Shown one piece after another: positions 1 through 64,000 of a DNA stretch of 64,000 nt. Positions within the stretch are counted from its first letter, which is position 1. The number at the start of each line of letters is the position of its first letter. A model generated the notes under the pieces. It saw only the letters and a list, made by a program, of their open reading frames with translations. It was not told the origin of the DNA and searched no databases. A program made the translations under genes and the position numbers. This stretch comes from Pseudomonas protegens (lineage in GTDB: Bacteria > Pseudomonadota > Gammaproteobacteria > Pseudomonadales > Pseudomonadaceae): the NCBI RefSeq assembly GCF_013407925.2, contig NZ_CP060201.1, positions 682,001 to 746,000 on the forward strand, read 5' to 3'.

Positions 1-2
1 TC

Positions 3-986
3 CAAACAATAAACGCCGCAGGCATTGCCAGCGGTATTAGCACCAACTTGAACATTGCCAAGAACATAGAACAAGCCCTACGGGCTGAGCCTTCATTTTT
101 CCGTATTTCGCTGTCCGGCTTCCATCAAAACACCTACGCACAGGGACATGTGGGAGGTGACATCGAAGTTGTAAAACAAAACATGATCATGCTGCATGAC
201 ATCAAGCAGCAATACAATCTTAATACATTGATCGAAGTCTACTACCATCGCTACTTAGACAACCTGGAAGAAGAAAGCTTGATGCGCGAGTTCAGCGAGC
301 GCTTGGGCTTCAGTTTCAGCACAGGTTATTCTGTGATGATGCCGCTGGAAAAAACCTTTGCCATCATCGAGCGCGATCCGTCCGTCACCGAAGCAGATCG
401 TGAAACCCTTAATAGACTCGCATTACCGCCCTACGACGATCTGATCAACCTGGTCAAACACTACCCGAAGCGGGCGTGCAAGCTAAAAGATCAAATGCTG
501 GTACTTGACTGTAACGGCAACACTGTACTTTGCTGCTCTATCTTCAACCAATCCGAGTACCAAGTCGGAAAGTATCTGGATCTGCCACTGGAGCAGCTAA
601 CAAGCCTTAAATCCACTAAAGAAAATTGCGTCGACATGTGCAATCGTTGCGCAAAAAATGGTTTGCACGAGTACGCCATGTATCCCAACCAAGGGCCGCT
701 GGAGCGCCACGCTGTCAGTCGCATTATGGATTTTCAACGCCGCAGCCTTCTAGGTCTCCCGATTGACAATGAAGCACTTGGAAAGCAGGACGACGAAGTT
801 AGCGCAGAAGACTTTGATGAGCATCAGTATCTACAGTCGAACCATGATGTGAAGGCCGCAATTGCCAATAGCGCCTTCTCCAGTGGTTATCAGCACTACC
901 TGTTTTTTGGTCGTTATGAAGGCAGGAAAGGGGCAAGTTCACCATTGGCACGCAAGGATTCAAACATGGTGACGGATCAGAGCTGA
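3..986 (+). CDS. Radical SAM/SPASM-type protein, 3' part (5' end outside window)
   Basis: The reading frame is open back to the first bases of the window, so this is the C-terminal part of a longer gene. The visible part begins with a TINAAGIASGIST segment, which suits the end of a radical SAM barrel. A SPASM-like cysteine cluster follows: CNGNTVLCCS, then C-x3-C-x2-C in the CVDMCNRC stretch. Such clusters hold auxiliary iron-sulfur clusters in peptide- or carbohydrate-modifying radical SAM enzymes. The last 45 residues (YLQSNHDVKAAI, then HYLFFGRYEGR) match a short module common in proteobacterial glycosyltransferase and surface-polysaccharide proteins. The gene is more A+T-rich than later genes, which suggests an accessory or surface-polysaccharide cluster continuing upstream. 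The substrate cannot be told; the CX3CX2C core lies outside the window. Confidence 0.75.
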   Translation, partial: QTINAAGIASGISTNLNIAKNIEQALRAEPSFFRISLSGFHQNTYAQGHVGGDIEVVKQNMIMLHDIKQQYNLNTLIEVYYHRYLDNLEEESLMREFSERLGFSFSTGYSVMMPLEKTFAIIERDPSVTEADRETLNRLALPPYDDLINLVKHYPKRACKLKDQMLVLDCNGNTVLCCSIFNQSEYQVGKYLDLPLEQLTSLKSTKENCVDMCNRCAKNGLHEYAMYPNQGPLERHAVSRIMDFQRRSLLGLPIDNEALGKQDDEVSAEDFDEHQYLQSNHDVKAAIANSAFSSGYQHYLFFGRYEGRKGASSPLARKDSNMVTDQS

Positions 987-1591
987 AGATTGTTTCGCGT
1001 CATAAAACACCAGCCCGGGACAAAGACTGGTCTTCACTGTGTTGCCGCCCAGCGAAAACTGGCGTCTATGAGCCGAGGCCGCATGAAAACTCACGCACCG
1101 TTTTGACGTCCGCGTTGCTACGTAAAACCTGCTGGTATTTTGTGAGTCGGCAGACCTGAAGTTTACGTAGGCGTGCAATTTTCATTGACGCTTTCACACA
1201 GCCTCGGTCGTTACTTCCCGTTTTTTACTATCGCCACCGGCAGCTACGGGTCGGGCTGAACGAGATGACTTCGCCAGAGCCGCAGAAAACGCAACAGCGC
1301 CAACCGGGCGCGGCGCCTGTTGAACCGCCAGTGATCGTTTGGCGCAGTTTGCTGCTTGAACAGTGGGAAAGCGCCGGTATGGATGGGGGATCGAGCATGG
1401 CATAGCCAATGGCATGACCCCGCCTCCTGCGCGGCCCGATAGCCGCAGCACGCAGCACGCGAAAAGCCGCACCATCAATAGCGGCATTTTAATGGCCATG
1501 CCCTGGCCAAGGTATTTATGATGCGCTCCGTGCCTCGGGGGCAATGACACCAGGGCAGGCCCATTTTCCAGGACAGAAGCAGAGGGATGCT
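987..1591. other. Intergenic stretch without a supported gene
   Basis: About 600 bases between the radical SAM gene and the nuclease-like gene. The open frames here (for example minus 1194-1550) are rich in Arg, Ala and Pro, have no ribosome binding site and resemble no family I know. The stretch may be decayed mobile DNA at an island boundary, but no terminal repeats or transposase motifs are visible. Confidence 0.4.
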
Positions 1592-2161
1592 GTGAGTCGA
1601 GTGATCAACCGTGTGATTCAACAAGCCGCGGAAAATTTTTCCCACAGTTTGAGTGCGTTCTACCCCTCCTACGGCCGCAATGGCATAAACGAACGCAACC
1701 TCACCTTTCAATTGGCCAACGCCTTTGGAGCACGTAACGGCGCCCATGCCTTTATGGAAGTGCCGTTTCTCAACCCACTGACCCAACGTTTTGAATATCG
1801 GATCGACTGCATGCTGTTCGACAAGGAGCGGGTGTTCTTTGTCGAGGCCAAGCGCCTGTTCAGGCTAGAGAAAGCCGAGCAACTGCGTAACGACTTCCAA
1901 CGTATGAATGCAGAAACCCTGGCACCGATACTGGAAAAATTCATCTCCCCTTCCACCCGGACACGCAGTGTCTATCGCTTGATGCTTGCCGAAACCTGGA
2001 GCCCGAATATTGTCAACTGGTGGAAGAAGCAAGACACCGTCCGGGCCTGGGACAACAGCTGGCTGCCAGACAATAGCGACGCGGTCGAGGTCAAGGCCTT
2101 CGATGAACAAGAAACACTGCATTGGCTATACGCCTATGAGCAGTTGGAGATGCCTGCATGA
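1592..2161 (+). CDS. Uncharacterised protein with PD-(D/E)XK-like nuclease signature
   Basis: About 189 residues from a GTG start that has a good ribosome site (GAGGG five bases upstream); an in-frame ATG at 1544 is the alternative. The segment RIDCMLF followed by VFFVEAKR is the classic D...(D/E)xK arrangement of PD-(D/E)XK nucleases: an acidic residue ending one strand and Glu-Ala-Lys in the next. An upstream Glu (NERNLTFQ) could be the usual helix acid. Nothing else is recognisable. The stop overlaps the next start (ATGA), so the two genes are almost certainly translationally coupled. A nuclease in a small two-gene cassette on an A+T-richer accessory stretch suggests a defence or mobile-element role, but that is inference. 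The family was not identified by search. Confidence 0.6.
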   Translation: MSRVINRVIQQAAENFSHSLSAFYPSYGRNGINERNLTFQLANAFGARNGAHAFMEVPFLNPLTQRFEYRIDCMLFDKERVFFVEAKRLFRLEKAEQLRNDFQRMNAETLAPILEKFISPSTRTRSVYRLMLAETWSPNIVNWWKKQDTVRAWDNSWLPDNSDAVEVKAFDEQETLHWLYAYEQLEMPA

Positions 2162-2718
2162 AGGTTGCGACGCAGATTAACGACTACGAAATTGTCGAGC
2201 ACCGGCATCGCTACTGCACCTGGGCCGCAGGCCGTGCAGCGAGCACCAAGACCTGCCGCTTCAGTGTCAGCACCGGCAAGGCGATCATCGAAGCCACAGG
2301 CCTGCACCTGCTACTGGCAGGCCCAGAACTTCTGCCGCCTCCCGAGCGTATCGATGCCCAGCACAAGATCTGGCGCGAACTGGCAATCGAAGCGGCCAAG
2401 AGCAAAGGCCTGGTTGGGTTCGGCCACGGCGTCGCAGCAAAGCTCATCAACGTTTATCTCAAGGGCGCCTTTGTTTGCGGCGGCCAGGAACTGCATCCCC
2501 ATGTGCAGGCCCTGCACCCTCCTATCGACAAGCTTTTGCTGGATGAGCTCTACCATCAGGACATTGGCGCTTTAAAGGCCGTCTGGAGACAAGCACGAAA
2601 ACAACGCTGGTCGAAGCTCGATACCGAGCAGTATCAAGCGGTGATCAATGGCATACGCGATGCCCTTCAAGGAAAGCCGTTGTGGCACATCGAATTCTAC
2701 TGGCGCGGCCACCAATGA
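2158..2718 (+). CDS. Uncharacterised partner protein of the nuclease-like gene
   Basis: 186 residues, starting inside the stop of the preceding gene (ATGA, four-base overlap). Recognisable blocks are RYCTWAAGRAAS near the N-terminus, GVAAKLINVYLKG and CGG in the middle, and HPHVQALHPPIDKLLLD after that. I have a weak recollection of similar blocks (GVAAKLIN..., LHPPID...) in unnamed proteins of genomic islands, with no function attached. There is no signal peptide or membrane segment, so it is probably cytosolic. The gene is followed directly by a good intrinsic terminator, so the pair forms a closed two-gene unit. Being coupled to a PD-(D/E)XK-like protein, it could be a regulator, sensor or antidote of the nuclease; this is inference. 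Confidence 0.6.
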   Translation: MKVATQINDYEIVEHRHRYCTWAAGRAASTKTCRFSVSTGKAIIEATGLHLLLAGPELLPPPERIDAQHKIWRELAIEAAKSKGLVGFGHGVAAKLINVYLKGAFVCGGQELHPHVQALHPPIDKLLLDELYHQDIGALKAVWRQARKQRWSKLDTEQYQAVINGIRDALQGKPLWHIEFYWRGHQ

Positions 2719-2745
2719 ATGCTCCAACGGTGTTTTTTCTAGGAT

Positions 2746-2773
2746 AAGGGCGACGCAATGCGGCGCCCTTTTT
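2746..2773 (+). terminator. Intrinsic terminator of the two-gene cassette
   Basis: AAGGGCG at 2746 pairs with CGCCCTT ending at 2770. Inside it CGC pairs with GCG around an AAT loop, and a T run (2769-2773) follows. It lies 27 bases after the stop of the second cassette gene. Confidence 0.75.
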
Positions 2774-2787
2774 CATTTCCTCAGCAC

Positions 2788-3033
2788 TCAACCGAGTTCA
2801 AGCAGGTTGCGGGCTGCGCCGATGCGTTGCTGAGCGCAGGCATACAGATCGGACAACGAGGCGTTATGTCCATAGTTTTTGGCCCGCGATGACCAGTCAC
2901 TAAATTGCGGTGACGCATCGAACTGTAGACGCGGTATTCGCTCGATGAGCGTTTCCGGATAAGCGATCGATCGATTTATCGTTGCAAAAGCATACGGTGA
3001 TCGGCTTTTTGAATCGCTACTTTCGACCGTTAG
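2788..3033 (-). pseudogene. Possible 3' remnant of a gene, no start codon
   Basis: On the minus strand a frame of about 80 codons runs from 3033 to a TGA at 2788-2790. It is bounded upstream by a TAG and has no usable ATG, GTG or TTG start. The translation looks like real protein (SIAYPETLIERIPRLQFD, then SLSDLYACAQQRIGAARNLL, ending in LELG). I do not recognise the family. It is probably the tail of a gene truncated when the adjacent accessory DNA arrived. The 3034-3130 stretch up to the kinase gene shows nothing else. Confidence 0.3.
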
Positions 3034-3130
3034 CTACTTGTCGTGCTGACCGTTTGTTGTTGACCGAGGTAAGCATTGACATAAAATCGCCGCCCCAAAA
3101 GATCAGCTTGCATAGCGAGAAGGAGCTTCG

Positions 3131-3670
3131 ATGCAACGGGTGATGATTGTTGGTCAACCTGGATCAGGCAAAAGCACTTTGGCGCGTGAGCTTGGTCAGC
3201 GCACGGGCTTGCCGGTCGTCCATATCGACACTATCCACTGGCAGCCAGGATGGATAGAACGAAGCCCGGAAGAGAAAACCCGGCTATGTCTCGATGTAGA
3301 GGCTCAAGATCGCTGGATATTCGAAGGTAGCCATTCAGCCACTTGGGACAACCGAGTGGCCCGTGCAGATCTTTTGATATGGATTGATCGTTCGGCGACG
3401 CTTCGATTCTTCCGCGTACTGCGCAGAACACTGCTCCAACGCGGTCAGTCTCGGCCCGACTTGTCGGAAAACTGCCCGGAAATGCTGGCGAACCTGCCAG
3501 AGTTTTTCAGATTCATGTGGCGGACGAAAAATTCAGCGCGAGAAAAGATGCAGCAACTTGTGGCAACAGCGCCATCCACTTGCCGCGTGGTTTGTCTGCC
3601 GTCCAATCGGGATATAGGAATTTTTCTCGCGAATATTGGAAGTTCGACTGTCCCAGTTCCGCGAGGTTGA
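3131..3670 (+). CDS. P-loop nucleotide kinase / AAA-like ATPase (FlaR-topology-modulation type)
   Basis: 179 residues with a Walker A motif at residues 8-15 (GQPGSGKS), then the LPVVHIDTIHWQPGW segment and a WIFEGSHSATWDNRVARADLLIWID stretch. These are typical of the small adenylate-kinase-like proteins annotated as DNA topology modulation protein or AAA family ATPase; the real substrate of the family is not settled. A clear ribosome site (AAGGAG) precedes the ATG. The C-terminus (NRDIGIFLANIG) resembles the usual arginine-rich lid end. Its base composition is closer to the accessory genes on its left than to the polyamine block on its right, and it stands alone with no operon partners. Confidence 0.75.
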   Translation: MQRVMIVGQPGSGKSTLARELGQRTGLPVVHIDTIHWQPGWIERSPEEKTRLCLDVEAQDRWIFEGSHSATWDNRVARADLLIWIDRSATLRFFRVLRRTLLQRGQSRPDLSENCPEMLANLPEFFRFMWRTKNSAREKMQQLVATAPSTCRVVCLPSNRDIGIFLANIGSSTVPVPRG

Positions 3671-3858
3671 TCGACGGTTGATTGACTCACTGCGGAAAAT
3701 GCTGGTTACGAGCGTCCGCTTCCGGCCGATCGCTGCCCGTTCTAAATGACCATTAACAGTCAAAAGCAAACACCGCCAAACCAATAAGATCAGCCCCTCC
3801 TCACTCACAAAAAGCGGCTATCAAAAGCCGCTTCAGATCAGTCCCCCCGTCTCCCCAC

Positions 3859-4407
3859 TCAAAAGTTCGCCGGGGTGTTGGCGCTGATGATTTCCGCCTC
3901 ATCCTGCCCAATGTTGCGAAAGCTATGAGGCAAGGTGGTCGGAAAGTAATAGCCATCCCCCGGGTTGAGCACGCTGACTTGCCCATCCACCGTCAACTCC
4001 ACGGTGCCGCGAACAACCAGCCCGCACTCCTCGCCTTCGGCATGCACGATGGCTTCTTCGCCGGAGCTGGCGCCGGGGGCGTATTGCTCGCGCAGAAAGC
4101 GCATCTGCCGGTTGGCCACCGGGGCGCCGATCATCAGCAGGCGCAGGCCGTCGCGGCCCAGGTCGGGCTGTTCGTTGGCGCGGAACACGTATTGGTGCTC
4201 GCGGGGTGGCTGGTCGAAGGTGAAGAAGTCGGCCAGGGACATGGGGATGCCTTCCAGCAGCTTTTTCAGGGAGCTGACGGACGGGCTGACGCGGTTCTGT
4301 TCGATCAGGGAGATGGTGGCGTTGGTCACGCCGCTACGGCGGGCCAGCTCGCGCTGGGAGAGTTTGTAGCTTTCGCGAACGAGTTTGAGTCGGGTGCCCG
4401 TGTCCAT
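3859..4407 (-). CDS. puuR: PuuR-type HTH-cupin transcriptional regulator
   Basis: 182 residues. The N-terminal XRE helix-turn-helix (about residues 8-62) contains LSQRELARRSGVTNATISLIEQ. A C-terminal cupin domain (about 105-180) contains EECGLVVRGTVELTVDGQ and the LNPGDGYYFPTTLPHSF box. This is the architecture of PuuR, the putrescine-responsive repressor of polyamine catabolism. It lies just downstream of puuB, puuC and puuA on the same strand, in the polyamine locus. By analogy with E. coli it would repress the puu genes until putrescine accumulates. I did not find an unambiguous operator in the puuA/puuD intergenic region. Confidence 0.85.
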   Translation of the reverse strand: MDTGTRLKLVRESYKLSQRELARRSGVTNATISLIEQNRVSPSVSSLKKLLEGIPMSLADFFTFDQPPREHQYVFRANEQPDLGRDGLRLLMIGAPVANRQMRFLREQYAPGASSGEEAIVHAEGEECGLVVRGTVELTVDGQVSVLNPGDGYYFPTTLPHSFRNIGQDEAEIISANTPANF

Positions 4408-4621
4408 AACAGCCTTATGTGAGAAGTACTTAAGGGTATTTTTGCGGCGGTTGGGTCGCGAGGATCGCGATTTGGCTGCCCTGGAGCCTGAAAAGGCGGC
4501 TATTTAAACATGTTTGACAGGCAAGCTGTAAAGACCGGCGATGGGCGTGAAGGCCGGGTGATGGAGTGCCGGTTTTCCGGGGCTTTGCGGGGCTTTTTCT
4601 GGGGTGGGTCAAGGGCCGGAG

Positions 4622-4669
4622 CTTCGCGAGCAAGCTCGCTCCTACAGGAGTGGGGGCTGTAGGAGCGAG
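4622..4669. repeat. REP-type palindromic repeat pair (GCGAGCAAGCTCGC class)
   Basis: The perfect palindrome GCGAGCAAGCTCGC (4626-4639) is followed by TCCTACAG and then by an inverted partial copy, CTGTAGGAGCGAG (4657-4669). This is a Pseudomonas REP class distinct from the GGCTTGC-core copies elsewhere in the window. It lies between the puuR start and the puuB stop. Confidence 0.75.
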
Positions 4670-4675
4670 GTGGCG

Positions 4676-5956
4676 TCAGATGCCGAAGCGGTCGCGCAGG
4701 GCGTAGTACGCGGCGCCCATGGCGGTCAGCGGGGCCTGGAAGGTGCGCCCGCCGATCATCGGCATGTGCGGCAAGGAGGCGAAGGCGTTGAAGCGTTCGG
4801 CGTCGCCGCGGATCATTTCGGCAATCAGCTTGCCCGCCAGGTGCGAACAGGTGACGCCGTGGCCGCTGTAGCCCTGCATGTAGTAGGCGTTCTTTTCGAT
4901 CCGGCCAAATTGCGGCATGCGCGACATGGTCAAGAGGAAATTGCCGGTCCAGCGGTAGTCGATCTTCACGTCCTTGAGCTGGGGGAAGGTCTTGAGGATC
5001 TTCGGCCGGATCAGCTGGTCGATGTCATCCGGTTCACGGGCGCCGTAGACCACGCCACCGCCGTACAGCAGGCGGTTGTCGCCGGTGAGGCGGAAGTAGT
5101 CCAAGAGGTAGTTGCAGTCTTCCACGCAGTAGTTGTTGCTGATCAGGCTGCGGGCCAGTTGTTCCGGCAACTGCTCGGTGACCACGATCTGCGAACCGCA
5201 GGGCATGCTCTTGCGGGTCACGCGGGGGTCGAGGTCCTGCTGCAGGTAGGCGTTGCCGGCGATCAGCAGGTATTTGGCGCGCACCACGCCCTTGGCGGTA
5301 CGCACCACGTTGGGTTCGCCGTAGGTGATTTCCACCGCCGCCGACTGTTCGAAAATCTTGCCGCCCAGGCCGATGATGGCGCTGGCTTCGCCCAGGGCCA
5401 GGTTCAGCGGATGGATGTGGCCGCCCTGCATGTCCAGCAGGCCGCCGATGTAGTTCTTGGTGCCGACTTCGCGGTCGATCTGCGCCTTGTCGAGCAGCTT
5501 CAGGTTGTGGTTGCCCAGGCGTTCCCAGTTGCGTTTCTGTTCCGCCAGGCCCTTGAGCTGCTTGTTGTTCAGGGCGGCGAAAATGCCACCGGGGCGGTAG
5601 TCGCACTGGATGTCGTAGTGCTGGATGCGCTGACGGATGATGTCGGCGCCTTCGAAGATCATGCTGCCGAGCACTTCGGCGCTTTTTTCGCCGTAGCGTT
5701 CTTCGATCACGTCCACATCGCGGCTGTAGGAGTTGACCAGTTGCCCGCCGTTGCGCCCGCTGGCGCCGAAGCCGACCTTGGCCGCCTCCAGCACGGTGAC
5801 GCTGTAGCCGGCTTCCGCCAGGAACAAGGCCGAGGACAGGCCGGTGTAACCGGCGCCGATCACGCAGACGTCGCACTCCACCAACTCGTCGAGTTGCGGG
5901 TAGTCGGTGGTCTGGTTGCGGGTCGCCGCGTAGTAGCTGTTCACGTAGGTTTGCAT
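4676..5956 (-). CDS. puuB: Gamma-glutamylputrescine oxidase (FAD-dependent, DAO family)
   Basis: 426 residues. An FAD-binding Rossmann motif (GAGYTG, residues 34-39) follows the characteristic DVCVIGAG strand. The DAO-family segment FGASGRNGGQLVNSYSRD comes next, and the C-terminus ends with MQGYSGHGVTCSHLAGKLIAE, the typical second FAD contact. PuuB oxidises gamma-glutamylputrescine to gamma-glutamyl-gamma-aminobutyraldehyde, ammonia and hydrogen peroxide. It sits downstream of puuC and puuA on the same strand, which supports this substrate over other DAO substrates. The length is usual for the family. A GGGGA ribosome site lies just before the ATG. Confidence 0.85.
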   Translation of the reverse strand: MQTYVNSYYAATRNQTTDYPQLDELVECDVCVIGAGYTGLSSALFLAEAGYSVTVLEAAKVGFGASGRNGGQLVNSYSRDVDVIEERYGEKSAEVLGSMIFEGADIIRQRIQHYDIQCDYRPGGIFAALNNKQLKGLAEQKRNWERLGNHNLKLLDKAQIDREVGTKNYIGGLLDMQGGHIHPLNLALGEASAIIGLGGKIFEQSAAVEITYGEPNVVRTAKGVVRAKYLLIAGNAYLQQDLDPRVTRKSMPCGSQIVVTEQLPEQLARSLISNNYCVEDCNYLLDYFRLTGDNRLLYGGGVVYGAREPDDIDQLIRPKILKTFPQLKDVKIDYRWTGNFLLTMSRMPQFGRIEKNAYYMQGYSGHGVTCSHLAGKLIAEMIRGDAERFNAFASLPHMPMIGGRTFQAPLTAMGAAYYALRDRFGI

Positions 5957-6011
5957 GAGAAATTCCCCAGCGGGTACGGGCCCAGGCCCGCCGCCGCTGT
6001 TGTTATAAGAG

Positions 6012-7502
6012 TTAGAGCTTGATCCAGGTCGCTTTGAGCTCGGTGTATTTGTCGAAGGCGTGCAACGACTTGTCGCGACCGTTGCCGGACTGTTTGAAGC
6101 CGCCGAACGGCGCGGTCATGTCGCCACCGTCGTACTGGTTGACCCACACACTGCCGGCGCGCAGGCCACGGGCAAAACGGTGGGCGCGGCTGAGGTTGGC
6201 GGTCCAGACCCCGGCCGCCAGGCCGAAGATGCTGTCGTTGGCGATCTGCAGCGCCTCTTCTTCGGTATCGAAGCTGATCACCGACAGCACCGGACCGAAG
6301 ATCTCTTCCCGGGCGATGGTCATGGCGTTGGTCACGCCGTCGAAGATCGTCGGCTCGACATACAGGCCACCAGTGCTCTCCAGAGTGCGTACACCACCGG
6401 CCAGCAGTTGCCCGCCCTGCTCCTTGCCGATCTCGATGTAGCGCAGCACGTTCTCCAGTTGGCGCTGGTCCACCACCGCGCCGACCCGGGTTTCCGGATC
6501 GAGGGCATGGCCCGGTTTCCAACCCTTGAGGGCCTCCACCAGCAGCGGGATGAACTGCTCGCGGATCGAGCGTTCCACCAGCAAGCGCGAACCGGCGGTG
6601 CAGACTTCGCCCTGGTTGAAGGCGATGGCCGCAGCCGCCGCTTCGGCCGCGGCGCGCAAGTCCGGAGCGTCGGCAAACACCACGTTGGGGCTCTTGCCAC
6701 CGGCTTCCAGCCACACCCGCTTCATGTTGCTTTCGCCGGAATACACCAACAGTTGCTTGCCCACGGCGGTGGAGCCGGTGAAGGCCAGCACGTCCACATC
6801 CATATGCAGGGCCAGGGCCTTGCCGACGGTGTGGCCATAACCTGGCAGGACGTTGAACACGCCTTTGGGGATACCGGCGTCCAGGGCCAGCTGGGCGATG
6901 CGGATCGCGGTCAGCGGCGACTTTTCCGAGGGCTTGAGGATGAACGAGTTGCCCATCGCCAGGGCCGGGGCGAACTTCCAGCTGGCCATGATCAGCGGGA
7001 AGTTCCACGGCACGATGGCCGCCACCACGCCTGCCGGTTCCCGGGTCACCAGGCCCAGCTGGTCGTGAGGGGTGGCCGCCACTTCGTCGTAGAGCTTGTC
7101 GATGGCTTCGGCGTTCCAGCGGATGGCGTTGGCCGTGGCCGGAATGTCGATGCTCATGGAGTCGCCGATCGGCTTGCCCATGTCCAGGGTTTCCAGGAGC
7201 GCCAGTTCTTCCTGGTGCTCAAGGATCAGCTCGGCGAAGCGAATCAGGATGCGCTTGCGCTCGGCCGGGGCCTTGCCCGACCAGACGCCACTGTTGAACG
7301 CCTGGCGCGCCACCGCCACGGCACGATCGGCATCGGCCTGATCGGTGCTGGCGACGTTGGCCAGGAAGCGCCCGTCCACCGGGCTCAGGCATTCAAAGGT
7401 GGCACCGCTGGCGGCGGCGCAGTACTGGCCGTCGATAAAGGCACGGCCTTCAAGGCTGAGGGACTGGAAGTGCTGCTCCCAGTCGCTGCGGGATTTAGTC
7501 AT
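6012..7502 (-). CDS. puuC: Gamma-glutamyl-gamma-aminobutyraldehyde dehydrogenase (ALDH family)
   Basis: 496 residues, full ALDH length. The NAD-binding region has VPWNFPLIMASWKFAPALAMGN and FTGSTAVGK. The general-base Glu lies in LEAGGKSPN, the catalytic Cys in FNQGEVCTAGSR (about residue 300), and the C-terminal EEIFGPVLSVISF motif is present. It would oxidise the aldehyde made by PuuB to gamma-glutamyl-GABA with NAD(P)+. The order puuA-puuC-puuB on one strand, with 33- and 55-base gaps, suggests one transcript. Pseudomonas genomes often carry this gene under the name aldehyde dehydrogenase AldB or PuuC; the substrate is inferred from context. Confidence 0.85.
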   Translation of the reverse strand: MTKSRSDWEQHFQSLSLEGRAFIDGQYCAAASGATFECLSPVDGRFLANVASTDQADADRAVAVARQAFNSGVWSGKAPAERKRILIRFAELILEHQEELALLETLDMGKPIGDSMSIDIPATANAIRWNAEAIDKLYDEVAATPHDQLGLVTREPAGVVAAIVPWNFPLIMASWKFAPALAMGNSFILKPSEKSPLTAIRIAQLALDAGIPKGVFNVLPGYGHTVGKALALHMDVDVLAFTGSTAVGKQLLVYSGESNMKRVWLEAGGKSPNVVFADAPDLRAAAEAAAAAIAFNQGEVCTAGSRLLVERSIREQFIPLLVEALKGWKPGHALDPETRVGAVVDQRQLENVLRYIEIGKEQGGQLLAGGVRTLESTGGLYVEPTIFDGVTNAMTIAREEIFGPVLSVISFDTEEEALQIANDSIFGLAAGVWTANLSRAHRFARGLRAGSVWVNQYDGGDMTAPFGGFKQSGNGRDKSLHAFDKYTELKATWIKL

Positions 7503-7535
7503 GGCAAATACTCAACACAGAAGGCGGCACGGTCA

Positions 7536-8912
7536 TCAGACCGTGTGCAGGTACCAGTTGTATTCCAGGTCGGAGATGGAGTTTTCGAACTCCGCCAACT
7601 CGCTTTCCTTACAGGCGACAAACACGTCGATGTACATCGGGTCGATGTACTTGGCCATCACTTCGCTGTCGTCCAGCACCCGCAGGGCATCGCGCAGGTT
7701 GGTCGGCAGGCTCGGCTCGCTCTGTTCGTAGGCGTTGCCTTCCATCGCCGGGCCGGGCTCGATCTTGTTGGTCAGGCCGTGATGGATGCCCGACAACACC
7801 GAGGCCATCAGCAGGTAGGGGTTGGCGTCGGCGCCAGCCACCCGGTGCTCGATACGCACCGAGTCCGCCGAACCGGTGGGCACGCGCACGGCCACGGTGC
7901 GGTTGTCGATGCCCCAGGTCGGCGAGTTGGGCACGTAGAACTGCGCGCCGAAGCGGCGGTAGGAGTTGACGTTGGGGCACAGGAAGGCCATCTGCTCGGG
8001 CAGGGTTTGCAGCACGCCGCCGATGGCGTGGCGCAGGGCGTCGTTGGTTTCCGGGTCTTCGCTGGCGAAGATGTTGTTGCCCTGTTTGTCGAGGATCGAG
8101 ATGTGCACGTGCAGGCCGTTGCCCGCCTGGCCCGGGTAGGGCTTGGCCATGAAGGTGGTGTCCATTTCATGGTCGTAGGCGATGTTCTTCACCAGGCGCT
8201 TGAGCAATACCGCGTAGTCGCAGGCTTTGATCGGGTCGCTGACGTGGTGCAGGTTGACTTCGAACTGCGCCGGGGCGCTTTCCTTGACGATGGCGTCGGC
8301 CGGGATGCCCTGCTCTTTCGCGCCTTCGAGGATGTCTTGCAGGCAATCGACGTATTCGTCCAGATCATCGATCAGGTAGACCTGGGTCGATTGCGGACGC
8401 TTGCCGGAGATCGGCGAGCGCGGCGACTGCGGGCGGCCGTTCACGTTGTCCTGGTCGATCAGGTAGAACTCCAGCTCGAAGGCCGCGCAGATGGTCAGGC
8501 CCAGCTCGTCGAACTTGCTCACCACCTGGCGCAGCACTTCGCGGGGGTCGGCGAAGAACGGCTGGCCTTCGATCTCGTGCATGGTCATCAGCAGTTGCGC
8601 GGTGGGGCGCTTCTGCCAGGGCTCGACGCTCAGGGTGCCGGGGATCGGGTAGCAGATGCGGTCGGCATCGCCGATGTCCAGGCCCAGGCCGGTGCTTTCC
8701 ACCGTGGAACCGTTGATATCCAGGGCAAACAGCGAGGCGGGCAGGTTGATGCCCTTCTCGTAGACCTTGTGCAGCGCGGTGCGCTCGATGCGCTTGCCGC
8801 GCACCACACCGTTCATGTCTGCAATCAGCAGATCGACGTAGAGAACCTCGGGGTGTTTTTTCAGGAAGGCATTGGCTTCATTGAGTTGAATGGCACGCGG
8901 GGGGACCGACAT
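7536..8912 (-). CDS. puuA: Gamma-glutamylputrescine synthetase (glutamine synthetase family)
   Basis: 458 residues of the glutamine synthetase fold. The N-terminal beta-grasp part contains YVDLLIADMNGVVRGKR. The catalytic barrel has FELEFYLID (metal Glu), the GNGLHVHIS histidine motif, and RIEHRVAGADANPYL near the C-terminus, where glutamine synthetases bind substrate. The DMNGVVRGKR start and the LHVHIS box distinguish polyamine/amine glutamylating enzymes (PuuA, PauA, SpuB) from GlnA. It catalyses ATP-dependent ligation of glutamate to putrescine, the first step of the pathway. It is first in the minus-strand operon and divergent from the PuuD-type hydrolase. AGGTG serves as ribosome site. 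Which polyamine is preferred (putrescine, cadaverine, spermidine) cannot be told. Confidence 0.85.
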   Translation of the reverse strand: MSVPPRAIQLNEANAFLKKHPEVLYVDLLIADMNGVVRGKRIERTALHKVYEKGINLPASLFALDINGSTVESTGLGLDIGDADRICYPIPGTLSVEPWQKRPTAQLLMTMHEIEGQPFFADPREVLRQVVSKFDELGLTICAAFELEFYLIDQDNVNGRPQSPRSPISGKRPQSTQVYLIDDLDEYVDCLQDILEGAKEQGIPADAIVKESAPAQFEVNLHHVSDPIKACDYAVLLKRLVKNIAYDHEMDTTFMAKPYPGQAGNGLHVHISILDKQGNNIFASEDPETNDALRHAIGGVLQTLPEQMAFLCPNVNSYRRFGAQFYVPNSPTWGIDNRTVAVRVPTGSADSVRIEHRVAGADANPYLLMASVLSGIHHGLTNKIEPGPAMEGNAYEQSEPSLPTNLRDALRVLDDSEVMAKYIDPMYIDVFVACKESELAEFENSISDLEYNWYLHTV

Positions 8913-9178
8913 GATGCACCTATTGTGTTAATTATTATGTTCACTGCTGTGACACGCCAGCAGTCAACCCGAAAGAAAAACCGGAGTCAATAGCCAACAG
9001 CGGCGGCTTTTCGTCAATTATTTTGCTCCACTAGAGACAAATAACCGGCGCAATCCGCGCCGCTTGCGGGTTTCGGACGAGTAACGTTTAGAATTTTTTA
9101 CATGGAAGTTGTTAATTAAAATCAACGAGGATAAGCTCTGGAAAAACTCGTTCCAGCGTGAATTTCGAGGTGATAAAA

Positions 9179-9934
9179 ATGGCATTCAAGCCATTGATCG
9201 GCGTTACTGCGTGCGTCAAAGAGATCGGCCTGCACCCCTACCACGTCAGCGGCGACAAGTACCTGCGTGCTGTCAGCGTCGCGGCCGAGGGCCTGCCCCT
9301 GATCATTCCTTCCCTGGCGGATCTGATCGATATCGACGATCTGCTGCACAACATGGACGGGCTGCTGTTTACCGGCTCGCCCTCCAATGTCGAACCCTTC
9401 CATTACCAGGGCCCGCCCAGCGCGCCGGGCACCGCCCACGACCCGCAACGCGATGCCACCACCCTGCCCCTGCTGCGCGCGGCGATTGCCGCCGGCGTGC
9501 CGGTGCTCGGCATCTGCCGCGGCTTCCAGGAAATGAACGTGGCCTTCGGCGGCAGCCTGCACCAGAAGGTGCATGAACTGCCGGGCTACATGGACCACCG
9601 CGAAGCCGACGACCCGCGCATCGAAGTGCAGTACGCCCCGGCCCACCCGGTGGCGATCCAGCCCGGCGGCGTTTTCGAAGCCATGGGCCTGGCCGGCGAG
9701 ATCCAGGTCAACTCGATCCACAGCCAGGGCGTCGACCGCCTGGCCCCCGGCCTGCGGGTCGAGGCCGTGGCCCCGGATGGCCTGATCGAGGCGCTGTCGG
9801 TGGAACACAGCAAGGCCTTTGCCTTCGGCGTGCAGTGGCACCCGGAATGGCAGGTGCTGTCGAACCCGGCCTACCTGCGGATCTTCCAGGCCTTTGGCGA
9901 CGCCTGCCGGCAACGGGCCGCGCAACGGCGCTAA
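9179..9934 (+). CDS. spuA: Gamma-glutamyl-gamma-aminobutyrate hydrolase (class I glutamine amidotransferase-like)
   Basis: 251 residues. The nucleophile Cys113 lies in LGICRGFQEMN, the catalytic His in FGVQWHPEW near residue 221, and LLFTGSPSNVEP forms the oxyanion-side loop. This is the PuuD/SpuA family, which hydrolyses gamma-glutamyl-GABA to glutamate and GABA and closes the pathway started by PuuA. The ATG at 9179 has a strong site (GAGGTGA) and is preferred to the GTG at 9158. The divergent 266-base region to puuA presumably holds both promoters and PuuR sites. The gene is followed on the same strand by the polyamine transporter, as in the P. aeruginosa spu cluster. Confidence 0.88.
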   Translation: MAFKPLIGVTACVKEIGLHPYHVSGDKYLRAVSVAAEGLPLIIPSLADLIDIDDLLHNMDGLLFTGSPSNVEPFHYQGPPSAPGTAHDPQRDATTLPLLRAAIAAGVPVLGICRGFQEMNVAFGGSLHQKVHELPGYMDHREADDPRIEVQYAPAHPVAIQPGGVFEAMGLAGEIQVNSIHSQGVDRLAPGLRVEAVAPDGLIEALSVEHSKAFAFGVQWHPEWQVLSNPAYLRIFQAFGDACRQRAAQRR

Positions 9935-10184
9935 GCGGCAAACCCCGGCCGCCAAGGCGGCCTTCCAGGCATTCAACACGATTCACCACGCCCTGCCCCA
10001 CGGCGAGCGCGCCTGTGCGCGCCCGACGTTCGGCGTGAGCAGCAAACGGCAAGACCACAACAACAAATAGCGTCAGGCCGCCAGGAAGGCAGCGCCGAAT
10101 CAGCCCGCACCCCCTGCGGGCTGGCAATCAACCTTTAAGCCCGGCCGAATTGGCCAGGCTGCTGACACCTGTTGGGAGTTTCAC

Positions 10185-11327
10185 ATGGCAAACGCCTCCA
10201 GCACTTACCGCAAGGCCCTCGAAGGCACCCCGAGCCCGCAGAAGGTCCTGGTCAAGATCGACCGCGTGACCAAGAAGTTCGATGAAACCGTGGCCGTGGA
10301 CGATGTGTCCCTGGAGATCCACCAGGGCGAGATCTTCGCCCTGCTGGGCGGTTCCGGCTCCGGCAAATCCACCCTGCTGCGCATGCTCGCCGGCTTCGAA
10401 CGCCCCACCGAAGGCCGCATCCTGCTGGATGGCGTGGACATCACCGACATGCCGCCCTATGAGCGGCCGATCAACATGATGTTCCAGTCCTACGCCCTGT
10501 TTCCCCACATGACCGTGGCCCAGAACATCGCCTTCGGCCTCAAGCAGGACCGCCTGCCACCCGCCGAGATCGAGGCCCGGGTCGAGGAAATGCTCAAGCT
10601 GGTGCACATGACCCAGTACGCCCGGCGCAAGCCGCACCAGCTCTCCGGTGGCCAGCGCCAGCGCGTGGCCCTGGCCCGCTCCCTGGCCAAGCGCCCCAAG
10701 CTGCTGTTGCTGGACGAACCCATGGGCGCCCTGGACAAGAAGCTGCGCTCGCAGATGCAGCTGGAACTGGTGGAAATCATCGAGCGCGTGGGTGTGACCT
10801 GCGTGATGGTGACCCACGACCAGGAAGAGGCCATGACCATGGCCCAGCGCATCGCCATCATGCACCTGGGCTGGATCGCCCAGACCGGCAGCCCGGTGGA
10901 CATCTACGAGGCGCCGGTGAGCCGCCTGGTGTGCGAGTTCATCGGCAACGTCAACGCCTTCGACGGCACCGTCACCGAAGACCTGGAAGGCTACGCGATC
11001 ATCGACTGCCCGGACCTTGAGCAGCAGATCTACGTTGGCCACGGGGTCAGCACCTCGGTGCAGGACAAGTCGGTGACCTACGCCATCCGCCCGGAAAAGA
11101 TGCTGGTCACCACCCTCAAGCCCGACGCCCGCTACAACTGGTCCAAGGGCAAGGTGCACGACATCGCCTACCTGGGCGGCCACTCGGTGTTCTACGTTGA
11201 GCTGCCCGGCGGCAAGATCGTCCAGTCGTTCATGGCCAACGCCGAGCGCCGTGGCGCGCGGCCGACCTGGGACGACCAAGTCTACGTCTGGTGGGAAGAC
11301 GACAGCGGCGTGGTACTGCGGGCATGA
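10185..11327 (+). CDS. potA: Spermidine/putrescine ABC transporter ATPase
   Basis: 380 residues. Walker A is GGSGSGKST (55-63), the signature is LSGGQRQR, Walker B is LLLLDEPMGALD, and the H-loop is VMVTHDQEEA. A C-terminal TOBE-like regulatory region follows (about 260-380), as usual for PotA, PotG and SpuF. It energises import of polyamines through the two permeases that follow. The downstream permease start lies 12 bases after its stop, with the ribosome site overlapping the stop codon, so translation is likely coupled. It corresponds to SpuF in P. aeruginosa. Confidence 0.9.
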   Translation: MANASSTYRKALEGTPSPQKVLVKIDRVTKKFDETVAVDDVSLEIHQGEIFALLGGSGSGKSTLLRMLAGFERPTEGRILLDGVDITDMPPYERPINMMFQSYALFPHMTVAQNIAFGLKQDRLPPAEIEARVEEMLKLVHMTQYARRKPHQLSGGQRQRVALARSLAKRPKLLLLDEPMGALDKKLRSQMQLELVEIIERVGVTCVMVTHDQEEAMTMAQRIAIMHLGWIAQTGSPVDIYEAPVSRLVCEFIGNVNAFDGTVTEDLEGYAIIDCPDLEQQIYVGHGVSTSVQDKSVTYAIRPEKMLVTTLKPDARYNWSKGKVHDIAYLGGHSVFYVELPGGKIVQSFMANAERRGARPTWDDQVYVWWEDDSGVVLRA

Positions 11328-11338
11328 GGACTTCGAGC

Positions 11339-12253
11339 ATGAGCACTTTCAATCAGAAACTGTTCCGCATGCTGCCCAGCGGTCGCAAGCTGGTGATCGG
11401 CGTTCCCTTTCTCTGGCTGTTCCTGTTCTTCATGCTGCCGTTCTTCCTGGTGATGAAGATCAGCTTCTCGGAAGCGGCCCTGGCGATCCCGCCCTACTCG
11501 GAGATCTACAGCTACGCCGAACAGAAATTCCAGCTGCTGCTGAACCTGGGCAACTACGCCATGCTGGCCGGCGACGAGCTGTATTTCTCGGCCTACCTGG
11601 GTTCGCTGAAGGTGGCGCTGCTGAGCACCCTGATGTGCCTGGTGGTGGGTTTCCCCATGGCCTACGCCATCTCCAAGGCCAGCAAGGAAGCGCAGAACGT
11701 CTTGCTGCTGCTGATCATGATGCCGACCTGGACCGCGATCCTGATCCGCGTCTACGCCTGGATGGGCATCCTCAGCAACAACGGCCTGCTCAACAGCTTC
11801 CTGCTGTGGACCGGGCTGATCAGACAGCCGCTGGAAATCCTCAACACCAACACCGCGGTGTACATCGGCGTGGTCTACGCCTACCTGCCGTTCATGGTGC
11901 TGCCGCTGTACGCCAACCTGGTCAAGCATGACCAGAGCCTGCTGGAGGCCGCCTCCGACCTGGGGTCGAGCAACTTCAACAACTTCTGGAAAATCACCGT
12001 GCCCCTGGCCAAGAACGGCATCATCGCCGGCTGCATGCTGGTGTTCATCCCGGTGGTCGGCGAGTTCGTGATTCCGGAACTCCTGGGCGGCCCGGAAACC
12101 CTGATGATCGGCCGCGTGTTGTGGCAGGAATTCTTCAACAACCGTGACTGGCCGGTGGCCTCCGCCCTGGCGGTGGTGATGCTGGCGATCCTGATTATCC
12201 CGATCCTGCTGTTCAACCGCAGCCAGGCCAAAGAGATGGAGGCACGGGCATGA
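11339..12253 (+). CDS. potB: Polyamine ABC transporter permease 1 (PotB/PotH type)
   Basis: About 304 residues with six predicted membrane helices. The first is LVIGVPFLWLFLFFMLPFFLV. The cytoplasmic EAA loop is EAASDLGSSNFNNFWKITVPLAKNGI. The ATG at 11339 was chosen because GAGGA, overlapping the potA stop, sits eight bases upstream; the longer frame from 11291 overlaps potA and is unlikely. It forms the channel with the next permease and imports polyamines delivered by the periplasmic binding protein. It overlaps the next gene by four bases (ATGA). It corresponds to SpuG. Confidence 0.88.
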   Translation: MSTFNQKLFRMLPSGRKLVIGVPFLWLFLFFMLPFFLVMKISFSEAALAIPPYSEIYSYAEQKFQLLLNLGNYAMLAGDELYFSAYLGSLKVALLSTLMCLVVGFPMAYAISKASKEAQNVLLLLIMMPTWTAILIRVYAWMGILSNNGLLNSFLLWTGLIRQPLEILNTNTAVYIGVVYAYLPFMVLPLYANLVKHDQSLLEAASDLGSSNFNNFWKITVPLAKNGIIAGCMLVFIPVVGEFVIPELLGGPETLMIGRVLWQEFFNNRDWPVASALAVVMLAILIIPILLFNRSQAKEMEARA

Positions 12254-13146
12254 AACGCTTCGAATTTTCCAAACTGATGCTGGTGCTGGGCCTGCTGTTC
12301 ATCTACCTGCCGATGCTGATCCTGGTGATCTACTCGTTCAACGCCTCCAAGCTGGTGACGGTCTGGGGCGGCTGGTCGATCAAGTGGTACGTCGGCCTGC
12401 TGGACAACCAGCAACTGATGGGCTCGGTGGCGCGCTCCCTGGAGATCGCCTGCTACACCGCGATTGCCGCGGTGGCCCTGGGCACCCTGGCGGCCTTCGT
12501 GCTGACCCGGGTCACCCGCTTCAAGGGCCGCACCCTGTTCGGCGGCCTGGTCACCGCGCCGCTGGTGATGCCCGAAGTGATCACCGGCCTGTCCTTGCTG
12601 CTGCTGTTCGTGGCCATGGCGCAATTGATCGGCTGGCCGATGGAGCGCGGGATCGTCACCATCTGGATCGCCCACACCACATTCTGCGCTGCCTATGTAG
12701 CCGTGGTAGTCTCCGCGCGCCTGCGGGAGCTGGACCTGTCCATCGAAGAAGCGGCGATGGACCTGGGCGCGCGCCCGTTCAAGGTGTTCTTCCTGATCAC
12801 CATCCCGATGATCGCGCCGTCACTGGCGGCCGGCGGCATGATGTCCTTTGCCCTGTCCCTGGATGACCTGGTGCTGGCCAGCTTCGTCTCCGGCCCGGGT
12901 TCCACCACCTTGCCGATGGAAGTGTTCTCGGCGGTGCGCCTGGGGGTCAAACCCGAGATCAACGCCGTGGCCAGCCTGATCCTGCTGGCGGTGTCCCTGG
13001 TGACCTTCCTGGTCTGGTACTTCGGCCGCCGCGCCGAAGCGGCCCGCAAGCGGGCGATCCAGGAAGCCATGGAGTTCACCGCCAACGAATCCTGGCAGCC
13101 ACCGGCGGCGAGAAAACCCGCGGTACGAGCGCCGGCGACGGCCTGA
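12250..13146 (+). CDS. potC: Polyamine ABC transporter permease 2 (PotC/PotI type)
   Basis: 298 residues with six membrane segments and the EAA loop [27 protein letters not shown]. Its start overlaps the stop of the first permease. The C-terminus ([14 protein letters not shown]) is a longer Ala/Pro-rich tail than in E. coli PotI. It is the second transmembrane subunit of the polyamine importer, corresponding to SpuH. It is separated from the binding-protein gene by a REP pair, which could help set different transcript levels for the two parts. Confidence 0.88.
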
Positions 13147-13153
13147 CGGCCTC

Positions 13154-13214
13154 TTCGCCAGCAAGCTGGCTCCTACGGATAACCCAAACCTGTAGGAGCC
13201 AGCTTGCTGGCGAA
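13154..13214. repeat. REPIN: two inverted REP copies between permease and binding-protein genes
   Basis: TTCGCCAGCAAGCTGGCTCC (13154 onward, ending in TAC at 13176) and its near-exact inverse from GTAGGAGCC (13192) to GGCGAA (13214), separated by 15 bases. It is within a probable operon, where such hairpins often stabilise the upstream message. Confidence 0.85.
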
Positions 13215-13280
13215 AGCCTCCACACCGATATCCACCTTGCACACGCAGCAATCTGCACAATAAGAAATGGAGTTGTAGTA

Positions 13281-14393
13281 ATGAAAATGCCTGGCAGGAC
13301 ACTGTTCGCCAAAACCCTGCTCTCGGTGTCCTTGATGGGCGCACTGATTACCGGCGCTCAAGCCAACGACAAGGTGCTGCGCGTCTACAACTGGTCGGAC
13401 TATATCGCCCCGGACACCCTGAAGAAGTTCGAGGCCGAGACCGGCATCCACGTCACCTACGACGTCTTCGACAGCAACGAAACCCTGGAAGCGCGCCTGC
13501 TCACCGGCAAGTCCGGCTACGACATCGTGGTGCCGTCCAACAGCTTCCTGGCCAAGCAGATCAAGGCCGGGGTCTACCAGGAGCTGGACAAGTCCAAGCT
13601 GCCCAACTGGAAGAACCTCAACCCGGTGCTGCTGAAGAACGCCTCCGCCAGCGACCCGGACAACGCCCATGCCTTCCCCTACATGTGGGGTTCGATCGGC
13701 ATCGGCTACAACCCGGACAAGGTCAAGGCGGCCCTGGGCACTGATGCCCCGACCAACTCCTGGGACCTGCTGTTCAAGCCGGAGAACGCCGAGAAGCTCA
13801 AGGCCTGCGGCATCAGCTTCCTCGACTCGCCCACCGAAATGCTCCCGGCCGCCCTGCACTACCTGGGCTACCCGGTGACCAGCAAGGACAAGGCGCAGAT
13901 CCTCGAAGCCCAGGAACTGTTCATGAAGATCCGGCCGTCGGTGACCTACTTCCACTCCTCCAAGTACATCTCGGACCTGGCCAACGGCAACATCTGCGTG
14001 GCCGTGGGCTACTCCGGCGACGTGCTGCAGGCCCGTTCCCGCGCCGAAGAGGCCGGCAACAAGGAGAAGGTCGCGTTCAGCATTCCCAAGGAAGGCGCCG
14101 GCAGCTTCTACGACATGATGGCCATCCCCAAGGACGCCACCAACGTCGACAACGCCTACCTGTTCATGAACTTCCTGATGCGCGCGGACATCATCGCCGA
14201 GGTCACCAACAGCCTGGGCTACAGCAACGCCAACGCCGCGGCCACGCCGCTGGTGGACGAAGCGATCCGCAACGACCCGGCGTCCTACCCGCCGCAAGAG
14301 GTACTGGCCACCCTGTACGCGGTGCCGGACCAGCCGATTGCCATCCAGCGGGTGATGAACCGCGGCTGGACCAGGATCAAGCTGGGCAAATGA
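13281..14393 (+). CDS. potF: Polyamine ABC transporter periplasmic binding protein
   Basis: 370 residues. The signal peptide spans residues 1 to about 28 ([16 protein letters not shown], cleavage before NDK). The mature start is [17 protein letters not shown], where the YNWSDY segment supplies the aromatic cage that grips the polyamine in PotF, PotD and SpuD/E. Later motifs GYDIVVPSN and [10 protein letters not shown] complete the family pattern. It delivers putrescine or spermidine to the permeases encoded just upstream. P. aeruginosa has two such proteins (SpuD for putrescine, SpuE for spermidine); only one is here and its preference cannot be told from sequence. Confidence 0.9.
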
Positions 14394-14401
14394 CTCAAGC
14401 C

Positions 14402-14433
14402 GCCCGCCGCTGGCGGGCAGCGCTCCCCTTTTT
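14402..14433 (+). terminator. Intrinsic terminator after the polyamine transporter
   Basis: GCCCGCC (14402-14408) pairs with GGCGGGC (14412-14418) around a three-base loop, and a T run follows at 14429-14433. The ten-base gap between stem and T run is long, so it may be weak. Confidence 0.5.
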
Positions 14434-14532
14434 CCGTTCACGTCGCGCCTTACCACCGCGGCACTCCTGCGAACGGCTTCACCCGGCTCCCTCGGTTGGG
14501 GTGAATCCTTGGCGCCTTCGGGCGCCTTTTTT
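14434..14532 (+). ncRNA. Candidate structured small RNA with UUCG-loop terminator
   Basis: Three consecutive hairpins fill the space between the transporter terminator and the protease gene. CCGTTC (14434-14439) pairs with GAACGG (14471-14476). TTCACCC (14478-14484) pairs with GGGTGAA (14499-14505). GGCGCC-TTCG-GGCGCC (14511-14526) is followed by a run of six T, a textbook rho-independent end. No coding frame fits. The arrangement suits an RNA of about 100 bases made independently, or the structured 3' end of the transporter message. I do not recognise it as a known Pseudomonas sRNA, and no promoter is certain. Confidence 0.4.
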
Positions 14533-14749
14533 GCGTTCCCGGTAGCCGTTGCCGCAGGCGCGAATCGCTGGGGCGGCATAGGCGATCCCGGCAGCAGAGG
14601 GTCCTGCGGGGAAGGTCCGCGTACTCGCCAGGCACACAAAAACCGCCAACCCTCATGCCACCCACTGGCAGCGAACCAGTGCCTTGGCTAGATTCAGCCG
14701 ACATGGCTCCAACCCCACCTCGTCCACTTTGCAACACAGGTCCTTCGAC

Positions 14750-15868
14750 ATGCCTGCACCCCGGCGCGCGCCTTGGCTGATTCCAGCCCTGATTCCGGCC
14801 CTGATTCCGCTGCACCTGCATGCCGCACCACCGCTGCTGGCGCTGGTGCCCCTGCCGGCGGCGGCCACGCCCGCCCCGAACAGCCTGCACCTCCTCGACA
14901 ACATGCCCCTGGCCACCTCCCAGCAGGGCCTGGGCCTGTGCTTCAGCCACAGCGCGGCGGCGGTGTTCAACTACTACCAATGCCAGGCGGCCAAAGAAGA
15001 TTGCACGCGGATCGACAAACACCAGCTGGCAGCGCCCCTGGACATGGCGCGCTATGGCCGCAAGCCCACGGGCGAGGTGGACAGCGTCGGCTCCTACGAG
15101 GACATCGACGAGGGCGGCGACCCGCTCTACACCCTGGAAAACGCCGCGCTGATGGTCGGCACCGTGGTGTCCCAGGCGTGCTTTTCCGAGGAGAAACTGT
15201 TCAAGGACAAGTTCGTGCCCAGCGGCGCCATTACCGCCGCGGACGTCAAGGCCCAGCGCGCGGTGCTCAAAGCCCTGGAGGACTTCTATCAACAGCATCG
15301 GCTCAAGGCCCCCTGTGCCGACTGTGTCGCCAGCCCAGCCCAGGTGGCCGAGCTCCAGGCTATCTATGCCACCCCCCGCGACGCCCGAGGCATCGCCCAG
15401 GCCCTGGGCAAGCCGCACTTCGGCGGCTTTTTCTCGGCCATCATCATCCCCCCTGAATGCCGGCGCCTCAGCCGCCGGGCCTTGTTCGAACTCAAGGACA
15501 AGCTGCAGATCCGCGCCCTGCCGGAAACGAGCCAACAGAAGCACTTCGCCGGCCTGTACCCGGCGCTGACCCAGGCTATAGATGCCGGCAACCCGGTGAT
15601 CATCGCCAACGTCTGCCTGTACCGCGATGCCAAGCAGAAAAAATGCCCCGAGCAGTATCAGCACAGCCTGGTGGCCTATGGTCACGCCCGCCTGTGCACG
15701 CCCCAGGGCCAGTGCCAGGAGGGCCTCAAGGTACTCAACAGCTGGGGCCAGCAATGGCAGGAGCACGAGGGCCAGCAATGGTTCGATGCCCGGCGCCTGC
15801 TGGACAGCACCGGCTACGGCAAGCAGAGCATCGGCTGGCTGGAGCGTAAGCACCCGCCCGAGCACTGA
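14750..15868 (+). CDS. Exported papain-like (C1 family) cysteine protease
   Basis: 372 residues from the ATG at 14750 (ACAGG site nine bases upstream). The N-terminus looks exported: basic MPAPRRAP, then a hydrophobic stretch ending in HLHAA. Papain landmarks appear in order. A Gln (TSQQG, 58-59) lies six residues before Cys64 in GLGLCFSHSAA. His305 is in QYQHSLVAYGH and Asn330 in VLNSWGQQW. Together these give the Gln-Cys-His-Asn active site of the C1 clan. Extra cysteines (CQAAKEDC, CADC, CPEQ, CTPQGQC) suggest disulfides outside the cytosol. The gene stands alone between a terminator and DUF2867. The role, perhaps nutrient acquisition or interbacterial or host interaction, is not known. 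The long frame from 14684 is less likely. Confidence 0.75.
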   Translation: MPAPRRAPWLIPALIPALIPLHLHAAPPLLALVPLPAAATPAPNSLHLLDNMPLATSQQGLGLCFSHSAAAVFNYYQCQAAKEDCTRIDKHQLAAPLDMARYGRKPTGEVDSVGSYEDIDEGGDPLYTLENAALMVGTVVSQACFSEEKLFKDKFVPSGAITAADVKAQRAVLKALEDFYQQHRLKAPCADCVASPAQVAELQAIYATPRDARGIAQALGKPHFGGFFSAIIIPPECRRLSRRALFELKDKLQIRALPETSQQKHFAGLYPALTQAIDAGNPVIIANVCLYRDAKQKKCPEQYQHSLVAYGHARLCTPQGQCQEGLKVLNSWGQQWQEHEGQQWFDARRLLDSTGYGKQSIGWLERKHPPEH

Positions 15869-16092
15869 AGCCGCGCGACCGGTCGCAGGATCACCTGCTC
15901 GCGCATGCACCGGCCTGCGCCGTGCGGATAACCGCCGAAGCCCTGCGCGCCGGCAATGGCGACCATGGCCCAGCGACAACCGGCCGCGACACAACAGCAA
16001 GTTCCGCGCCCCAGGAAGTGGTATTTTCTGCCGCTTCCGGCGCGGCTGATCGGCATCCAGCCAAGGCCGCCATCCTTCAGGGAGCTGCACCG

Positions 16093-16617
16093 ATGAAGTC
16101 CGCCGTACACCCTTGCCCGCTGCCCCATGACTCGAGCATCGCCGCCCTGGCCCCGGGGGCGACCTTCATCGACTGCCGCCGCACATTCGCCAACGATGCC
16201 GAACGCAGCGCCATGCGCCACCTGCTGAACCTGATGAGCCAGACCCCGGCCTGGATCGACCGCCTGATGGGCCTGCGCAACCGCGTAGTGCAGCTGTTCG
16301 GCCTCAAGGACCTGGGGCGCCTGACCCGCATCGACCTGGCGCGCCCGGACGCGGATTACCAGCCCGGCGACCGGGTCGGCATCTTTACCCTGGTTTCCCA
16401 GAGTCCCGACGAGGTGCTGGTGGTGGACCGCGACAAGCACCTGGACGTGCACCTGTCGCTCAACCTCCAACCCCTGACCGCCGAGGGCCTGCGCCCGGTG
16501 GTGCTGAGCACCGTGGTGCACCCGCACAACCGCCTGGGGCGCCTGTACATGCTGCCGGTGGCGCCGTTCCACCGGATCATCGCGCCCATGACCCTGGCCA
16601 CTATCAATAACCGCTGA
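16093..16617 (+). CDS. DUF2867 family protein
   Basis: 174 residues from the ATG at 16093 (GGGAG site ten bases upstream). Recognisable blocks are FIDCRRTFANDAERSAMRHLLNLM, WIDRLMGLRNRVVQLFGLKDLG, YQPGDRVGIFTLVSQSPDEVLVVDRDKHLDV and VHPHNRLGRLYMLPVAPFHRIIAP. Together they fit the DUF2867 family of small proteins, sometimes fused to NAD-dependent epimerases. No catalytic residues are known for it and there is no signal peptide. It lies 25 bases before solA, so the two may be co-transcribed. The function is unknown. Confidence 0.75.
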   Translation: MKSAVHPCPLPHDSSIAALAPGATFIDCRRTFANDAERSAMRHLLNLMSQTPAWIDRLMGLRNRVVQLFGLKDLGRLTRIDLARPDADYQPGDRVGIFTLVSQSPDEVLVVDRDKHLDVHLSLNLQPLTAEGLRPVVLSTVVHPHNRLGRLYMLPVAPFHRIIAPMTLATINNR

Positions 16618-16642
16618 ACCTTCATCCCCCAAGGATCTTGTC

Positions 16643-17812
16643 GTGCAGACACCCGAATTCGATGTGGTCGTCGTAGGCCTGGGCGCCATGGGCGCCGCCA
16701 CTCTCTATCAACTGGCCAAGCGCGGGGTCAAGGTGGCGGGCATCGACCGCTTCGCCCCGCCCCATGACCAGGGCTCCAGCCATGGCGACACCCGCATCAC
16801 CCGCCAGGCGGTGGGCGAAGGCGCGGCCTATGTGCCCCTGGCGATCCGCTCGCAGCAGATCTGGCGCGAGCTGGAGGCCGAACTGGACGTGCCGTTGTTC
16901 GAGCAATGCGGGGTGCTGGTGATGACCGCCAGCACCGACCCGCAGCGCCCGGCGGATGCCCGCGACTTCACCGACAACAGCATCGCCCTGGCCCGGCACT
17001 ATGGCATCGAGCACCAGGTGCTGGACGCCGCCGAGATCCGCCGGCGCTTCCCGCAGTTCGCCCCGCTGGCCGACAGCGCCCGGGGCTACTTCGAACCCGG
17101 CGGCGGTTTTGTCCGCCCGGAACGCTGCATCGACGCGCAACTGACCCGGGCCCGGCAACTGGGGGCGACCCTGATCACCGGCCACACCGTGCTGCAACTC
17201 AAGCCCGACGCCGAGGGCGTGGACGTCATCTGCGCCGGTTCACAAATCCGCGCCCGGCAGGTGATCGTCAGCGCCGGCATGTGGTCGGCGCAGCTGCTGG
17301 GGGCGCCCTTCGATGAGTTGCTGCAGGTCTGTCGCCAGCAGCTGTACTGGTTCCGCCTCGATGAGCCGCAACACTACCCGCCCCGCTCGCCGAGCTTCAT
17401 CCTCCACAGCGCCGACGATGTCGACACCTGCTATGGCTTCCCGCCGATTCCCGGCGAAGGCAGCGTGAAGATCGCCACCGAGCAGTACAGCGCCAGCAGC
17501 CAGCCGGACAGACTCGACCGCCAACCCAGCCTCGCCGATGCCCAGCGCCTGTTCCGCGAGCTGGTGGCCCCGCATATCGCCGGGCTGGCGCCGGAGCTGG
17601 TGAAGGCCAGCGTCTGCGCCTACACCGTGACTCCGGATTCGGGCTTTATCATCGACCGCCATCCGCACATGGCCCACGTCACCGTGGTCAGTGCCTGCTC
17701 CGGCCATGGCTTCAAGCACTCGGCGGCGATTGGTGAAGCCCTGGCCCAGCTGCAGGTGGACGGCCGCAGCGAAATCGACCTGGAAAGCTTCTCCCTGCAA
17801 CGCTTCCACTGA
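16643..17812 (+). CDS. solA: N-methyl-L-tryptophan oxidase / monomeric sarcosine oxidase-type flavoprotein
   Basis: 389 residues from a GTG start with an AAGGA site. The FAD-binding motif is GLGAMG (about 12-17), followed by the family mark QGSSHGDTRITRQ. The segment KASVCAYTVTPDSGFIIDRHP contains the Cys that carries FAD covalently in monomeric sarcosine oxidases and SolA. SACSGHGFKHSAAIGEALA is the C-terminal FAD contact. It oxidatively removes N-methyl groups from amino acids, giving formaldehyde and hydrogen peroxide. Exact substrate (sarcosine, N-methyltryptophan or another secondary amine) cannot be assigned. A hairpin (17819-17838) lies right after the stop. Confidence 0.82.
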   Translation: MQTPEFDVVVVGLGAMGAATLYQLAKRGVKVAGIDRFAPPHDQGSSHGDTRITRQAVGEGAAYVPLAIRSQQIWRELEAELDVPLFEQCGVLVMTASTDPQRPADARDFTDNSIALARHYGIEHQVLDAAEIRRRFPQFAPLADSARGYFEPGGGFVRPERCIDAQLTRARQLGATLITGHTVLQLKPDAEGVDVICAGSQIRARQVIVSAGMWSAQLLGAPFDELLQVCRQQLYWFRLDEPQHYPPRSPSFILHSADDVDTCYGFPPIPGEGSVKIATEQYSASSQPDRLDRQPSLADAQRLFRELVAPHIAGLAPELVKASVCAYTVTPDSGFIIDRHPHMAHVTVVSACSGHGFKHSAAIGEALAQLQVDGRSEIDLESFSLQRFH

Positions 17813-17981
17813 CGCTCGCGGCCCCTTTATCGGGGCCGTGCTGAAAAAAAATTCCCGGGCTGACGTTTTTCGCCGTTTATCTGCCGTTTTCAGCCTTGCC
17901 GGTTGGCCGAGTCTCTACGATTCTTTAGCAACCCCTCCGGGCAGCGCATCGCCGCCCCACGTAGAACCACCGGAGCGCCCC

Positions 17982-18422
17982 ATGAAGAGCGTCGCAGAAC
18001 TGCTGAAACTCAAGGCCAAGCACAACCAGCAAGTGCACACCATCGCCCCGCACCAGATGGTCCTGGAAGCGCTGATGCTGATGGCCGAAAAAAACGTTGG
18101 CGCCTTGCCGGTGTTGGAGAACGGTCAAGTGGTCGGGGTCATCAGCGAACGTGACTACGCGCGCAAGCTGGTGCTGCACGGGCGCTCCTCGGTGGGCACC
18201 CCGGTCAGCGCCATCATGAGCTCGCCGGTGATCACCGTGGACTCCCACCAGAACGTGGAAACCTGCATGAGCATCATGACCGACCACCACCTGCGCCACC
18301 TGCCGGTGGTGGAGAACGGCCAGTTGCTGGGGCTGCTGTCGATCGGCGACCTGGTCAAGGAAGCGATCGCCGAACAGGCCGACCTGATCCGCCAGCTGGA
18401 GCAATACATCCGCGGCGAATGA
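17982..18422 (+). CDS. Two-CBS-domain protein
   Basis: 146 residues from the ATG at 17982 (GGAG site). Two CBS units occupy nearly the whole chain. The first spans about residues 17-70 (MAEKNVGALPVLENGQVVGVISERDYARKL). The second spans about 78-135 (ITVDSHQNVETCMSIMTDHHLRHLPVVENGQLLGLLSIGDLV). Stand-alone CBS pairs bind adenine nucleotides or NAD(H) and act as energy or redox sensors. The partner is unknown; the adjacent SolA-type oxidase and histidine kinase offer no clear link. Confidence 0.85.
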   Translation: MKSVAELLKLKAKHNQQVHTIAPHQMVLEALMLMAEKNVGALPVLENGQVVGVISERDYARKLVLHGRSSVGTPVSAIMSSPVITVDSHQNVETCMSIMTDHHLRHLPVVENGQLLGLLSIGDLVKEAIAEQADLIRQLEQYIRGE

Positions 18423-18455
18423 GCTCCGCGAGCCCTGCACCGCTCCAGCCGACGC

Positions 18456-18562
18456 CTTCGCTGGCCAGCTCCTACAGACGCCCGCTCACGTAGGAGCCGG
18501 CTTGCCGGCGAACAGGGCCCCGCTCCAACCGACGCCTTCGTTGGCCAGCCAGCGCCTAAGGT
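18456..18562. repeat. Cluster of three REP elements overlapping the 3' end of the histidine kinase gene
   Basis: REP copies lie at 18456-18475 (CTTCGCTGGCCAGCTCCTAC), 18490-18512 (inverted, GTAGGAGCCGGCTTGCCGGCGAA) and 18536-18562. The third reaches into the kinase gene and contains its TAG stop codon (18556-18558). Confidence 0.85.
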
Positions 18563-19899
18563 TGGGTCGGCCCCTCCAGGGGAAAATGCACGCGGACTTC
18601 GAAACCCTCGTCACGGCCGCTGGCCGGTGAGGCCAGGTGCAGTTGGCCACCGACGCCGTGGACAATGCTCTGGGCAATCGCCAGCCCCAGCCCGGAACCG
18701 CTAGCCTCGCTGTTGCCCCGCACAAAACGTTCGGTCAGGCGTTGCAGCACGTCCGCCGGCACCAGCGGTCCGCCATTGATCACCCGCAAGCAACCGTCGG
18801 CGCTGAGGCTGACGTCCACCGGCTGCGCCGGATCGCCGTACTTCAAGGCGTTCTCGATCAGGTTGCGCAGCAGGATGCCAAAGGCGTCCGGGTCGATGGC
18901 AGTGCACACCCGGGCCGCTTCCGGCAGTTGCAGGCGGATGCGCGCGGCCGCGCCGCGATTCCATTCCTCGACGCCATGGGCCAGCAACGGAATCAGGTCC
19001 TCGGGGGTTTGCGAGAGCAGCCCGCCGCCTTCGGCCTTGGCCAGTTGCATGAGTTTTTCCGAGAGCCTGGCCAGTTCCCGCAGGGCGTTCTCGATCTTCG
19101 CCGCGCGTACCTGCAACGGCCCCTGCGGGGCTTCCTGGCGCAGGCGCTGGATCTGCGCCAGGGTCGCCGCCAGGGGCGTGCGCAGTTCATGGGCGCTGTT
19201 GGCGGTAAAGCTGCGCTCCGCTTCCAGGGCTTTGCGCAGGCGCTCCAGCAGATGATTGACCGCTTCGGCCAAGGGATCGATTTCCGCTGGCAGGTGCGCC
19301 ACCTGGATCGGCGACAGGTCGCCCACGCCGCGGGATTCCACCGCGCGCCGGTAAGCCAGCACGCTGCGCAGGCTGATGCGCACGAACAGCCAGGTGCCCA
19401 GCAGGCTGATGGGAATCAGCCCGAGCAGGGGCAACAGCAGGGCCAGCAACGCCTCCCGCGAGGCTTCGCGCCGGTGGGCCAGGGGCTCGGCGATTTCGAT
19501 GACGATCGAGCCGTTCTCGATGCTGGCGCTGTACAGGCGGTACTTGTCCGTGGTGCTGAAGCCGGGGCTTGGGCGGTGGCTGAAGATCTTCAGCTTGGCG
19601 TCGTGGGAACGCATGAGAATTCGCCCCTCGGCGTCGCGCACCAGGTAGGTCAGGTATTCGCTGTCCATCTTCAGGGTCGCCACGTGCCGCGCCCGACGCG
19701 GTCCACGGCGGTTGCCGATCTCCAGCGCGGCCAGCGGCAGGATGCGCTGGGCAGTGGCTTCCAGGGCGCTGTCGAAGGTTTCGTCCAGCTCGTGCTGGAC
19801 CACCAGCCAGGTGCCGGCGGTGGCCCCGAGCCAGAGCAGGGTCATGCCCAGGGTCAGGCCCAGGCTCAGGCGTTTTTGCAGGCTGATGGGACGCTTCAT
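18556..19899 (-). CDS. Sensor histidine kinase (QseC/PmrB-like)
   Basis: 447 residues. Membrane helix 1 spans about residues 13-35, a periplasmic sensor region about 36-150, and helix 2 about 151-173. A HAMP-like linker follows, then a dimerisation box with the phosphorylated His237 (SAHELRTPL). The ATPase motifs are NLIENALKYG (N-box) and SGSGLGLAIAQ (G-box). It overlaps the upstream response regulator by four bases (ATGA), so the two are co-translated. Its stop codon lies inside a REP element. The pair is divergent from the DUF2271/PepSY/ApbE genes, which are its likely targets; the signal is unknown, perhaps iron or redox. Confidence 0.85.
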   Translation of the reverse strand: MKRPISLQKRLSLGLTLGMTLLWLGATAGTWLVVQHELDETFDSALEATAQRILPLAALEIGNRRGPRRARHVATLKMDSEYLTYLVRDAEGRILMRSHDAKLKIFSHRPSPGFSTTDKYRLYSASIENGSIVIEIAEPLAHRREASREALLALLLPLLGLIPISLLGTWLFVRISLRSVLAYRRAVESRGVGDLSPIQVAHLPAEIDPLAEAVNHLLERLRKALEAERSFTANSAHELRTPLAATLAQIQRLRQEAPQGPLQVRAAKIENALRELARLSEKLMQLAKAEGGGLLSQTPEDLIPLLAHGVEEWNRGAAARIRLQLPEAARVCTAIDPDAFGILLRNLIENALKYGDPAQPVDVSLSADGCLRVINGGPLVPADVLQRLTERFVRGNSEASGSGLGLAIAQSIVHGVGGQLHLASPASGRDEGFEVRVHFPLEGPTQP

Positions 19900-20555
19900 G
19901 CGGGCATCAGCCGGTAGCCCATGCCGCGCACGGTTTCAATCAGTTCGCGGCCGAGCTTCTTGCGCAGGCGGCTGACGTAGACCTCGATGGTGTTGCTTTC
20001 GATTTCCGCGCCGAAGGCATACAGCCGCTCCTCCAGTTGCGACTTGGAGAGCAAGGCGCTGGGGCGCTGGACAAAGGCTTCGAACACCGCCCATTCCCGT
20101 GCTGTGAGGTCGATGATGCTGCCGCCGCGCTGCACGGTGCGGGCGTTCAGGTCCACTTGCAGCTCGCCGAGGCGGATCTGCGGGTTGGGGTTGCCGCTGT
20201 AGCGCCGGGCCACCGCGGCGACCCGCGCCGACAGCTCGAACAGGTCGAAGGGCTTGACCAGGTAGTCGTCGGCCCCGGCATTGAGCCCGGCGATGCGCTC
20301 GGAGATCTGGTCCTGGGCGGTAAGGATGATCACCGGCGTCACGTCCCCGGCGCTGCGGCGCTGGCGCAGGAATTCCAGGCCGCGCCCGTCGGGCAGCATC
20401 AGGTCCAGCAGGATCAGGTCGTAGGGCGTACTGGCGACGCTGGCCCGGGCCTGCTCCAGACGCTGCACCCAATCCACGGCGTGGCCATCGTCGGCAATCT
20501 GCTCACGCACCGCGTCCCCCAGCCCTGCCGCATCCTCGACCAATAACACCCGCAT
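19896..20555 (-). CDS. OmpR-family response regulator
   Basis: 219 residues from the ATG at 20555. The receiver domain has Glu7/Asp8 (LVEDAAG), the phospho-acceptor Asp51 (LILLDLMLPDG) and the Lys of DDYLVKPFDL. The winged-helix output domain (about 125-218) contains LTAREWAVFEAFVQRP and SNTIEVYVSRLRKKLG. The longer frame to 20681 lacks a ribosome site and is not used. It is the transcription factor for the adjacent kinase. The 235-base region to the divergent DUF2271 gene probably carries its binding sites, but I could not fix a clear direct-repeat operator. Confidence 0.87.
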   Translation of the reverse strand: MRVLLVEDAAGLGDAVREQIADDGHAVDWVQRLEQARASVASTPYDLILLDLMLPDGRGLEFLRQRRSAGDVTPVIILTAQDQISERIAGLNAGADDYLVKPFDLFELSARVAAVARRYSGNPNPQIRLGELQVDLNARTVQRGGSIIDLTAREWAVFEAFVQRPSALLSKSQLEERLYAFGAEIESNTIEVYVSRLRKKLGRELIETVRGMGYRLMPA

Positions 20556-20790
20556 CGACGTTCTCCCTTGACCTGTGTGGTGCTGCACCTTAACCGCTGA
20601 ACCTGACGTGAATCTGAAGAAGCAGCGGGCCTGATCAGGGTAGCCAGTGTCGCCTCCTCGCGACCCGAGGCAGATCAGCAAAAGCCCGGATCACCGTGAG
20701 TGCCATGACCTGAAGTTTTTTCCAGGCCTTCAGGTTGCTGTCAGCTAAACGGCCCAGGCTGCGGCCACATTCAGCAAAAAGGACAGCCTC

Positions 20791-21261
20791 ATGAACAAGC
20801 TCGTGATCGCCGGGTGCCTCACCGCGGCCCTGGCCCTGCCGACACTGGCCCAGGCCCGTGAAGTGACCCTGACCACCCAGCTCAAGCCCTACAGCGGCAA
20901 CGGCGCCTACCTGGCGATCTACCTCACCGACGCCAGCGGCGCCTACCAGAAGACCCTGTGGGTCGCCGGCAAGAAGGCCAAGTACTACAAGCATCTGTCG
21001 GGGTGGGCCCGCGGTGGCGGCGCGGCCGCCGGCCAGTACGACGGCGTCACCGGCGCCAGCGTGGGCAGCGGCGAAACCCTGACCGTCAGCGCCGATCTGG
21101 CGGACAGCCTGATTGATGCCGGGTATCAGATCCGCATCGACAGCGCCGTGGAAGACCAGCGCGATGTGCGCGCCGACGTGGTCCTGCCCCTGACCCTCAA
21201 AGGCAGCGGCCAGCCCGCCAGCGGCGGCACCTACGTGCAGTCGCTGCGCTACGACCTGTAA
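20791..21261 (+). CDS. DUF2271 periplasmic protein
   Basis: 156 residues. A signal peptide (MNKLVIAGCLTAALALPTLAQA) is cleaved about residue 22. The mature domain (VTLTTQLKPYSGNGAYLAIYLTDASGAYQKTLWVAGKKAKYYKHLSGW) matches DUF2271, a family usually found with PepSY-domain flavin reductases and ApbE. It may be an accessory electron-transfer or metal-binding protein; the function is unproven. It is the first gene of an operon whose next start lies 27 bases downstream. It is divergent from the two-component system, which probably controls it. Confidence 0.8.
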   Translation: MNKLVIAGCLTAALALPTLAQAREVTLTTQLKPYSGNGAYLAIYLTDASGAYQKTLWVAGKKAKYYKHLSGWARGGGAAAGQYDGVTGASVGSGETLTVSADLADSLIDAGYQIRIDSAVEDQRDVRADVVLPLTLKGSGQPASGGTYVQSLRYDL

Positions 21262-21287
21262 GCCCTGCGCCCCGAGGAGGCCCGACC

Positions 21288-23477
21288 ATGTTGCGCTCGT
21301 TGCACTCAATCCCCGGACTGCTGGCCGCCCTGCTGGTGATGCTGCTGGCCCTCAGCGGCGCGACCCTGGCGCTGAACCCGGCCCTGGAACGCCTGCAAGC
21401 GCCCGCGGCGGCGGCCGACATCAGCGTGGCGCAACTGGCCGGGCGCGTGGCCGGCCAACTGGGCGGGATCGAGCAGATCCGCCGCACGCCCTCGGGCACG
21501 CTGATCGTCTATCACCGCGAGCATGGCCAGACCCTGGCCAGCCGCGTCGATCCGCAGACCGGCGCGCTGCTGGCGCCCTACACGCCCTCGGCCTTTGCCC
21601 GCTGGGTCAAGGAACTGCACCGCTCGCTGTTTCTCGACACCCCGGGGCATATCGTGGCGGCCCTGGGCGCCCTGGCGATGCTCTTGCTGTCGGCGTCCGG
21701 CGCGCTGCTGCTGGCCCGCCGCGCCGGTGGCTGGGGCAAGCTGCTGCGGCCGTTGCGCGGCAGTTTCAGCCAGCGCTGGCACGCCGAGGTCGGACGCCTG
21801 ACGATCCTTGGCCTGCTGCTCTCGGCCCTGAGCGGGCTGTACCTGTCGGCCGGCACCTTGGGCCTGATCGCCGACGACGGCCAGGGCCAACTGCCCCAGC
21901 CGCCCCCGATCAGCGCCGGCCCGGCCTTGCCGGTGGCCAGCCTCGCGGCGTTGCAGGCGGTGAACCTCAACGACCTGCGCGAGCTGGTCTACCCCGACCC
22001 TGACAGCCCCCAGGATCTGTTCAGCCTGCACACCCGCAGCGGCCAAGGTTATGTCGATCCGGCCAACGGCGCCCTGCTGGCCTTCCAGCCCGAGAGCGGA
22101 ATGCAGCAGCTCTCCGGGTTCATCTATCAACTGCACACCGGGGAAGGCCTGTGGTGGCTGGGCCTGCTGCTGGGCCTGGGCGCCCTGGGGGTGCCCCTGA
22201 TGAGCCTCACCGGCCTGTGGCTGTGGTGGCGCCGACGTCGCGACGCGGTGGCGATCGACGACAACTGCCCGGCCGACGCCGCCGACTGCGTGATCCTGGT
22301 GGGCAGCGAGAGCAACAGCACCTGGGGCTTTGCCCGGACCCTGCAACAGGCCCTGACGGCGGCGGGACGCCAAGTCCACAGCGCGCCGATGAACCAGTTG
22401 CGCAGCGACTACCCCAAGGCCCGGCAGTTGCTGATCCTCACCGCCACCCACGGCGACGGCGATGCCCCGGCTTCGGCCCAAGGCTTCCTCGCGCGCCTGC
22501 AACAGCAGCCGCTGGCGCCCGGCCTGGAGTACGCCGTGCTGGGCTTTGGCGACCGGCAGTTCCCACGTTTCTGCGGCTTTGCCGAGCAGGTGCAAAACGC
22601 CCTGGAGGCCACTACCGCGCAGTGCCTGCTGCCCCTGGAAAGCATCCATCGCCAGTCGCCCCAGGCATTCCAACGCTGGGGTCAGGCCCTGGGACAGGCC
22701 TTGGGCTTGCCCCTGGACCTGCAGCATCAGGCCCGTGCCCTGCCCTGCCATGAGTGGCAACTGGTGGAGTCGGTGGCCTATGGCGATCAGGTCCAGGCGC
22801 CGACGCGGATCCTGCGCTTCAAGGCCGCCGACGGCAGCGGGCAGCCGTTGCCCGAGTTCCAGGCCGGCGATCTGGTGGGCATCCTGCCTCCCGGCACGAC
22901 CCAGCCCCGCTTCTATTCCCTGGCCAGCAGCCGCGCCGACGGGGTGCTGGAGATCTGCGTGCGCAAGCACCCGGGCGGCCTGTGCTCGGGCTTTCTCCAT
23001 GAACTGCAAACGGGCGCGCGGATCGCGGGGTTCATCCAGCCCAACCCGCAGTTTCGTCCCGCCCAAGGCGCGCAACCGGTGATCCTGATCGGTGCCGGCA
23101 CCGGCATCGGCCCGTTGGCGGGGTTCATCCGCAGCAATCGGGCCCGGCAGCCGATGCACCTGTATTGGGGCGGGCGCCACCCGGCCTCGGATTTTCTCTA
23201 CGAGCCGGAACTCAAGGGCTATCTGGCCGACCGGCGCCTGACCGCCCTGCGCGCGGCCTTCTCCCAGGTCCAGGAGCGCGGCTACGTGCAGGACCGGCTG
23301 CTGGCCGATGCCCTGGCCCTGCGCCGCCTGGTGGAAACAGGCGCCCAGGTGCTGGTCTGCGGCAGCCGGGACATGGCCAAGGGCGTGATGCAGGCCCTGG
23401 ACGAAGTGCTGGCCCCGCTCGACCTCAGCGTACTGACCCTCAAGGCCCAAGGACGTTACCGTGAAGATGTCTACTGA
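21288..23477 (+). CDS. PepSY-flavodoxin-ferredoxin reductase fusion (membrane flavin reductase)
   Basis: 729 residues with an AGGAGG ribosome site. The N-terminal half is membrane-bound: helix 1 is LLAALLVMLLALSGATLALN, further helices lie near 120-140, 170-190 and 285-310, and PepSY regions lie between them. From about 330 a flavodoxin-like FMN domain starts (VILVGSESNSTWGFARTL, TATHGDGDAPASA). From about 490 a reductase module follows: RFYSLASS for FAD, IGAGTGIGPLAGF for NAD(P)H, VCGSRDMAKGV, and a C-terminal aromatic (REDVY). It probably moves electrons from NAD(P)H across the inner membrane to a periplasmic acceptor, such as ferric iron or a flavin made covalent by ApbE. The next gene overlaps its 3' end. 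Confidence 0.82.
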   Translation: MLRSLHSIPGLLAALLVMLLALSGATLALNPALERLQAPAAAADISVAQLAGRVAGQLGGIEQIRRTPSGTLIVYHREHGQTLASRVDPQTGALLAPYTPSAFARWVKELHRSLFLDTPGHIVAALGALAMLLLSASGALLLARRAGGWGKLLRPLRGSFSQRWHAEVGRLTILGLLLSALSGLYLSAGTLGLIADDGQGQLPQPPPISAGPALPVASLAALQAVNLNDLRELVYPDPDSPQDLFSLHTRSGQGYVDPANGALLAFQPESGMQQLSGFIYQLHTGEGLWWLGLLLGLGALGVPLMSLTGLWLWWRRRRDAVAIDDNCPADAADCVILVGSESNSTWGFARTLQQALTAAGRQVHSAPMNQLRSDYPKARQLLILTATHGDGDAPASAQGFLARLQQQPLAPGLEYAVLGFGDRQFPRFCGFAEQVQNALEATTAQCLLPLESIHRQSPQAFQRWGQALGQALGLPLDLQHQARALPCHEWQLVESVAYGDQVQAPTRILRFKAADGSGQPLPEFQAGDLVGILPPGTTQPRFYSLASSRADGVLEICVRKHPGGLCSGFLHELQTGARIAGFIQPNPQFRPAQGAQPVILIGAGTGIGPLAGFIRSNRARQPMHLYWGGRHPASDFLYEPELKGYLADRRLTALRAAFSQVQERGYVQDRLLADALALRRLVETGAQVLVCGSRDMAKGVMQALDEVLAPLDLSVLTLKAQGRYREDVY

Positions 23478-24441
23478 AACCGCCGGACTGCAGCGCTACA
23501 GCCTCAACGGCCCGACCATGGGCAGCCGCTACAGCGCGCTGTTCTACGCCGCCCCGGGCTTCGCCACCCAGGACCTCGGCGAGCGTCTGGCCCAGGCCGT
23601 GGCGCGGGTCGAGCAGCAGATGTCGGGCTGGAACCCGCAATCCGATCTCAACCGCATCAACGCCGCGCCCCGGCACCGCTGGATCAGCGTGCCGCGGGAG
23701 CTGATGAACGTCATCACCACCGCGCTGCGGGTCAGCGAACAATCGCATGGGGCCTTCGAGATCGCCGTGGGGGATCTGGTCCAGAGCTGGGGCTTTGGTC
23801 CCGTGTCGCGGACCCTGGACCTGCCGGCACTGCGTGAACTGGGCCGGCAGCGCCGCAGCCCGGCCGCCAGCGCCCTGGTGCTGGAACCCAGGCGCCACCG
23901 CCTGCGCAAGCGCAGCAAACTGCGCCTGGACCTCAACGGCATCGCCAAGGGCTTTGGCGTCGATGAACTGGCCCGGGCCCTGGAAGCCTCGGGCATCCGC
24001 GACTACCTGGTGGGGATCGATGGCGAAATGCGCGCCCGCGGCCGCAAGCCCGGAGGGCAGCCCTGGAGCGTGGCCGTTGAAAAACCCCTGCGCGGCGAAC
24101 GCCAGGTCATGGGGGTGATGGAGCTGGAAGATGCGGCCATCGCCACCTCCGGTGACTACCGCCGGTGGGTGGACATCGCCGGACAGGCCTACGCTCATAC
24201 CCTTGACCCGACGACGGGCGAACCCCTGCGCAATCGTCTGGCCTCGGTCAGCGTGGTGGCCAGCAGTTGCATGCTGGCCGACGCCTGGGCCACCGCGCTG
24301 CTGGTGCTGGGCGAAATCGAAGGGCCACGGCTGGCCCAGGAGCGCGGCATGGATGCCCTGTTTGTGATCCGCGACGGCGAGCAGTTGCGGGAAGTGTCGA
24401 TTGTCGGTGGACAGTTGCAGGCCGACATCCAGACCCGCTGA
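23461..24441 (+). CDS. apbE: FAD:protein FMN transferase
   Basis: 326 residues from the GTG at 23461 (AAGGA seven bases upstream), overlapping the reductase gene by 17 bases. Family landmarks are GPTMGSRYSALFYA, LRLDLNGIAKGFGVDELA (flavin-binding), the glycine-containing LVGIDGEMRARG, and AHTLDPTTGEPLRNRLASVSVVASSCMLADAWATAL (metal and active region). ApbE transfers FMN from FAD onto Thr/Ser of target proteins outside the membrane. No obvious signal peptide or lipobox is present at the N-terminus, so this copy may act in the cytosol or lack a cleavable signal. The operon link suggests that its target is in the PepSY/DUF2271 system. Confidence 0.87.
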   Translation: MKMSTETAGLQRYSLNGPTMGSRYSALFYAAPGFATQDLGERLAQAVARVEQQMSGWNPQSDLNRINAAPRHRWISVPRELMNVITTALRVSEQSHGAFEIAVGDLVQSWGFGPVSRTLDLPALRELGRQRRSPAASALVLEPRRHRLRKRSKLRLDLNGIAKGFGVDELARALEASGIRDYLVGIDGEMRARGRKPGGQPWSVAVEKPLRGERQVMGVMELEDAAIATSGDYRRWVDIAGQAYAHTLDPTTGEPLRNRLASVSVVASSCMLADAWATALLVLGEIEGPRLAQERGMDALFVIRDGEQLREVSIVGGQLQADIQTR

Positions 24442-24496
24442 TACCAAGGTCCACCCCAACCCGTTGTTCAGTCCTCTCTACCTGAGTCCATTGCCG

Positions 24497-25198
24497 ATGA
24501 AATTCATGCACCGACACCGCGAACTGCACCGTAACGACCGTATCGGCTGGCTGCGGGCCGCCGTCCTGGGGGCCAACGATGGCATTGTCTCCACCGCCAG
24601 TCTGCTGATCGGCGTGGCCGCCGCCAGCGCCAGCCACGGCACGCTGCTGGTCACCGGCATGGCCGGGCTGGTGGCGGGGGCCATGTCCATGGCCGCCGGA
24701 GAATACGTGTCCGTGCATTCCCAGGCCGATACCGAACAGGCCGACCTGGCCCGGGAACGGGCCGAACTGGCCAGCGATCACCAGGCCGAACTCAACGAAC
24801 TGGCGCACATCTACCAGAGCCGCGGGGTCAACCCGGAACTGGCCCGCCAGGTGGCGGTGCAACTGATGGACCACGACGCCCTGGGAGCTCACGCCCGCGA
24901 CGAACTGGGCATCAGCGAGGCCCTGGCGGCCAACCCACTGCAGGCGGCCCTGGCCTCGGCGGCCAGCTTTGTGGTGGGCGCGGCGCTGCCCCTGGCGGTG
25001 ACCTTCATTGCCCCGACGCACAGCGTGGTGCCGTGGATCGCCGGCATGTCCCTGGTATTCCTCGGCGGCCTGGGCGCCGTGGCGGCCCACACCGGCGGCG
25101 CCAAGGTGCTAACGGGCGCCTGGCGCGTGACCCTCTGGGGCGCCCTGGCCATGGGCCTCACCGCCGCCGTGGGCAGCGCCTTCGGCACTGTGGTCTGA
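24497..25198 (+). CDS. VIT-family (VIT1/CCC1) metal transporter
   Basis: 233 residues from the ATG at 24497. The N-terminal motif GWLRAAVLGANDGIVSTASLLIGVAAA is diagnostic of the VIT1/CCC1 family, as is AGAMSMAAGEYVSVHSQADTEQADL. A helical cytoplasmic metal-binding insertion (ARERAELASDHQAELNELAHIYQSRG) precedes three C-terminal membrane segments. Members move ferrous iron or manganese out of the cytosol. It directly follows apbE on the same strand (55 bases), so metal handling may be the theme of the whole PepSY operon. Confidence 0.85.
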   Translation: MKFMHRHRELHRNDRIGWLRAAVLGANDGIVSTASLLIGVAAASASHGTLLVTGMAGLVAGAMSMAAGEYVSVHSQADTEQADLARERAELASDHQAELNELAHIYQSRGVNPELARQVAVQLMDHDALGAHARDELGISEALAANPLQAALASAASFVVGAALPLAVTFIAPTHSVVPWIAGMSLVFLGGLGAVAAHTGGAKVLTGAWRVTLWGALAMGLTAAVGSAFGTVV

Positions 25199-25246
25199 CC
25201 CCGCAGGCGAGCGGGTCCGAATGCCATGCACCGCCCGTGCGGCCGC

Positions 25247-25314
25247 CTTCGCTGGCAAGCCAGCTCCTACACAGCGCCCCAATCACCACCCGTAGGAGCC
25301 GGCTTGCCGGCGAA
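25247..25314. repeat. REPIN (two inverted REP copies)
   Basis: CTTCGCTGGCAAGCCAGCTC (25247 onward, to TAC at 25270) and the inverted GTAGGAGCCGG...GGCGAA (25292-25314), separated by 21 bases. Confidence 0.85.
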
Positions 25315-25344
25315 CAGGTCCGCAAGCCTTGCATCGCCGGTACG

Positions 25345-25386
25345 GCCGTCTGCGCTTCTGAGCTGATCCGTAGACGGCGGCTTTTT
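25345..25386 (+). terminator. Hairpin with T run downstream of the VIT gene
   Basis: GCCGTCT (25345-25351) pairs with AGACGGC (25372-25378) and GGCTTTTT follows. The loop is long (20 bases). The remaining 200 bases up to the LTA-synthase-like gene hold no gene I can support. Confidence 0.45.
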
Positions 25387-25584
25387 AACACCCTGAAATA
25401 GTAAATCCCACCACCATCAGACCCGGCCGCAGCCGCAATAAGACACCTGAATACGGGCCTTCAGCCCGATCTTGAGCCTCTCCAGGCCAATTCTTAGCCC
25501 GCCTGGAAATAAATTCCCCCCACTAATAAGAAACGTCTGAGCTGTCGCTCTTGTTACCATTGCGCACATTTGCGTGAAGCTTTG

Positions 25585-27810
25585 ATGACAGGCAGGTTAT
25601 TTGTGAAGTTGATCCGTCGTTGCCTACAACACCCTCTTGCTCCCCTGTGCACCTTGTTCGGCCTGCTGTTGCTGGTGCCGATGGGCGCGCGCCTGGCCCT
25701 GGGCTGGTCCAACCCGCTGGGCTATCTGTCGGACCTGGCCAGCGCCAGCCTGCTGACCCTGCTCTTGTACCGCCGTCGCTGGTGGCTGGCGCTGCCGGTG
25801 CTGCTGGTGTGGGCGCTGCTGACCCTGGTCAGCGCCGAGCTGGTGAGCGCCGTGGGGCGCATGCCCAACCTCGCCGACCTGCATTACCTGGTGGACCCGC
25901 AGTTTGTCGGCAACTCCACCGGTGGCGGCCTGACCCACCCCGAGCTGGGGCTGAGCCTGCTGCTGGGGCTGGTGCTGTGGCTGGTGGTCCAGCGCAGCAG
26001 TCGCGGGGTGCGACTCCCGGCCCTGCCACGGGCGCTGTGGGCCCTGCCGCTGGGCCTGCTCCTGGCCCATGGCACCACCCAGTACCTCAAACCCAGCGAA
26101 GCCGATCAGTGGCAGCTGTTCAACCTGCCCCACCAGGCCCTGGCCACCGCCACCGGCCAGGCGCAGATGCGCATCGAAGACTGGCTGCAAGGCGATGTCG
26201 CCGACGTGCCACCGGTGATGACCGGCCTGACCCGGCTGGACCTTGAAGGCCAACCCCTGCTGCCCAGCGCCGGGCGCGCGCGTAACGTGCTGCTGATCAC
26301 CCTGGAAGGCATTCCCGGGGCCTATATCCGCACCAATCGCGAGGCCCTGAACAGCCGCTACCAGGAAGACCTGATGCCCAAGCTCAGCGCCTGGGCCGAG
26401 CGCGGCATGAACACCCCGGACTACGTGCTGCACAGCCACCAGACCATTCGCGGCCTGTACGCCATGCTCTGCGGCGACTACGACAAGCTCGACAACGGCA
26501 CCCCCAAGGGCGTCGAGATGCTCACCCAGAACCAGCGCAACCAGGCCTGCCTGCCGGCGCAGATGCACAAGTTCGGCTTCAACACCCACTACCTGCAGGG
26601 CGCCGGCCTGCGCTTCATGGCCAAGGACAAGATCATGCCGCACATCGGCTTTGATTCGACCCATGGCCTGGAGTGGTTCAAGAACGACAACTACCTGGAA
26701 TTCCCCTGGGGCAAGGACGACAAGGCCTTCTTCGAAGGCGCCCTGAGCTACGTCGATCAACTGAAGAAGAACAAAAAGCCGTGGATGCTCACCCTGCTGA
26801 CCGTCGGCACCCACCAGCCCTACTCGGCCCCCGAGGACTACCTGGAGCGTTATGACACGCCCAAGCAAGCCGCCGTCGGCTACCTGGACGACGCCATCGA
26901 CCAGTTCCTCACGGGGCTGGAGCGCAAGGGAGTGCTCAAGGACACCCTGGTGATCATCACCTCCGATGAATCCCACGGCATCGACGGGGTGCGTCTGGCC
27001 TCGTCCTGGGGCTTCAACCTGATGCTGGCCCCGGACCAGGCGCTGCTGCCCCACCTCAAGTCCGGGACCTACGGCCACGTCGACCTCAGCGCCTCGGTGC
27101 TGGACTACTTCGGCCTGCCGGTGCCCGCCAGCCTCAGCGGCCGCTCGTTGTTCCGCGACTACGCCCAGGGCCGGGAAATCATGTCCTACACCAACGGCAA
27201 GCTGCGCTACCACGACGGTCAGGGCACCTTTACCGAGTGCGACTTCCAGCAACGCTGCCGCTACTACTCAAGCAGCGGCTTCATCGCCGACAGCGCCAGC
27301 CTGCAAGGCCAGTACGGCGGCCTGCGGGCACGGCAGATCAGCGCCCGGGCCGCGCACCTGGACCGCAGCCTGCTGCAGTCGCCACTGAACCAGCACTATC
27401 AGTTCGGCAGCCCGGCGATCATCCCGCTCAAGGCGCAGATCAAGGATGACTGGGCCGACAACCTGATCGGCGCCCAGTACCTGGAAATGCCCAAGGGTTC
27501 GCAGACCCGGGTGCGCTTCACCGTGCGCTCCGCCGACCCGCAGCAGAACGCCTACATCCTGCTCAAGGGCAAGGAACTGGAGCAGGACGTGCCCCTGGGC
27601 CTGCCGGAAGAAATGCTGGTGACCCCCGACCAGCCGCTGCAGATGGACTTCAGCTTCGACAACCCGCAAACCCGCAAGGCGTTCTCCTTCCACCTGCTGG
27701 GCTACGGCCTGGGCGCGGTGGAAGTCAGCGACTTCAGCGTGATCACCGAGTTGCCCGTACAGGCCGAGAGCGTCGACCCCGAAGAAGACAGCAACGCCCA
27801 CTCCAGCTGA
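25585..27810 (+). CDS. LTA synthase-like sulfatase-fold membrane protein
   Basis: About 741 residues from the ATG at 25585; the GTG at 25603 or the TTG at 25570 are alternatives with similarly weak sites. Four or five membrane helices occupy the first 180 residues. The sulfatase/alkaline-phosphatase fold follows: LLITLEGIPGAYI (first metal acid), HSHQTIRGLYAMLCGDYD (the Thr in this position is the nucleophile in LtaS-type enzymes), GTHQPYS, and ITSDESHGID (metal Asp and His). Such proteins transfer phosphoglycerol or phosphoethanolamine onto cell-envelope glycans. In Gram-negatives the relatives include OpgB. A C-terminal extension of about 180 residues is beta-rich and acidic at its end. The exact acceptor is unknown. 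Confidence 0.8.
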   Translation: MTGRLFVKLIRRCLQHPLAPLCTLFGLLLLVPMGARLALGWSNPLGYLSDLASASLLTLLLYRRRWWLALPVLLVWALLTLVSAELVSAVGRMPNLADLHYLVDPQFVGNSTGGGLTHPELGLSLLLGLVLWLVVQRSSRGVRLPALPRALWALPLGLLLAHGTTQYLKPSEADQWQLFNLPHQALATATGQAQMRIEDWLQGDVADVPPVMTGLTRLDLEGQPLLPSAGRARNVLLITLEGIPGAYIRTNREALNSRYQEDLMPKLSAWAERGMNTPDYVLHSHQTIRGLYAMLCGDYDKLDNGTPKGVEMLTQNQRNQACLPAQMHKFGFNTHYLQGAGLRFMAKDKIMPHIGFDSTHGLEWFKNDNYLEFPWGKDDKAFFEGALSYVDQLKKNKKPWMLTLLTVGTHQPYSAPEDYLERYDTPKQAAVGYLDDAIDQFLTGLERKGVLKDTLVIITSDESHGIDGVRLASSWGFNLMLAPDQALLPHLKSGTYGHVDLSASVLDYFGLPVPASLSGRSLFRDYAQGREIMSYTNGKLRYHDGQGTFTECDFQQRCRYYSSSGFIADSASLQGQYGGLRARQISARAAHLDRSLLQSPLNQHYQFGSPAIIPLKAQIKDDWADNLIGAQYLEMPKGSQTRVRFTVRSADPQQNAYILLKGKELEQDVPLGLPEEMLVTPDQPLQMDFSFDNPQTRKAFSFHLLGYGLGAVEVSDFSVITELPVQAESVDPEEDSNAHSS

Positions 27811-27819
27811 CCCCGCCGA

Positions 27820-27855
27820 GCATCGAGCGGCGCCCTTTCGGGTGACGCTCGATGC
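27820..27855 (+). terminator. Perfect 10-bp inverted repeat after the LTA synthase-like gene
   Basis: GCATCGAGCG (27820-27829) and CGCTCGATGC (27846-27855), ten bases after the stop codon, with a short inner hairpin (GCCCTTTCGGGT). Only a weak T-rich tail follows, so it may be a stability hairpin or weak terminator. Confidence 0.5.
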
Positions 27856-27888
27856 GCCCTTCTACAAGCTCCGCAAAAAAATATTTTC

Positions 27889-27918
27889 TTGTACATGAAA
27901 CTTTTTTTGTACAGGAAA
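27889..27918 (+). promoter_or_regulatory. Direct repeat TTGTACA-N-GAAA upstream of the chemoreceptor gene
   Basis: TTGTACATGAAA (27889-27900) and TTGTACAGGAAA (27907-27918) are repeated with an 18-base period in an A+T-rich stretch about 110 bases before the chemoreceptor start. The second TTGTAC could be a -35 element. Two boxes nearly two helical turns apart suggest an activator or repressor site; the factor is unknown. Confidence 0.35.
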
Positions 27919-28023
27919 AGTCGGACCGTTGATGTCATTTGAACATCATTGAGCTATCACGCTGCCTCGTCGAGACACAGCCCTGTGAAGCATTCAGTCA
28001 ACGGTTTAGGAGCGCTCCTTCCT

Positions 28024-29655
28024 ATGTTTTCCAATCTGAGCATTTCGCAAAAGCTCTATGCCGGTTTCGGCGTCGTCCTGCTGATCCTCCTGCTGCTGGT
28101 GCTGGCGGCCCTGCGCGGCTTCGATCAAGTCAGCAGCAGTGTCAAAAGCAACATCCACAGCTACGAGGTCCTGAACCAGTCCGATGCCTTGCTGCGCAGC
28201 CTGATCAATGTCGAGACCGGCATGCGCGGTTATGCCCTGACCGGCCGCGACAGCTTCCTCGAACCCCTGGAGCAAGGCGAGAAGGCCTTTGCCGAGGACT
28301 ACGCGCGGATCAAGAGCAGCACCGCCGACAATCCCGAGCAGCAGGCGCGCCTGGAACGACTCAAGGTCCTGCATGATCAGTGGCTGCGCGACGATATCCA
28401 GGCCAACCTGGCCCTGCGCCGGGCGATCAACGCCGGCAGCCAGCCGGCCGCCGCCATGGCCGAACAGATCAGCGCTGGCCGCGACAAGGCCAAGATGGAC
28501 GCCATGCGCCAGCTCACCAGTGAATTGCGCGAAGCGGAAAAAAGCCTGCAAGACGCCCGCAGCCAGGCCATGGACCAGGCCAAGGCCTCGGCCCTGGCGA
28601 TCCTGATCGGCGGCGGCGTGCTGGCGGCGGTGCTGGCGATGCTGGTCGCCTGGTCGCTGTCCAGCACCCTGGTCGGGCGCATACGCCAGGCCGTGGACGT
28701 GGCCAAGGCCATCGCCGCCGGACGCCTGGACAGCAGCATCAGCGCCACCGGCCGTGATGAAGTGAGCAACCTGTTGCAAGCCTTCGCCGCCATGCAGGAG
28801 CGCCTGCGGACCATGATCAGTCAGATCAAGCAGGGGGCCGACCAGTTGGTCAGCGCCTCCCAGAGCATTTCCAGTGCCTCGCTGCAGCTTTCGGCCTCGG
28901 CTCAGGAACAGTCCCACTCGGCCTCTTCCATGGCGGCCACGGTGGAAGAACTGACCGTGAGCATCAACCATGTGGCGGACAACGCCGGGGATGCCCACGC
29001 CCTGTCCAGCGAGTCCGGACGCCAGTCCGAGGAAGGCGGCAGCGTGATCCAGGACACCCTGGGCAGCATGCGCCTGATCGCCGAAACCGTGCAGGCCTCG
29101 GCCACCCAGATCGGTGAACTGGGCCAGCACGCCGAGCAGATCTCCAGCATTGTCGGGGTGATCAAGGGCATCGCCGAACAGACCAACCTGCTGGCCCTGA
29201 ACGCGGCCATCGAAGCCGCCCGCGCCGGGGAACAGGGCCGCGGCTTTGCCGTGGTCGCCGATGAAGTGCGCCTGCTGGCCCAGCGCACCGCCAATTCGAC
29301 CCAGGAAATCACCGAGATGGTCGGCAAGATCCAGCTGGGCACCCGGGAAGCGGTGAGCAGCATGGACGTGGGGGTCAATCAGGTGAAAAACGGCGTCGAA
29401 CTGGCCCAGCAGGCCGGTGAGGCCATCGTCAATATCCGCACCTCGTCCGGCAATGTGGTGCGGGTGGTGGACCAGATCTCCCTGGCCCTGCGGGAGCAGA
29501 CCGCCGCCAGTCAGGATGTGGCGCGCAATGTCGAGCGCATCGCCCAGATGTCCCAGCAGAACAGCCAGGCGGTGGAGGAAACCAGCGAAACCGCCCGCTC
29601 CCTGCAGCAACTGGCGCAGAACCTGGAGCAGCAGGTGAGCGTGTTCCGCCTGTAG
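28024..29655 (+). CDS. Methyl-accepting chemotaxis protein with CHASE3-like sensor
   Basis: 543 residues from MFSNLSISQKL. Membrane helix 1 spans about residues 11-30. A periplasmic all-helical domain (about 31-185) contains LINVETGMRGYALTGRDSFLEPLEQG, typical of CHASE3-like sensors. Membrane helix 2 spans about 190-215. HAMP follows, then a long coiled-coil with the conserved signalling tip [32 protein letters not shown]. It senses an unknown ligand outside the cell and controls CheA. An AGGAG site precedes the ATG; the longer frame from 27949 lacks one. No CheB/CheR tether pentapeptide is visible at the end (VSVFRL). Confidence 0.88.
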   Translation: MFSNLSISQKLYAGFGVVLLILLLLVLAALRGFDQVSSSVKSNIHSYEVLNQSDALLRSLINVETGMRGYALTGRDSFLEPLEQGEKAFAEDYARIKSSTADNPEQQARLERLKVLHDQWLRDDIQANLALRRAINAGSQPAAAMAEQISAGRDKAKMDAMRQLTSELREAEKSLQDARSQAMDQAKASALAILIGGGVLAAVLAMLVAWSLSSTLVGRIRQAVDVAKAIAAGRLDSSISATGRDEVSNLLQAFAAMQERLRTMISQIKQGADQLVSASQSISSASLQLSASAQEQSHSASSMAATVEELTVSINHVADNAGDAHALSSESGRQSEEGGSVIQDTLGSMRLIAETVQASATQIGELGQHAEQISSIVGVIKGIAEQTNLLALNAAIEAARAGEQGRGFAVVADEVRLLAQRTANSTQEITEMVGKIQLGTREAVSSMDVGVNQVKNGVELAQQAGEAIVNIRTSSGNVVRVVDQISLALREQTAASQDVARNVERIAQMSQQNSQAVEETSETARSLQQLAQNLEQQVSVFRL

Positions 29656-29663
29656 GTTGACGC

Positions 29664-29722
29664 CCACCGGCCCGAGCGCCCGGTGGTCGACGCAAACCCT
29701 GGCATCCCCGGGGTTTTGCGTC
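29664..29722 (+). terminator. Two consecutive hairpins after the chemoreceptor gene
   Basis: CCACCGG (29664-29670) pairs with CCGGTGG (29680-29686). GACGCAAA (29689-29696) pairs with TTTGCGTC (29715-29722), its stem extended by CCC/GGG. No long T run follows, so any termination is likely weak or factor-dependent. Confidence 0.4.
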
Positions 29723-29762
29723 TATTCCTGATAGCCGTCCCCTCTGCAGACGAGCGCCTTCC

Positions 29763-30605
29763 ATGATTGATCGACCCACCGCCGCGCCGCTCGAACAACT
29801 GGCCGCCGCCATGCACGGCAAGCCGTTCATGGTCCTCACCGGCGCCGGCATCAGCACCCCTTCGGGCATCCCCGACTACCGCGACAACGACGGCGTGCGC
29901 CGCGGCCGCCAACCGATGATGTACCAGGAGTTCCTCGCTCAGCCCGAAGCCCGCCGCCGCTACTGGGCCCGGGCCATGCTTGGCTGGCCGCGCATCCGCC
30001 AGGCCCGGCCCAACGCCGCGCACCAGGCATTGGCGCAATTGCAGGCGGCAGGAAGCATCGCCGGGGTGATCACCCAGAATGTCGACACCCTGCACGATCA
30101 GGCCGGCAGCCTGGACGTCATCGAACTGCACGGCAGCCTGCACCGGGTGCTGTGCCTGGACTGTGGCCAACGCAGCCAGCGCGATGCCATCCAGCAGCAG
30201 TTGCAGGCGCTCAATCCGTACCTGACCGGTGTCGACGCGGTGCCGGCACCGGATGGCGACACCCTGCTGGACCCGGCCTTCGAGGAACGCTTCCAGGTGC
30301 CCCGCTGTCCTTACTGCAACGGCCAGCGGCTCAAGCCCGATGTGGTGTTCTTCGGCGAGAACGTGGCCCAGATCACCGCCGCCCGGGCCTTGAAAGCGGT
30401 GCACGAGGCCGCCGGCCTGCTGGTGGTGGGCTCGTCACTGATGGCGTATTCGGCGTTTCGCCTGTGTCGGGCGGTGGCGGACCAGGGCAAGCCACTGCTG
30501 GCCATCAACTTCGGCAAGACCCGCGCCGACCAGTTGCTGGACCTCAAGCTCGGCGAGCCCTGCGACCAACTCCTGCCGCTACTGGCCGAGCGCCTGCTGC
30601 GCTGA
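29763..30605 (+). CDS. Sir2-family NAD-dependent protein deacylase
   Basis: 280 residues. The NAD-binding motifs are GAGISTPSGIPDYRD (about 28-42) and TQNVDTLHDQAGS. The catalytic His is in ELHGSLHRV. The zinc site has two Cys pairs (CLDCG and CPYC), and GSSLMAYSAF is the C-terminal NAD contact. The PDYRD variant and the length resemble class II (SIRT4-like) bacterial sirtuins rather than CobB. It removes acyl groups from lysines, using NAD+ and releasing nicotinamide and O-acyl-ADP-ribose. The 3' end overlaps the convergent dhcR gene by 27 bases. Confidence 0.87.
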   Translation: MIDRPTAAPLEQLAAAMHGKPFMVLTGAGISTPSGIPDYRDNDGVRRGRQPMMYQEFLAQPEARRRYWARAMLGWPRIRQARPNAAHQALAQLQAAGSIAGVITQNVDTLHDQAGSLDVIELHGSLHRVLCLDCGQRSQRDAIQQQLQALNPYLTGVDAVPAPDGDTLLDPAFEERFQVPRCPYCNGQRLKPDVVFFGENVAQITAARALKAVHEAAGLLVVGSSLMAYSAFRLCRAVADQGKPLLAINFGKTRADQLLDLKLGEPCDQLLPLLAERLLR

Positions 30606-31508
30606 ACCGGCGGCGCCCAGGCGCTCGCCGAGGTTGTCCTGGCGGAGGATGTCGAACAACGCCTGGGCCGCGGTGGACAACTCCTCCCCCGGCTTGGTGA
30701 GGATACCGATGGCCCGCTCCACCACCGGCTCGTCCAGGGTCAGGCAATGCCCGCCCAACTCGCGCATATGCTGGGCACACAGCGCCGGCACGGCACTGAC
30801 GCCCAGGCCGCTGGCGACCATGCGCCCCACGGTCGCCAACTGATGGCTTTCAAATTCCACCGGCAACTGCACGCCCCGGGCCCGCAGATGGTCCTCCAGC
30901 ATCACCCGCACCGTGGACGGCCGCTGCAGGGTGATAAAGGGTTCCTGCAGCAGCGTTTGCCAGTCGATGCGGCTGCGCTGCGCCAGGGGCGAATCCTTGG
31001 GCACCACCGCCACGAAACGGTCGATGTACAGCGGGGTGAACAGCAAGGAAGTGCTGTCCTGAGGCTCGAACGCCACCCCCAACTCCACCTCGCGGTCGCG
31101 GACCATCTCCAGCACCTGCTCATTGACCACGTCGTTAACCGTGACGTTGACCTGGGGGTAACGGGCGCGAAAGTGCTTGAGGATCGGCGGCAGCAGATTA
31201 CCGGCAAAGGACGGCATGGCCGCCACCGTCACCCGCCCGCGTTGCAGGGTGAACCGCTGGCGCAGCTCATCCTCGGCGTTGTCCCAGTCGGCGATCAGCC
31301 GCCGCGCCAGGGGCAACAACGCCTCGCCTTCCGGGGTCAGGGCGACATTGCGCGTGTTGCGGGTAAACAGGCGCCCGCCCAGGCCTTCTTCCAGGGCCTT
31401 GATGGTCAGGCTCAGGGCCGACTGCGACAGGTGCAGGCGCTCACAGGCCAGGGCAAAGCTCAAACTGTGGGCCACCGCCAGAAAGGCCCGTATCTGTTTA
31501 ACCGTCAT
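30579..31508 (-). CDS. dhcR: LysR-family regulator of the dhcAB-atoB operon
   Basis: 309 residues. The N-terminal winged helix (QIRAFLAVAHSLSFALACERLHLSQSALSLTIKALEEGLGGRLFTRNTR) is followed by a type 2 periplasmic-binding-like effector domain. It is divergent from the CoA-transferase genes and separated by about 250 bases that include an unusual 7-bp tandem repeat. The arrangement matches dhcR-dhcAB of P. aeruginosa, where DhcR activates dehydrocarnitine catabolism. The symbol rests on this context, so it is tentative. Confidence 0.72.
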   Translation of the reverse strand: MTVKQIRAFLAVAHSLSFALACERLHLSQSALSLTIKALEEGLGGRLFTRNTRNVALTPEGEALLPLARRLIADWDNAEDELRQRFTLQRGRVTVAAMPSFAGNLLPPILKHFRARYPQVNVTVNDVVNEQVLEMVRDREVELGVAFEPQDSTSLLFTPLYIDRFVAVVPKDSPLAQRSRIDWQTLLQEPFITLQRPSTVRVMLEDHLRARGVQLPVEFESHQLATVGRMVASGLGVSAVPALCAQHMRELGGHCLTLDEPVVERAIGILTKPGEELSTAAQALFDILRQDNLGERLGAAGSAQQALGQ

Positions 31509-31555
31509 CTCTCATCCTCAGAAGGGCAGCGACAAGCTATAAGCTTCAAGCCGCA

Positions 31556-31636
31556 AGCTTGGAGCTTGGAGCTTGGAGCTTGGAGCTTGGAGCTTGGAGC
31601 TTGGAGCTTGGAGCTTGGAGCTTGGAGCTTGGAGCT
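31556..31636. repeat. Heptanucleotide tandem repeat (AGCTTGG, 11 copies)
   Basis: Eleven perfect copies of AGCTTGG from 31556 to 31632, plus AGCT, with no variation between units. It lies between the divergent dhcR and dhcA starts, 48 bases upstream of dhcR and about 120 upstream of dhcA. Each unit contains AGCT, and imperfect related units (AAGCTATAAGCTTCAAGC) precede the array. Confidence 0.95.
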
Positions 31637-31758
31637 GATTATGCTGCTTTTAAAATCAATCAACCTTAAAAATCAACTTAACAAATCAATCCAGCAGCGC
31701 AACACTGATCCGCAAACGGCTGGCCAGCCGCCAACGAACAAGAAAGAGGATGGTGCAA

Positions 31759-32457
31759 ATGGCAGGTTTCGATAAGCGCGTGGCGTCCTACGAGGAAGCC
31801 CTGGAAGGTCTGCAAGATGGCATGACCGTGATCGCCGGCGGCTTCGGTCTGTGCGGGATCCCCGAGAACCTGATCGCCGAGATCAAGCGTCGCGGCACCC
31901 GCGACCTGACCGTGGTGTCGAACAACTGCGGGGTCGACGGTTTCGGCCTGGGCGTCCTGCTGGAAGACCGCCAGATCAGCAAGGTGGTCGCTTCCTACGT
32001 CGGGGAAAACGCCCTGTTCGAGAAACAGCTGCTCAGCGGCGAGATCGAAGTGGTGCTGACTCCCCAAGGCACCCTGGCGGAGAAAATGCGCGCCGGCGGC
32101 GCCGGCATTCCGGCCTTCTTCACCGCCACCGGTGTCGGCACCCCAGTGGCCGAAGGCAAGGAAACCCGCGAATTCAAGGGCCGCACCTACCTGATGGAAG
32201 AGTCCATCACCGGTGACTTCGCCATCGTCAAGGGCTGGAAGGCCGATCATTTCGGCAACGTGGTCTATCGCCACACCGCGCAGAACTTCAACCCCCTGGC
32301 GGCCACCGCCGGCAAGATCACCGTGGTCGAAGTGGAAGAAATCGTCGAGCCGGGCGAGCTGGACCCGACGCAGATCCACACCCCCGGCATCTACGTCGAC
32401 CGGGTCATCTGCGGCACCTTCGAGAAGCGCATCGAACAGCGCACCGTGCGCAAGTGA
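31759..32457 (+). CDS. dhcA: 3-oxoacid / dehydrocarnitine CoA-transferase, subunit A
   Basis: 232 residues. The ATG at 31759 is preferred over 31750 because AGAGG lies nine bases before it. The subunit A pattern is plain: the glycine-rich [18 protein letters not shown] for CoA binding, [15 protein letters not shown] and [29 protein letters not shown]. It pairs with subunit B to move CoA from succinyl-CoA onto a 3-oxoacid such as acetoacetate or dehydrocarnitine. The locus layout (LysR, A, B, thiolase) matches dhcAB-atoB in Pseudomonas; ScoA/AtoD are equivalent names. Confidence 0.87.
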
Positions 32458-32493
32458 TCGCCCTTCCCCAGCCCGACTAAAAGGACAACAAAC

Positions 32494-33153
32494 ATGGCTC
32501 TTACCCGCGAACAAATGGCCCAGCGCGTCGCCCGCGAACTGCAGGACGGCTTCTACGTCAACCTCGGCATCGGCATTCCGACCCTGGTGGCCAACTACAT
32601 CCCCGACGGCATGGAAGTCATGCTGCAATCGGAAAACGGCCTCCTGGGCATGGGCGCCTTCCCCACCGAGGACGAAGTCGACGCCGACATGATCAACGCC
32701 GGCAAACAGACGGTGACCGCGCGCATCGGCGCCTCGATCTTCTCCTCGGCCGAATCCTTCGCGATGATCCGCGGCGGCCATATCGACCTCACCGTGCTCG
32801 GCGCCTTCGAAGTGGACGTGCAAGGCAACATCGCCTCGTGGATGATCCCCGGCAAGCTGGTCAAGGGCATGGGCGGCGCCATGGACCTGGTGGCCGGCGC
32901 CGAGAACATCATCGTGACCATGACCCACGCCTCGAAAGACGGCGAATCCAAACTGCTCGACCGCTGCAGCCTGCCGCTGACCGGCGCCCAGTGCATCAAG
33001 CGCGTGCTCACCGATCTGGCCTACCTGGAGATCGAGAACGGCGCCTTCATCCTCAAGGAGCGCGCCCCCGGGGTCAGCGTCGAGGAGATCGTCAGCAAGA
33101 CCGCCGGCAAGCTTATCGTGCCGGACCACGTGCCTGAAATGCAGTTCGCCTAA
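32494..33153 (+). CDS. dhcB: 3-oxoacid / dehydrocarnitine CoA-transferase, subunit B
   Basis: 219 residues. The catalytic Glu lies in [11 protein letters not shown], which forms the glutamyl-CoA intermediate. Other family blocks are [17 protein letters not shown] and [34 protein letters not shown] serves as ribosome site. It lies 36 bases after subunit A and 11 bases before the thiolase, clearly one operon. Its product acetoacetyl-CoA feeds the next enzyme. Confidence 0.88.
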
Positions 33154-33164
33154 GGAGCCCCACC

Positions 33165-34343
33165 ATGCAAGACGTCGTTATCGTTGCCGCCACCCGTACC
33201 GCCGTGGGCAGTTTCCAGGGCTCCCTGGCGGGCATTCCCGCCGTTGACCTGGGCGCCGCGGTGATCCGCCAACTGCTGGCCCAGACCGGCATCGACCCGG
33301 CCCAGGTCGACGAAGTGATCATGGGCCAGGTGCTCACCGCCGGCGCCGGGCAGAACCCCGCGCGCCAGGCCGCGATCAAGGCCGGCCTGCCCCACGCCGT
33401 ACCGGCCATGACCCTGAACAAGGTCTGCGGCTCCGGTCTCAAGGCCCTGCACCTGGCGGCCCAGGCCATCCGCTGCGGCGATGCCGAAGTGATGATCGCC
33501 GGCGGCCAGGAAAACATGAGCCTGTCCAACTACGTGCTGCCCGGCGCCCGCACCGGCCTGCGCATGGGCCACAGCCAGATGATCGACAGCATGATCAGCG
33601 ACGGCCTGTGGGACGCCTTCAACGACTACCACATGGGCATCACCGCCGAGAACCTGGTGGACAAGTACGGCATCAGCCGTGAAGCCCAGGACGCCTTCGC
33701 CGCCGCTTCCCAGCAGAAAGCCGCTGCAGCCATCGAGGCCGGGCGCTTTGTCGACGAGATCACCCCGATCCAGATTCCCCAGCGCAAGGGCGAGCCGCTG
33801 ACCTTTGCCACCGACGAACAACCGCGCCCCGGCACCACCGCCGAGGCCCTAGCCAAGCTCAAGCCGGCGTTCAAGAAAGATGGCACGGTGACCGCCGGCA
33901 ACGCCTCGGCGCTGAACGACGGCGCCGCCGCGGTGATGCTGATGAGCGCCAGCAAGGCCCGGGCCCTGGGCCTGCCAGTCCTGGCCAGGATCGCCGCCTA
34001 CGCCAACGCCGGGGTCGATCCGGCGATCATGGGCATCGGCCCGGTGTCCGCCACCCGTCGCTGCCTGGACAAGGCCGGCTGGACCCTGGACCAGCTGGAC
34101 CTGATCGAAGCCAACGAAGCCTTCGCCGCGCAATCGCTGTCGGTGGGCAAGGAGCTGGCGTGGGATGCGAGCAAGGTCAACGTCAACGGCGGCGCGATTG
34201 CCATCGGCCACCCGATTGGTGCGTCGGGCTGCCGGGTGCTGGTGACCCTGCTGCATGAAATGCTCAAGCGCGACGCCAAAAAAGGCCTGGCGACCCTGTG
34301 CATCGGCGGCGGTCAGGGCGTGGCATTGGCCATCGAGCGCTAG
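33165..34343 (+). CDS. atoB: Acetyl-CoA acetyltransferase (thiolase)
   Basis: 392 residues, full thiolase length. The nucleophile Cys lies in [11 protein letters not shown] (about 88). The substrate-activating His is in [14 protein letters not shown] and the second Cys in [18 protein letters not shown] holds the oxyanion Asn. It cleaves acetoacetyl-CoA to two acetyl-CoA in the direction expected downstream of the CoA-transferase. AGGAG overlaps the spacer after dhcB. A complex repeat region follows the stop. Confidence 0.9.
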
Positions 34344-34352
34344 GGTTTCCCC

Positions 34353-34485
34353 TGTGGCGAGGGCGCTTGCTCCCGCGGGAAGGCGCAGCCTTCCCAAGCA
34401 CTGAATTCGCGTCTCATCCGACCTGTCGCGAATTCAGCTGTTGCGGCCGCTACGCGACCGAGCGCGAGCAAGCTTCCTCGCCACA
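34353..34485. repeat. Composite repeat after atoB (TGTGGCGAGGG class) with nested inverted repeat
   Basis: A TGTGGCGAGGGCGCTTGCTC element (34353 onward) faces an inverted copy ending in CCTCGCCACA (34476-34485). Between them lies a perfect 11-bp inverted repeat, CTGAATTCGCG (34401-34411) and CGCGAATTCAG (34427-34437). The outer arms belong to another common Pseudomonas REP class; the inner palindrome looks like a second element inside. Confidence 0.7.
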
Positions 34486-34492
34486 ATACAAG

Positions 34493-35416
34493 CTACAGCG
34501 CCTGCACTAGCCTGCTCAGTTGCTCATCCAGGCGCCGCGCCTCCCCCCGCAACGACTCGCAGAAGCCCTCGACAAAACTCGATGACGGCCGGTAATCCGG
34601 GCGGATCAGCATCACCCGATACGGCACCGACAGCTGCAGCGGACGAATCGCCAAGCCACGCCCCACTTCCTCCATGGCGCTCAAGGGGTTGATGATCGCC
34701 ACCCCCAGTTTCTGCCGCACCATGGCGCACACCGAGGCGGCGTTGGTGGTTTCCACCACCACCCGGCGGTCGACCCCGGCCTGGCGGAAGTGCTCGTCCA
34801 GGGTCTGCCGGTAGATATCCAGGCCCGAGAGGTTGATGAAGTTCTGCCCGCGAAAATCCTCCGAAGCCAGCCGTGGCCTGGCCAGCAGCGGATGATCGTC
34901 CGGGAGGATGCAGACCATGTCGGCGCAGAACAGTAACTCGCCCTGGGTACCCCGGGGCAGGTGCTCGCTTTCGGTGAGGCCCAAGTCATGGCGCTGGGCG
35001 CTGAGGGACTCTTCCAGCAGCGGCGATTCCTGGGCAGTGATGCTCAGGCCGATCCCCGGGTGCTGTTGCAGAAAGCGCTTGCAGACTCGGGGCAGCAAGG
35101 TCTGGGAGAACAGCGGCAGGCAGCTCAGGCTCAACTGGCCGTGTTCGAAACGGCGAATCGACTGGGCCACGCTGTTGATTCGCTCCAGCCCCACATAGGC
35201 TCGCTCCACTTCTTCCAGCAACAGCAGAGCCTGGGCCGTGGGCAGCAGGCGGCCACCCTCGCGGTCGAACAGGCGCAGCCCGGAAAGGCTTTCCAGCCGC
35301 GCCAGTTCGCGGCTGACCGTGGGTTGCGAGGTAAACAGCAGGCGCGCGGCGCCGGTGACGCTGCCGGCCTGCATGATGGCGCGGAAGACTTCGATATGGC
35401 GCAGGGAGATGTCCAT
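34493..35416 (-). CDS. lysR: LysR, activator of lysA
   Basis: 307 residues from MDISLRHIEVF; the longer frame to 35470 lacks a ribosome site. The sequence follows E. coli LysR closely as I remember it: LRHIEVFRAIMQAGSVTGAARLL, TSQPTVSRELARLE, QGELSIACLP-like LSLSCLPLFSQ, ESPLLEE-LSAQRHDLGLTE, and VVVETTNAASVCAMV. It is divergent from a diaminopimelate decarboxylase gene, the same arrangement as in enterobacteria, where LysR activates lysA when diaminopimelate accumulates. The A+T-rich 130-base spacer (including ATAGATATTTTATTGAATAG) probably holds the operator and the lysA promoter. Confidence 0.82.
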   Translation of the reverse strand: MDISLRHIEVFRAIMQAGSVTGAARLLFTSQPTVSRELARLESLSGLRLFDREGGRLLPTAQALLLLEEVERAYVGLERINSVAQSIRRFEHGQLSLSCLPLFSQTLLPRVCKRFLQQHPGIGLSITAQESPLLEESLSAQRHDLGLTESEHLPRGTQGELLFCADMVCILPDDHPLLARPRLASEDFRGQNFINLSGLDIYRQTLDEHFRQAGVDRRVVVETTNAASVCAMVRQKLGVAIINPLSAMEEVGRGLAIRPLQLSVPYRVMLIRPDYRPSSSFVEGFCESLRGEARRLDEQLSRLVQAL

Positions 35417-35545
35417 CAACAGAGGCTCGTTCGATCGATCAGCCCATATCAAAACTGAATCGAGCAACAAAGAATAGATATTTTATTGAATAGCCAATCA
35501 TCGGCATGCTGCAACCACTCTCACTGACCACAGACAGCAATCGCC

Positions 35546-36778
35546 ATGGCCATTCCCTTCTCTCCTGCTCAACTCGCCGCCGCCGCCCGCCAATATGGCA
35601 CTCCACTGTGGTGCTATGACGCCGCCACCATCCAGGCGCGCATTGCCCAGTTGCAGGCCTTCGACGTGGTGCGCTACGCCCAGAAGGCCTCGTCCAACCT
35701 GCACCTGCTGCGCCTGATCCGCGAAGCCGGAGTACGGGTCGATGCGGTGTCCCTGGGAGAAATCGAACGTGCCCTGCTGGCCGGCTTCAGCCCGCTGGAT
35801 GCCGGCATCGTCTTCACCTGCGACCTGTTCGACGAAGCCACCCTCAAGCGCGTGGTGGAGCTGCAAGTGGAAGTCAACGCCGGCTCCATCGACATGCTCC
35901 GTCAACTCGGCGAACAGTCCCCGGGGCACCGGGTGTGGCTGCGGATCAACCCGGGCTTCGGCCACGGCCACAGCCGCAAGACCAACACCGGCGGCGAGAA
36001 CAGCAAGCACGGCATCTGGCACGATCAGGTCGGCGAAGCCCTGGCGGTGATCCGCCAGCACGGCCTGCATCTGGTGGGCCTGCACATGCACATCGGTTCC
36101 GGGGTCGACTACGACCACCTGGAGCAAGTGGGCGCGGCCATGGTGGCGGCGGTGAAATCCCTGGACCACGACATCGAGGCCTTCTCCATCGGCGGCGGCC
36201 TGTCCACGCCCTACCGCGAGGGCGACACCCCGGTGGACGTGCAGCGCTACGCCAATGCCTGGAAGGTCGCGCGCCAGGAGATCGAGGCCTATCTGGGCCA
36301 CGGCGTGCGCATGGAGATCGAACCCGGGCGTTTCCTGGTGGCCGAGGCGGGCTGCCTGGTCAGCGAAGTGCGGGTGGTGAAGACCGCCGGCCAGCATCAC
36401 TTCGTGCTGGTGGACACCGGCTTCAATGACCTGATGCGCCCGGCCATGTACGGCGCCTACCACGGCATGAGCCTGCTGGACGCCAGCGGCCAGCCGGTGC
36501 AGCGCCCGCAACAGCTGACCGTGGTCGGCGGCCCGCTGTGCGAGTCCGGCGATATCTTCACCCAGGACGACGAATGCCTGACCCCGCGCCTGCTGCCCCA
36601 GGCCCAGGTCGGCGACCTGCTGGTGCTGCACGACACCGGCGCCTACGGCGCCAGCATGTCGTCCAACTACAACAGCCGGCCGCTGCTGCCGGAAGTGCTG
36701 TTCGCCAACGGCCAGCCGAAGCTGATCCGCCGGCGCCAGCCCCTGGCGGACTTGCTGGCGCTGGAACTGGGGCTGTAA
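35546..36778 (+). CDS. lysA: Diaminopimelate decarboxylase, E. coli-like (fold type III PLP enzyme)
   Basis: 410 residues. The PLP lysine is in VRYAQKASSN (about 47). Phosphate and substrate contacts are GLHMHIGSGVDYDHL, FSIGGGLSTPYREGD, MEIEPGRFLVAEAG and GGPLCESGD; the active-site Cys of the last comes from the partner subunit. It converts meso-diaminopimelate to lysine and CO2. It is paired with its own LysR, so it is likely inducible. Pseudomonads also carry a constitutive lysA elsewhere, so this may be the second copy (inference). It converges on the phoD-like gene with a 7-base gap. Confidence 0.87.
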   Translation: MAIPFSPAQLAAAARQYGTPLWCYDAATIQARIAQLQAFDVVRYAQKASSNLHLLRLIREAGVRVDAVSLGEIERALLAGFSPLDAGIVFTCDLFDEATLKRVVELQVEVNAGSIDMLRQLGEQSPGHRVWLRINPGFGHGHSRKTNTGGENSKHGIWHDQVGEALAVIRQHGLHLVGLHMHIGSGVDYDHLEQVGAAMVAAVKSLDHDIEAFSIGGGLSTPYREGDTPVDVQRYANAWKVARQEIEAYLGHGVRMEIEPGRFLVAEAGCLVSEVRVVKTAGQHHFVLVDTGFNDLMRPAMYGAYHGMSLLDASGQPVQRPQQLTVVGGPLCESGDIFTQDDECLTPRLLPQAQVGDLLVLHDTGAYGASMSSNYNSRPLLPEVLFANGQPKLIRRRQPLADLLALELGL

Positions 36779-36785
36779 GGCCCCG

Positions 36786-38513
36786 CTACCAGGGTTCCAG
36801 CTGCAGCCGTTGCGCCTGGTTGTCCACGCTGTCGTCCTGCTTGCGGGTCACCAGCGGCTCACCGTCGGCGCCGTAGAACTGCACCACCAGTTGGGCGTCA
36901 TCGGGCTTCACGTCCAGGCGGGCAAAGTTGTCCGCCTGGGTGAAGGCCCAGGTCTGGTAGTCCATGCTCTGCGTACCGTCGAAGAGCGCAAAACTGTCCT
37001 GCGTCTGCGGCGCCGTCGAGTCGTGCACGTACCCGGCCGGATCGCCGTCGGCAAAGGGAAACGGCCAGTAGAACGCCGACGAGGTCACCGCGTAGCACTT
37101 GATCCCCTGCCCCGCGGCGCTGAACTGCAAGCGGGAAATGTTCGAGCAGTGAATGTCCCCGGAGAGAAACACCACGTTCTGCACCTGATGCTCGACCAGG
37201 GTTTCCAGCACGGCGCGGCGCGTGGTGGGGAAAGCCGACCAGGAGTCGCTGTCGTTCTTGTGGCGCACGGCATCGCTGTCGGTGCCCACGGTGTCCACGC
37301 CATTGGGTACGAAGACGCTGGAGGTGACCACGAACTTGGGCACGTTGCCGCGATCCTCCTGCATGTGCCGCAGCCAGGCGCACAAGCGGTCGAGCTGACC
37401 CGGTTCGCTGGGGTGCAGTGAGGGGCGGCCCAGCAGGTGGTTGTCGTCCAGGGCGTCCGGCACATCGTCGAGAAAGCGCTGGGTACGGGTGTCGAGGACG
37501 AAGAACGGGTAGTGGCCACAGGAGAAGTCGTAGAACAGCTGGTTGGTCTGCAGCTGCTGCAGGTACCTGTCGTCACCGGTCATGGCCCGGCCATGGACAT
37601 AGCTGTCGGCAAAGCGTGGCCCATGGCTCCACTGGTAGCTCATGTAGGCGCCCATGGCGAGGTTGAACAGCAGGCGCTTGTCACGGTCCTTGCGGATCCG
37701 GTCCTGGGTCCAGTTGTCCTCGATCTCGTGGTCGTCAAGGATCATGTACGTGGGCATGTGGGCCAGCAACTGGCGGATGTTCGGCGAGCCGAAGGCGCTG
37801 TGGTAGCGCTCCTCGAACTCCTCGAAGGTGTCCGCCAGCCCCACCGGCACCAGGCGGTTGAACAGGTCGGCATAGATCTGGTCGCCGACCATCAGCACCA
37901 TCTGCGCGTCGGCGTGTTCGCTCAGCATCGGACCGAAGATCGTGTCGGAGTTCTTGCGTTTCCACAGCAGCCCCGGGTAGCGGCAGGAGCCCAGCAGAAA
38001 GCTCAGGGCCGAGGCCTTGCCGGGCACCGCACTGGCCCGTGTGGTGAACTCGGCTTCGACGTACATCTTGTCGGCCCCGGTGCGGTTCAGGTCATTGGCC
38101 CAGGCTCCGGGGTCGGGCAGGCGCTGCACCACCGACTCGCTGGACACATCATCATCGTTGTTGCCCGCGTCATCGACGTTGAGCGATGCCATGCGCACCC
38201 GATAACGGGTGCCCGGCGTCAGCTCAAAGGGCTTGAGCTGCTTGCGCGCGGCCTCGCTGCCCCACAGGCTGGTGTCGACCCCGAGATTGAAGGTGCCGGT
38301 GCGGTGATACTCGCGTCGCAGTCGAAAGTAGAAGATGTTGTCCGCCGCGACCCGGCCGTTGCTGCTCACTACGCCAATCACGCCGATGGTGCGGATGTCC
38401 TCCGCCACGCCCTTCTCGTCCAGGGCATCGGAAGCGGCGATCCATAGACGGCAGGACGTGTCGGTGGTGTGCCCGACGATCGGGCCTAAAGAGGGGGTGC
38501 GAAGTGTGCTCAC
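36786..38513 (-). CDS. PhoD-like alkaline phosphatase/phosphodiesterase
   Basis: 575 residues from the GTG at 38513, chosen because AAGGAG lies nine bases upstream; the frame to 38639 includes non-coding sequence. The N-terminal part (about 1-190) is an Ig-like PhoD_N region. The metallophosphatase core has MVLMVGDQIYAD, MILDDHEIEDNWTQDR, FVLDTRTQRF and NVVFLSGDIHCSN, the metal-binding Asp, Asn and His set of PhoD. Canonical PhoD is Tat-exported, but this protein lacks any signal peptide, so it may act in the cytosol. The substrate is unknown. Confidence 0.78.
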   Translation of the reverse strand: MSTLRTPSLGPIVGHTTDTSCRLWIAASDALDEKGVAEDIRTIGVIGVVSSNGRVAADNIFYFRLRREYHRTGTFNLGVDTSLWGSEAARKQLKPFELTPGTRYRVRMASLNVDDAGNNDDDVSSESVVQRLPDPGAWANDLNRTGADKMYVEAEFTTRASAVPGKASALSFLLGSCRYPGLLWKRKNSDTIFGPMLSEHADAQMVLMVGDQIYADLFNRLVPVGLADTFEEFEERYHSAFGSPNIRQLLAHMPTYMILDDHEIEDNWTQDRIRKDRDKRLLFNLAMGAYMSYQWSHGPRFADSYVHGRAMTGDDRYLQQLQTNQLFYDFSCGHYPFFVLDTRTQRFLDDVPDALDDNHLLGRPSLHPSEPGQLDRLCAWLRHMQEDRGNVPKFVVTSSVFVPNGVDTVGTDSDAVRHKNDSDSWSAFPTTRRAVLETLVEHQVQNVVFLSGDIHCSNISRLQFSAAGQGIKCYAVTSSAFYWPFPFADGDPAGYVHDSTAPQTQDSFALFDGTQSMDYQTWAFTQADNFARLDVKPDDAQLVVQFYGADGEPLVTRKQDDSVDNQAQRLQLEPW

Positions 38514-38861
38514 GGTGACCTGCTCCTTGGTGGGGGTGTGCAGGCAAAGCCTAGCTCGGCCGAGGCGGCCGACAAGCCTCCCCGAGCGGCCCTGACAGCC
38601 GGTCGGAGCAGGCGGCACATCAGACCCCAGCAGACTCATGCAGGTAACGCCATGTCAGCGATCGCACTGTGATAGATTCCGCCGCCGTCCGCAGCCGATC
38701 TGAAGCGCCCCATCACCTTGGGCACGCTCCTGAGCCAAGCCAGGGTGGCGCGGCTTGCCGAGCGTCTGCCCCCCTCGGCCCGGAGCCGCAGCTTCGCGCT
38801 GATGGCCATGATTCCCAACCGCAAGCACGGTTGATCCCCTGTCGCCTTACCGAGATCCTGC
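38514..38861. other. Intergenic region with an unexplained 53-codon open frame
   Basis: 348 bases without a firm gene. On the plus strand a frame bounded by TAG (38673) runs from 38676 to a TGA at 38832-38834. Its GC-rich third positions and protein-like text (DLKRPITLGTLLSQARVARL, then ending MIPNRKHG) are suggestive, but there is no ATG, GTG or TTG start. It may be a gene tail, an unusual start (ATT at 38676) or chance. The antisense frame (to 38875) is less codon-typical. Confidence 0.25.
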
Positions 38862-39311
38862 ATGCCTGCCCGCACCTTGCGTCTGCTCTCCCCAAATCAT
38901 CTGCCCGCTGCAGCCGCGCTGCTCTGGGGGCTGTCCCTGGCCATCGTCCGGGCCGGGCAACCGATGGAGTATTTCTGGGAAAACTTCGCCGCCTACTGGC
39001 TGCCCCAGGGGCTGATCCTCGGCCTGCTGCTGTGCACCCGGCCCACGCCGGCGCTGTTCAGCGGCGTGGCCCTGGCCCTGGCCGCGCACCTGCAGTTGTT
39101 CAGCCTGTGGATCAGCGCCCCGGAGGACTCCATGGGCTGGCTGTTCTACCTGTTGGACTTTCCCGGCGCGCTGATCGGCGCCGCCATCGCCCGTCTCCTG
39201 GCCACCCGCGCGGCTCCCGGCAAGCCCCTGATCAATGGCCTGCTGGGGGTCGGCTGGGTGTCGTTGGGGCTGTTGCTGAACCTCAAGCTGATGATGTCCA
39301 GCCAGGCCTGA
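38862..39311 (+). CDS. Small multi-pass membrane protein of unknown function
   Basis: 149 residues with four hydrophobic segments: LPAAAALLWGLSLAIVRA, YWLPQGLILGLLLC, ALFSGVALALAAHLQLFSLWI and GWLFYLLDFPGALIGAAIARLLA, plus a final INGLLGVGWVSLGLLLNL. The ATG at 38862 follows GAGATCCTGC, only a modest ribosome site. I do not recognise the family and there is no operon partner. The length and helix layout suggest a small inner-membrane protein. Confidence 0.6.
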   Translation: MPARTLRLLSPNHLPAAAALLWGLSLAIVRAGQPMEYFWENFAAYWLPQGLILGLLLCTRPTPALFSGVALALAAHLQLFSLWISAPEDSMGWLFYLLDFPGALIGAAIARLLATRAAPGKPLINGLLGVGWVSLGLLLNLKLMMSSQA

Positions 39312-39384
39312 AACGGACCGGCGACTGCGGCCCGGGAGGGACTGAAACCCGCCCGGACCACTGACGGCCCGGGCAGGCAATGCC

Positions 39385-41400
39385 TCAGCTGTGGCCCTGG
39401 CTGAGGTGCGACAAGCGTCCGGAAAGGGCTTGCATGGCCTCGCTGACCTTGTCCAGGGCCTGGGCGTCCCGGGCGTTGTCCTCGCTGATGCCGTGGATGC
39501 GCACCGCCAGTTCGTTGATCTCCTGGGTCACATGGCTCTGTTGCTGCGCGGCCACGGCAATCTGCTGCGCGCGCTGGGAAATATCGTCGAAGCTGGTGAC
39601 GGTGCTCGACAGTGCCTGCGACGCGCCGGAGGCCTCGCCCACGGCTTCACGGGTCCGCGATTCACCGGCCTGGATCGCCTGCACCGCCTGGCGCGAGGCC
39701 TGCTGCAGGTCGCTGATCATGCCGCTGATCTCGTTGGCCGAGGTCTGGGTGCGCCCGGCCAGGGTCCGCACTTCATCCGCCACCACGGCAAAGCCGCGGC
39801 CCTGCTCGCCGGCCCGGGCCGCCTCGATGGCGGCGTTGAGCGCCAGCAGGTTGGTCTGCTCGGAGATGGCCTTGATCACATCCAGCACCGCGCCGACCTG
39901 CTGGCTGTCCTGCTCCAAGCGCTGGATCACCGCGGTGGCCTCGGCCATTTCCGTGGACAGTTGCTGGATCGACTGGCTGTTGGCCGCGACCCGCTGCTGA
40001 CCGTCCTGCACCACCACCAGGGACTGGCGCGCGGTGTCGGCGCAGTTGTTGGTGTTCTGCGCCACTTCCAGGGCACTGGAGGACATCTCGGTGATGGCCG
40101 TGGCCAACTGGGTGTTTTCCTGGCGTTGCTGCTCGGCGCGTTGGGCCAGGGTGCTGCTGAGTTCCCCCAGGCGCGCGGCTTCGTTCTGCAACTGCTGGGC
40201 TTCGCTGGCGATCTTCTGCAGCATCTGCCGCAGTTGCCCGGCATAGCGGTTGACCGCGCCGCGCAAGGCGCCGATCTCATCGGCCCGGGCCACGTGCAAC
40301 TCGGCGTTGTCCGTGGCCTGGCCACGGCCCAGGGCATCGATCTGCTGGGTGGTTTCCTCCAGTTGGGCAATCAGCTTGTGCCCGGCCAGCCAGGCGAAGA
40401 ACAACAGCAGCGCCAGCAACGGCAGCAGGAACACCAGGATCTCGGTGGTCATGGCCCGGGCCAGGCCGGTGACCTTCTGCTCAGGGGTCACCAGGCCAAT
40501 GGTCCAGCCACTGCCGGGCATGCTGAACAGGCTGACCCGCGCCGCTTCCTGCAGTCGGCCATCCTCTGCCAGATCCAGACTGCGCACCTGCCCGCCAGGC
40601 GCCGCCTTGGCCAGGGCCTCGGCCACCGGATGCAACCAGGGCTGCTGCTTGCTCAAGGCCTCGAAGCTGAGCATCTGCCCGTCGGCGCCAGCCTGGGCCT
40701 CGGGGAAATACAGCACGTTGCCAGCCTGATCCAGGGCGAAGGCATAGCCGCCGGTGACCGAGCCCTGCTCCTTGAGGAAGCGCGCCAGGTCATCCAGGCG
40801 CAGGTCGATGGTGGCGACCCCGACGAAGGCGCCGTCCTGACGATAGGGCACGCTACAGGTGGTCATCGGCACCCGGGTCACCGGGTCCTGGTAGGCCTCG
40901 GACCACAGGCAACGCCCCGGCGCGCTGTTGCGCGCGCCGGTGTACCAGGCTTCATGGTGATAGCCGGCGCTGCCGGCAGCGTTGTAGTCATCGGAGAACG
41001 CCAGGGGCCCGGCGTCGCTGCGGGCCCAGAAGAAACTGCGGCGCTCGACCCCAGGGGTGAAGGCATTGGGTTCCGGCCAGATACCGCCCCCGGCAATCGC
41101 CTTGTCGCCTTCGTGGTCGATCACCTTGGGCAAGGTGGCCATGACCAGCGCCTGCTCCTTGGGCAGCCCTTCCAGCAGATGGGCCATGCTGGCGGTCACG
41201 CCCTCGATCCCCGCCAACTGCAAGGCCAGCTGGCGGACGATGGCGCTGCCGGTCTGTTCAATCAATGCCGAGCTCGCCGCCACCACTCTGGGCTGCCCCC
41301 GCAAGGTCATCACGGCAAAAACCGCCAACGCCGTGAACAGCAACAGCAGGACACTGCCGAGGGTCAAACGATGAGACAGACGAACCGGTAGCAAGGCCAT
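39385..41400 (-). CDS. Methyl-accepting chemotaxis protein with dCache-type sensor
   Basis: 671 residues from [12 protein letters not shown] seven bases upstream favours this ATG over 41412 and 41424. Membrane helix 1 ([22 protein letters not shown]) is followed by a long periplasmic region (about 35-340). That region contains [28 protein letters not shown] and [20 protein letters not shown], the Cache_1 pattern for amino-acid- or organic-acid-like ligands. Membrane helix 2, HAMP and the signalling tip [34 protein letters not shown] follow. The two adjacent chemoreceptors of this window share the tip but have unrelated sensors. The ligand is unknown. Confidence 0.88.
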
Positions 41401-41517
41401 GACGAACTCCATATCAATAGGCAATCAGAGCTTATCGACCAGGAGCACGGATCACTTGAGCAAAGAGTGACGCGGATCACACAATCCGCTGTTTTGGCAA
41501 CGTCGGCAGCGGGTCTT

Positions 41518-41811
41518 TCACTCCTGCGTGCCGGTCATGTACCGGCCGAAGTTCTCGACGTAGTCGGTGAGGTTCTCTTCCAGCATCAGGCGGAATTCCT
41601 CGACGAAATAGTCCACCGCCTGTTGCCTGGCCGCCACCAGCTCCTCGACATTGCGGCAACCGCAAGCGCTGACCCAGGCGCTGAAGCGCGCGTTGGCATA
41701 CATCAGCGAGGCGCTGGCCTTGCCGCGGCTGCTGTCGGCGATGTGGGAGTTGGTCAACTCGATGATGGCGTCGGCACGGTTGAAGAAATCCTGATCGGGT
41801 TCGTTGGCCAC
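41518..41811 (-). CDS. DUF3144 small protein
   Basis: 97 residues, acidic, with RADAIIELTNSHIADSSRGKASASLMYANARFSAWVSACGC and a C-terminal DYFVEEFRLMLEENLTDY helix, as in the DUF3144 family of conserved proteobacterial proteins. It has no signal peptide. It stands alone between the chemoreceptor gene and a REP cluster, and its function is unknown. Confidence 0.8.
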   Translation of the reverse strand: MANEPDQDFFNRADAIIELTNSHIADSSRGKASASLMYANARFSAWVSACGCRNVEELVAARQQAVDYFVEEFRLMLEENLTDYVENFGRYMTGTQE

Positions 41812-41970
41812 GGTGCGTTCCTCTGGCTGGCTAGGGAAAATAAAGCGCCGGAGTATAAGAGTTTTACGCCCGCATACCGATGACTTTCACCCACTGCCCT
41901 CCACTTCCTGACTACTGCCTGCCCCTTGCCGGCGAACAGAGCCCTGGGCTATGCGGCGTTCTTGCCGGCG

Positions 41971-42102
41971 CCTTCGCTGGCAAGCCAGCTCCTACGATCA
42001 TCCGCCGCACCGCACACACCTGTAGGAGCCAGCTTGCTGGCGAAGAGGCCCTTGAGCCCTGCATCGTTCTCAGGAACGCCTTCGTTGGCCAGCCAGCGCC
42101 TA
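41971..42102. repeat. Cluster of three REP elements at the 3' end of the GST gene
   Basis: Copies lie at 41971-41995, at 42022-42044 (inverted, GTAGGAGCCAGCTTGCTGGC core) and at 42079-42102. The last contains the TAG stop (42100-42102) of the GST-like gene. Confidence 0.85.
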
Positions 42103-42741
42103 CGATGAGGATGCGCAGGGCCAGTGGCGGGCCAGGATCGCGGCGATGGGCGGCTCGTGGTCGATGCGTTGCAGCAGGGCGAAAAAATCGGGATGGCTGC
42201 CGCGCAGATGTTCACGGGCGCCGGACCAGCGGGACACCACCGCCGCCTGGATATCCAGGGCGCCCGGCGCCGCGCCACCGAGGAAGGGGCGTGCAGCGAA
42301 CTGCTGGGCAAACACCTCCCAACTGCGCAACAGGCGATCGGCCGTGGCACGGCGCACTCGCGCCTTGAGCAGCTCGTCGGCGCCACTGATCCAGCGCTCC
42401 GGGTAGTCGAGAATACCGATGGCCGAATAGCAGTTGGCGGCGATGTACACCAGGCCGCGAATCACCTGAGCCCGGGCCGATGCCTGGGCAGGCAGCAGCC
42501 CGGAGTCGGGAAACTCCAGGCCCAGGTGGATCAGGATCGCCGCGCTTTCGGTGAGGATGCTGCCATCCGGCAGTTGCAAGGTGGGAATCTGCAACAGTGG
42601 ATTGAGCCGAGCCAGGGCCTCGCGCCCGGGGCTGTCCTCCCAGGGCGCGGCCTCGATGCTGCGATACGGCGCCCGGCAATATTCCAGGGCGATCTCGACG
42701 ATGGCCGAACCGCTGCCCCGGCCTCCATACAAGTGATACAT
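42100..42741 (-). CDS. Glutathione S-transferase-family protein
   Basis: 213 residues. The thioredoxin-like N-domain has MYHLYGGRGSGSAIVEIALEYC, the cis-Pro loop LLQIPTLQL and the SNAIL-like LTESAAILIHL. A helical C-domain carries WISGADELLKAR and APGALDIQAAVVSRW, where the usual N-cap box reads SxxD/ALDI. A GGAGG site precedes the ATG. It lies 40 bases downstream of rtcA on the same strand, so it could be the last gene of the RNA-repair operon, though a functional link is not obvious. Its stop codon is supplied by a REP element. Confidence 0.78.
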   Translation of the reverse strand: MYHLYGGRGSGSAIVEIALEYCRAPYRSIEAAPWEDSPGREALARLNPLLQIPTLQLPDGSILTESAAILIHLGLEFPDSGLLPAQASARAQVIRGLVYIAANCYSAIGILDYPERWISGADELLKARVRRATADRLLRSWEVFAQQFAARPFLGGAAPGALDIQAAVVSRWSGAREHLRGSHPDFFALLQRIDHEPPIAAILARHWPCASSS

Positions 42742-42780
42742 AGCGACAACCTCCTTGATGACCGGAGCACTCTACACAGG

Positions 42781-43809
42781 TCAAACCAGCGCGTGACACT
42801 CCACGCGCAGCCGTTGCTCGCTCAGCAAGCGCGACTCGATGCGCACCGGCAGGAAGGCTTCGATCACCCGGATGTTACTCTCCAGATGCTCGGTCATGCA
42901 CGGCGTGGTGAAGCTGCCGCCACCGGCCAGGGCCATGGGCAGCAGCAGTTGATCGGCCAGGTGCTCGGCCACCGCCGCGCCGGAATCCAACCAGTCCCGG
43001 GCCTGATCGATGGCGATGTCGGCGACCTTTTCCGCCCGCAGGCTGTTCTGGCCGAAACCACTGAACAGCTCAGTCAGGTGCTCGAAGGCGAACTCCAGCA
43101 ACAGCACATTGCCCGGGCCGTATTGTTCATCCAGCTGCACCGGGGTGAGGTGCTCGCGCGGCAGTTCCAGGCGATTGTGCACCCGACGCAACTCGCGCTC
43201 GGCCACATGCTCGGGCAGGCCCGCGCTCAGCGCCCAGGCCCGACTCCCCAGCAGTGCGCCACGCGCCTCAAGGTGCAGGGGCTGCAGCACCGACGGTTGA
43301 ACAAAGGCCTCCAACTCACCACCGCCGGCCGGGACGAAGCCGTGGCGCAGCAATTGCAGTTCCACCCGCCCGCCCATGCGCCGCAACAACGGCAACCAGG
43401 CCTGCTGGAGGAAATCCACCGGCGGCGCCAGGGGGTTGTGGGTGCCGCCGCTGATGCTCACGCGGCTGGGCTGCGGCGCGTGCATCAAGGCCGGCAGCAG
43501 GGTCTGCAGCACCAGGGTGCAACTGCCCGCGGTGCCGATGGCGAAGCGATAGTCGCCACCACGGATCGGCCCCGGCTCGAAGGTCAGGGCCAGGGAGCCG
43601 AGTTCGACTCCAGTGGTCTTGGCGCCACACACCTGGGCCGCCGCCTGCACCGCCGTCAGGTGCTGGCGCAGCAGCCCCGGGCGGCTGCGCCGGGCACGAA
43701 TATTATGGATACGCAGGGTCTTTCCGCTTAGCATCGACAGGCTCAAGGCGCTGCGCAGTACCTGGCCGCCGCCGATGGCGCCGTCCAGTTCGATTACATC
43801 CTGTTTCAT
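42781..43809 (-). CDS. rtcA: RNA 3'-terminal phosphate cyclase
   Basis: 342 residues. The N-terminal signature is IELDGAIGGGQVLRSALSLSMLSGK. Later come FEPGPIRGGDYRFAIGTAGSCTLVLQTLLPAL, the ligand loop HGFVPAGGGELEA, and AVAEHLADQLLLPMALAGGGSFTTP containing the His that is adenylylated in RtcA. It converts an RNA 3'-phosphate to a 2',3'-cyclic phosphate with ATP, the end that RtcB can ligate. It is the last clear repair gene of the rsr-rtcB operon and lies eight bases after the nucleotidyltransferase gene. Confidence 0.9.
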   Translation of the reverse strand: MKQDVIELDGAIGGGQVLRSALSLSMLSGKTLRIHNIRARRSRPGLLRQHLTAVQAAAQVCGAKTTGVELGSLALTFEPGPIRGGDYRFAIGTAGSCTLVLQTLLPALMHAPQPSRVSISGGTHNPLAPPVDFLQQAWLPLLRRMGGRVELQLLRHGFVPAGGGELEAFVQPSVLQPLHLEARGALLGSRAWALSAGLPEHVAERELRRVHNRLELPREHLTPVQLDEQYGPGNVLLLEFAFEHLTELFSGFGQNSLRAEKVADIAIDQARDWLDSGAAVAEHLADQLLLPMALAGGGSFTTPCMTEHLESNIRVIEAFLPVRIESRLLSEQRLRVECHALV

Positions 43810-43817
43810 CTCATTCC

Positions 43818-44606
43818 TCAGGCGTAGTGCCGGACGGTTTCCCGCAGGTAAGCGTCCAGCAACGCGTTGTCTTCATGGGTGCGCGCCAGCTTCGGCACCG
43901 GGCGCTCCAGCTCGGCGGCGATAAAGGCGTGCAGTGCCGGGCGTCGTGGCCCGTAGGCGGACTCCTCGGCGCTGCGTTTCAAGGCCAGCAGCTCGGCCAC
44001 CTCGTCCAGCAGTGGTTGATGCTCGACCGTGGTCAGCAGATCGGCAAAGGTCATCGGCGGTCGGCCGCGACCCTGGTCGATCCAGCGCACCGCCAGCAAC
44101 GGCCGCAGCACGTAGAAGTACTTCTTGAAACGCACGCTTTCGCCTTGCAGGTAACCGCGAAAGTTCTTCTTGGCCATCGACAGATAATGATTGCGCGCCG
44201 CCGGCGGGCTGTAGAACGCCTCTGCCAGCTCCCGCAGGCGCGCGGCGGCGGCCGGTTCGCTGCGATACACCAGGGGCGAGTCCAGCCATTCCAGCAGGGT
44301 CGGGTTGGACTTGCGCAACAGCCCGAGGGTCTTGCGCAGTTCCCAGCCGCTGATGTCCAGCTCGTCATCCAGGGGCCGCTCGATCACGTCGCGCCCGGCA
44401 TCCACCTGGATGAACCATTCGGGCTTTTCCACATAGACGAAACGCACGTCGTAATCACTGTCGGTGGAGGCAAAGCCCCAGGCCCGACTGCCGGATTCGC
44501 AGGCGTACAGCACCCGCACATTGCGCTCGCGCTCGATCCGCGCCAGCTCGGCCAATACCCGTTCGCGCATGGCGCTGCTCAGGGGATGGTGCTCCAGGTG
44601 TTCCAT
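43818..44606 (-). CDS. RlaP-type nucleotidyltransferase of RNA-repair operons
   Basis: 262 residues from MEHLEHH (AAGGAAAAAGGATC site). The polymerase-beta-type core is YACESGSRAWGFASTDSDYDVRFVYVE: a GSxxxG loop then D-x-D metal ligands. The KKNFRGYLQGESVRFKKYFYVLRPLLAVRW segment is typical of the RlaP family (formerly YcgL-like), which comparative genomics places with RtcB, RtcA and Rsr. It probably adds or edits nucleotides at broken RNA ends; this activity is inferred. The frame upstream to 44651 overlaps the previous gene and is not needed. Confidence 0.82.
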   Translation of the reverse strand: MEHLEHHPLSSAMRERVLAELARIERERNVRVLYACESGSRAWGFASTDSDYDVRFVYVEKPEWFIQVDAGRDVIERPLDDELDISGWELRKTLGLLRKSNPTLLEWLDSPLVYRSEPAAAARLRELAEAFYSPPAARNHYLSMAKKNFRGYLQGESVRFKKYFYVLRPLLAVRWIDQGRGRPPMTFADLLTTVEHQPLLDEVAELLALKRSAEESAYGPRRPALHAFIAAELERPVPKLARTHEDNALLDAYLRETVRHYA

Positions 44607-44622
44607 GATCCTTTTTCCTTGT

Positions 44623-45267
44623 TCAATCGGTGGCGCTGGCGGCCAGCACACTCAGGGTCCGGCGCACGGGGTTCCACACCGTCAGGCACCAGACGCCCCA
44701 CCACTCCAGGCCTTCGTCGAAATAGTCACTCCAGGGCAGCAGGTGCGGGCCCATGTCCGGCGCCAGAAAGTCCAGTTCCAGGTTGCCTACCCAGTTGATG
44801 ACATGCGGCCCCTCGGCGGGGTCGAGCCCCAACACCTGCAACCAGTGGCCGAACGCCTGCCGGGCCTGCTCGATGCCGCCGGGGAACTGCGTCCCATACG
44901 GCGGGTCGTAAAACGCCTGGAACAAGGCCCACTCCTGCGGCTCCAAATTTTCGCAGACCAGCTGCCGGACCTGTTCTTGGCCGAGCGCCTCAGGCACCGC
45001 CCGCTCCTGCTCCCAGCGCATCGACGTCAGGCCGACGTCGGCATAGCGCGGGTCCTGGCGCAGTATTTCCCAGCGCTCGCGGCGCTCGGCCATGAGTTGC
45101 AGGTACAGGTGCTGCAAGCCCTGGCGATGCAGTGCTTGATCCACCTCAGCCTCGGCTTCGACCGCCAGCACCACAAAATCGAAGACGCAGTACACCTGCT
45201 TCAGTTGCTGGCGCAGCGCGCGGCAGTGTTCATCTTCCATCCGGGTCAACAGTGGCCGCGGTTGCAT
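44623..45267 (-). CDS. Uncharacterised protein of the RNA-repair operon
   Basis: 214 residues from the second ATG (45267). GGAGAG lies about eight bases upstream of it, within the codons after the first ATG (45282). No domain is recognised. Tryptophan-rich C-terminal text (WSDYFDEGLEWWGVWCLTVWNPVRRTL) and a GNLELDFLAPDMGPHLLPW block stand out, and there is no membrane helix or signal. It sits between the HEAT-repeat gene and the RlaP-type gene with 16-18 base gaps, so it should be made with them. It may be an adaptor or substrate-recognition part; this is inference only. Confidence 0.65.
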   Translation of the reverse strand: MQPRPLLTRMEDEHCRALRQQLKQVYCVFDFVVLAVEAEAEVDQALHRQGLQHLYLQLMAERRERWEILRQDPRYADVGLTSMRWEQERAVPEALGQEQVRQLVCENLEPQEWALFQAFYDPPYGTQFPGGIEQARQAFGHWLQVLGLDPAEGPHVINWVGNLELDFLAPDMGPHLLPWSDYFDEGLEWWGVWCLTVWNPVRRTLSVLAASATD

Positions 45268-45285
45268 AAAGGCGCTCTCCATTTT

Positions 45286-46629
45286 TCAAAGCAGGCGCTT
45301 GGCAGAACCTGCGGGCAATTCACCGGCTGCCTCCATCGCCTGCACACGCTGCAACATGGCTTCGCGCAGCGGCTTGGGGGTGACCGGATCGAACATCCCG
45401 TAGCGGCTATCGCACCAGCGCGCCAGAGTCTGGCGCCAATAGGCGGCCTCGCTGCCGCCCTGCCCCAGGCGCCACAGCAGGTATTCCAGCTGGCGCCAGC
45501 CCGGCTTGAGGGCCAGCAGGGCCCAGCGCCGCGCCTTGGGCAGGTCATGCCAGTGCTGATCCAAACGTTGCTCCAGGGCCTCGTCGAACACCGCCCAGGG
45601 TTGCTCGTGCAACAGTCCCAGGGCGCAGTTGAAGACCTTGTCCGAGGCGTCGTCCAGGGCCGCCAGTTGCTCGGCCATGCCACGTTCGCTCAAGGTCTGC
45701 AGGGCCAGCAGGCGCACACTCGGCGCCGGCGAGGCCAGGGCCTGTCGCACCATGGCGTCGGCCATGGGTTCCTGCAGCTCCTTGACCAGCCCCAACAGCC
45801 CCAGCCAAGCGCGCTTGTTCCGTGGTGCCGGCTGTTGCAACCGTTGCAGCAACACCTCGCGCGGGTCCAGCCCGTGACGGGGCGCGGCCCAATGGGCCAG
45901 GCAACGCAAGGCCCCCGAAGGGTCCAGCAAGGCCTGACTCAGATACTCGCGAGGATCGGCCAGCAACGGCAGCAGCAAGCGCAGCGCCTTGACCCGCACA
46001 CTGGCGCCGCAGCTGTGCATCACCTCTTCCAGCAGGGGCACGGCCTGTGCGGCCGGCAGCTCGGCGCAGGCATCCACCGCCATCTGCCGCACACTGACTT
46101 CGCTGTGGCGCAAAGCCCGGGCCAGCAGCGCCGTCCGATCCGGCGCCCCTTCGAGCAACAGCTCGAAGACAAAGCGCGCGGCCTTGCCACGGCAAGCGGC
46201 AAAAGCCGCTTCAACTTCTTCGCGTACCTGGGCCAGCTGCAGCACCGCACGCGCCCGTTCCAGGGTCGCGCCGTGGTCCGCGCGCTGTTTGCCGGCCAGG
46301 GCCAGCAGCGGCTTCAGACTCTGCAACAGCAGCTCGGCGCGCTCGGGTGCCAGATACCCCTCGATCGCCGCGGCAGCCTCCTGGCGTACCTGGGGCACCC
46401 AATCGTTGAGGCGCTCCAGCAAGGCCGCCAGGGCCTCGGCCGAAGGCTGTGCGGCCAGGCCGCGCACGGCGGCCTGACGAACGAAACCGTTGCCAAAGCG
46501 GCTCAGTTCCAGCCAGGCGCTGTGCCGGTCCAACTCCTCCATCACCTCCCGCACGCGGCGGGCTTCGTAGTCGCTCAGTTGGTACTGCCAGCCGGGCGGC
46601 GCCGCTATCAAGGCGTCCATGTCGTCCAT
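45286..46629 (-). CDS. HEAT-repeat protein of the RNA-repair operon
   Basis: 447 residues made largely of paired helices. Repeats such as NGFVRQAAVRGLAAQPSAEALAALLERL, DWVPQVRQEAAAAIEGYL, SEVSVRQMAVDACAELPAAQAVPLLEEVM and ASVRVKALRLLLPLLADP have the HEAT pattern. Such solenoids bind proteins or nucleic acids. AAGGGG precedes the ATG, and rtcB ends four bases upstream, so translation is likely coupled to rtcB. It probably acts as a scaffold for the repair enzymes or recognises RNA; neither is shown by sequence. Confidence 0.75.
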   Translation of the reverse strand: MDDMDALIAAPPGWQYQLSDYEARRVREVMEELDRHSAWLELSRFGNGFVRQAAVRGLAAQPSAEALAALLERLNDWVPQVRQEAAAAIEGYLAPERAELLLQSLKPLLALAGKQRADHGATLERARAVLQLAQVREEVEAAFAACRGKAARFVFELLLEGAPDRTALLARALRHSEVSVRQMAVDACAELPAAQAVPLLEEVMHSCGASVRVKALRLLLPLLADPREYLSQALLDPSGALRCLAHWAAPRHGLDPREVLLQRLQQPAPRNKRAWLGLLGLVKELQEPMADAMVRQALASPAPSVRLLALQTLSERGMAEQLAALDDASDKVFNCALGLLHEQPWAVFDEALEQRLDQHWHDLPKARRWALLALKPGWRQLEYLLWRLGQGGSEAAYWRQTLARWCDSRYGMFDPVTPKPLREAMLQRVQAMEAAGELPAGSAKRLL

Positions 46630-46633
46630 TGTT

Positions 46634-47860
46634 CTACCCCTTAACGCACACCACCTGACGCAGGGTGTGCACCACTTCCACCAGCTCGCGCTGGGCGTGC
46701 ATCACTTGGTCGATGTCCTTGTAGGCCATCGGGATTTCGTCGATCACCGCTTCGTCCTTACGGCACTCCACATGGGCGGTCGCGCGGATCTGGTCGGCCA
46801 GGGTGAAGGTGTTCTTGGCCTTGGTGCGGCTCATGGTACGCCCCGCGCCGTGGCTGCAGGAGCAGAACGCCTCCTCGTTACCCAGCCCGCGAACGATGAA
46901 GCTATTGGCCCCCATCGACCCCGGGATGATCCCCAGCTCGCCCTTCTTCGCCGACACCGCGCCCTTGCGGGTCACCAGCACCTCTTCACCGAAGTGGCGC
47001 TCCTTCTGCACGTAGTTGTGGTGACAGTTGACGGCCTCCAGCGCCACTTCGAAGGGCTTGCTGATCACCTGGCGGGTGGCCTGGATCACCAGTTGCATCA
47101 TCAGCTCGCGGTTCTGCCGGGCGAAATCCTGGGCCCAGGCCACGGCTTCCACATAGTCGTCGAAGTGTTGGCTGCCTTCCTCGAAGTAGGCCAGGTCGCG
47201 GTCCGGCAGGTTGGCGATATGTTGGCGCATATCGGCCTGGGCCAGGTGAATGAACAGGTTGCCGATGGCGTTACCGACGCCGCGGGAACCGCTGTGGAGC
47301 ATGAACCAGACCCGGTTGGCCTCATCCAGGCAGACCTCGATGAAGTGGTTACCGCCGCCGAGGGTTCCCAGGTGCTTGCGGTTGTTGCTGTTGGCCAGGG
47401 CCGGGTACTTATCGGTGATCGCCTTGAAGCGCGGATGCAACGCCGCCCACGCCTGGTCGGCCTGATTCGGTACGTCACCCCAGGCGCCCTTATCGCGACC
47501 GCTACGGGGCGAAGTACGACCGTGAGGCACCGCCGCCTCGATGGCGCTACGCAATCCGGCCAGGTTATCCGGCAGGTCCGAGGCGGTCAGCGAGGTACGG
47601 GCGGCGATCATTCCGCAACCGATATCCACCCCGACCGCCGCCGGGATGATCGCGCCCACCGTGGGGATCACGCTACCGATGGTCGATCCCTTACCCAGGT
47701 GCACGTCGGGCATCACCGCCAGGTGCTTGAAGATGAACGGCATCTTCGCGGTGTTCATCAATTGCTGGCGCGCTTCGTTTTCCACGGGCACGCCCTGGGT
47801 CCACATCTTGATCGGCTTGCCGTTGGCGACTTCCAGCAGTTGGTAGGTCTTGTGTTCCAT
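46634..47860 (-). CDS. rtcB: RNA-splicing/repair ligase RtcB
   Basis: 408 residues from MEHKTYQLLEVANG. Manganese ligands are in AAVGVDIGCGMIA, TLGGGNHFIEV and LEAVNCHHNYV. The GTP-guanylated His lies in CSCSHGAGRTMSR. The AMPDVHLGKGSTIGSVI start and HSGSRGVGNAIG complete the pattern. It joins RNA 3'-phosphate or 2',3'-cyclic phosphate ends to 5'-OH ends using GTP. The longer frame to 48118 runs through the Y RNA array and is not coding. Its place directly after rsr and the Y RNAs matches the Salmonella rsr-yrl-rtcBA operon. Confidence 0.92.
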   Translation of the reverse strand: MEHKTYQLLEVANGKPIKMWTQGVPVENEARQQLMNTAKMPFIFKHLAVMPDVHLGKGSTIGSVIPTVGAIIPAAVGVDIGCGMIAARTSLTASDLPDNLAGLRSAIEAAVPHGRTSPRSGRDKGAWGDVPNQADQAWAALHPRFKAITDKYPALANSNNRKHLGTLGGGNHFIEVCLDEANRVWFMLHSGSRGVGNAIGNLFIHLAQADMRQHIANLPDRDLAYFEEGSQHFDDYVEAVAWAQDFARQNRELMMQLVIQATRQVISKPFEVALEAVNCHHNYVQKERHFGEEVLVTRKGAVSAKKGELGIIPGSMGANSFIVRGLGNEEAFCSCSHGAGRTMSRTKAKNTFTLADQIRATAHVECRKDEAVIDEIPMAYKDIDQVMHAQRELVEVVHTLRQVVCVKG

Positions 47861-47950
47861 GTCGTTGACTCTTTTTCCTGTGGCCGCTGATTCGGCCTTG
47901 TTCAATAGGGTGTGCAGGAGCCGGGGCGCAGCAGACGGTCTCAGGGGCCT

Positions 47951-47974
47951 CTTCGCCGGCAAGCCAGCTCCTAC
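47951..47974. repeat. Single REP element between the Y RNA array and rtcB
   Basis: CTTCGCCGGCAAGCCAGCTC followed by CTAC. It lies 90 bases upstream of rtcB in the transcribed region, where it may form a stabilising hairpin. Confidence 0.8.
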
Positions 47975-47995
47975 GGCGTTGCGGTGTTCGGTACA

Positions 47996-48116
47996 GACGG
48001 CGACCAGTGGAGGTGGAACATGCAGCGCGCTCTGCCTCTGAGCTAGCACCTTGCGGTGCGCGGGACTCGAACCCGCGACCACGCTGTCCTGTAGTTCCAC
48101 CGGCATTCGCCGGGTC
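47996..48116 (-). ncRNA. Y RNA module 5, with permuted tRNA-like domain
   Basis: About 121 bases. Ro-type element CGGCGAATGCC lies at the 5' side, with GGTCGCCG at the 3' side; the basal stem is shorter than in the other modules. The upper helix GGTGGAAC (48094-48101) pairs with GTTCCACC (48012-48019). The tRNA-like part reads in the order anticodon-stem 3' strand CAGCG (48082-48086), T-arm GCGGGTTCGAGTCCCGC (48060-48076), closed acceptor hairpin GCACC-GCAA-GGTGC (48046-48059), D-arm GCTCAGAGGCAGAGC (48029-48043), then CGCTG (48023-48027). This is a circular permutation of tRNA with the acceptor end closed by a tetraloop. Confidence 0.75.
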
Positions 48117-48139
48117 AATCGGTGCAGGCCTGGCCTGCG

Positions 48140-48247
48140 GGCAGCGACAAGGGAACGGGCACATTTGCTCTACCGACTGAGCTACAGCCTGGCGGCTGGC
48201 GGGGCTCGAACCCGCGACAAAATGTAGTACCCGTGGCATTCGCTGCC
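48140..48247 (-). ncRNA. Y RNA module 4, with permuted tRNA-like domain
   Basis: About 108 bases, the clearest copy. The basal stem is GGCAGCG/CGCTGCC (48241-48247 with 48140-48146), with GAATGCC and CTTGTC inside. The upper helix ACGGG pairs with CCCGT (48230-48234 with 48155-48159). The anticodon-like stem ACATTT/AAATGT pairs 48220-48225 with 48161-48166. The T-arm GCGGGTTCGAGCCCCGC is at 48199-48215. The acceptor hairpin CAGCC-GCCA-GGCTG is at 48185-48198, its loop reading like a discriminator base plus CCA. The D-arm GCTCAGTCGGTAGAGC is at 48167-48182. T and D arms and the acceptor hairpin are directly contiguous, as in the YrlA tRNA-like module. Confidence 0.82.
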
Positions 48248-48273
48248 ATCCCGCCGAGGCGGGGGGAAAAGAT

Positions 48274-48403
48274 GCGACGACAAGGAGTCGATGAAACGGT
48301 GCACTCGCGTTCTGACCATTGAACCACGGCGCCGTTTTCCAGCACCGGCGGGAATCGAACCCGCATCTCGAACCTTGGATGTAGTTCCATCCGCATTCGT
48401 CGC
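48274..48403 (-). ncRNA. Y RNA module 3, with permuted tRNA-like domain
   Basis: About 130 bases. The basal stem GCGACG/CGTCGC pairs 48398-48403 with 48274-48279, with GAATGCGG and CTTGTC inside. The upper helix GATGGAAC pairs with GTTTCATC (one G-U). The T-arm GCGGGTTCGATTCCCGC is at 48348-48364. The acceptor-like hairpin CGGTGC/GCGCCG spans 48327-48347 with a nine-base loop. The D-arm GTTCAATGGTCAGAAC is at 48309-48324. The anticodon-like helix is less regular than in modules 4 and 5. All arms differ in sequence from module 4 while keeping complementarity. Confidence 0.75.
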
Positions 48404-48421
48404 AAAAACTGCAAAAAAGGT

Positions 48422-48497
48422 GGCACGACAAAAGGAGTGACTGATCGCCGGATTCGAACCGGCTTAACCAATATGTACAGCCACTGGCATTCGTGCC
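48422..48497 (-). ncRNA. Y RNA module 2, T-arm only
   Basis: About 76 bases. The basal stem GGCACG/CGTGCC pairs 48492-48497 with 48422-48427, with GAATGCC and TTTTGTC inside. The upper helix AGTGGCTG pairs with CAGTCACT (one G-U). The apical part contains a T-arm, GCCGGTTCGAATCCGGC (48447-48463), but no D-arm and no acceptor hairpin. A run of six T follows the basal stem by two bases, so this module could also act as a partial terminator. Confidence 0.7.
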
Positions 48498-48503
48498 GTC
48501 ACC

Positions 48504-48561
48504 GGCCCTGACAAGAGTTGCTGAGACGCCTTTGGATGTAGTCACAGCGGCATTCAGGGCC
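48504..48561 (-). ncRNA. Y RNA module 1, minimal Ro-stem form
   Basis: About 58 bases. The basal stem GGCCCTG/CAGGGCC pairs 48555-48561 with 48504-48510, with GAATGCC and CTTGTC inside. The upper helix GCTGTGAC pairs with GTCTCAGC (one U-U mismatch). The loop TACATCCAAAGGC keeps the TACAT found after the upper helix in modules 2-4. No tRNA-like arms are present. It begins 66 bases after the rsr stop. Confidence 0.65.
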
Positions 48562-48568
48562 AATGAGC

Positions 48569-48604
48569 AAAAAATCTGTGGTGTGCGCCGGCTGGCCGGC
48601 GCAC
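48569..48604 (-). terminator. Hairpin and T run between rsr and the Y RNA array
   Basis: GTGCGCCGGC and GCCGGCGCAC form a perfect ten-base inverted repeat (48583-48604) reading the same way on both strands. On the minus strand it is followed eight bases later by six T (48569-48574). It may cause partial termination or mark a processing point separating rsr mRNA from the RNAs downstream. Confidence 0.5.
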
Positions 48605-48626
48605 GGTTTATCTCATGTTCCAGCGA

Positions 48627-50177
48627 TCAGAGCGGCATCGCCTCGATCGCCTTGACCCAGTGCTGCGCACCGTAGTTGCCCGCGGTGAACTGCTCGATCA
48701 CATCGAACACCGCGTCACTGAAGCCGCCGACGTTGAGGATGTCCTCGCGGTCTGGCGCCTGGGTCGTGGCGCCGGGTTGCATATCGATGCACACCAGCTT
48801 CGCCTGCGGGTTGATGGCCCGGATCCGCTCCCACTGGCGCATGGTTTCCGTGGCGCCGTGGCGCCGCGCATCGATCCACGACTCGTTATCCGAGACCAGG
48901 ATCAGGGTGTCCACGCGGCTCTTGGCGTTGGCCAGCTGTGCCAGGGGCGCCGAGCAGTTGGTCCCGCCTCCGCCGATGTTCGCCAGCTTCTGCGCATTGC
49001 TCATCACGCTGTCCCGCGGGTTGAGGTGAATGTTCACCACCCCCCGCTCGAACGGCATGACCCGCGCCGCCGGCTGCTTGCGCAACACCGCGGCCGCCAC
49101 CAGTGCCGCCACATCGATGCAACGCACCGCGGTGGTGGCGCCCTGGCGATAGCCGGTGACCGGGCTGTGCATCGAGCCCGAGACATCCGGGCACACCACC
49201 ACGTGGCCCGCCAGCGCCGGGACGTTGGCCAGGGACAGCTCCAGGGCATCCTGCAGCGCCTCGCGGACCAACTGCGGCACGTCCTCGCCAGCCATGCGGT
49301 AGGCCGCCAGCAACTGGTACGGATAGACCCGGGCCTTGGCCACCTCCCCCGCATCCGCCAACCGCGCCGCCACGTACTCGCTGCAACCCGGCACCTGGAA
49401 CGCGCCGTGGCGGGCCAGGGTGTTGAGGTTCATGCGCAGCCCCTGCCAACCCATGTTGCGGGCCTGCGCCGCCCATTGTTCGGCGCTCAGCGTCTCGTTG
49501 CCGAGCAACTGGAACGGCACCTGCGGCACCAGGGTTGTCGCCCCGCTGCGAAACGCCAGCAGCTCGCGGGTCAGCTCAGGCAGCGCCTGCACATCCACCG
49601 GCTTGCCGATCACCCAGGCGAAGAAGGCTTCGCGCCAGGCTTCACTTGGCTTGGGGTGAACCATCTTCAGCACGTCCCCCAGGGACGGCTTGGTGCCGAT
49701 CGAGGCCTGCAACAGCTGACGCTCACTGGCGCTGTTCAACCAGTTCTGCACCAGGCGCTTGGGCTGCGACCCCAGGGATTTGCGCCCGGTCACGCCGCTG
49801 CGCAGGATCTGCACGAAGTTGCGCAGCATCTTGCCGTTGTCCACCACCTGGGCGAACAGCTCCGGCACCAGGGCCGAGCGTTGTGCGGTCAGCGCCGCCA
49901 GCAGCAGCGCCGGCATGTCCTTCATATGGCCTTGCTGCCGAGCGTAACGGGCGGCCTGGGCGACGAAGCGGCTGTCCAGCTGGCTCACCAGTTGCAGCAC
50001 CGCGTCCAGTTGACCTTCAGGCGAGGTGTAGAAGGTCGAGTTCAGGCAACCGGTGACCGCCAGCTGGGCCAGGCGATGCTTGGCGTTGTAGGCATAAGCC
50101 CCGGCCTTGGAAGCGTTCAGGGTGGTGCTCACTGGCGCTTTTGCCTGTTGGGTGTTGAACAGCTGGAAGTTGGCCAT
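48627..50177 (-). CDS. rsr: Rsr, Ro60-like TROVE-domain protein
   Basis: 516 residues. The N-terminal two-thirds is the HEAT-like TROVE ring (LDAVLQLVSQLDSRFVAQAARYARQQGHMKDMPALLLAAL, FVQILRSGVTGRKSLGSQPKRLVQNWL). The C-terminal third is a von Willebrand A fold with the MIDAS motif CPDVSGSMHS (about residue 320) and GGGGTNCSAPL. Ro60 rings bind misfolded or broken RNA through the hole and Y RNA on the outside. It is the first gene of the sigma54-driven operon, 32 bases from the predicted transcript start. The five Y RNA-like modules immediately downstream are its probable ligands. Confidence 0.92.
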   Translation of the reverse strand: MANFQLFNTQQAKAPVSTTLNASKAGAYAYNAKHRLAQLAVTGCLNSTFYTSPEGQLDAVLQLVSQLDSRFVAQAARYARQQGHMKDMPALLLAALTAQRSALVPELFAQVVDNGKMLRNFVQILRSGVTGRKSLGSQPKRLVQNWLNSASERQLLQASIGTKPSLGDVLKMVHPKPSEAWREAFFAWVIGKPVDVQALPELTRELLAFRSGATTLVPQVPFQLLGNETLSAEQWAAQARNMGWQGLRMNLNTLARHGAFQVPGCSEYVAARLADAGEVAKARVYPYQLLAAYRMAGEDVPQLVREALQDALELSLANVPALAGHVVVCPDVSGSMHSPVTGYRQGATTAVRCIDVAALVAAAVLRKQPAARVMPFERGVVNIHLNPRDSVMSNAQKLANIGGGGTNCSAPLAQLANAKSRVDTLILVSDNESWIDARRHGATETMRQWERIRAINPQAKLVCIDMQPGATTQAPDREDILNVGGFSDAVFDVIEQFTAGNYGAQHWVKAIEAMPL

Positions 50178-50219
50178 CTTGGCGTCTCGCTCTGTTGTCT
50201 CGTTCGTTGCCAGATACAG

Positions 50220-50235
50220 TGCAGCCGCTGTGCCA
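50220..50235 (-). promoter_or_regulatory. Sigma54 (-24/-12) promoter of the rsr-rtc operon
   Basis: On the minus strand TGGCAC-AGCGGC-TGCA: GG of the -24 box and GC of the -12 box are exactly ten bases apart, as sigma54 requires. The predicted start site falls near 50209, giving a 5' leader of about 32 bases before rsr. Upstream (50240-50380) the DNA is very A+T-rich, suited to a bendable activator/IHF region toward rtcR. Confidence 0.82.
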
Positions 50236-50381
50236 GGTTTTGTTTTTCCGGCAAATTATTTTTTAACTTATTGATTTATAACGTTTTTATTTTTATTCAA
50301 TTTTTCACTGAGCATTCAACAAGACAAACGCCTCGATAATTTTATATCTTTGCTTATCGCTTTTTATCTTCAGGTATAAAC

Positions 50382-51968
<1,587 letters not shown>

Positions 51969-51974
<6 letters not shown>

Positions 51975-52104
51975 CCGCTGCCGCAGGCTGCGCACGGCCC
52001 GTAGGGACCCAGGGTGCTCAAGATCGATAGAGGTTTGGCTGGCGATTGCCAGGCAAGGTCCTGCGGACCTTCGCGCAGCTTCGCAGGCTCAGCAGCGGCT
52101 ACAG
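51969..52104. repeat. 136-bp dispersed palindromic-ended element, copy A
   Basis: Bounded by the perfect 13-bp inverted ends CTGTAGCCGCTGC and GCAGCGGCTACAG. It matches copy B (55825-55960) over its whole length with six differences. It fills the space between the convergent rtcR and thioesterase genes; the TAG in each end is the stop codon of one of them. The size and ends fit a MITE- or REPIN-like element of a class different from the GGCTTGC REPs. Confidence 0.9.
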
Positions 52105-52518
52105 GGCTGCGGTTGGGACGGCGAAGACGCCACTGGCCCGGGCCACTTCACGCTCGCCGACTCGCAGCACCACGGTGGCAAAGGCCATCTGCCGGCCGCG
52201 CTTGGCATGCTCCAGACGCACCTCGATCCATTCCCCGACCTGCACCGCACCCAGGTAGTCGAGGGTCATGCTGGCGGTGATCAGCGGCAACGGCGGCTCG
52301 CTGGAGAACGCCATGGCGTAGCCCATGCCGATGTCCGCCAGGGTGGCGATGATGCCGCCATGCACCGTACCCCGGCCGTTGGCGTGGCGGGTGTCGGCGC
52401 GCAGGCCGAGGCACAGTTCACGGCCACTGCCACGCCCATAGACCGGGCCGATCAGCTCCAGCAGCGGGCTGCTGCGGGGCAAGGGACTGAAGCCCTGGGG
52501 GATGTCCGATTGGCTCAT
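52099..52518 (-). CDS. PaaI-family hotdog thioesterase
   Basis: 139 residues from MSQSDIP with an AAGGAG site; the longer frame to 52602 lacks one. The hotdog signature is NGRGTVHGGIIATLADIGMGYAMAFSSE, followed by the strand-rich LPLITASMTLDYLGAVQVGEWIEVRLEHAKRGRQMAFATVVL. It hydrolyses an acyl-CoA, substrate unknown. The HGG motif is that of PaaI/YbgC-type medium- to aryl-acyl thioesterases. It ends in the terminal repeat of element copy A, which supplies its TAG stop. Confidence 0.83.
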   Translation of the reverse strand: MSQSDIPQGFSPLPRSSPLLELIGPVYGRGSGRELCLGLRADTRHANGRGTVHGGIIATLADIGMGYAMAFSSEPPLPLITASMTLDYLGAVQVGEWIEVRLEHAKRGRQMAFATVVLRVGEREVARASGVFAVPTAAL

Positions 52519-52715
52519 GAGGCTCTCCTTGAACCGCTGGGTGACAGAGGGTTGCCCAGGACGACAGGTGTAGCCCTGATTGACCACGATGCCTATGAGC
52601 ATCAGCCAGGCAAATTGGCGAAAATAAGTTGCGCCGCGATCGTGGTGATCCTGGGAACAGCAGTAAGATGCGCACCTGCGCCCTAGCCGCAGTTTCAGGT
52701 ACTCAAGGAGCCCCC

Positions 52716-53513
52716 ATGCAACATCAGGACGATCACCCTTCCATCCCCCGCCGACTGGCCTTTGCCCTGCTGGGCGCCCTGGCCCTCAGCGCCTGCTCCC
52801 CCAGTGATCACAACAGCTCCGCGGTGGCCCTCGGCGGCGCCCAGGGCAAGGCTGGCGCCCTGCTGGCCTACGAACACGAACTGACCCTGTCCCTGCCCGC
52901 CGAACAGATCGGCCCGCACCTGGAACAAACCCGCGAGTCCTGCGAAAAAGCCCAGTTCGGCCCCTGCAACATCCTGCTTCTGGAACAGAGCAAGTACCGC
53001 GCTCGGGTGGTGTTGCGAATCGCCCCGGACGGTGTCGAACCCATCGTCAAGCAGGCGTCCGAAGGGGCCGAACTGGGCGAGCGGGTCACCAGCGCCGAAG
53101 ACCTGGCCGACGCCGTGGCCGATGTGCAACGCCAGCAACAGCGACTCAAGGCCCAGCAACAGCGCCTGGATGAACTGGCGGCGCGCAAGGACATCGGCGT
53201 CAGCGACCTGATCGCCCTGAGCAAGGAGCAGGCAGGCATCGAGAATGACCTGCAGGCCCTGGCCCAGACAGCTGCCGGACACCAGCGTCGCCTGGACACC
53301 AACCGCCTGACCCTGAACTTCCTGCCCAGTGACGGCGCAGAACGCGGTTCAAGCCTCAAGCGCGCCCTGCGCGACCTGCCGGACAACCTGGCCGAGGGCA
53401 CTGCCGCAGCCCTGGAGAAAGGCAGCCAGGCCCTGCCCTTCGTGATCCTGGCCTTCCCGCTGGCACTGCTGTGGGTCTGGCTATGGCGCAAGTTCGTGCG
53501 TCGCCGCCCCTGA
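52716..53513 (+). CDS. DUF4349 lipoprotein
   Basis: 265 residues from MQHQDDHPS (AAGGAG site). A lipoprotein signal (LALLGALALSAC-like, with lipobox LSAC at about 22-25) is followed by a DUF4349 domain. That domain is a beta strand region (YEHELTLSLPAEQIGPHLEQTRESC), then a coiled coil (QRQQQRLKAQQQRLDELAARKDIG). The protein ends in a membrane helix (FVILAFPLALLWVWLWRKFV) and a basic tail. It is anchored at both ends, so it may bridge or sense the envelope. The function is unknown. A GC-rich hairpin (53522-53537) follows. Confidence 0.8.
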   Translation: MQHQDDHPSIPRRLAFALLGALALSACSPSDHNSSAVALGGAQGKAGALLAYEHELTLSLPAEQIGPHLEQTRESCEKAQFGPCNILLLEQSKYRARVVLRIAPDGVEPIVKQASEGAELGERVTSAEDLADAVADVQRQQQRLKAQQQRLDELAARKDIGVSDLIALSKEQAGIENDLQALAQTAAGHQRRLDTNRLTLNFLPSDGAERGSSLKRALRDLPDNLAEGTAAALEKGSQALPFVILAFPLALLWVWLWRKFVRRRP

Positions 53514-53536
53514 GTTTTGCAGCGCCCTTGCGGGCG

Positions 53537-53561
53537 CCTTCGCTGGCAAGCCAGCGCCTAC
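53537..53561. repeat. REP element containing the stop codon of the HisRS-like gene
   Basis: CCTTCGCTGGCAAGCCAGCG followed by CCTAC. Its end overlaps the HisRS-like gene and provides its TAG stop (53558-53560, minus strand). Confidence 0.85.
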
Positions 53562-54194
53562 GGCTGGGGTTGCAGCGCCAGTTGCAGGCGCTCCAGGCCA
53601 ATGCCGAAGCCGGCACCTTCACGGTAGGCGCCGGCACCCACCACTTGCTGTTGCGCGCCCAACTGCGGGCAACGCACCTCGAAACCTTCGCCATTGAGGT
53701 AGTAGGTCAGGCCGCGCTTGACCCCGAGGTTGAGCTCGTACTCCAGGCCCAGGGCATCCAGAAAGCCAACGCACAGTTCCCGCGCGCGCTCCAGTGCCTG
53801 CAAGGGTTCGGGCCCCAGTATCTCCAGGCCCAACTGGGTGAATTCTCGATACCGCCCGGCTTGCGGGCGCTCGTAGCGATAGCAGCGGGCAACATAGAAG
53901 AACGCCGCCTGTTCGCGCCCCGCCAGCAGTTCGCGGGCGGTTTCCTGAAACAACGCAGTGGCTTCCGGAATCAGGCAGCAGGGCCGTCCGGCCTTGTCGT
54001 TGAAGGCCCACATCTGGCCGATGACTTCACTGCCGCCGGCCTTTTCGATAAAGGTGTCCTGGCCCCACAGCGCCGGGACTATGACTTCTTCAGCACCCGC
54101 TTCGATGAAGCCAGCTCCGGAAGCGTCCTTCCAGGGTGCGCAGGGCGGCAGCTTGCGGGCCGGTGATCATTCGAGTGCCACGGAGCATGGTCAT
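53558..54194 (-). pseudogene. Histidyl-tRNA synthetase-like paralog, frameshifted
   Basis: Two frames together make one protein. From the ATG at 54194 (AGAGGA site) the text reads MTMLRGTRMITGPQAAALRTLEGRF and then fails into a stop at 54090. From about 54105 the next frame reads AGFIEAGAEEVIVPALWGQDTFIEKAGG and continues to the stop at 53558. It holds class II synthetase-like motifs: the LIPEATALFQ, CYRYERPQAGRYREFTQLGLEILG and GFGIGLERLQLAL (motif 3) segments. A two-base deletion (or one-base insertion) near 54105-54115 explains the break. Truncated HisS/HisZ-type paralogs of about 210 residues occur in some bacteria. Here the gene is preceded by a histidine leader, so it was under histidine control. 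Confidence 0.72.
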
Positions 54195-54223
54195 GGGTGT
54201 TTCCTCTTGGTTTTTGACAGGCA

Positions 54224-54252
54224 ATAAAAAAGGCGCCTTGCAGGGCGCCTTT
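54224..54252 (-). terminator. Attenuator terminator upstream of the HisRS-like gene
   Basis: AAAGGCGCC (54229-54237) and GGCGCCTTT (54244-54252) form a nine-base stem with a six-base loop. On the minus strand it is followed by six T. It lies between the histidine-rich leader frame and the HisRS-like ATG, as an attenuator should. Confidence 0.75.
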
Positions 54253-54271
54253 GGTTTTTTTTCATCGACGG

Positions 54272-54382
54272 TCAGTGATCGCGTTCTCTCGATAACTGAC
54301 GGCTCGACGCGCACAAGCGACCACGGCCCCTGAAATGAGGTCGATGGTGATGAAGGCGGGAGTCGAGGCGGAAAAAATTCAT
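54272..54382 (-). CDS. Histidine-rich leader peptide (transcription attenuation)
   Basis: 36 residues from the ATG at 54382 with AGGA seven bases before it. The frame begins MNFFRLDSRLHHHRPHF: four His codons within six codons. It is followed about 20 bases later by an intrinsic terminator and then the HisRS-like gene. This is the layout of a his-type attenuator, where ribosome stalling at His codons during histidine or charged His-tRNA shortage would prevent terminator formation. The alternative antiterminator pairing was not worked out. A second, overlapping frame from 54389 has no such codon run. Confidence 0.65.
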   Translation of the reverse strand: MNFFRLDSRLHHHRPHFRGRGRLCASSRQLSRERDH

Positions 54383-54483
54383 GGCGCATCCTGCCACGCG
54401 GCCCAAGTGCCTGACAAGCGGCTCAATCATCCGGCACTCGCCGGCGAAGAGGCCTGTGAGTCCTGCTGCGCTCTCAAGGGCGT

Positions 54484-54618
54484 CTTCGCTGGCAAGCCAG
54501 TTCCTACGGCAGGCAGGTACACCTCAGCGCCCAACCGTAGGAGCCGGCTTGCCGGCGAACAAGGCCGCAAGCCTTGCATCGCCCTGACGGACGCCTTCGC
54601 TGGCCAGCCAGCTCCTAC
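54484..54618. repeat. Cluster of REP elements upstream of DUF1615 gene end
   Basis: Copies lie at 54484-54507, 54537-54559 (inverted, GTAGGAGCCGGCTTGCCGG core) and 54595-54618. They fill the gap between the leader peptide start and the DUF1615 stop. Confidence 0.85.
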
Positions 54619-54637
54619 AACGGGCAGGCCCTTGGGG

Positions 54638-55729
54638 TTACAGCGGCCGTTGCAGGCAGCGCTGGTAGCGCTCGTCCACGCGTTTGGCGAACCAGGCGGT
54701 GGTCAGTTGGCGGGTGATCTTCGGGCTCTTGAGTTCGATGCCCGGCAGTTGCTGGCGCGGCACGGGCCGGCCCGCCGCTCGATCGGCCAGGGCAAACACC
54801 TGGCGGTACAGCTCGGTCTGTGCAAAGGCCTGGCTGTCGCCCTTTTCCAGTTGGGCGCGGATCTGCGGGTTGCGCAGCCCCAGCTGTTTGCCCAGGCTGC
54901 GCACCGCCAGTTCGGTGCTGCCAGGCAGGAGCGAGTCGTAGCGGATCAGGTCGCCATCCAGCGCCAGCTTGATCCCACTGAAGCGGCTGACCGCAGCCTG
55001 GAAGGCAGCGTTGCGGCTGGCGTACCAGCCGGCGTTGAAGTCGGCAAAACGGTACAGGGGCTGCGGGTAGTCCACCGGATAGCCCAACAGGTGGGCTATG
55101 CCGAAGTACAGGCCGCCACGGCGACTGAAGACTTCATGGCGAATGGTGCCCTGCACCGGGTAGGGATAGCCCTGGGCATGCTGCTGGGCAAACTCGATGC
55201 TGACCTGCATCGGCCCGCCGGTATGCACCGGGTTGAAGCCGCCAAACAGGGTCTGGCCCAGGGGCACCATGCCGATGAAGTCATCGAAGATCGCGCTCAA
55301 TTCCTTCTCGCTGCGGGCCTTGGCCAGACGCTGGCTGTAGGACTGGCCGTCCGGGCCGCGCACTTGCAGAGCGGCACTCACCAGCAGCGCCGGTACATGC
55401 ACCTTGGCCGCGCGGCGGTCGATCTCTTCCCGGGCAATGCGCCCCAGGCCTGGCACTGTCGGGTCGACCTGGAACGTGGATTCCTGTTCGGTCACCGCCA
55501 GCACCGCGCACAGGTTGCTCTGGCTCGGCTCAAGGCCCTGGGCGCTGAAGGCCACCTGGATATCCCGGGCCCAGCCCGGGCGGTCGCTGACCTGGGCTGG
55601 CAGCAGGCGCAGGATCCGCGCCTGGGTCTGCTCCGGGGTCAGCGTCGGCGCCTGGGGACCGCGCGGGCTGGCGCAACCGGCCAGCAGCGACAGGCCCAGG
55701 AGGCAACTGAGAAGACGGTGGGAAATCAT
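54638..55729 (-). CDS. DUF1615 lipoprotein
   Basis: 363 residues from MISHRLLSC (GGAG site). The lipoprotein signal is LLSCLLGLSLLAGC, with lipid attachment at the last Cys. The domain contains LCAVLAVTEQESTFQVDPTVPGLGRIAREEID, a lysozyme-like GLxxxVxxxESxF pattern with a possible catalytic Glu. GGFNPVHTGGPMQVSIEFAQQHA and RGGLYFGIAHLLGYPVDY follow. It is probably an outer-membrane or periplasmic protein acting on peptidoglycan. The transglycosylase-like reading of the EQES segment is inference. The longer frame to 55795 lacks a ribosome site. Confidence 0.78.
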   Translation of the reverse strand: MISHRLLSCLLGLSLLAGCASPRGPQAPTLTPEQTQARILRLLPAQVSDRPGWARDIQVAFSAQGLEPSQSNLCAVLAVTEQESTFQVDPTVPGLGRIAREEIDRRAAKVHVPALLVSAALQVRGPDGQSYSQRLAKARSEKELSAIFDDFIGMVPLGQTLFGGFNPVHTGGPMQVSIEFAQQHAQGYPYPVQGTIRHEVFSRRGGLYFGIAHLLGYPVDYPQPLYRFADFNAGWYASRNAAFQAAVSRFSGIKLALDGDLIRYDSLLPGSTELAVRSLGKQLGLRNPQIRAQLEKGDSQAFAQTELYRQVFALADRAAGRPVPRQQLPGIELKSPKITRQLTTAWFAKRVDERYQRCLQRPL

Positions 55730-55824
55730 GGGACTCCGCGAGATGGCTGTGCGAGGACTGTGCAAGTAAAGCAGCGGCACGAGGCGTTCGACCAAGGAAT
55801 GCCAGCGCTGTTCCCGCCACGCCC

Positions 55825-55960
55825 CTGTAGCCGCTGCCGCAGGCTGCGAACGGCCCGTAGGGACGCAGGGTTCTCAGGATCGATAGCGGTTTGGCTGGGG
55901 ATTGCCAGGCAAGGTCCTGCGGACCTTCGCGCAGCTTCGCAGGCTCAGCAGCGGCTACAG
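55825..55960. repeat. 136-bp dispersed palindromic-ended element, copy B
   Basis: Same length and 13-bp inverted ends as copy A (51969-52104), with about six substitutions and the same orientation. It lies between the starts of the DUF1615 gene and the LysE gene. Internal text GTCCTGCGGACC is itself palindromic. Confidence 0.9.
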
Positions 55961-56032
55961 ACTAAAATCCTTCTATTGACGGTGTGGCTGGGTGTACTTT
56001 GATGACCCCGCCCTCAATGGAGTGACACCCGG

Positions 56033-56647
56033 ATGCTGACCCTGGATTTTCTGCTCACCAGTCTGATCGTCGTGCTGATTCCCGGCAGCGGCGTGATCCT
56101 GACCATTTCCACCGCCCTGGTGGCCGGCAAGCGCGCCAGCCTGTTCACCGCCATCGGCTGCACCGCCGGGATCGTCCCCCACCTGCTGGCCTCGATCCTC
56201 GGCCTGTCGGCGATCCTGCACACCAGCGCCCTGGCCTTCCAGGGCCTGAAGTTCGCCGGGGTCGCCTACCTGCTGTACCTGGCCTATGCCACCTGGCGTG
56301 ATCGCTCGGCCTTTGCGGTGGACAGCAACACGGTGAGCCACGGCGCCGGCGCGCTGATGCTCAAGGCCTGCCTGCTGAATATCCTCAACCCCAAGCTGAC
56401 CATTTTCTTCCTGGCCTTCCTGCCCCAGTTCATCGCCCATGACGGCAGCGACCCGATCCCGCAGATGCTGCTCTTGAGCGGCGTGTTCATGGCCATGACC
56501 TTCTTCGTGTTCGTGCTCTACGGCCTGCTGGCCAATCTGTTCCGCACTGCGGTGATCGAGTCGCCCAAGGTGCAGAACTGGTTGCGCCGCAGCTTTGCCG
56601 CGAGCTTTGCGGGACTGGGCCTGAACCTGGCCTTCGCCCAGCGTTGA
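56033..56647 (+). CDS. LysE/RhtB-family amino-acid exporter
   Basis: 204 residues with five or six membrane helices. The N-terminal motif is LIPGSGVILTISTALVAGKRASL, the family hallmark P-G-P/S near the first helix. The C-terminal half has LNPKLTIFFLAFLPQFI, the conserved central motif. It probably exports an amino acid such as homoserine, threonine or a derivative. The substrate is unknown. Confidence 0.85.
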   Translation: MLTLDFLLTSLIVVLIPGSGVILTISTALVAGKRASLFTAIGCTAGIVPHLLASILGLSAILHTSALAFQGLKFAGVAYLLYLAYATWRDRSAFAVDSNTVSHGAGALMLKACLLNILNPKLTIFFLAFLPQFIAHDGSDPIPQMLLLSGVFMAMTFFVFVLYGLLANLFRTAVIESPKVQNWLRRSFAASFAGLGLNLAFAQR

Positions 56648-56710
56648 CCCCGCGGCAGGCGCCGCCCGCAGCCAGAGGCATGACGTTGATCTCCTAACGA
56701 GGGCAAACAC

Positions 56711-58261
56711 ATGAACTGCAGCGACGTACTGATCATCGGCGCCGGCCCCACCGGCCTGGTGCTGGCGCTATGGCTGCGCCAGCAGGGGGTCAAGGTACGG
56801 ATCATCGACAAGACCTCGGGCCCGGGCAGCACTTCCCGGGCCCTGGCGGTACAGGCCCGGACCCTGGAGCTGTACCGCCAGCTGGACCTGACCCAGGCCA
56901 TCGTCGAACGCGGCCACCACGTGCCGGCGGTCAACCTCTGGGTCCGCGGCGAGCGGGCCGCGCAACTGCCGTTCAACGCCATCGGCGAAGACCTGACGCC
57001 CTACCCCTTCCTGCAGATCTTTCCCCAGGACGAGCACGAGCAACTGCTGATCGAGCGCCTGGAACTGCTGGGCGTGCGCATCGAGCGGGGCACCGAACTG
57101 CTGGCCTTCACCGACCACGGCCACCTGATCAACGCCCGCCTGCGTGGCCCCGACGGCCGCGAGGAACACTGCCAGGCCTTCTACCTGGCCGGCTGCGACG
57201 GCGCCCGCTCCACGGTGCGCAAGACCCTGGGCACGGGGTTCCCCGGTGGCACCTACCAGCAGGTGTTCTACGTCGCCGATGTCGAGGCCGACGGCCCGAG
57301 CATCGACGGTCAATTGCACGTGGACCTGGACGACGCCGACTTTCTTGCGGTATTTCCCCTGGCCCACAGCGGCCGTGCGCGCCTGATCGGCACCGTGCGT
57401 GACGAGCGCGCCGAGCACCCGGAAAACCTGCGTTTCGAAGACGTCAGCCAGCGCGCCATGCATCAGCTCAAGGTCAACGTCACCCAAGTCAACTGGTTCT
57501 CCACCTACAAGGTGCACCACCGGGTGGCCGAGCAGTTTCGCCTGGGCCGGGTGTTTCTCCTGGGGGATGCCGCCCACGTGCACAGCCCCGCCGGCGGCCA
57601 GGGCATGAACACCGGGATCGGCGACGCCATCAACCTGGCCTGGAAACTGGCGGCGGTGCTCAGCGGCAAGAGCGCCGAAAGCCTGCTGGACAGCTATGAA
57701 ATCGAACGCATGGAGTTTGCCCGGCGCCTGGTGGCCACCACCGACCGGGTGTTCAGCTTCGCCACCGCCGACGGCCCGGTCGCCTACCTGGTACGCACCC
57801 GCCTGGCGCCCCTGCTGCTGCCGAAAATCGCCGCCTTCGACAGTGCCCGGGAATTTCTCTTTCGCACCGTGTCGCAGATCACCCTCAACTACCGGGGCAT
57901 GCCCCTGAGCGCCGGCGGCGTTGGCCCGGTGCACGGCGGCGACCGCCTGCCCTGGGTCCGCGACGGCGAGCATGACAACTTCGACAGCCTCGATTATCTG
58001 GGCTGGCAGGTGCACGTCTATGGCGTCACCAGCAACGCGGTGCAGGACTGGTGCGCCGAACACCGGGTGCCGTTGCGGATCTTCGACTGGCGCTCGGCCC
58101 ACGCCCGCGCGGGGCTGGCGCGCAACGCCCTGTACCTGCTGCGCCCGGACACCTACGTGGCCCTGGCCGAACGTTCGGCCGATCCGCGGGTGCTGGAGCG
58201 CTATTTCCGCGAGCGCGAGATCTCCCCGCAGAACAGCCCGGCCGCCGTCAAACCGCGCTGA
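56711..58261 (+). CDS. FAD-dependent aromatic-ring monooxygenase (class A)
   Basis: 516 residues. The FAD Rossmann motif is IGAGPTGLVLALWLRQQG (about 9-26), with RALAVQARTLELYRQLDL next. The second FAD motif GDAAHVHSPAGGQGMNTGIGDAINLAWKL (about 290-318) is textbook, and DG (LAGCDGARSTVRK) lies near 160. These are the three class A hydroxylase fingerprints. The C-terminal thioredoxin-like part (about 400-510) is like PheA/MhpA and RdmE enzymes. It hydroxylates an aromatic or polyketide substrate using NAD(P)H and O2. The exact substrate cannot be assigned. It lies 63 bases after the LysE gene and may share its transcript. Confidence 0.82.
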   Translation: MNCSDVLIIGAGPTGLVLALWLRQQGVKVRIIDKTSGPGSTSRALAVQARTLELYRQLDLTQAIVERGHHVPAVNLWVRGERAAQLPFNAIGEDLTPYPFLQIFPQDEHEQLLIERLELLGVRIERGTELLAFTDHGHLINARLRGPDGREEHCQAFYLAGCDGARSTVRKTLGTGFPGGTYQQVFYVADVEADGPSIDGQLHVDLDDADFLAVFPLAHSGRARLIGTVRDERAEHPENLRFEDVSQRAMHQLKVNVTQVNWFSTYKVHHRVAEQFRLGRVFLLGDAAHVHSPAGGQGMNTGIGDAINLAWKLAAVLSGKSAESLLDSYEIERMEFARRLVATTDRVFSFATADGPVAYLVRTRLAPLLLPKIAAFDSAREFLFRTVSQITLNYRGMPLSAGGVGPVHGGDRLPWVRDGEHDNFDSLDYLGWQVHVYGVTSNAVQDWCAEHRVPLRIFDWRSAHARAGLARNALYLLRPDTYVALAERSADPRVLERYFREREISPQNSPAAVKPR

Positions 58262-58422
58262 TCCGCGCTCGGCGCACTGCGCAGCCGGGGCCGGGCATCG
58301 GGTTGCACGTGCATGGGCGCCGGCCCCCTAGCCGCGGTTGCGCCGCGTCAGGGCTGCGCTCGACGCCGCGCCGCCCACGGCTGAAGCGTTCGCGCAGAAA
58401 GCCTGCGCGAACGCCAGGGCCC

Positions 58423-60897
58423 TTAGAATTCGGCCTTGACCGACAGGGTGAAGTTGCGCGGATCGCCGTAGAAGTTGCCGAAGCCTTCAGTGCCGATGGT
58501 GGTGTAGTAGCGCTTGTCCAGCAGGTTGTTGCCGTTGAGCGCCAGGGACCAGGTGTCGTCGATGCGATAGCCGATGCGCCCGTTCCAGATCGCATAGCCG
58601 GCCTGGCTGATGTGCTTGCCGCTGGTGGGCGAGACCCGGTAGTTGTCGCTCTGGGCGTTGACCCCAGCCCCCACATTGAAGCGCTCCAGGGCACCGCCCA
58701 ACTGGTAATCGCCCCAGACCCGCAGCAGGTGTCGCGGCACATAGCTGTTGTACGCCAAACCGTCGTTGTGGCTGTCGGCATCTTCCAGGATCTTGGTCTG
58801 GGTGTAGGTGTAGCCGGCCAGCAGTTGCAGGCGTTCGATCACCTCGCCGCTGACTTCGGCTTCAACGCCCTGGGCGCGGACCTTGCCCGAGTTCAGCGAG
58901 CAGGTGCTGTCCGGGCAGACCGGGTTGTCCTGCTGCGCATCCTCCTGAAGGGTGCGGAACAGGCTGAAGGCGCTGTTCAGGCGGCCGTCGAACCACTCGC
59001 CCTTGATCCCCAGCTCATAGCTCTTGCCCACCAGCGGCTTGAGAGACGCACCGTCCAGGGTCCGATAGCTGCCCTGGGGGGTGAAGATGCTGGAGTAGCT
59101 GGCATAGGCCGTGAGGTTGTCGTTGAGGTCGTACAGCACCCCGGCGAACGGCGTGACCTCGCCGGTTTCCTTGGAACGGGCACTGCTGGGGGTGCGGGTA
59201 TCGCGCCAGTAGGCCACGGAATCGTTCTGCGACTTGTACCAACTGACCCGGCTGCCCATGACCAGGGTCAGCGGGTCGGCGAGTTTCAGGCGCAGGGTGG
59301 AATACAGCCCTTGCTGCTGGATCCGCAGATCGGATGGGCCGCCCCGGGTGGAGTTGCTTTCGTAGTAGCTGGCATCGGGCTTGGGCAGGTGGTGATCGGG
59401 GTCCAGCACGTTCTGCCGCTGCGGCAAGCCGGTCACGGCGTAGAAGTCGTCCTTGATCGAACGGCTGGCGTTGGCGCCGAATATCAGTTCGTGCTCCTGG
59501 CCAAAGGCCTGGAAGTGGCCGTCGACATAGGCGTCGAAGCCGTAGTCCACCTGATCGTAGTCATAGATGCTGCCCAGCATCAGGGTGCTGGAGCGGCTGG
59601 CACCCACCGGCACCGAACCGCTGGGGAAGGCGTACTCGACGTCCTGGGTGTTGCGGCTGTAGACCCCGGCCACCTTCAGCGCCCAGTCATCGTTGAGCTG
59701 CTGGCGCAGGTCGGCGAAATAGGTCGCGCGCTTGCTGCGCGAGTTGTTCCAGGCGGTGTTCAGGCAGGTGGAACGGCCGAGCTTGAGGTCGCTGCCGTCG
59801 CTGTAGCGCGGCAGGCCGCCCCAGCACGGGCGCGAATCAACATCTTCATAGGCCATGCCCAGGCCCAGGGTGGTGTCATCACTGAGGTCGAAATCCAGGG
59901 CGCCGTAGTAGACCTGATCCTTGCGCTCCCCCAGGTCGTAGAAGTACTGCCGGGTCTGCTGAGTCACCACCGCCCGGCCGCGGACGGTGCCGGCATCGTT
60001 CAACGGCCCGCCGGTGTCCACCTGGGCCCGGTAGTTGTCCCAGCTGCCGGCGGACATCGTCAGTTCGGTGTGGGGCGTGGCCTGGCCGCGCTTGCGCACG
60101 AAGTTCACCGAGCCGGCGGTGCCGCCCGCGCCCTTGAGCATGCCGGCGGCGCCGCGCAGGATCTCCACCCGGTCATAGAAGGCCATGTCGCTGCTGAAGC
60201 TGTCGGCCTGCACGTAGCTGCTGCCCATGTCCAGGGGCACGCCGTCGTACTGGTACTGGCCGGTCATGCGAAAACCCCGGGAGTAGAAATACTTGCCGCC
60301 CATGGGCGAGTCGTAGAGGGTGATGCCCGGGGTCTTTTCCATCACCTGGTCGATGGTGTTGAGGTTCTGGTCATCGAGCATCTTGCGGGTGATCACGGTC
60401 ACCGACTGCGGGGTTTCCTTCAACGAGTGCTGGCCCTTGCCGATGGTCACCGCGCCGGTGGTGTAGGAACCGGAATACTCGGTGGTGGCCCCCAGCTCCT
60501 GGCCCTGCACCTGGGTGGCGCCCAGCTCCAGAGCGCCGCTGCCCTGGGGCACGGGGCGCAGCACATAGCTGCCATTGCTTTGCGGCTCGGCCTGCCAGCC
60601 GCTGCCGGCAAGAATCCGCGCAAAGCCTTCCTGTACCCCGTATTCACCCTTGAGCCCCGCCGAACGCAGGCCGGCGGTCTGCCGGGCATCGAAGGAAATG
60701 GCCGCGCCGGCTGCGCTGGCGTAACGGCTCAGCACCTCGGTCAGGTCACCGCCGGCAATGTCGAAGCGGCGCACCGCCGTCTGTTCGCTGGCCGCCACCG
60801 CGGTCAACGGCAGCAGCGCCGCGCCATACACCGCCAGCGCGCCCCAGAGCCCGAGCTTGATGGCCTGGGCCAACTTCGACTTGTGAACTTCAGACAT
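58423..60897 (-). CDS. TonB-dependent siderophore receptor with STN signalling domain
   Basis: 824 residues. The signal peptide is about 1-36 (LLPLTAVAA). An N-terminal STN domain (about 43-115, FDIAGGDLTEVLSRYASAAG) talks to the FecR-type partner. The plug has SLKETPQSVTVITRKMLDDQNLNTIDQVM. The 22-strand barrel ends in the aromatic LSVKAEF. PTSGKHISQAGYAIWNGRIGY and LALNGNNLLDKRYYTTIG are typical of FpvA/FhuE-like receptors. It imports an iron-siderophore, identity unknown. It is downstream of fecI-fecR on the same strand. The promoter region (60898-61000) is A+T-rich. Confidence 0.87.
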   Translation of the reverse strand: MSEVHKSKLAQAIKLGLWGALAVYGAALLPLTAVAASEQTAVRRFDIAGGDLTEVLSRYASAAGAAISFDARQTAGLRSAGLKGEYGVQEGFARILAGSGWQAEPQSNGSYVLRPVPQGSGALELGATQVQGQELGATTEYSGSYTTGAVTIGKGQHSLKETPQSVTVITRKMLDDQNLNTIDQVMEKTPGITLYDSPMGGKYFYSRGFRMTGQYQYDGVPLDMGSSYVQADSFSSDMAFYDRVEILRGAAGMLKGAGGTAGSVNFVRKRGQATPHTELTMSAGSWDNYRAQVDTGGPLNDAGTVRGRAVVTQQTRQYFYDLGERKDQVYYGALDFDLSDDTTLGLGMAYEDVDSRPCWGGLPRYSDGSDLKLGRSTCLNTAWNNSRSKRATYFADLRQQLNDDWALKVAGVYSRNTQDVEYAFPSGSVPVGASRSSTLMLGSIYDYDQVDYGFDAYVDGHFQAFGQEHELIFGANASRSIKDDFYAVTGLPQRQNVLDPDHHLPKPDASYYESNSTRGGPSDLRIQQQGLYSTLRLKLADPLTLVMGSRVSWYKSQNDSVAYWRDTRTPSSARSKETGEVTPFAGVLYDLNDNLTAYASYSSIFTPQGSYRTLDGASLKPLVGKSYELGIKGEWFDGRLNSAFSLFRTLQEDAQQDNPVCPDSTCSLNSGKVRAQGVEAEVSGEVIERLQLLAGYTYTQTKILEDADSHNDGLAYNSYVPRHLLRVWGDYQLGGALERFNVGAGVNAQSDNYRVSPTSGKHISQAGYAIWNGRIGYRIDDTWSLALNGNNLLDKRYYTTIGTEGFGNFYGDPRNFTLSVKAEF

Positions 60898-61000
60898 GCT
60901 TTGCCTTCCCCCGATCTTGAAAATGAATCCACTGGGGGATGAGCCGGATCAGAATGGGCAAAAGTGCAAAGACCGGAATAATTATTTTTACCATTTGGTT

Positions 61001-61972
61001 TCAGCCGACGCGGCGCTGGGACACCCGCACCCAATAGCGGGTGTAGCGCTCGATGCGCAGCGAGAAACCGCTCTCAAGCGCCGCCAGGGCGCGATCGGTG
61101 TCATCGATGGGAAAGGCCCCGGAAATCTTCAGGCCGGCAATCTGCGGATCGCACTGCACCACACCGCGGCGATAGCGCGACAGGTCCGCCAGCAAGTCCC
61201 CCAAGGGTCGGTCGAGGGCGATGATGCTGCCCTGGCGCCAGGCGCCTACTGAAGCGTCGTTGGGTTGCAGCGCGGCGAAACTCCGGGTGTTGAAGGCCAG
61301 TTGCTGCCCGGCTTCGACCCGACGCACCAGCGCCCCATTACCCAGGCTGACCTGCACGCCCTGCTCCAGCACCGCCACCTGATCCTCGTGTTCCTCGCTG
61401 CGCAACACGAAACGCGCGCTCTGGGCCTGGACCTCACCGTGGCGCGTGATGACCCGCAATGGCCTGCGCAGCGCATCAACGCCAGCGCTCACCAGCATCT
61501 CGCCCCAGAGCAACTGCAACCGGCGCTGCTGAGCGTCGAAAGTGACATTTACCGAGGTGTCGGTGTTGAGCAGCAATGCACTGCCGTCCGCCAGGCGCAC
61601 TTCGCGGCGTTCGCCGACCTGGGTTCGATAGTCCGCCAGCAGTTGCTGGGCGCTGTCGCTGCGCCAGCCCAGCCAGCCGAGGGAGCCGGCCGAGGCCAGT
61701 ACCATCAGGTTGCGCATCAGCTCACGGCGCGAGCGCCCGGCCCCGCGCAAGGTGGAACCGGCCAGGCCACCAGGCAAGGCCGACATCTGCTCGCCCAGTT
61801 GCTGCATGCGTTCCCAGGCCTGGCGATGCAAGGGGTCGGCGGCCAGCCATTCGCGCCAGGCTGCCTGTTCCTGTTCGCTCGCTGTGCCGGAGCGCAACTG
61901 CGCATACCAGCGCGCCGCGCCGCTGATGGCCTGGCGCTCGCCCACGCTCAGTTGCAGCTTGGCAAAACTCAT
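61001..61972 (-). CDS. fecR: FecR-family anti-sigma/sigma regulator
   Basis: 323 residues from MSFAKLQLSV. The cytosolic N-terminus has AARWYAQLRSGTASEQEQAAWREWLAADPLHRQAW, the conserved FecR_N box. A membrane helix lies near 95-112 (LMVLASAGSLGWLGW). The periplasmic FecR domain (VRLADGSALLLNTDTSVNVTF) and a C-terminal STN-like part follow. It relays receptor occupancy to FecI. The start overlaps fecI by four bases (ATGA). Confidence 0.87.
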   Translation of the reverse strand: MSFAKLQLSVGERQAISGAARWYAQLRSGTASEQEQAAWREWLAADPLHRQAWERMQQLGEQMSALPGGLAGSTLRGAGRSRRELMRNLMVLASAGSLGWLGWRSDSAQQLLADYRTQVGERREVRLADGSALLLNTDTSVNVTFDAQQRRLQLLWGEMLVSAGVDALRRPLRVITRHGEVQAQSARFVLRSEEHEDQVAVLEQGVQVSLGNGALVRRVEAGQQLAFNTRSFAALQPNDASVGAWRQGSIIALDRPLGDLLADLSRYRRGVVQCDPQIAGLKISGAFPIDDTDRALAALESGFSLRIERYTRYWVRVSQRRVG

Positions 61973-62490
61973 GACAACTGCATCCGCATCTGCATCAGGC
62001 AGCAATGCTCCATGGCCTTGGCCATGTAGTTGTTGACGCTGCGCACCGAGATCTGCAGGCGTTCGGCGATTTGCTCGTAGGTCAGGCCATCGCACTGGGA
62101 CAGCAGGAAAGCCTGCTTGACCCTGGCCCCCAGGCCGTCCAGCAGGCGATCAACTTCCAACAGCGCCTGGAGCATCAGGTTCTGCTCCTCCGGCGACGGA
62201 TGCTCGCCCTCGGGCACCAGGGCCAGGGCCTCCAGGTACGCCTGCTCCAGGGAGCGGCGGCGAAACAGATCGATCAGCAGGCCCCGGGCAATGCGCGACA
62301 GGTAGGGCCGCGGCTCGCGGATCTCCAGGGCATTGCGCGCCTTGAGCACCCGCACGAAAGTATCCTGGGCCAGATCGGCGGCATCGAAGGTGTTGCCCAG
62401 GCGCTGGCGCAACCAGCCCTGCAGCCAGCCGTGGTGATGGGTGTACAGATCGGTGACGGCACAGCGCAGGGATAAGTCGTCGGCGGGCAT
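61969..62490 (-). CDS. fecI: FecI-family ECF sigma factor
   Basis: 173 residues. Region 2 has FDAADLAQDTFVRVLKARN and PRPYLSRIARGLLIDLFRRR. Region 4 has LSQCDGLTYEQIAERLQISVRSVNNYMAKAM. It directs transcription of the receptor gene when its siderophore is bound. A Fur-like box lies 21 bases upstream of the ATG, so expression should follow iron limitation. Confidence 0.88.
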   Translation of the reverse strand: MPADDLSLRCAVTDLYTHHHGWLQGWLRQRLGNTFDAADLAQDTFVRVLKARNALEIREPRPYLSRIARGLLIDLFRRRSLEQAYLEALALVPEGEHPSPEEQNLMLQALLEVDRLLDGLGARVKQAFLLSQCDGLTYEQIAERLQISVRSVNNYMAKAMEHCCLMQMRMQLS

Positions 62491-62510
62491 GACAATAAGG
62501 ATTCATATTT

Positions 62511-62529
62511 GATAATGAATCGCATTGTC
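62511..62529 (+). promoter_or_regulatory. Fur-box-like operator of fecI
   Basis: GATAATGAATCGCATTGTC matches the 19-bp Fur consensus GATAATGATAATCATTATC at 14 positions, including both outer halves. It lies 21 bases upstream of the fecI start, where it would cover the promoter. Confidence 0.7.
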
Positions 62530-62601
62530 ATGTAGAGGCGGAAGTCTTGGCAAGAGCCACGAACGCCGGACGACGTTCGTGGCGGTACGGCGGGGGCCGG
62601 G

Positions 62602-63576
62602 TCAGATCCCGGCCAGGGCCAGGTCCATGGCGAAGTAGGTGAAGATCAGGTCAGCACCGGCGCGCTTGATCGAGCCCAGGGTTTCGCGCACCACCCGCTG
62701 CTCGTCGATGGCCCCGGCCTGGGCGCCGAACTTGATCATCGCGTACTCGCCGCTGACCTGATACGCCGCCACCGGCAACCGCGAGGCCTCGCGGATGTCG
62801 CGGATGATGTCCAGGTAGGCCCCGGCGGGCTTGACCATCAGCGAGTCGGCGCCTTCCTGCTCGTCCAGCAGGGACTCGCGCACCGCTTCGCGGCGGTTCA
62901 TCGGGTTCATCTGGTAGCTCTTGCGGTCGCCCTTGAGCGCACTGCCGCCGGCCTCGCGGAACGGGCCGTAGAGCGCCGAAGCGAACTTGGTGGAATAGGC
63001 CATGATCGGCGTCTGGGTAAAACCGGCGGCGTCCAGGGCCCGGCGGATGGCCTGGACCTGACCGTCCATGGCCGCCGACGGCGCGATCACGTCGGCGCCG
63101 GCACGGGCCGCGGCCACCGCCTGCTTGCCGAGGTTGATCAGGGTCTGGTCGTTGTCCACTTCATGGCCGTGCATCACGCCACAGTGGCCGTGCTCGGTGT
63201 ATTCGCAGAAGCAGGTGTCGGACATCACGATCATTTCCGGCACCGCGTCCTTGGCAATGCGCGACATGCGCGACACCAGGCCGTTTTCCTTCCAGGTATC
63301 GCTGCCATCGCAGTCCAGGTGGTGAGACACGCCGAAAGTCATCACCGACTTGATCCCGGCGCGGGCGTAGCGCTCGATCTCCCCGGCCAGCTTGGATTCG
63401 GGAATGCGCATCACCCCGGGCATGCTCTTGATCGGCACGAAATCGTCGATTTCTTCCTCGACGAAAATCGGCAGCACCAGGTCGTTGAGGGTGAATTCGG
63501 TTTCCTGGAACAGACTGCGCAGTTGTTCGGAGCGACGCAGGCGGCGGGGACGGGCTTCTGGGAACTGGCTGGACAT
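62602..63576 (-). CDS. hemB: Delta-aminolevulinic acid dehydratase (porphobilinogen synthase), three-cysteine type
   Basis: 324 residues from [10 protein letters not shown] (TTAGGA site); the frame to 63669 is not needed. Active-site lysines are in [17 protein letters not shown] and [10 protein letters not shown]. The metal segment [18 protein letters not shown] retains three cysteines, as in the zinc-dependent E. coli enzyme. The enzyme condenses two 5-aminolevulinate to porphobilinogen in heme synthesis. P. aeruginosa HemB, in contrast, has a cysteine-free, magnesium-type site, so this may be a second, zinc-using paralog. Confidence 0.88.
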
Positions 63577-63848
63577 GATTTTTCCTAAGGCTGAGCGCGG
63601 GATAACACGAGCGATGGCGAAAAAAGGCTGAAAGCTTATGCCCAGAGCCGCCAGGGTACAAACCCGCACGGCTCAACAGAGCCTTGCCGAAGCCGTAACA
63701 ATGCCCGCCAGGCCCCGCGATTCAGGGGGGTGTCGGCCCCTCGACGCGGCCAGCCTGCGACCATCTGACGCAACAGCAGCAGCCGCCATTGAAAACCGGC
63801 GCGCAACAAATCTTGCAGCGGCGCTTGGTTCTCGCACGGCGGCGCACA

Positions 63849-64000
63849 CTACGGCGGCTCGCTGCCCTGCAAATTGAGGGTGTAGTCCTTCAGAGGCGTT
63901 TTGAAGTAGGCCATGCCGCCGTCGTCAATCTTTCCCCTGAGCACGATTTTCTTGATTCTGTCGGCAACTTCATCGGCAGCCTTTTCGGACTGAATCGTCG
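63849..64000 (-). CDS. C-terminal end of a gene extending beyond the window
   Basis: Minus-strand frame open from the window edge to a TAG at 63849-63851. About 50 codons read TIQSEKAADEVADRIKKIVL, then GGMAYFKTPLKDYTLN, ending in GSEPP. It looks coding by composition, but I do not recognise the family. The 272 bases between it and the hemB start show no gene. Confidence 0.55.
   Translation of the reverse strand, partial: TIQSEKAADEVADRIKKIVLRGKIDDGGMAYFKTPLKDYTLNLQGSEPP

Follow-up and report, generated by a model that had tools for sequence, protein, structure and literature searches.

A conserved array of Y RNA-type units, in five ordered classes, between rsr and rtcB in Pseudomonas

As at the locus reported here, the vertebrate Y RNAs (hY1, hY3, hY4 and hY5) are a set of small RNAs that share one Ro60 base and differ in their loops; they are not known to carry a tRNA-like domain. 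Several Y RNAs per species are already known in bacteria; Chen (2014) reportedly identified one or more tRNA-like Y RNAs in each species and may have shown Pseudomonas arrays. The bacterial Y RNAs are not homologous to those of vertebrates according to the available part of PMC4726728. The same excerpt describes the RYPER of Deinococcus radiodurans (Y RNA, Rsr and PNPase), which shares with the present locus a Ro60-family protein, an RNA bound through its lower stem and a model of gating and tethering, here predicted; it differs in having been described outside an rtcBA array, and the Rsr proteins are distant. For bacteria at large, the accessible portions of PMC4726728 and PMC8394870 state that the Y RNA, bound by Rsr at its lower stem, gates the protein and tethers PNPase, and those of PMC7790460 that tRNA fragments switch on RtcR. 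In Salmonella, both yrlB and yrlA are present, as recorded in the part of PMC9879122 available and as the sequence-only reading of the DNA studied here had correctly stated. The YrlA family (Rfam RF02553) and the Salmonella rsr-yrlBA-rtcBA operon have in common with this locus the position between rsr and rtcB, control by RtcR and sigma54 (predicted here), and a basal stem with AAUG and UUGU; YrlA further shares with three of the units described below (Y3 to Y5) a permuted tRNA-like domain without an anticodon arm.

The window analysed here, a stretch of 64,000 nucleotides from Pseudomonas protegens, contains the following genes and sites around the array.

50382..51974, plus strand: rtcR, divergent sigma54 activator (Pfam RtcR, Sigma54_activat)
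50220..50235, minus strand: sigma54-type promoter site TGGCACAGCGGCTGCA, 5' of rsr (pattern with 1 mismatch; chance matches are common in the window)
48627..50177, minus strand: rsr, Ro60-family protein (vWA_Ro60 79.3 bits, above cut-off; TROVE 24.7 against 23)
48582..48605, minus strand: perfect hairpin in the gap between rsr and Y1, with no T run on the minus strand
46634..47860, minus strand: rtcB, RNA ligase (Pfam RtcB 444.8 bits)
45286..46629, minus strand: HEAT-repeat protein (Pfam HEAT_2)
44623..45282, minus strand: 219-aa protein between the HEAT-repeat gene and RlaP (no match in Pfam or NCBIfam)
43818..44606, minus strand: RlaP, RNA-repair nucleotidyltransferase family (Pfam RlaP 323.6 bits)
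42781..43809, minus strand: rtcA, RNA 3'-phosphate cyclase (Pfam RTC)

The operon thus runs from rsr through a five-unit array to rtcB, the HEAT-repeat protein, the 219-aa protein, RlaP and rtcA, and its divergent rtcR, sigma54-type site, rtcB and rtcA identify it by sequence as an RtcR-controlled RNA repair operon. The encoded Rsr is 98% identical to that of P. protegens FD6 and finds its closest solved structure in D. radiodurans Rsr (2NVO, E 7e-27); against the NCBI Rsr equivalog model it scores 89.8 bits, far under the cut-off of 900. Of 80 named rsr loci, 78 have enough upstream sequence, and 69 of these carry a sigma54-type pattern, similar to that of the window, 52-122 nt 5' of the gene. 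On the array strand, a consensus scan of positions 47800-48700 returned no internal promoter and no terminator; a sigma54-like match at 48425-48410 was discarded because the sequence of L067 differs there. Hairpins resembling that at 48582-48605 are present in some relatives (L067, L042, L064), with none in L058.

Direct reading of the minus strand delimited five units between rsr and rtcB.

48504..48561, minus strand: Y1, 58 nt; basal stem GGCCCTG/CAGGGCC; hairpin, no tRNA-like domain
48422..48497, minus strand: Y2, 76 nt; basal stem GGCACG/CGTGCC; T-arm only
48273..48404, minus strand: Y3, 132 nt; basal stem TGCGACG/CGTCGCA; T-arm, acceptor hairpin and D-arm
48140..48247, minus strand: Y4, 108 nt; basal stem GGCAGCG/CGCTGCC; full tRNA-like domain
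47996..48113, minus strand: Y5, 118 nt; basal stem CGGCG/CGCCG; full tRNA-like domain

In all five the 5' basal strand is followed by AATG and the upper helix by TACA, and the closing strand is preceded by TTGT in Y1-Y4 and by TGGT in Y5. A unit rule that was drawn up only once the units were already known (a stem of 5 bp or more, 3 or more of them G-C, AATG, 35-155 nt, TGT or GGT, and the complement of the stem) recovered five units at the locus, against none in 1941 and one in 59 of 2000 dinucleotide shuffles. The antisense strand gave no unit, and the 162 tiles of the remaining window gave none in 160 and one in 2. Chance inverted repeats can hence be ruled out, given that the 2000 shuffles never contained more than one unit.

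The units carry tRNA-like elements to a graded extent. Y1 is a bare hairpin unit without a YrlA-type tRNA-like domain, and its length is held at 57-59 nt across 46 Pseudomonas units (7-nt arms counted); Y2 possesses a T-arm; and Y3-Y5, which have no anticodon arm, combine in permuted order a T-arm (loop UUCGA), an acceptor hairpin and a D-arm. Scores under RF02553 follow the same gradient, with Y5 (80.3 bits) and Y4 (74.2 bits) as the only units to pass the cut-off of 69, Y3 (54.1 bits, E 2.9e-10) and Y2 (17.5 bits, E 2.05) below it, and Y1 absent from the matches. No Rfam family matched Y1 or Y2 at E<=1. The possibility that Y3-Y5 are copies of particular host tRNAs was rejected: the best of 25 distinct own-genome sequences, taken from the 30 loci surrounding the top 30 of 70 matches, scores 25-31 out of a possible 46-49, and no single parent tRNA therefore stands out.

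Comparison across species revealed compensatory change in all five units, here counted on structures derived from the same sequences or from their consensus, which biases the counts in favour of those structures. Cells with compensatory change amounted to 98 for Y1 (shuffled mean 28.2; slid controls 6-24), 40 for Y2, taking the basal and upper helix only (9.8; 0-10), 47 for Y3 (11.3; 0-4), 20 for Y4 (4.8; 0-9) and 22 for Y5 (8.3; 0-6), those of Y5 lying entirely within the acceptor helix. Pairs changed on both sides were not in excess over shuffles for Y1 (reached by 119 of 500) or Y5 (153 of 500), and neither were further pair types for Y2 (482 of 500), Y3 (305 of 500) or Y5 (194 of 500). In energy folding, Y1, Y2 and Y4 took the expected shape and Y5 showed the T-arm and acceptor hairpin, with z-scores of -3.0, -1.9, -2.5, -3.9 and -3.8 for Y1 to Y5; the lowest-energy fold of Y3 from the window differs from the family shape. 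Across loci AATG was present in 170 of 172 units, a count that is partly by construction since units were anchored on AATG, AGTG or AATA, and TTGT in 158 of 172. In 65 loci, 235 of 256 5' basal strands had the 3' strand of their own unit as the strongest pairing partner, the mean being -9.4 kcal/mol against -4.4; unlike stems of any kind would behave in this way, and the figure is therefore no proof of selection.

The conserved basal stem with AAUG and UUGU is that of bacterial Y RNAs in the broad sense, and the locus is a real, conserved Y RNA-type array. What the sequence-only reading had observed in these letters is upheld: five stem-bounded units with distinct stems, as read directly and by the rule; the stems themselves, that of Y5 being CGGCG/CGCCG in full; the shared motifs AATG and TACA in five units and TTGT in four; and a structure kept while its sequence changes. 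Its identification of Y RNA-like units beside rsr is backed by the compensatory changes and by the YrlA covariance model it had proposed as a check, which places Y5 and Y4 above the cut-off and Y3 below. Its further suggestion, that Rsr could draw on several RNA partners in exchange, is a hypothesis.

The 80 named rsr loci are the best of 116, and 76 of them could be read from rsr to rtcB, comprising 45 with an Rsr more than 74% identical, all from Pseudomonas, and 31 others. The Pseudomonas loci hold 2-5 units each in one fixed order, the Y1-Y2 pair being repeated in two. Sixteen carry all five classes, 13 carry Y1-Y2-Y4, seven Y1-Y2-Y5 and three Y1-Y2; the rarer types are Y1-Y2-Y3-Y4 (two), Y1-Y2-Y1-Y2-Y5 (two), Y1-Y2-Y3-Y5 (one) and Y2-Y3-Y4-Y5 (one). 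Y2 is accordingly found in 45 of these loci and Y1 in 44, followed by Y4 (32), Y5 (27) and Y3 (20), and the fewest changes required on a quick Rsr tree are 0 for Y2, 1 for Y1, 2 for Y3, 3 for Y5 and 6 for Y4, the absence of all full tRNA-like units taking two. Assigned units number 2-7 both over all 76 loci and in the 31 others, where a class name denotes the nearest profile only and assignment is loose. Among the latter, L086 (Undibacterium) and L087 (a Burkholderiales MAG) present seven assigned units in a gap of ~1.6 kb, including a tandem run of four Y1-like ones, and the Chitinimonas/Andreprevotia loci L078, L082 and L094 present Y2 followed by Y3. In L066 (from genome G001), a unit of ~113 nt with the stem CCATG/CATGG occupies the Y1 slot at the start of the gap between rsr and rtcB.

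Arrays with several units are the rule at Pseudomonas rsr loci. Five units in tandem, which had been thought unusual, recur as the same five in 16 of the 45 Pseudomonas loci, and the accompanying description of graded copies does not hold either, as Y1-Y5 are separate classes, each with counterparts in other species. Recent tandem duplication of one gene was likewise discarded for Pseudomonas: when class profiles are started from each unit of the window, most loci prove to have a single unit for each class, arranged in the same order.

The association of the units with rsr was assessed in 398 genomes of the genus, with rsr in 40 and RtcR in 92, those 40 included. Because rsr loci supplied the sequences for the Y1 and Y2 models, with many of the rsr-bearing genomes contributing rows, the matches in those genomes are partly by construction: Y2 (E<=0.01) was detected in 40 of 40 genomes with rsr and in 0 of 358 without it, and Y1 (at least 62 bits) in 39 of 40, with no match of that strength and two weak ones (27.6 and 23.9 bits) in the genomes without rsr. 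The exception to the constancy of Y1 with rsr is G001, which has no Y1. RF02553 matched 38 of the 40 rsr-bearing genomes at E<=1e-4, the remaining two, G016 and G337, showing no match above 28.5 bits even at E<=10; the Y1-Y2 pair of G016 obtains 25-26 bits with this model. Both genomes (L133 and L126) retain Rsr, next to an array of Y1, Y2 and a 5' remnant of Y5 like that of L046 and L044. Full tRNA mimics thus come and go, being absent from 2 of the 40 genomes, and Y1 and Y2, which adjoin rsr as bacterial Y RNAs broadly do, co-occur tightly with it: the units without a full tRNA-like domain are the ones tied to rsr. Being nearly always found with Rsr, they are likely its core RNA partners. 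In one further case (G108:C1:2335605-2337153) the rsr match is in two pieces, one with an internal stop, and Y1 and Y2 still adjoin it.

We consider it rather probable that the array supplies Rsr with adaptors sharing a common handle, Y1 and Y2 acting as core partners and Y3-Y5 as optional versions bearing a tRNA elbow, all on one transcript controlled by RtcR and sigma54. The five units are predicted to be transcribed together from that promoter and to be cut apart afterwards; by analogy with Salmonella RtcR, the trigger would be tRNA damage. Rsr would likely bind every unit through the common base of stem, AAUG and UUGU, and the differing tops would decide the role of each Rsr particle. Y1 and Y2, as standing partners, would probably gate or stabilise Rsr without a full tRNA mimic, and Y3-Y5 would serve as optional tethers whose tRNA elbow might dock PNPase or tRNA-handling enzymes, as for YrlA. 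The unit-specific basal stems could reduce mispairing between neighbours and allow separate folding on one transcript.

Two genomes, G382 and G394, possess rtcR, rtcB and rtcA, with rsr not found, and carry a Y5-like unit before rtcB (85.7 and 93.7 bits, respectively). In G394 an open frame between rtcR and the Y unit matches a permuted papain-like amidase, and a like frame is present in G382.

L183, 4528-4645: Y5-like unit of an rsr-less genome, AGCG replacing AAUG
L184, 5272-5391: Y5-like unit of an rsr-less genome, AGCG replacing AAUG

At the AAUG site, where these two units have AGCG, rows from genomes with rsr have AATG in 22 of 23 and AATA in one. The occurrence of AGCG without rsr fits AAUG mattering only alongside Rsr; the two units are nearly alike, and may stem from one event and represent a relic. 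YrlA matches were obtained in 17 of the 358 genomes without rsr, and 15 of these were looked at (G330 and G344 left out). A wide group of Y RNAs without rsr was discarded, a real Y unit being recognised among the 15 in G382 and G394. In G009, G120, G130, G318 and G332 the match corresponds to tRNA-like pairs in the RtcR operon, in G041, G105, G240, G256, G326 and G368 it spans neighbouring ordinary tRNA genes, and in G211 and G262 the matching stretch is without tRNA, rtcB or rsr. Two such tRNA-like sequences lie head to tail in 6 of the 52 Pseudomonas genomes with RtcR and without rsr.

L185, 3578-3722: tRNA-like pair
L189, 2905-3044: tRNA-like pair
L192, 2305-2447: tRNA-like pair
L193, 2556-2696: tRNA-like pair
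L197, 527-668: tRNA-like pair
L205, 2020-2159: tRNA-like pair

The pairs are situated between rtcR and an open frame preceding rtcB, which in L189, the one tested, is a Band_7 protein. In the four of the 12 sequences that were folded the anticodon loop measures 3-4 nt, two of the z-scores being weak (-1.56 and -0.53), and inspection of the ends by eye revealed no CCA. They resemble tRNA mimics lacking an anticodon and would be a second route for bringing a tRNA elbow into the RtcR operon. The YrlA model also reaches 33-48 bits across ordinary tRNA neighbours in L186, L187, L188, L191, L243, L245 and L246. The 3' half of one tRNA followed by the 5' half of the next matches the arrangement seen in the tRNA-like domain of Y RNAs, a hint that these domains may derive from tandem tRNA junctions.

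These rsr-less operons bear on an alternative in which the tRNA-like units, instead of being adaptors for Rsr, would act as decoys for anticodon nucleases or as regulators of RtcR or RtcB. The lack of an anticodon arm in Y3-Y5 agrees with such a role, as do the retention of one tRNA-like unit in two operons without rsr, the paired sequences with their short anticodon loops, and the proposal by Hughes et al., in the available portion of PMC7790460, that YrlA may act as a competitive inhibitor of the nuclease. Nevertheless, two of the 40 rsr-bearing genomes have no full unit at all, the Y5 of the rsr-less operons may be a relic, and Y1 and Y2 would be left unexplained; we regard this alternative as unlikely.

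The assignment of Y1 and Y2 as core partners has a converse, in which only Y3-Y5 would be working Y RNAs and Y1 and Y2 worn former tRNA mimics kept through inertia. Y2 lacks a full tRNA-like domain throughout: several relatives have a T-arm together with an acceptor hairpin (a minihelix), L054 and L101 have neither of these, and a D-arm occurs in none. It shrinks along the genus from minihelix to T-arm only to neither, and its T-loop drifts among relatives. Y2 may on this evidence be a fading tRNA mimic, which counts against the core-partner assignment, and wear of this kind is visible in the Y5 of L044, L046 and L055. Y1 and Y2 are, however, the most constant of all units, their stems co-vary, and the Y1 loop CTACAT is almost invariant in 37 rows, two of them from outside Pseudomonas, leaving inertia a quite improbable account. 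Least probable is an action in cis, whereby Rsr on the array of its own mRNA would control decay or translation of rsr and rtcB: the array does lie within the operon, behind a hairpin that follows rsr and with no promoter found on its strand by the consensus scan, but such control would require neither a complete mimic of the tRNA elbow nor a separate stem for each unit, and the accessible part of PMC8394870 describes Salmonella YrlA as an RNA of its own.

The adaptor interpretation can be taken a step further, in a form that we put forward tentatively: the obligate Rsr partners in Pseudomonas would be a pair of Y RNAs that lack a full tRNA mimic, one being only ~58 nt long, within an ordered adaptor kit of interchangeable tops and zip-code stems under one RNA-damage promoter, the tRNA mimics being optional. 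The locus departs from Salmonella in its five ordered classes, where the latter has two RNAs (the comparison being with YrlA and not with yrlB itself), and from YrlA in that Y1 and Y2 are without a full tRNA-like domain and far under the family cut-off, and in the 58 nt of Y1 against 90-150 nt for YrlA in the available text of PMC8394870. The titles and abstract openings of the papers surveyed mention no ordered Y RNA classes and no tRNA-less Y RNAs as the constant ones; what appears to be new is the fixed set of five classes, together with the existence and constancy of members that lack a full tRNA mimic. Counts of Y RNAs made with the YrlA model alone overlook the most constant members. Nature has, moreover, separated the parts of the Rsr/Y RNA system, leaving Rsr without a full mimic in some species and a tRNA-like unit without Rsr in two, so that what the Rsr handle and the tRNA mimic each do becomes testable unit by unit. 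The question on which these units bear is the role of bacterial Rsr and its Y RNAs in RNA repair operons.
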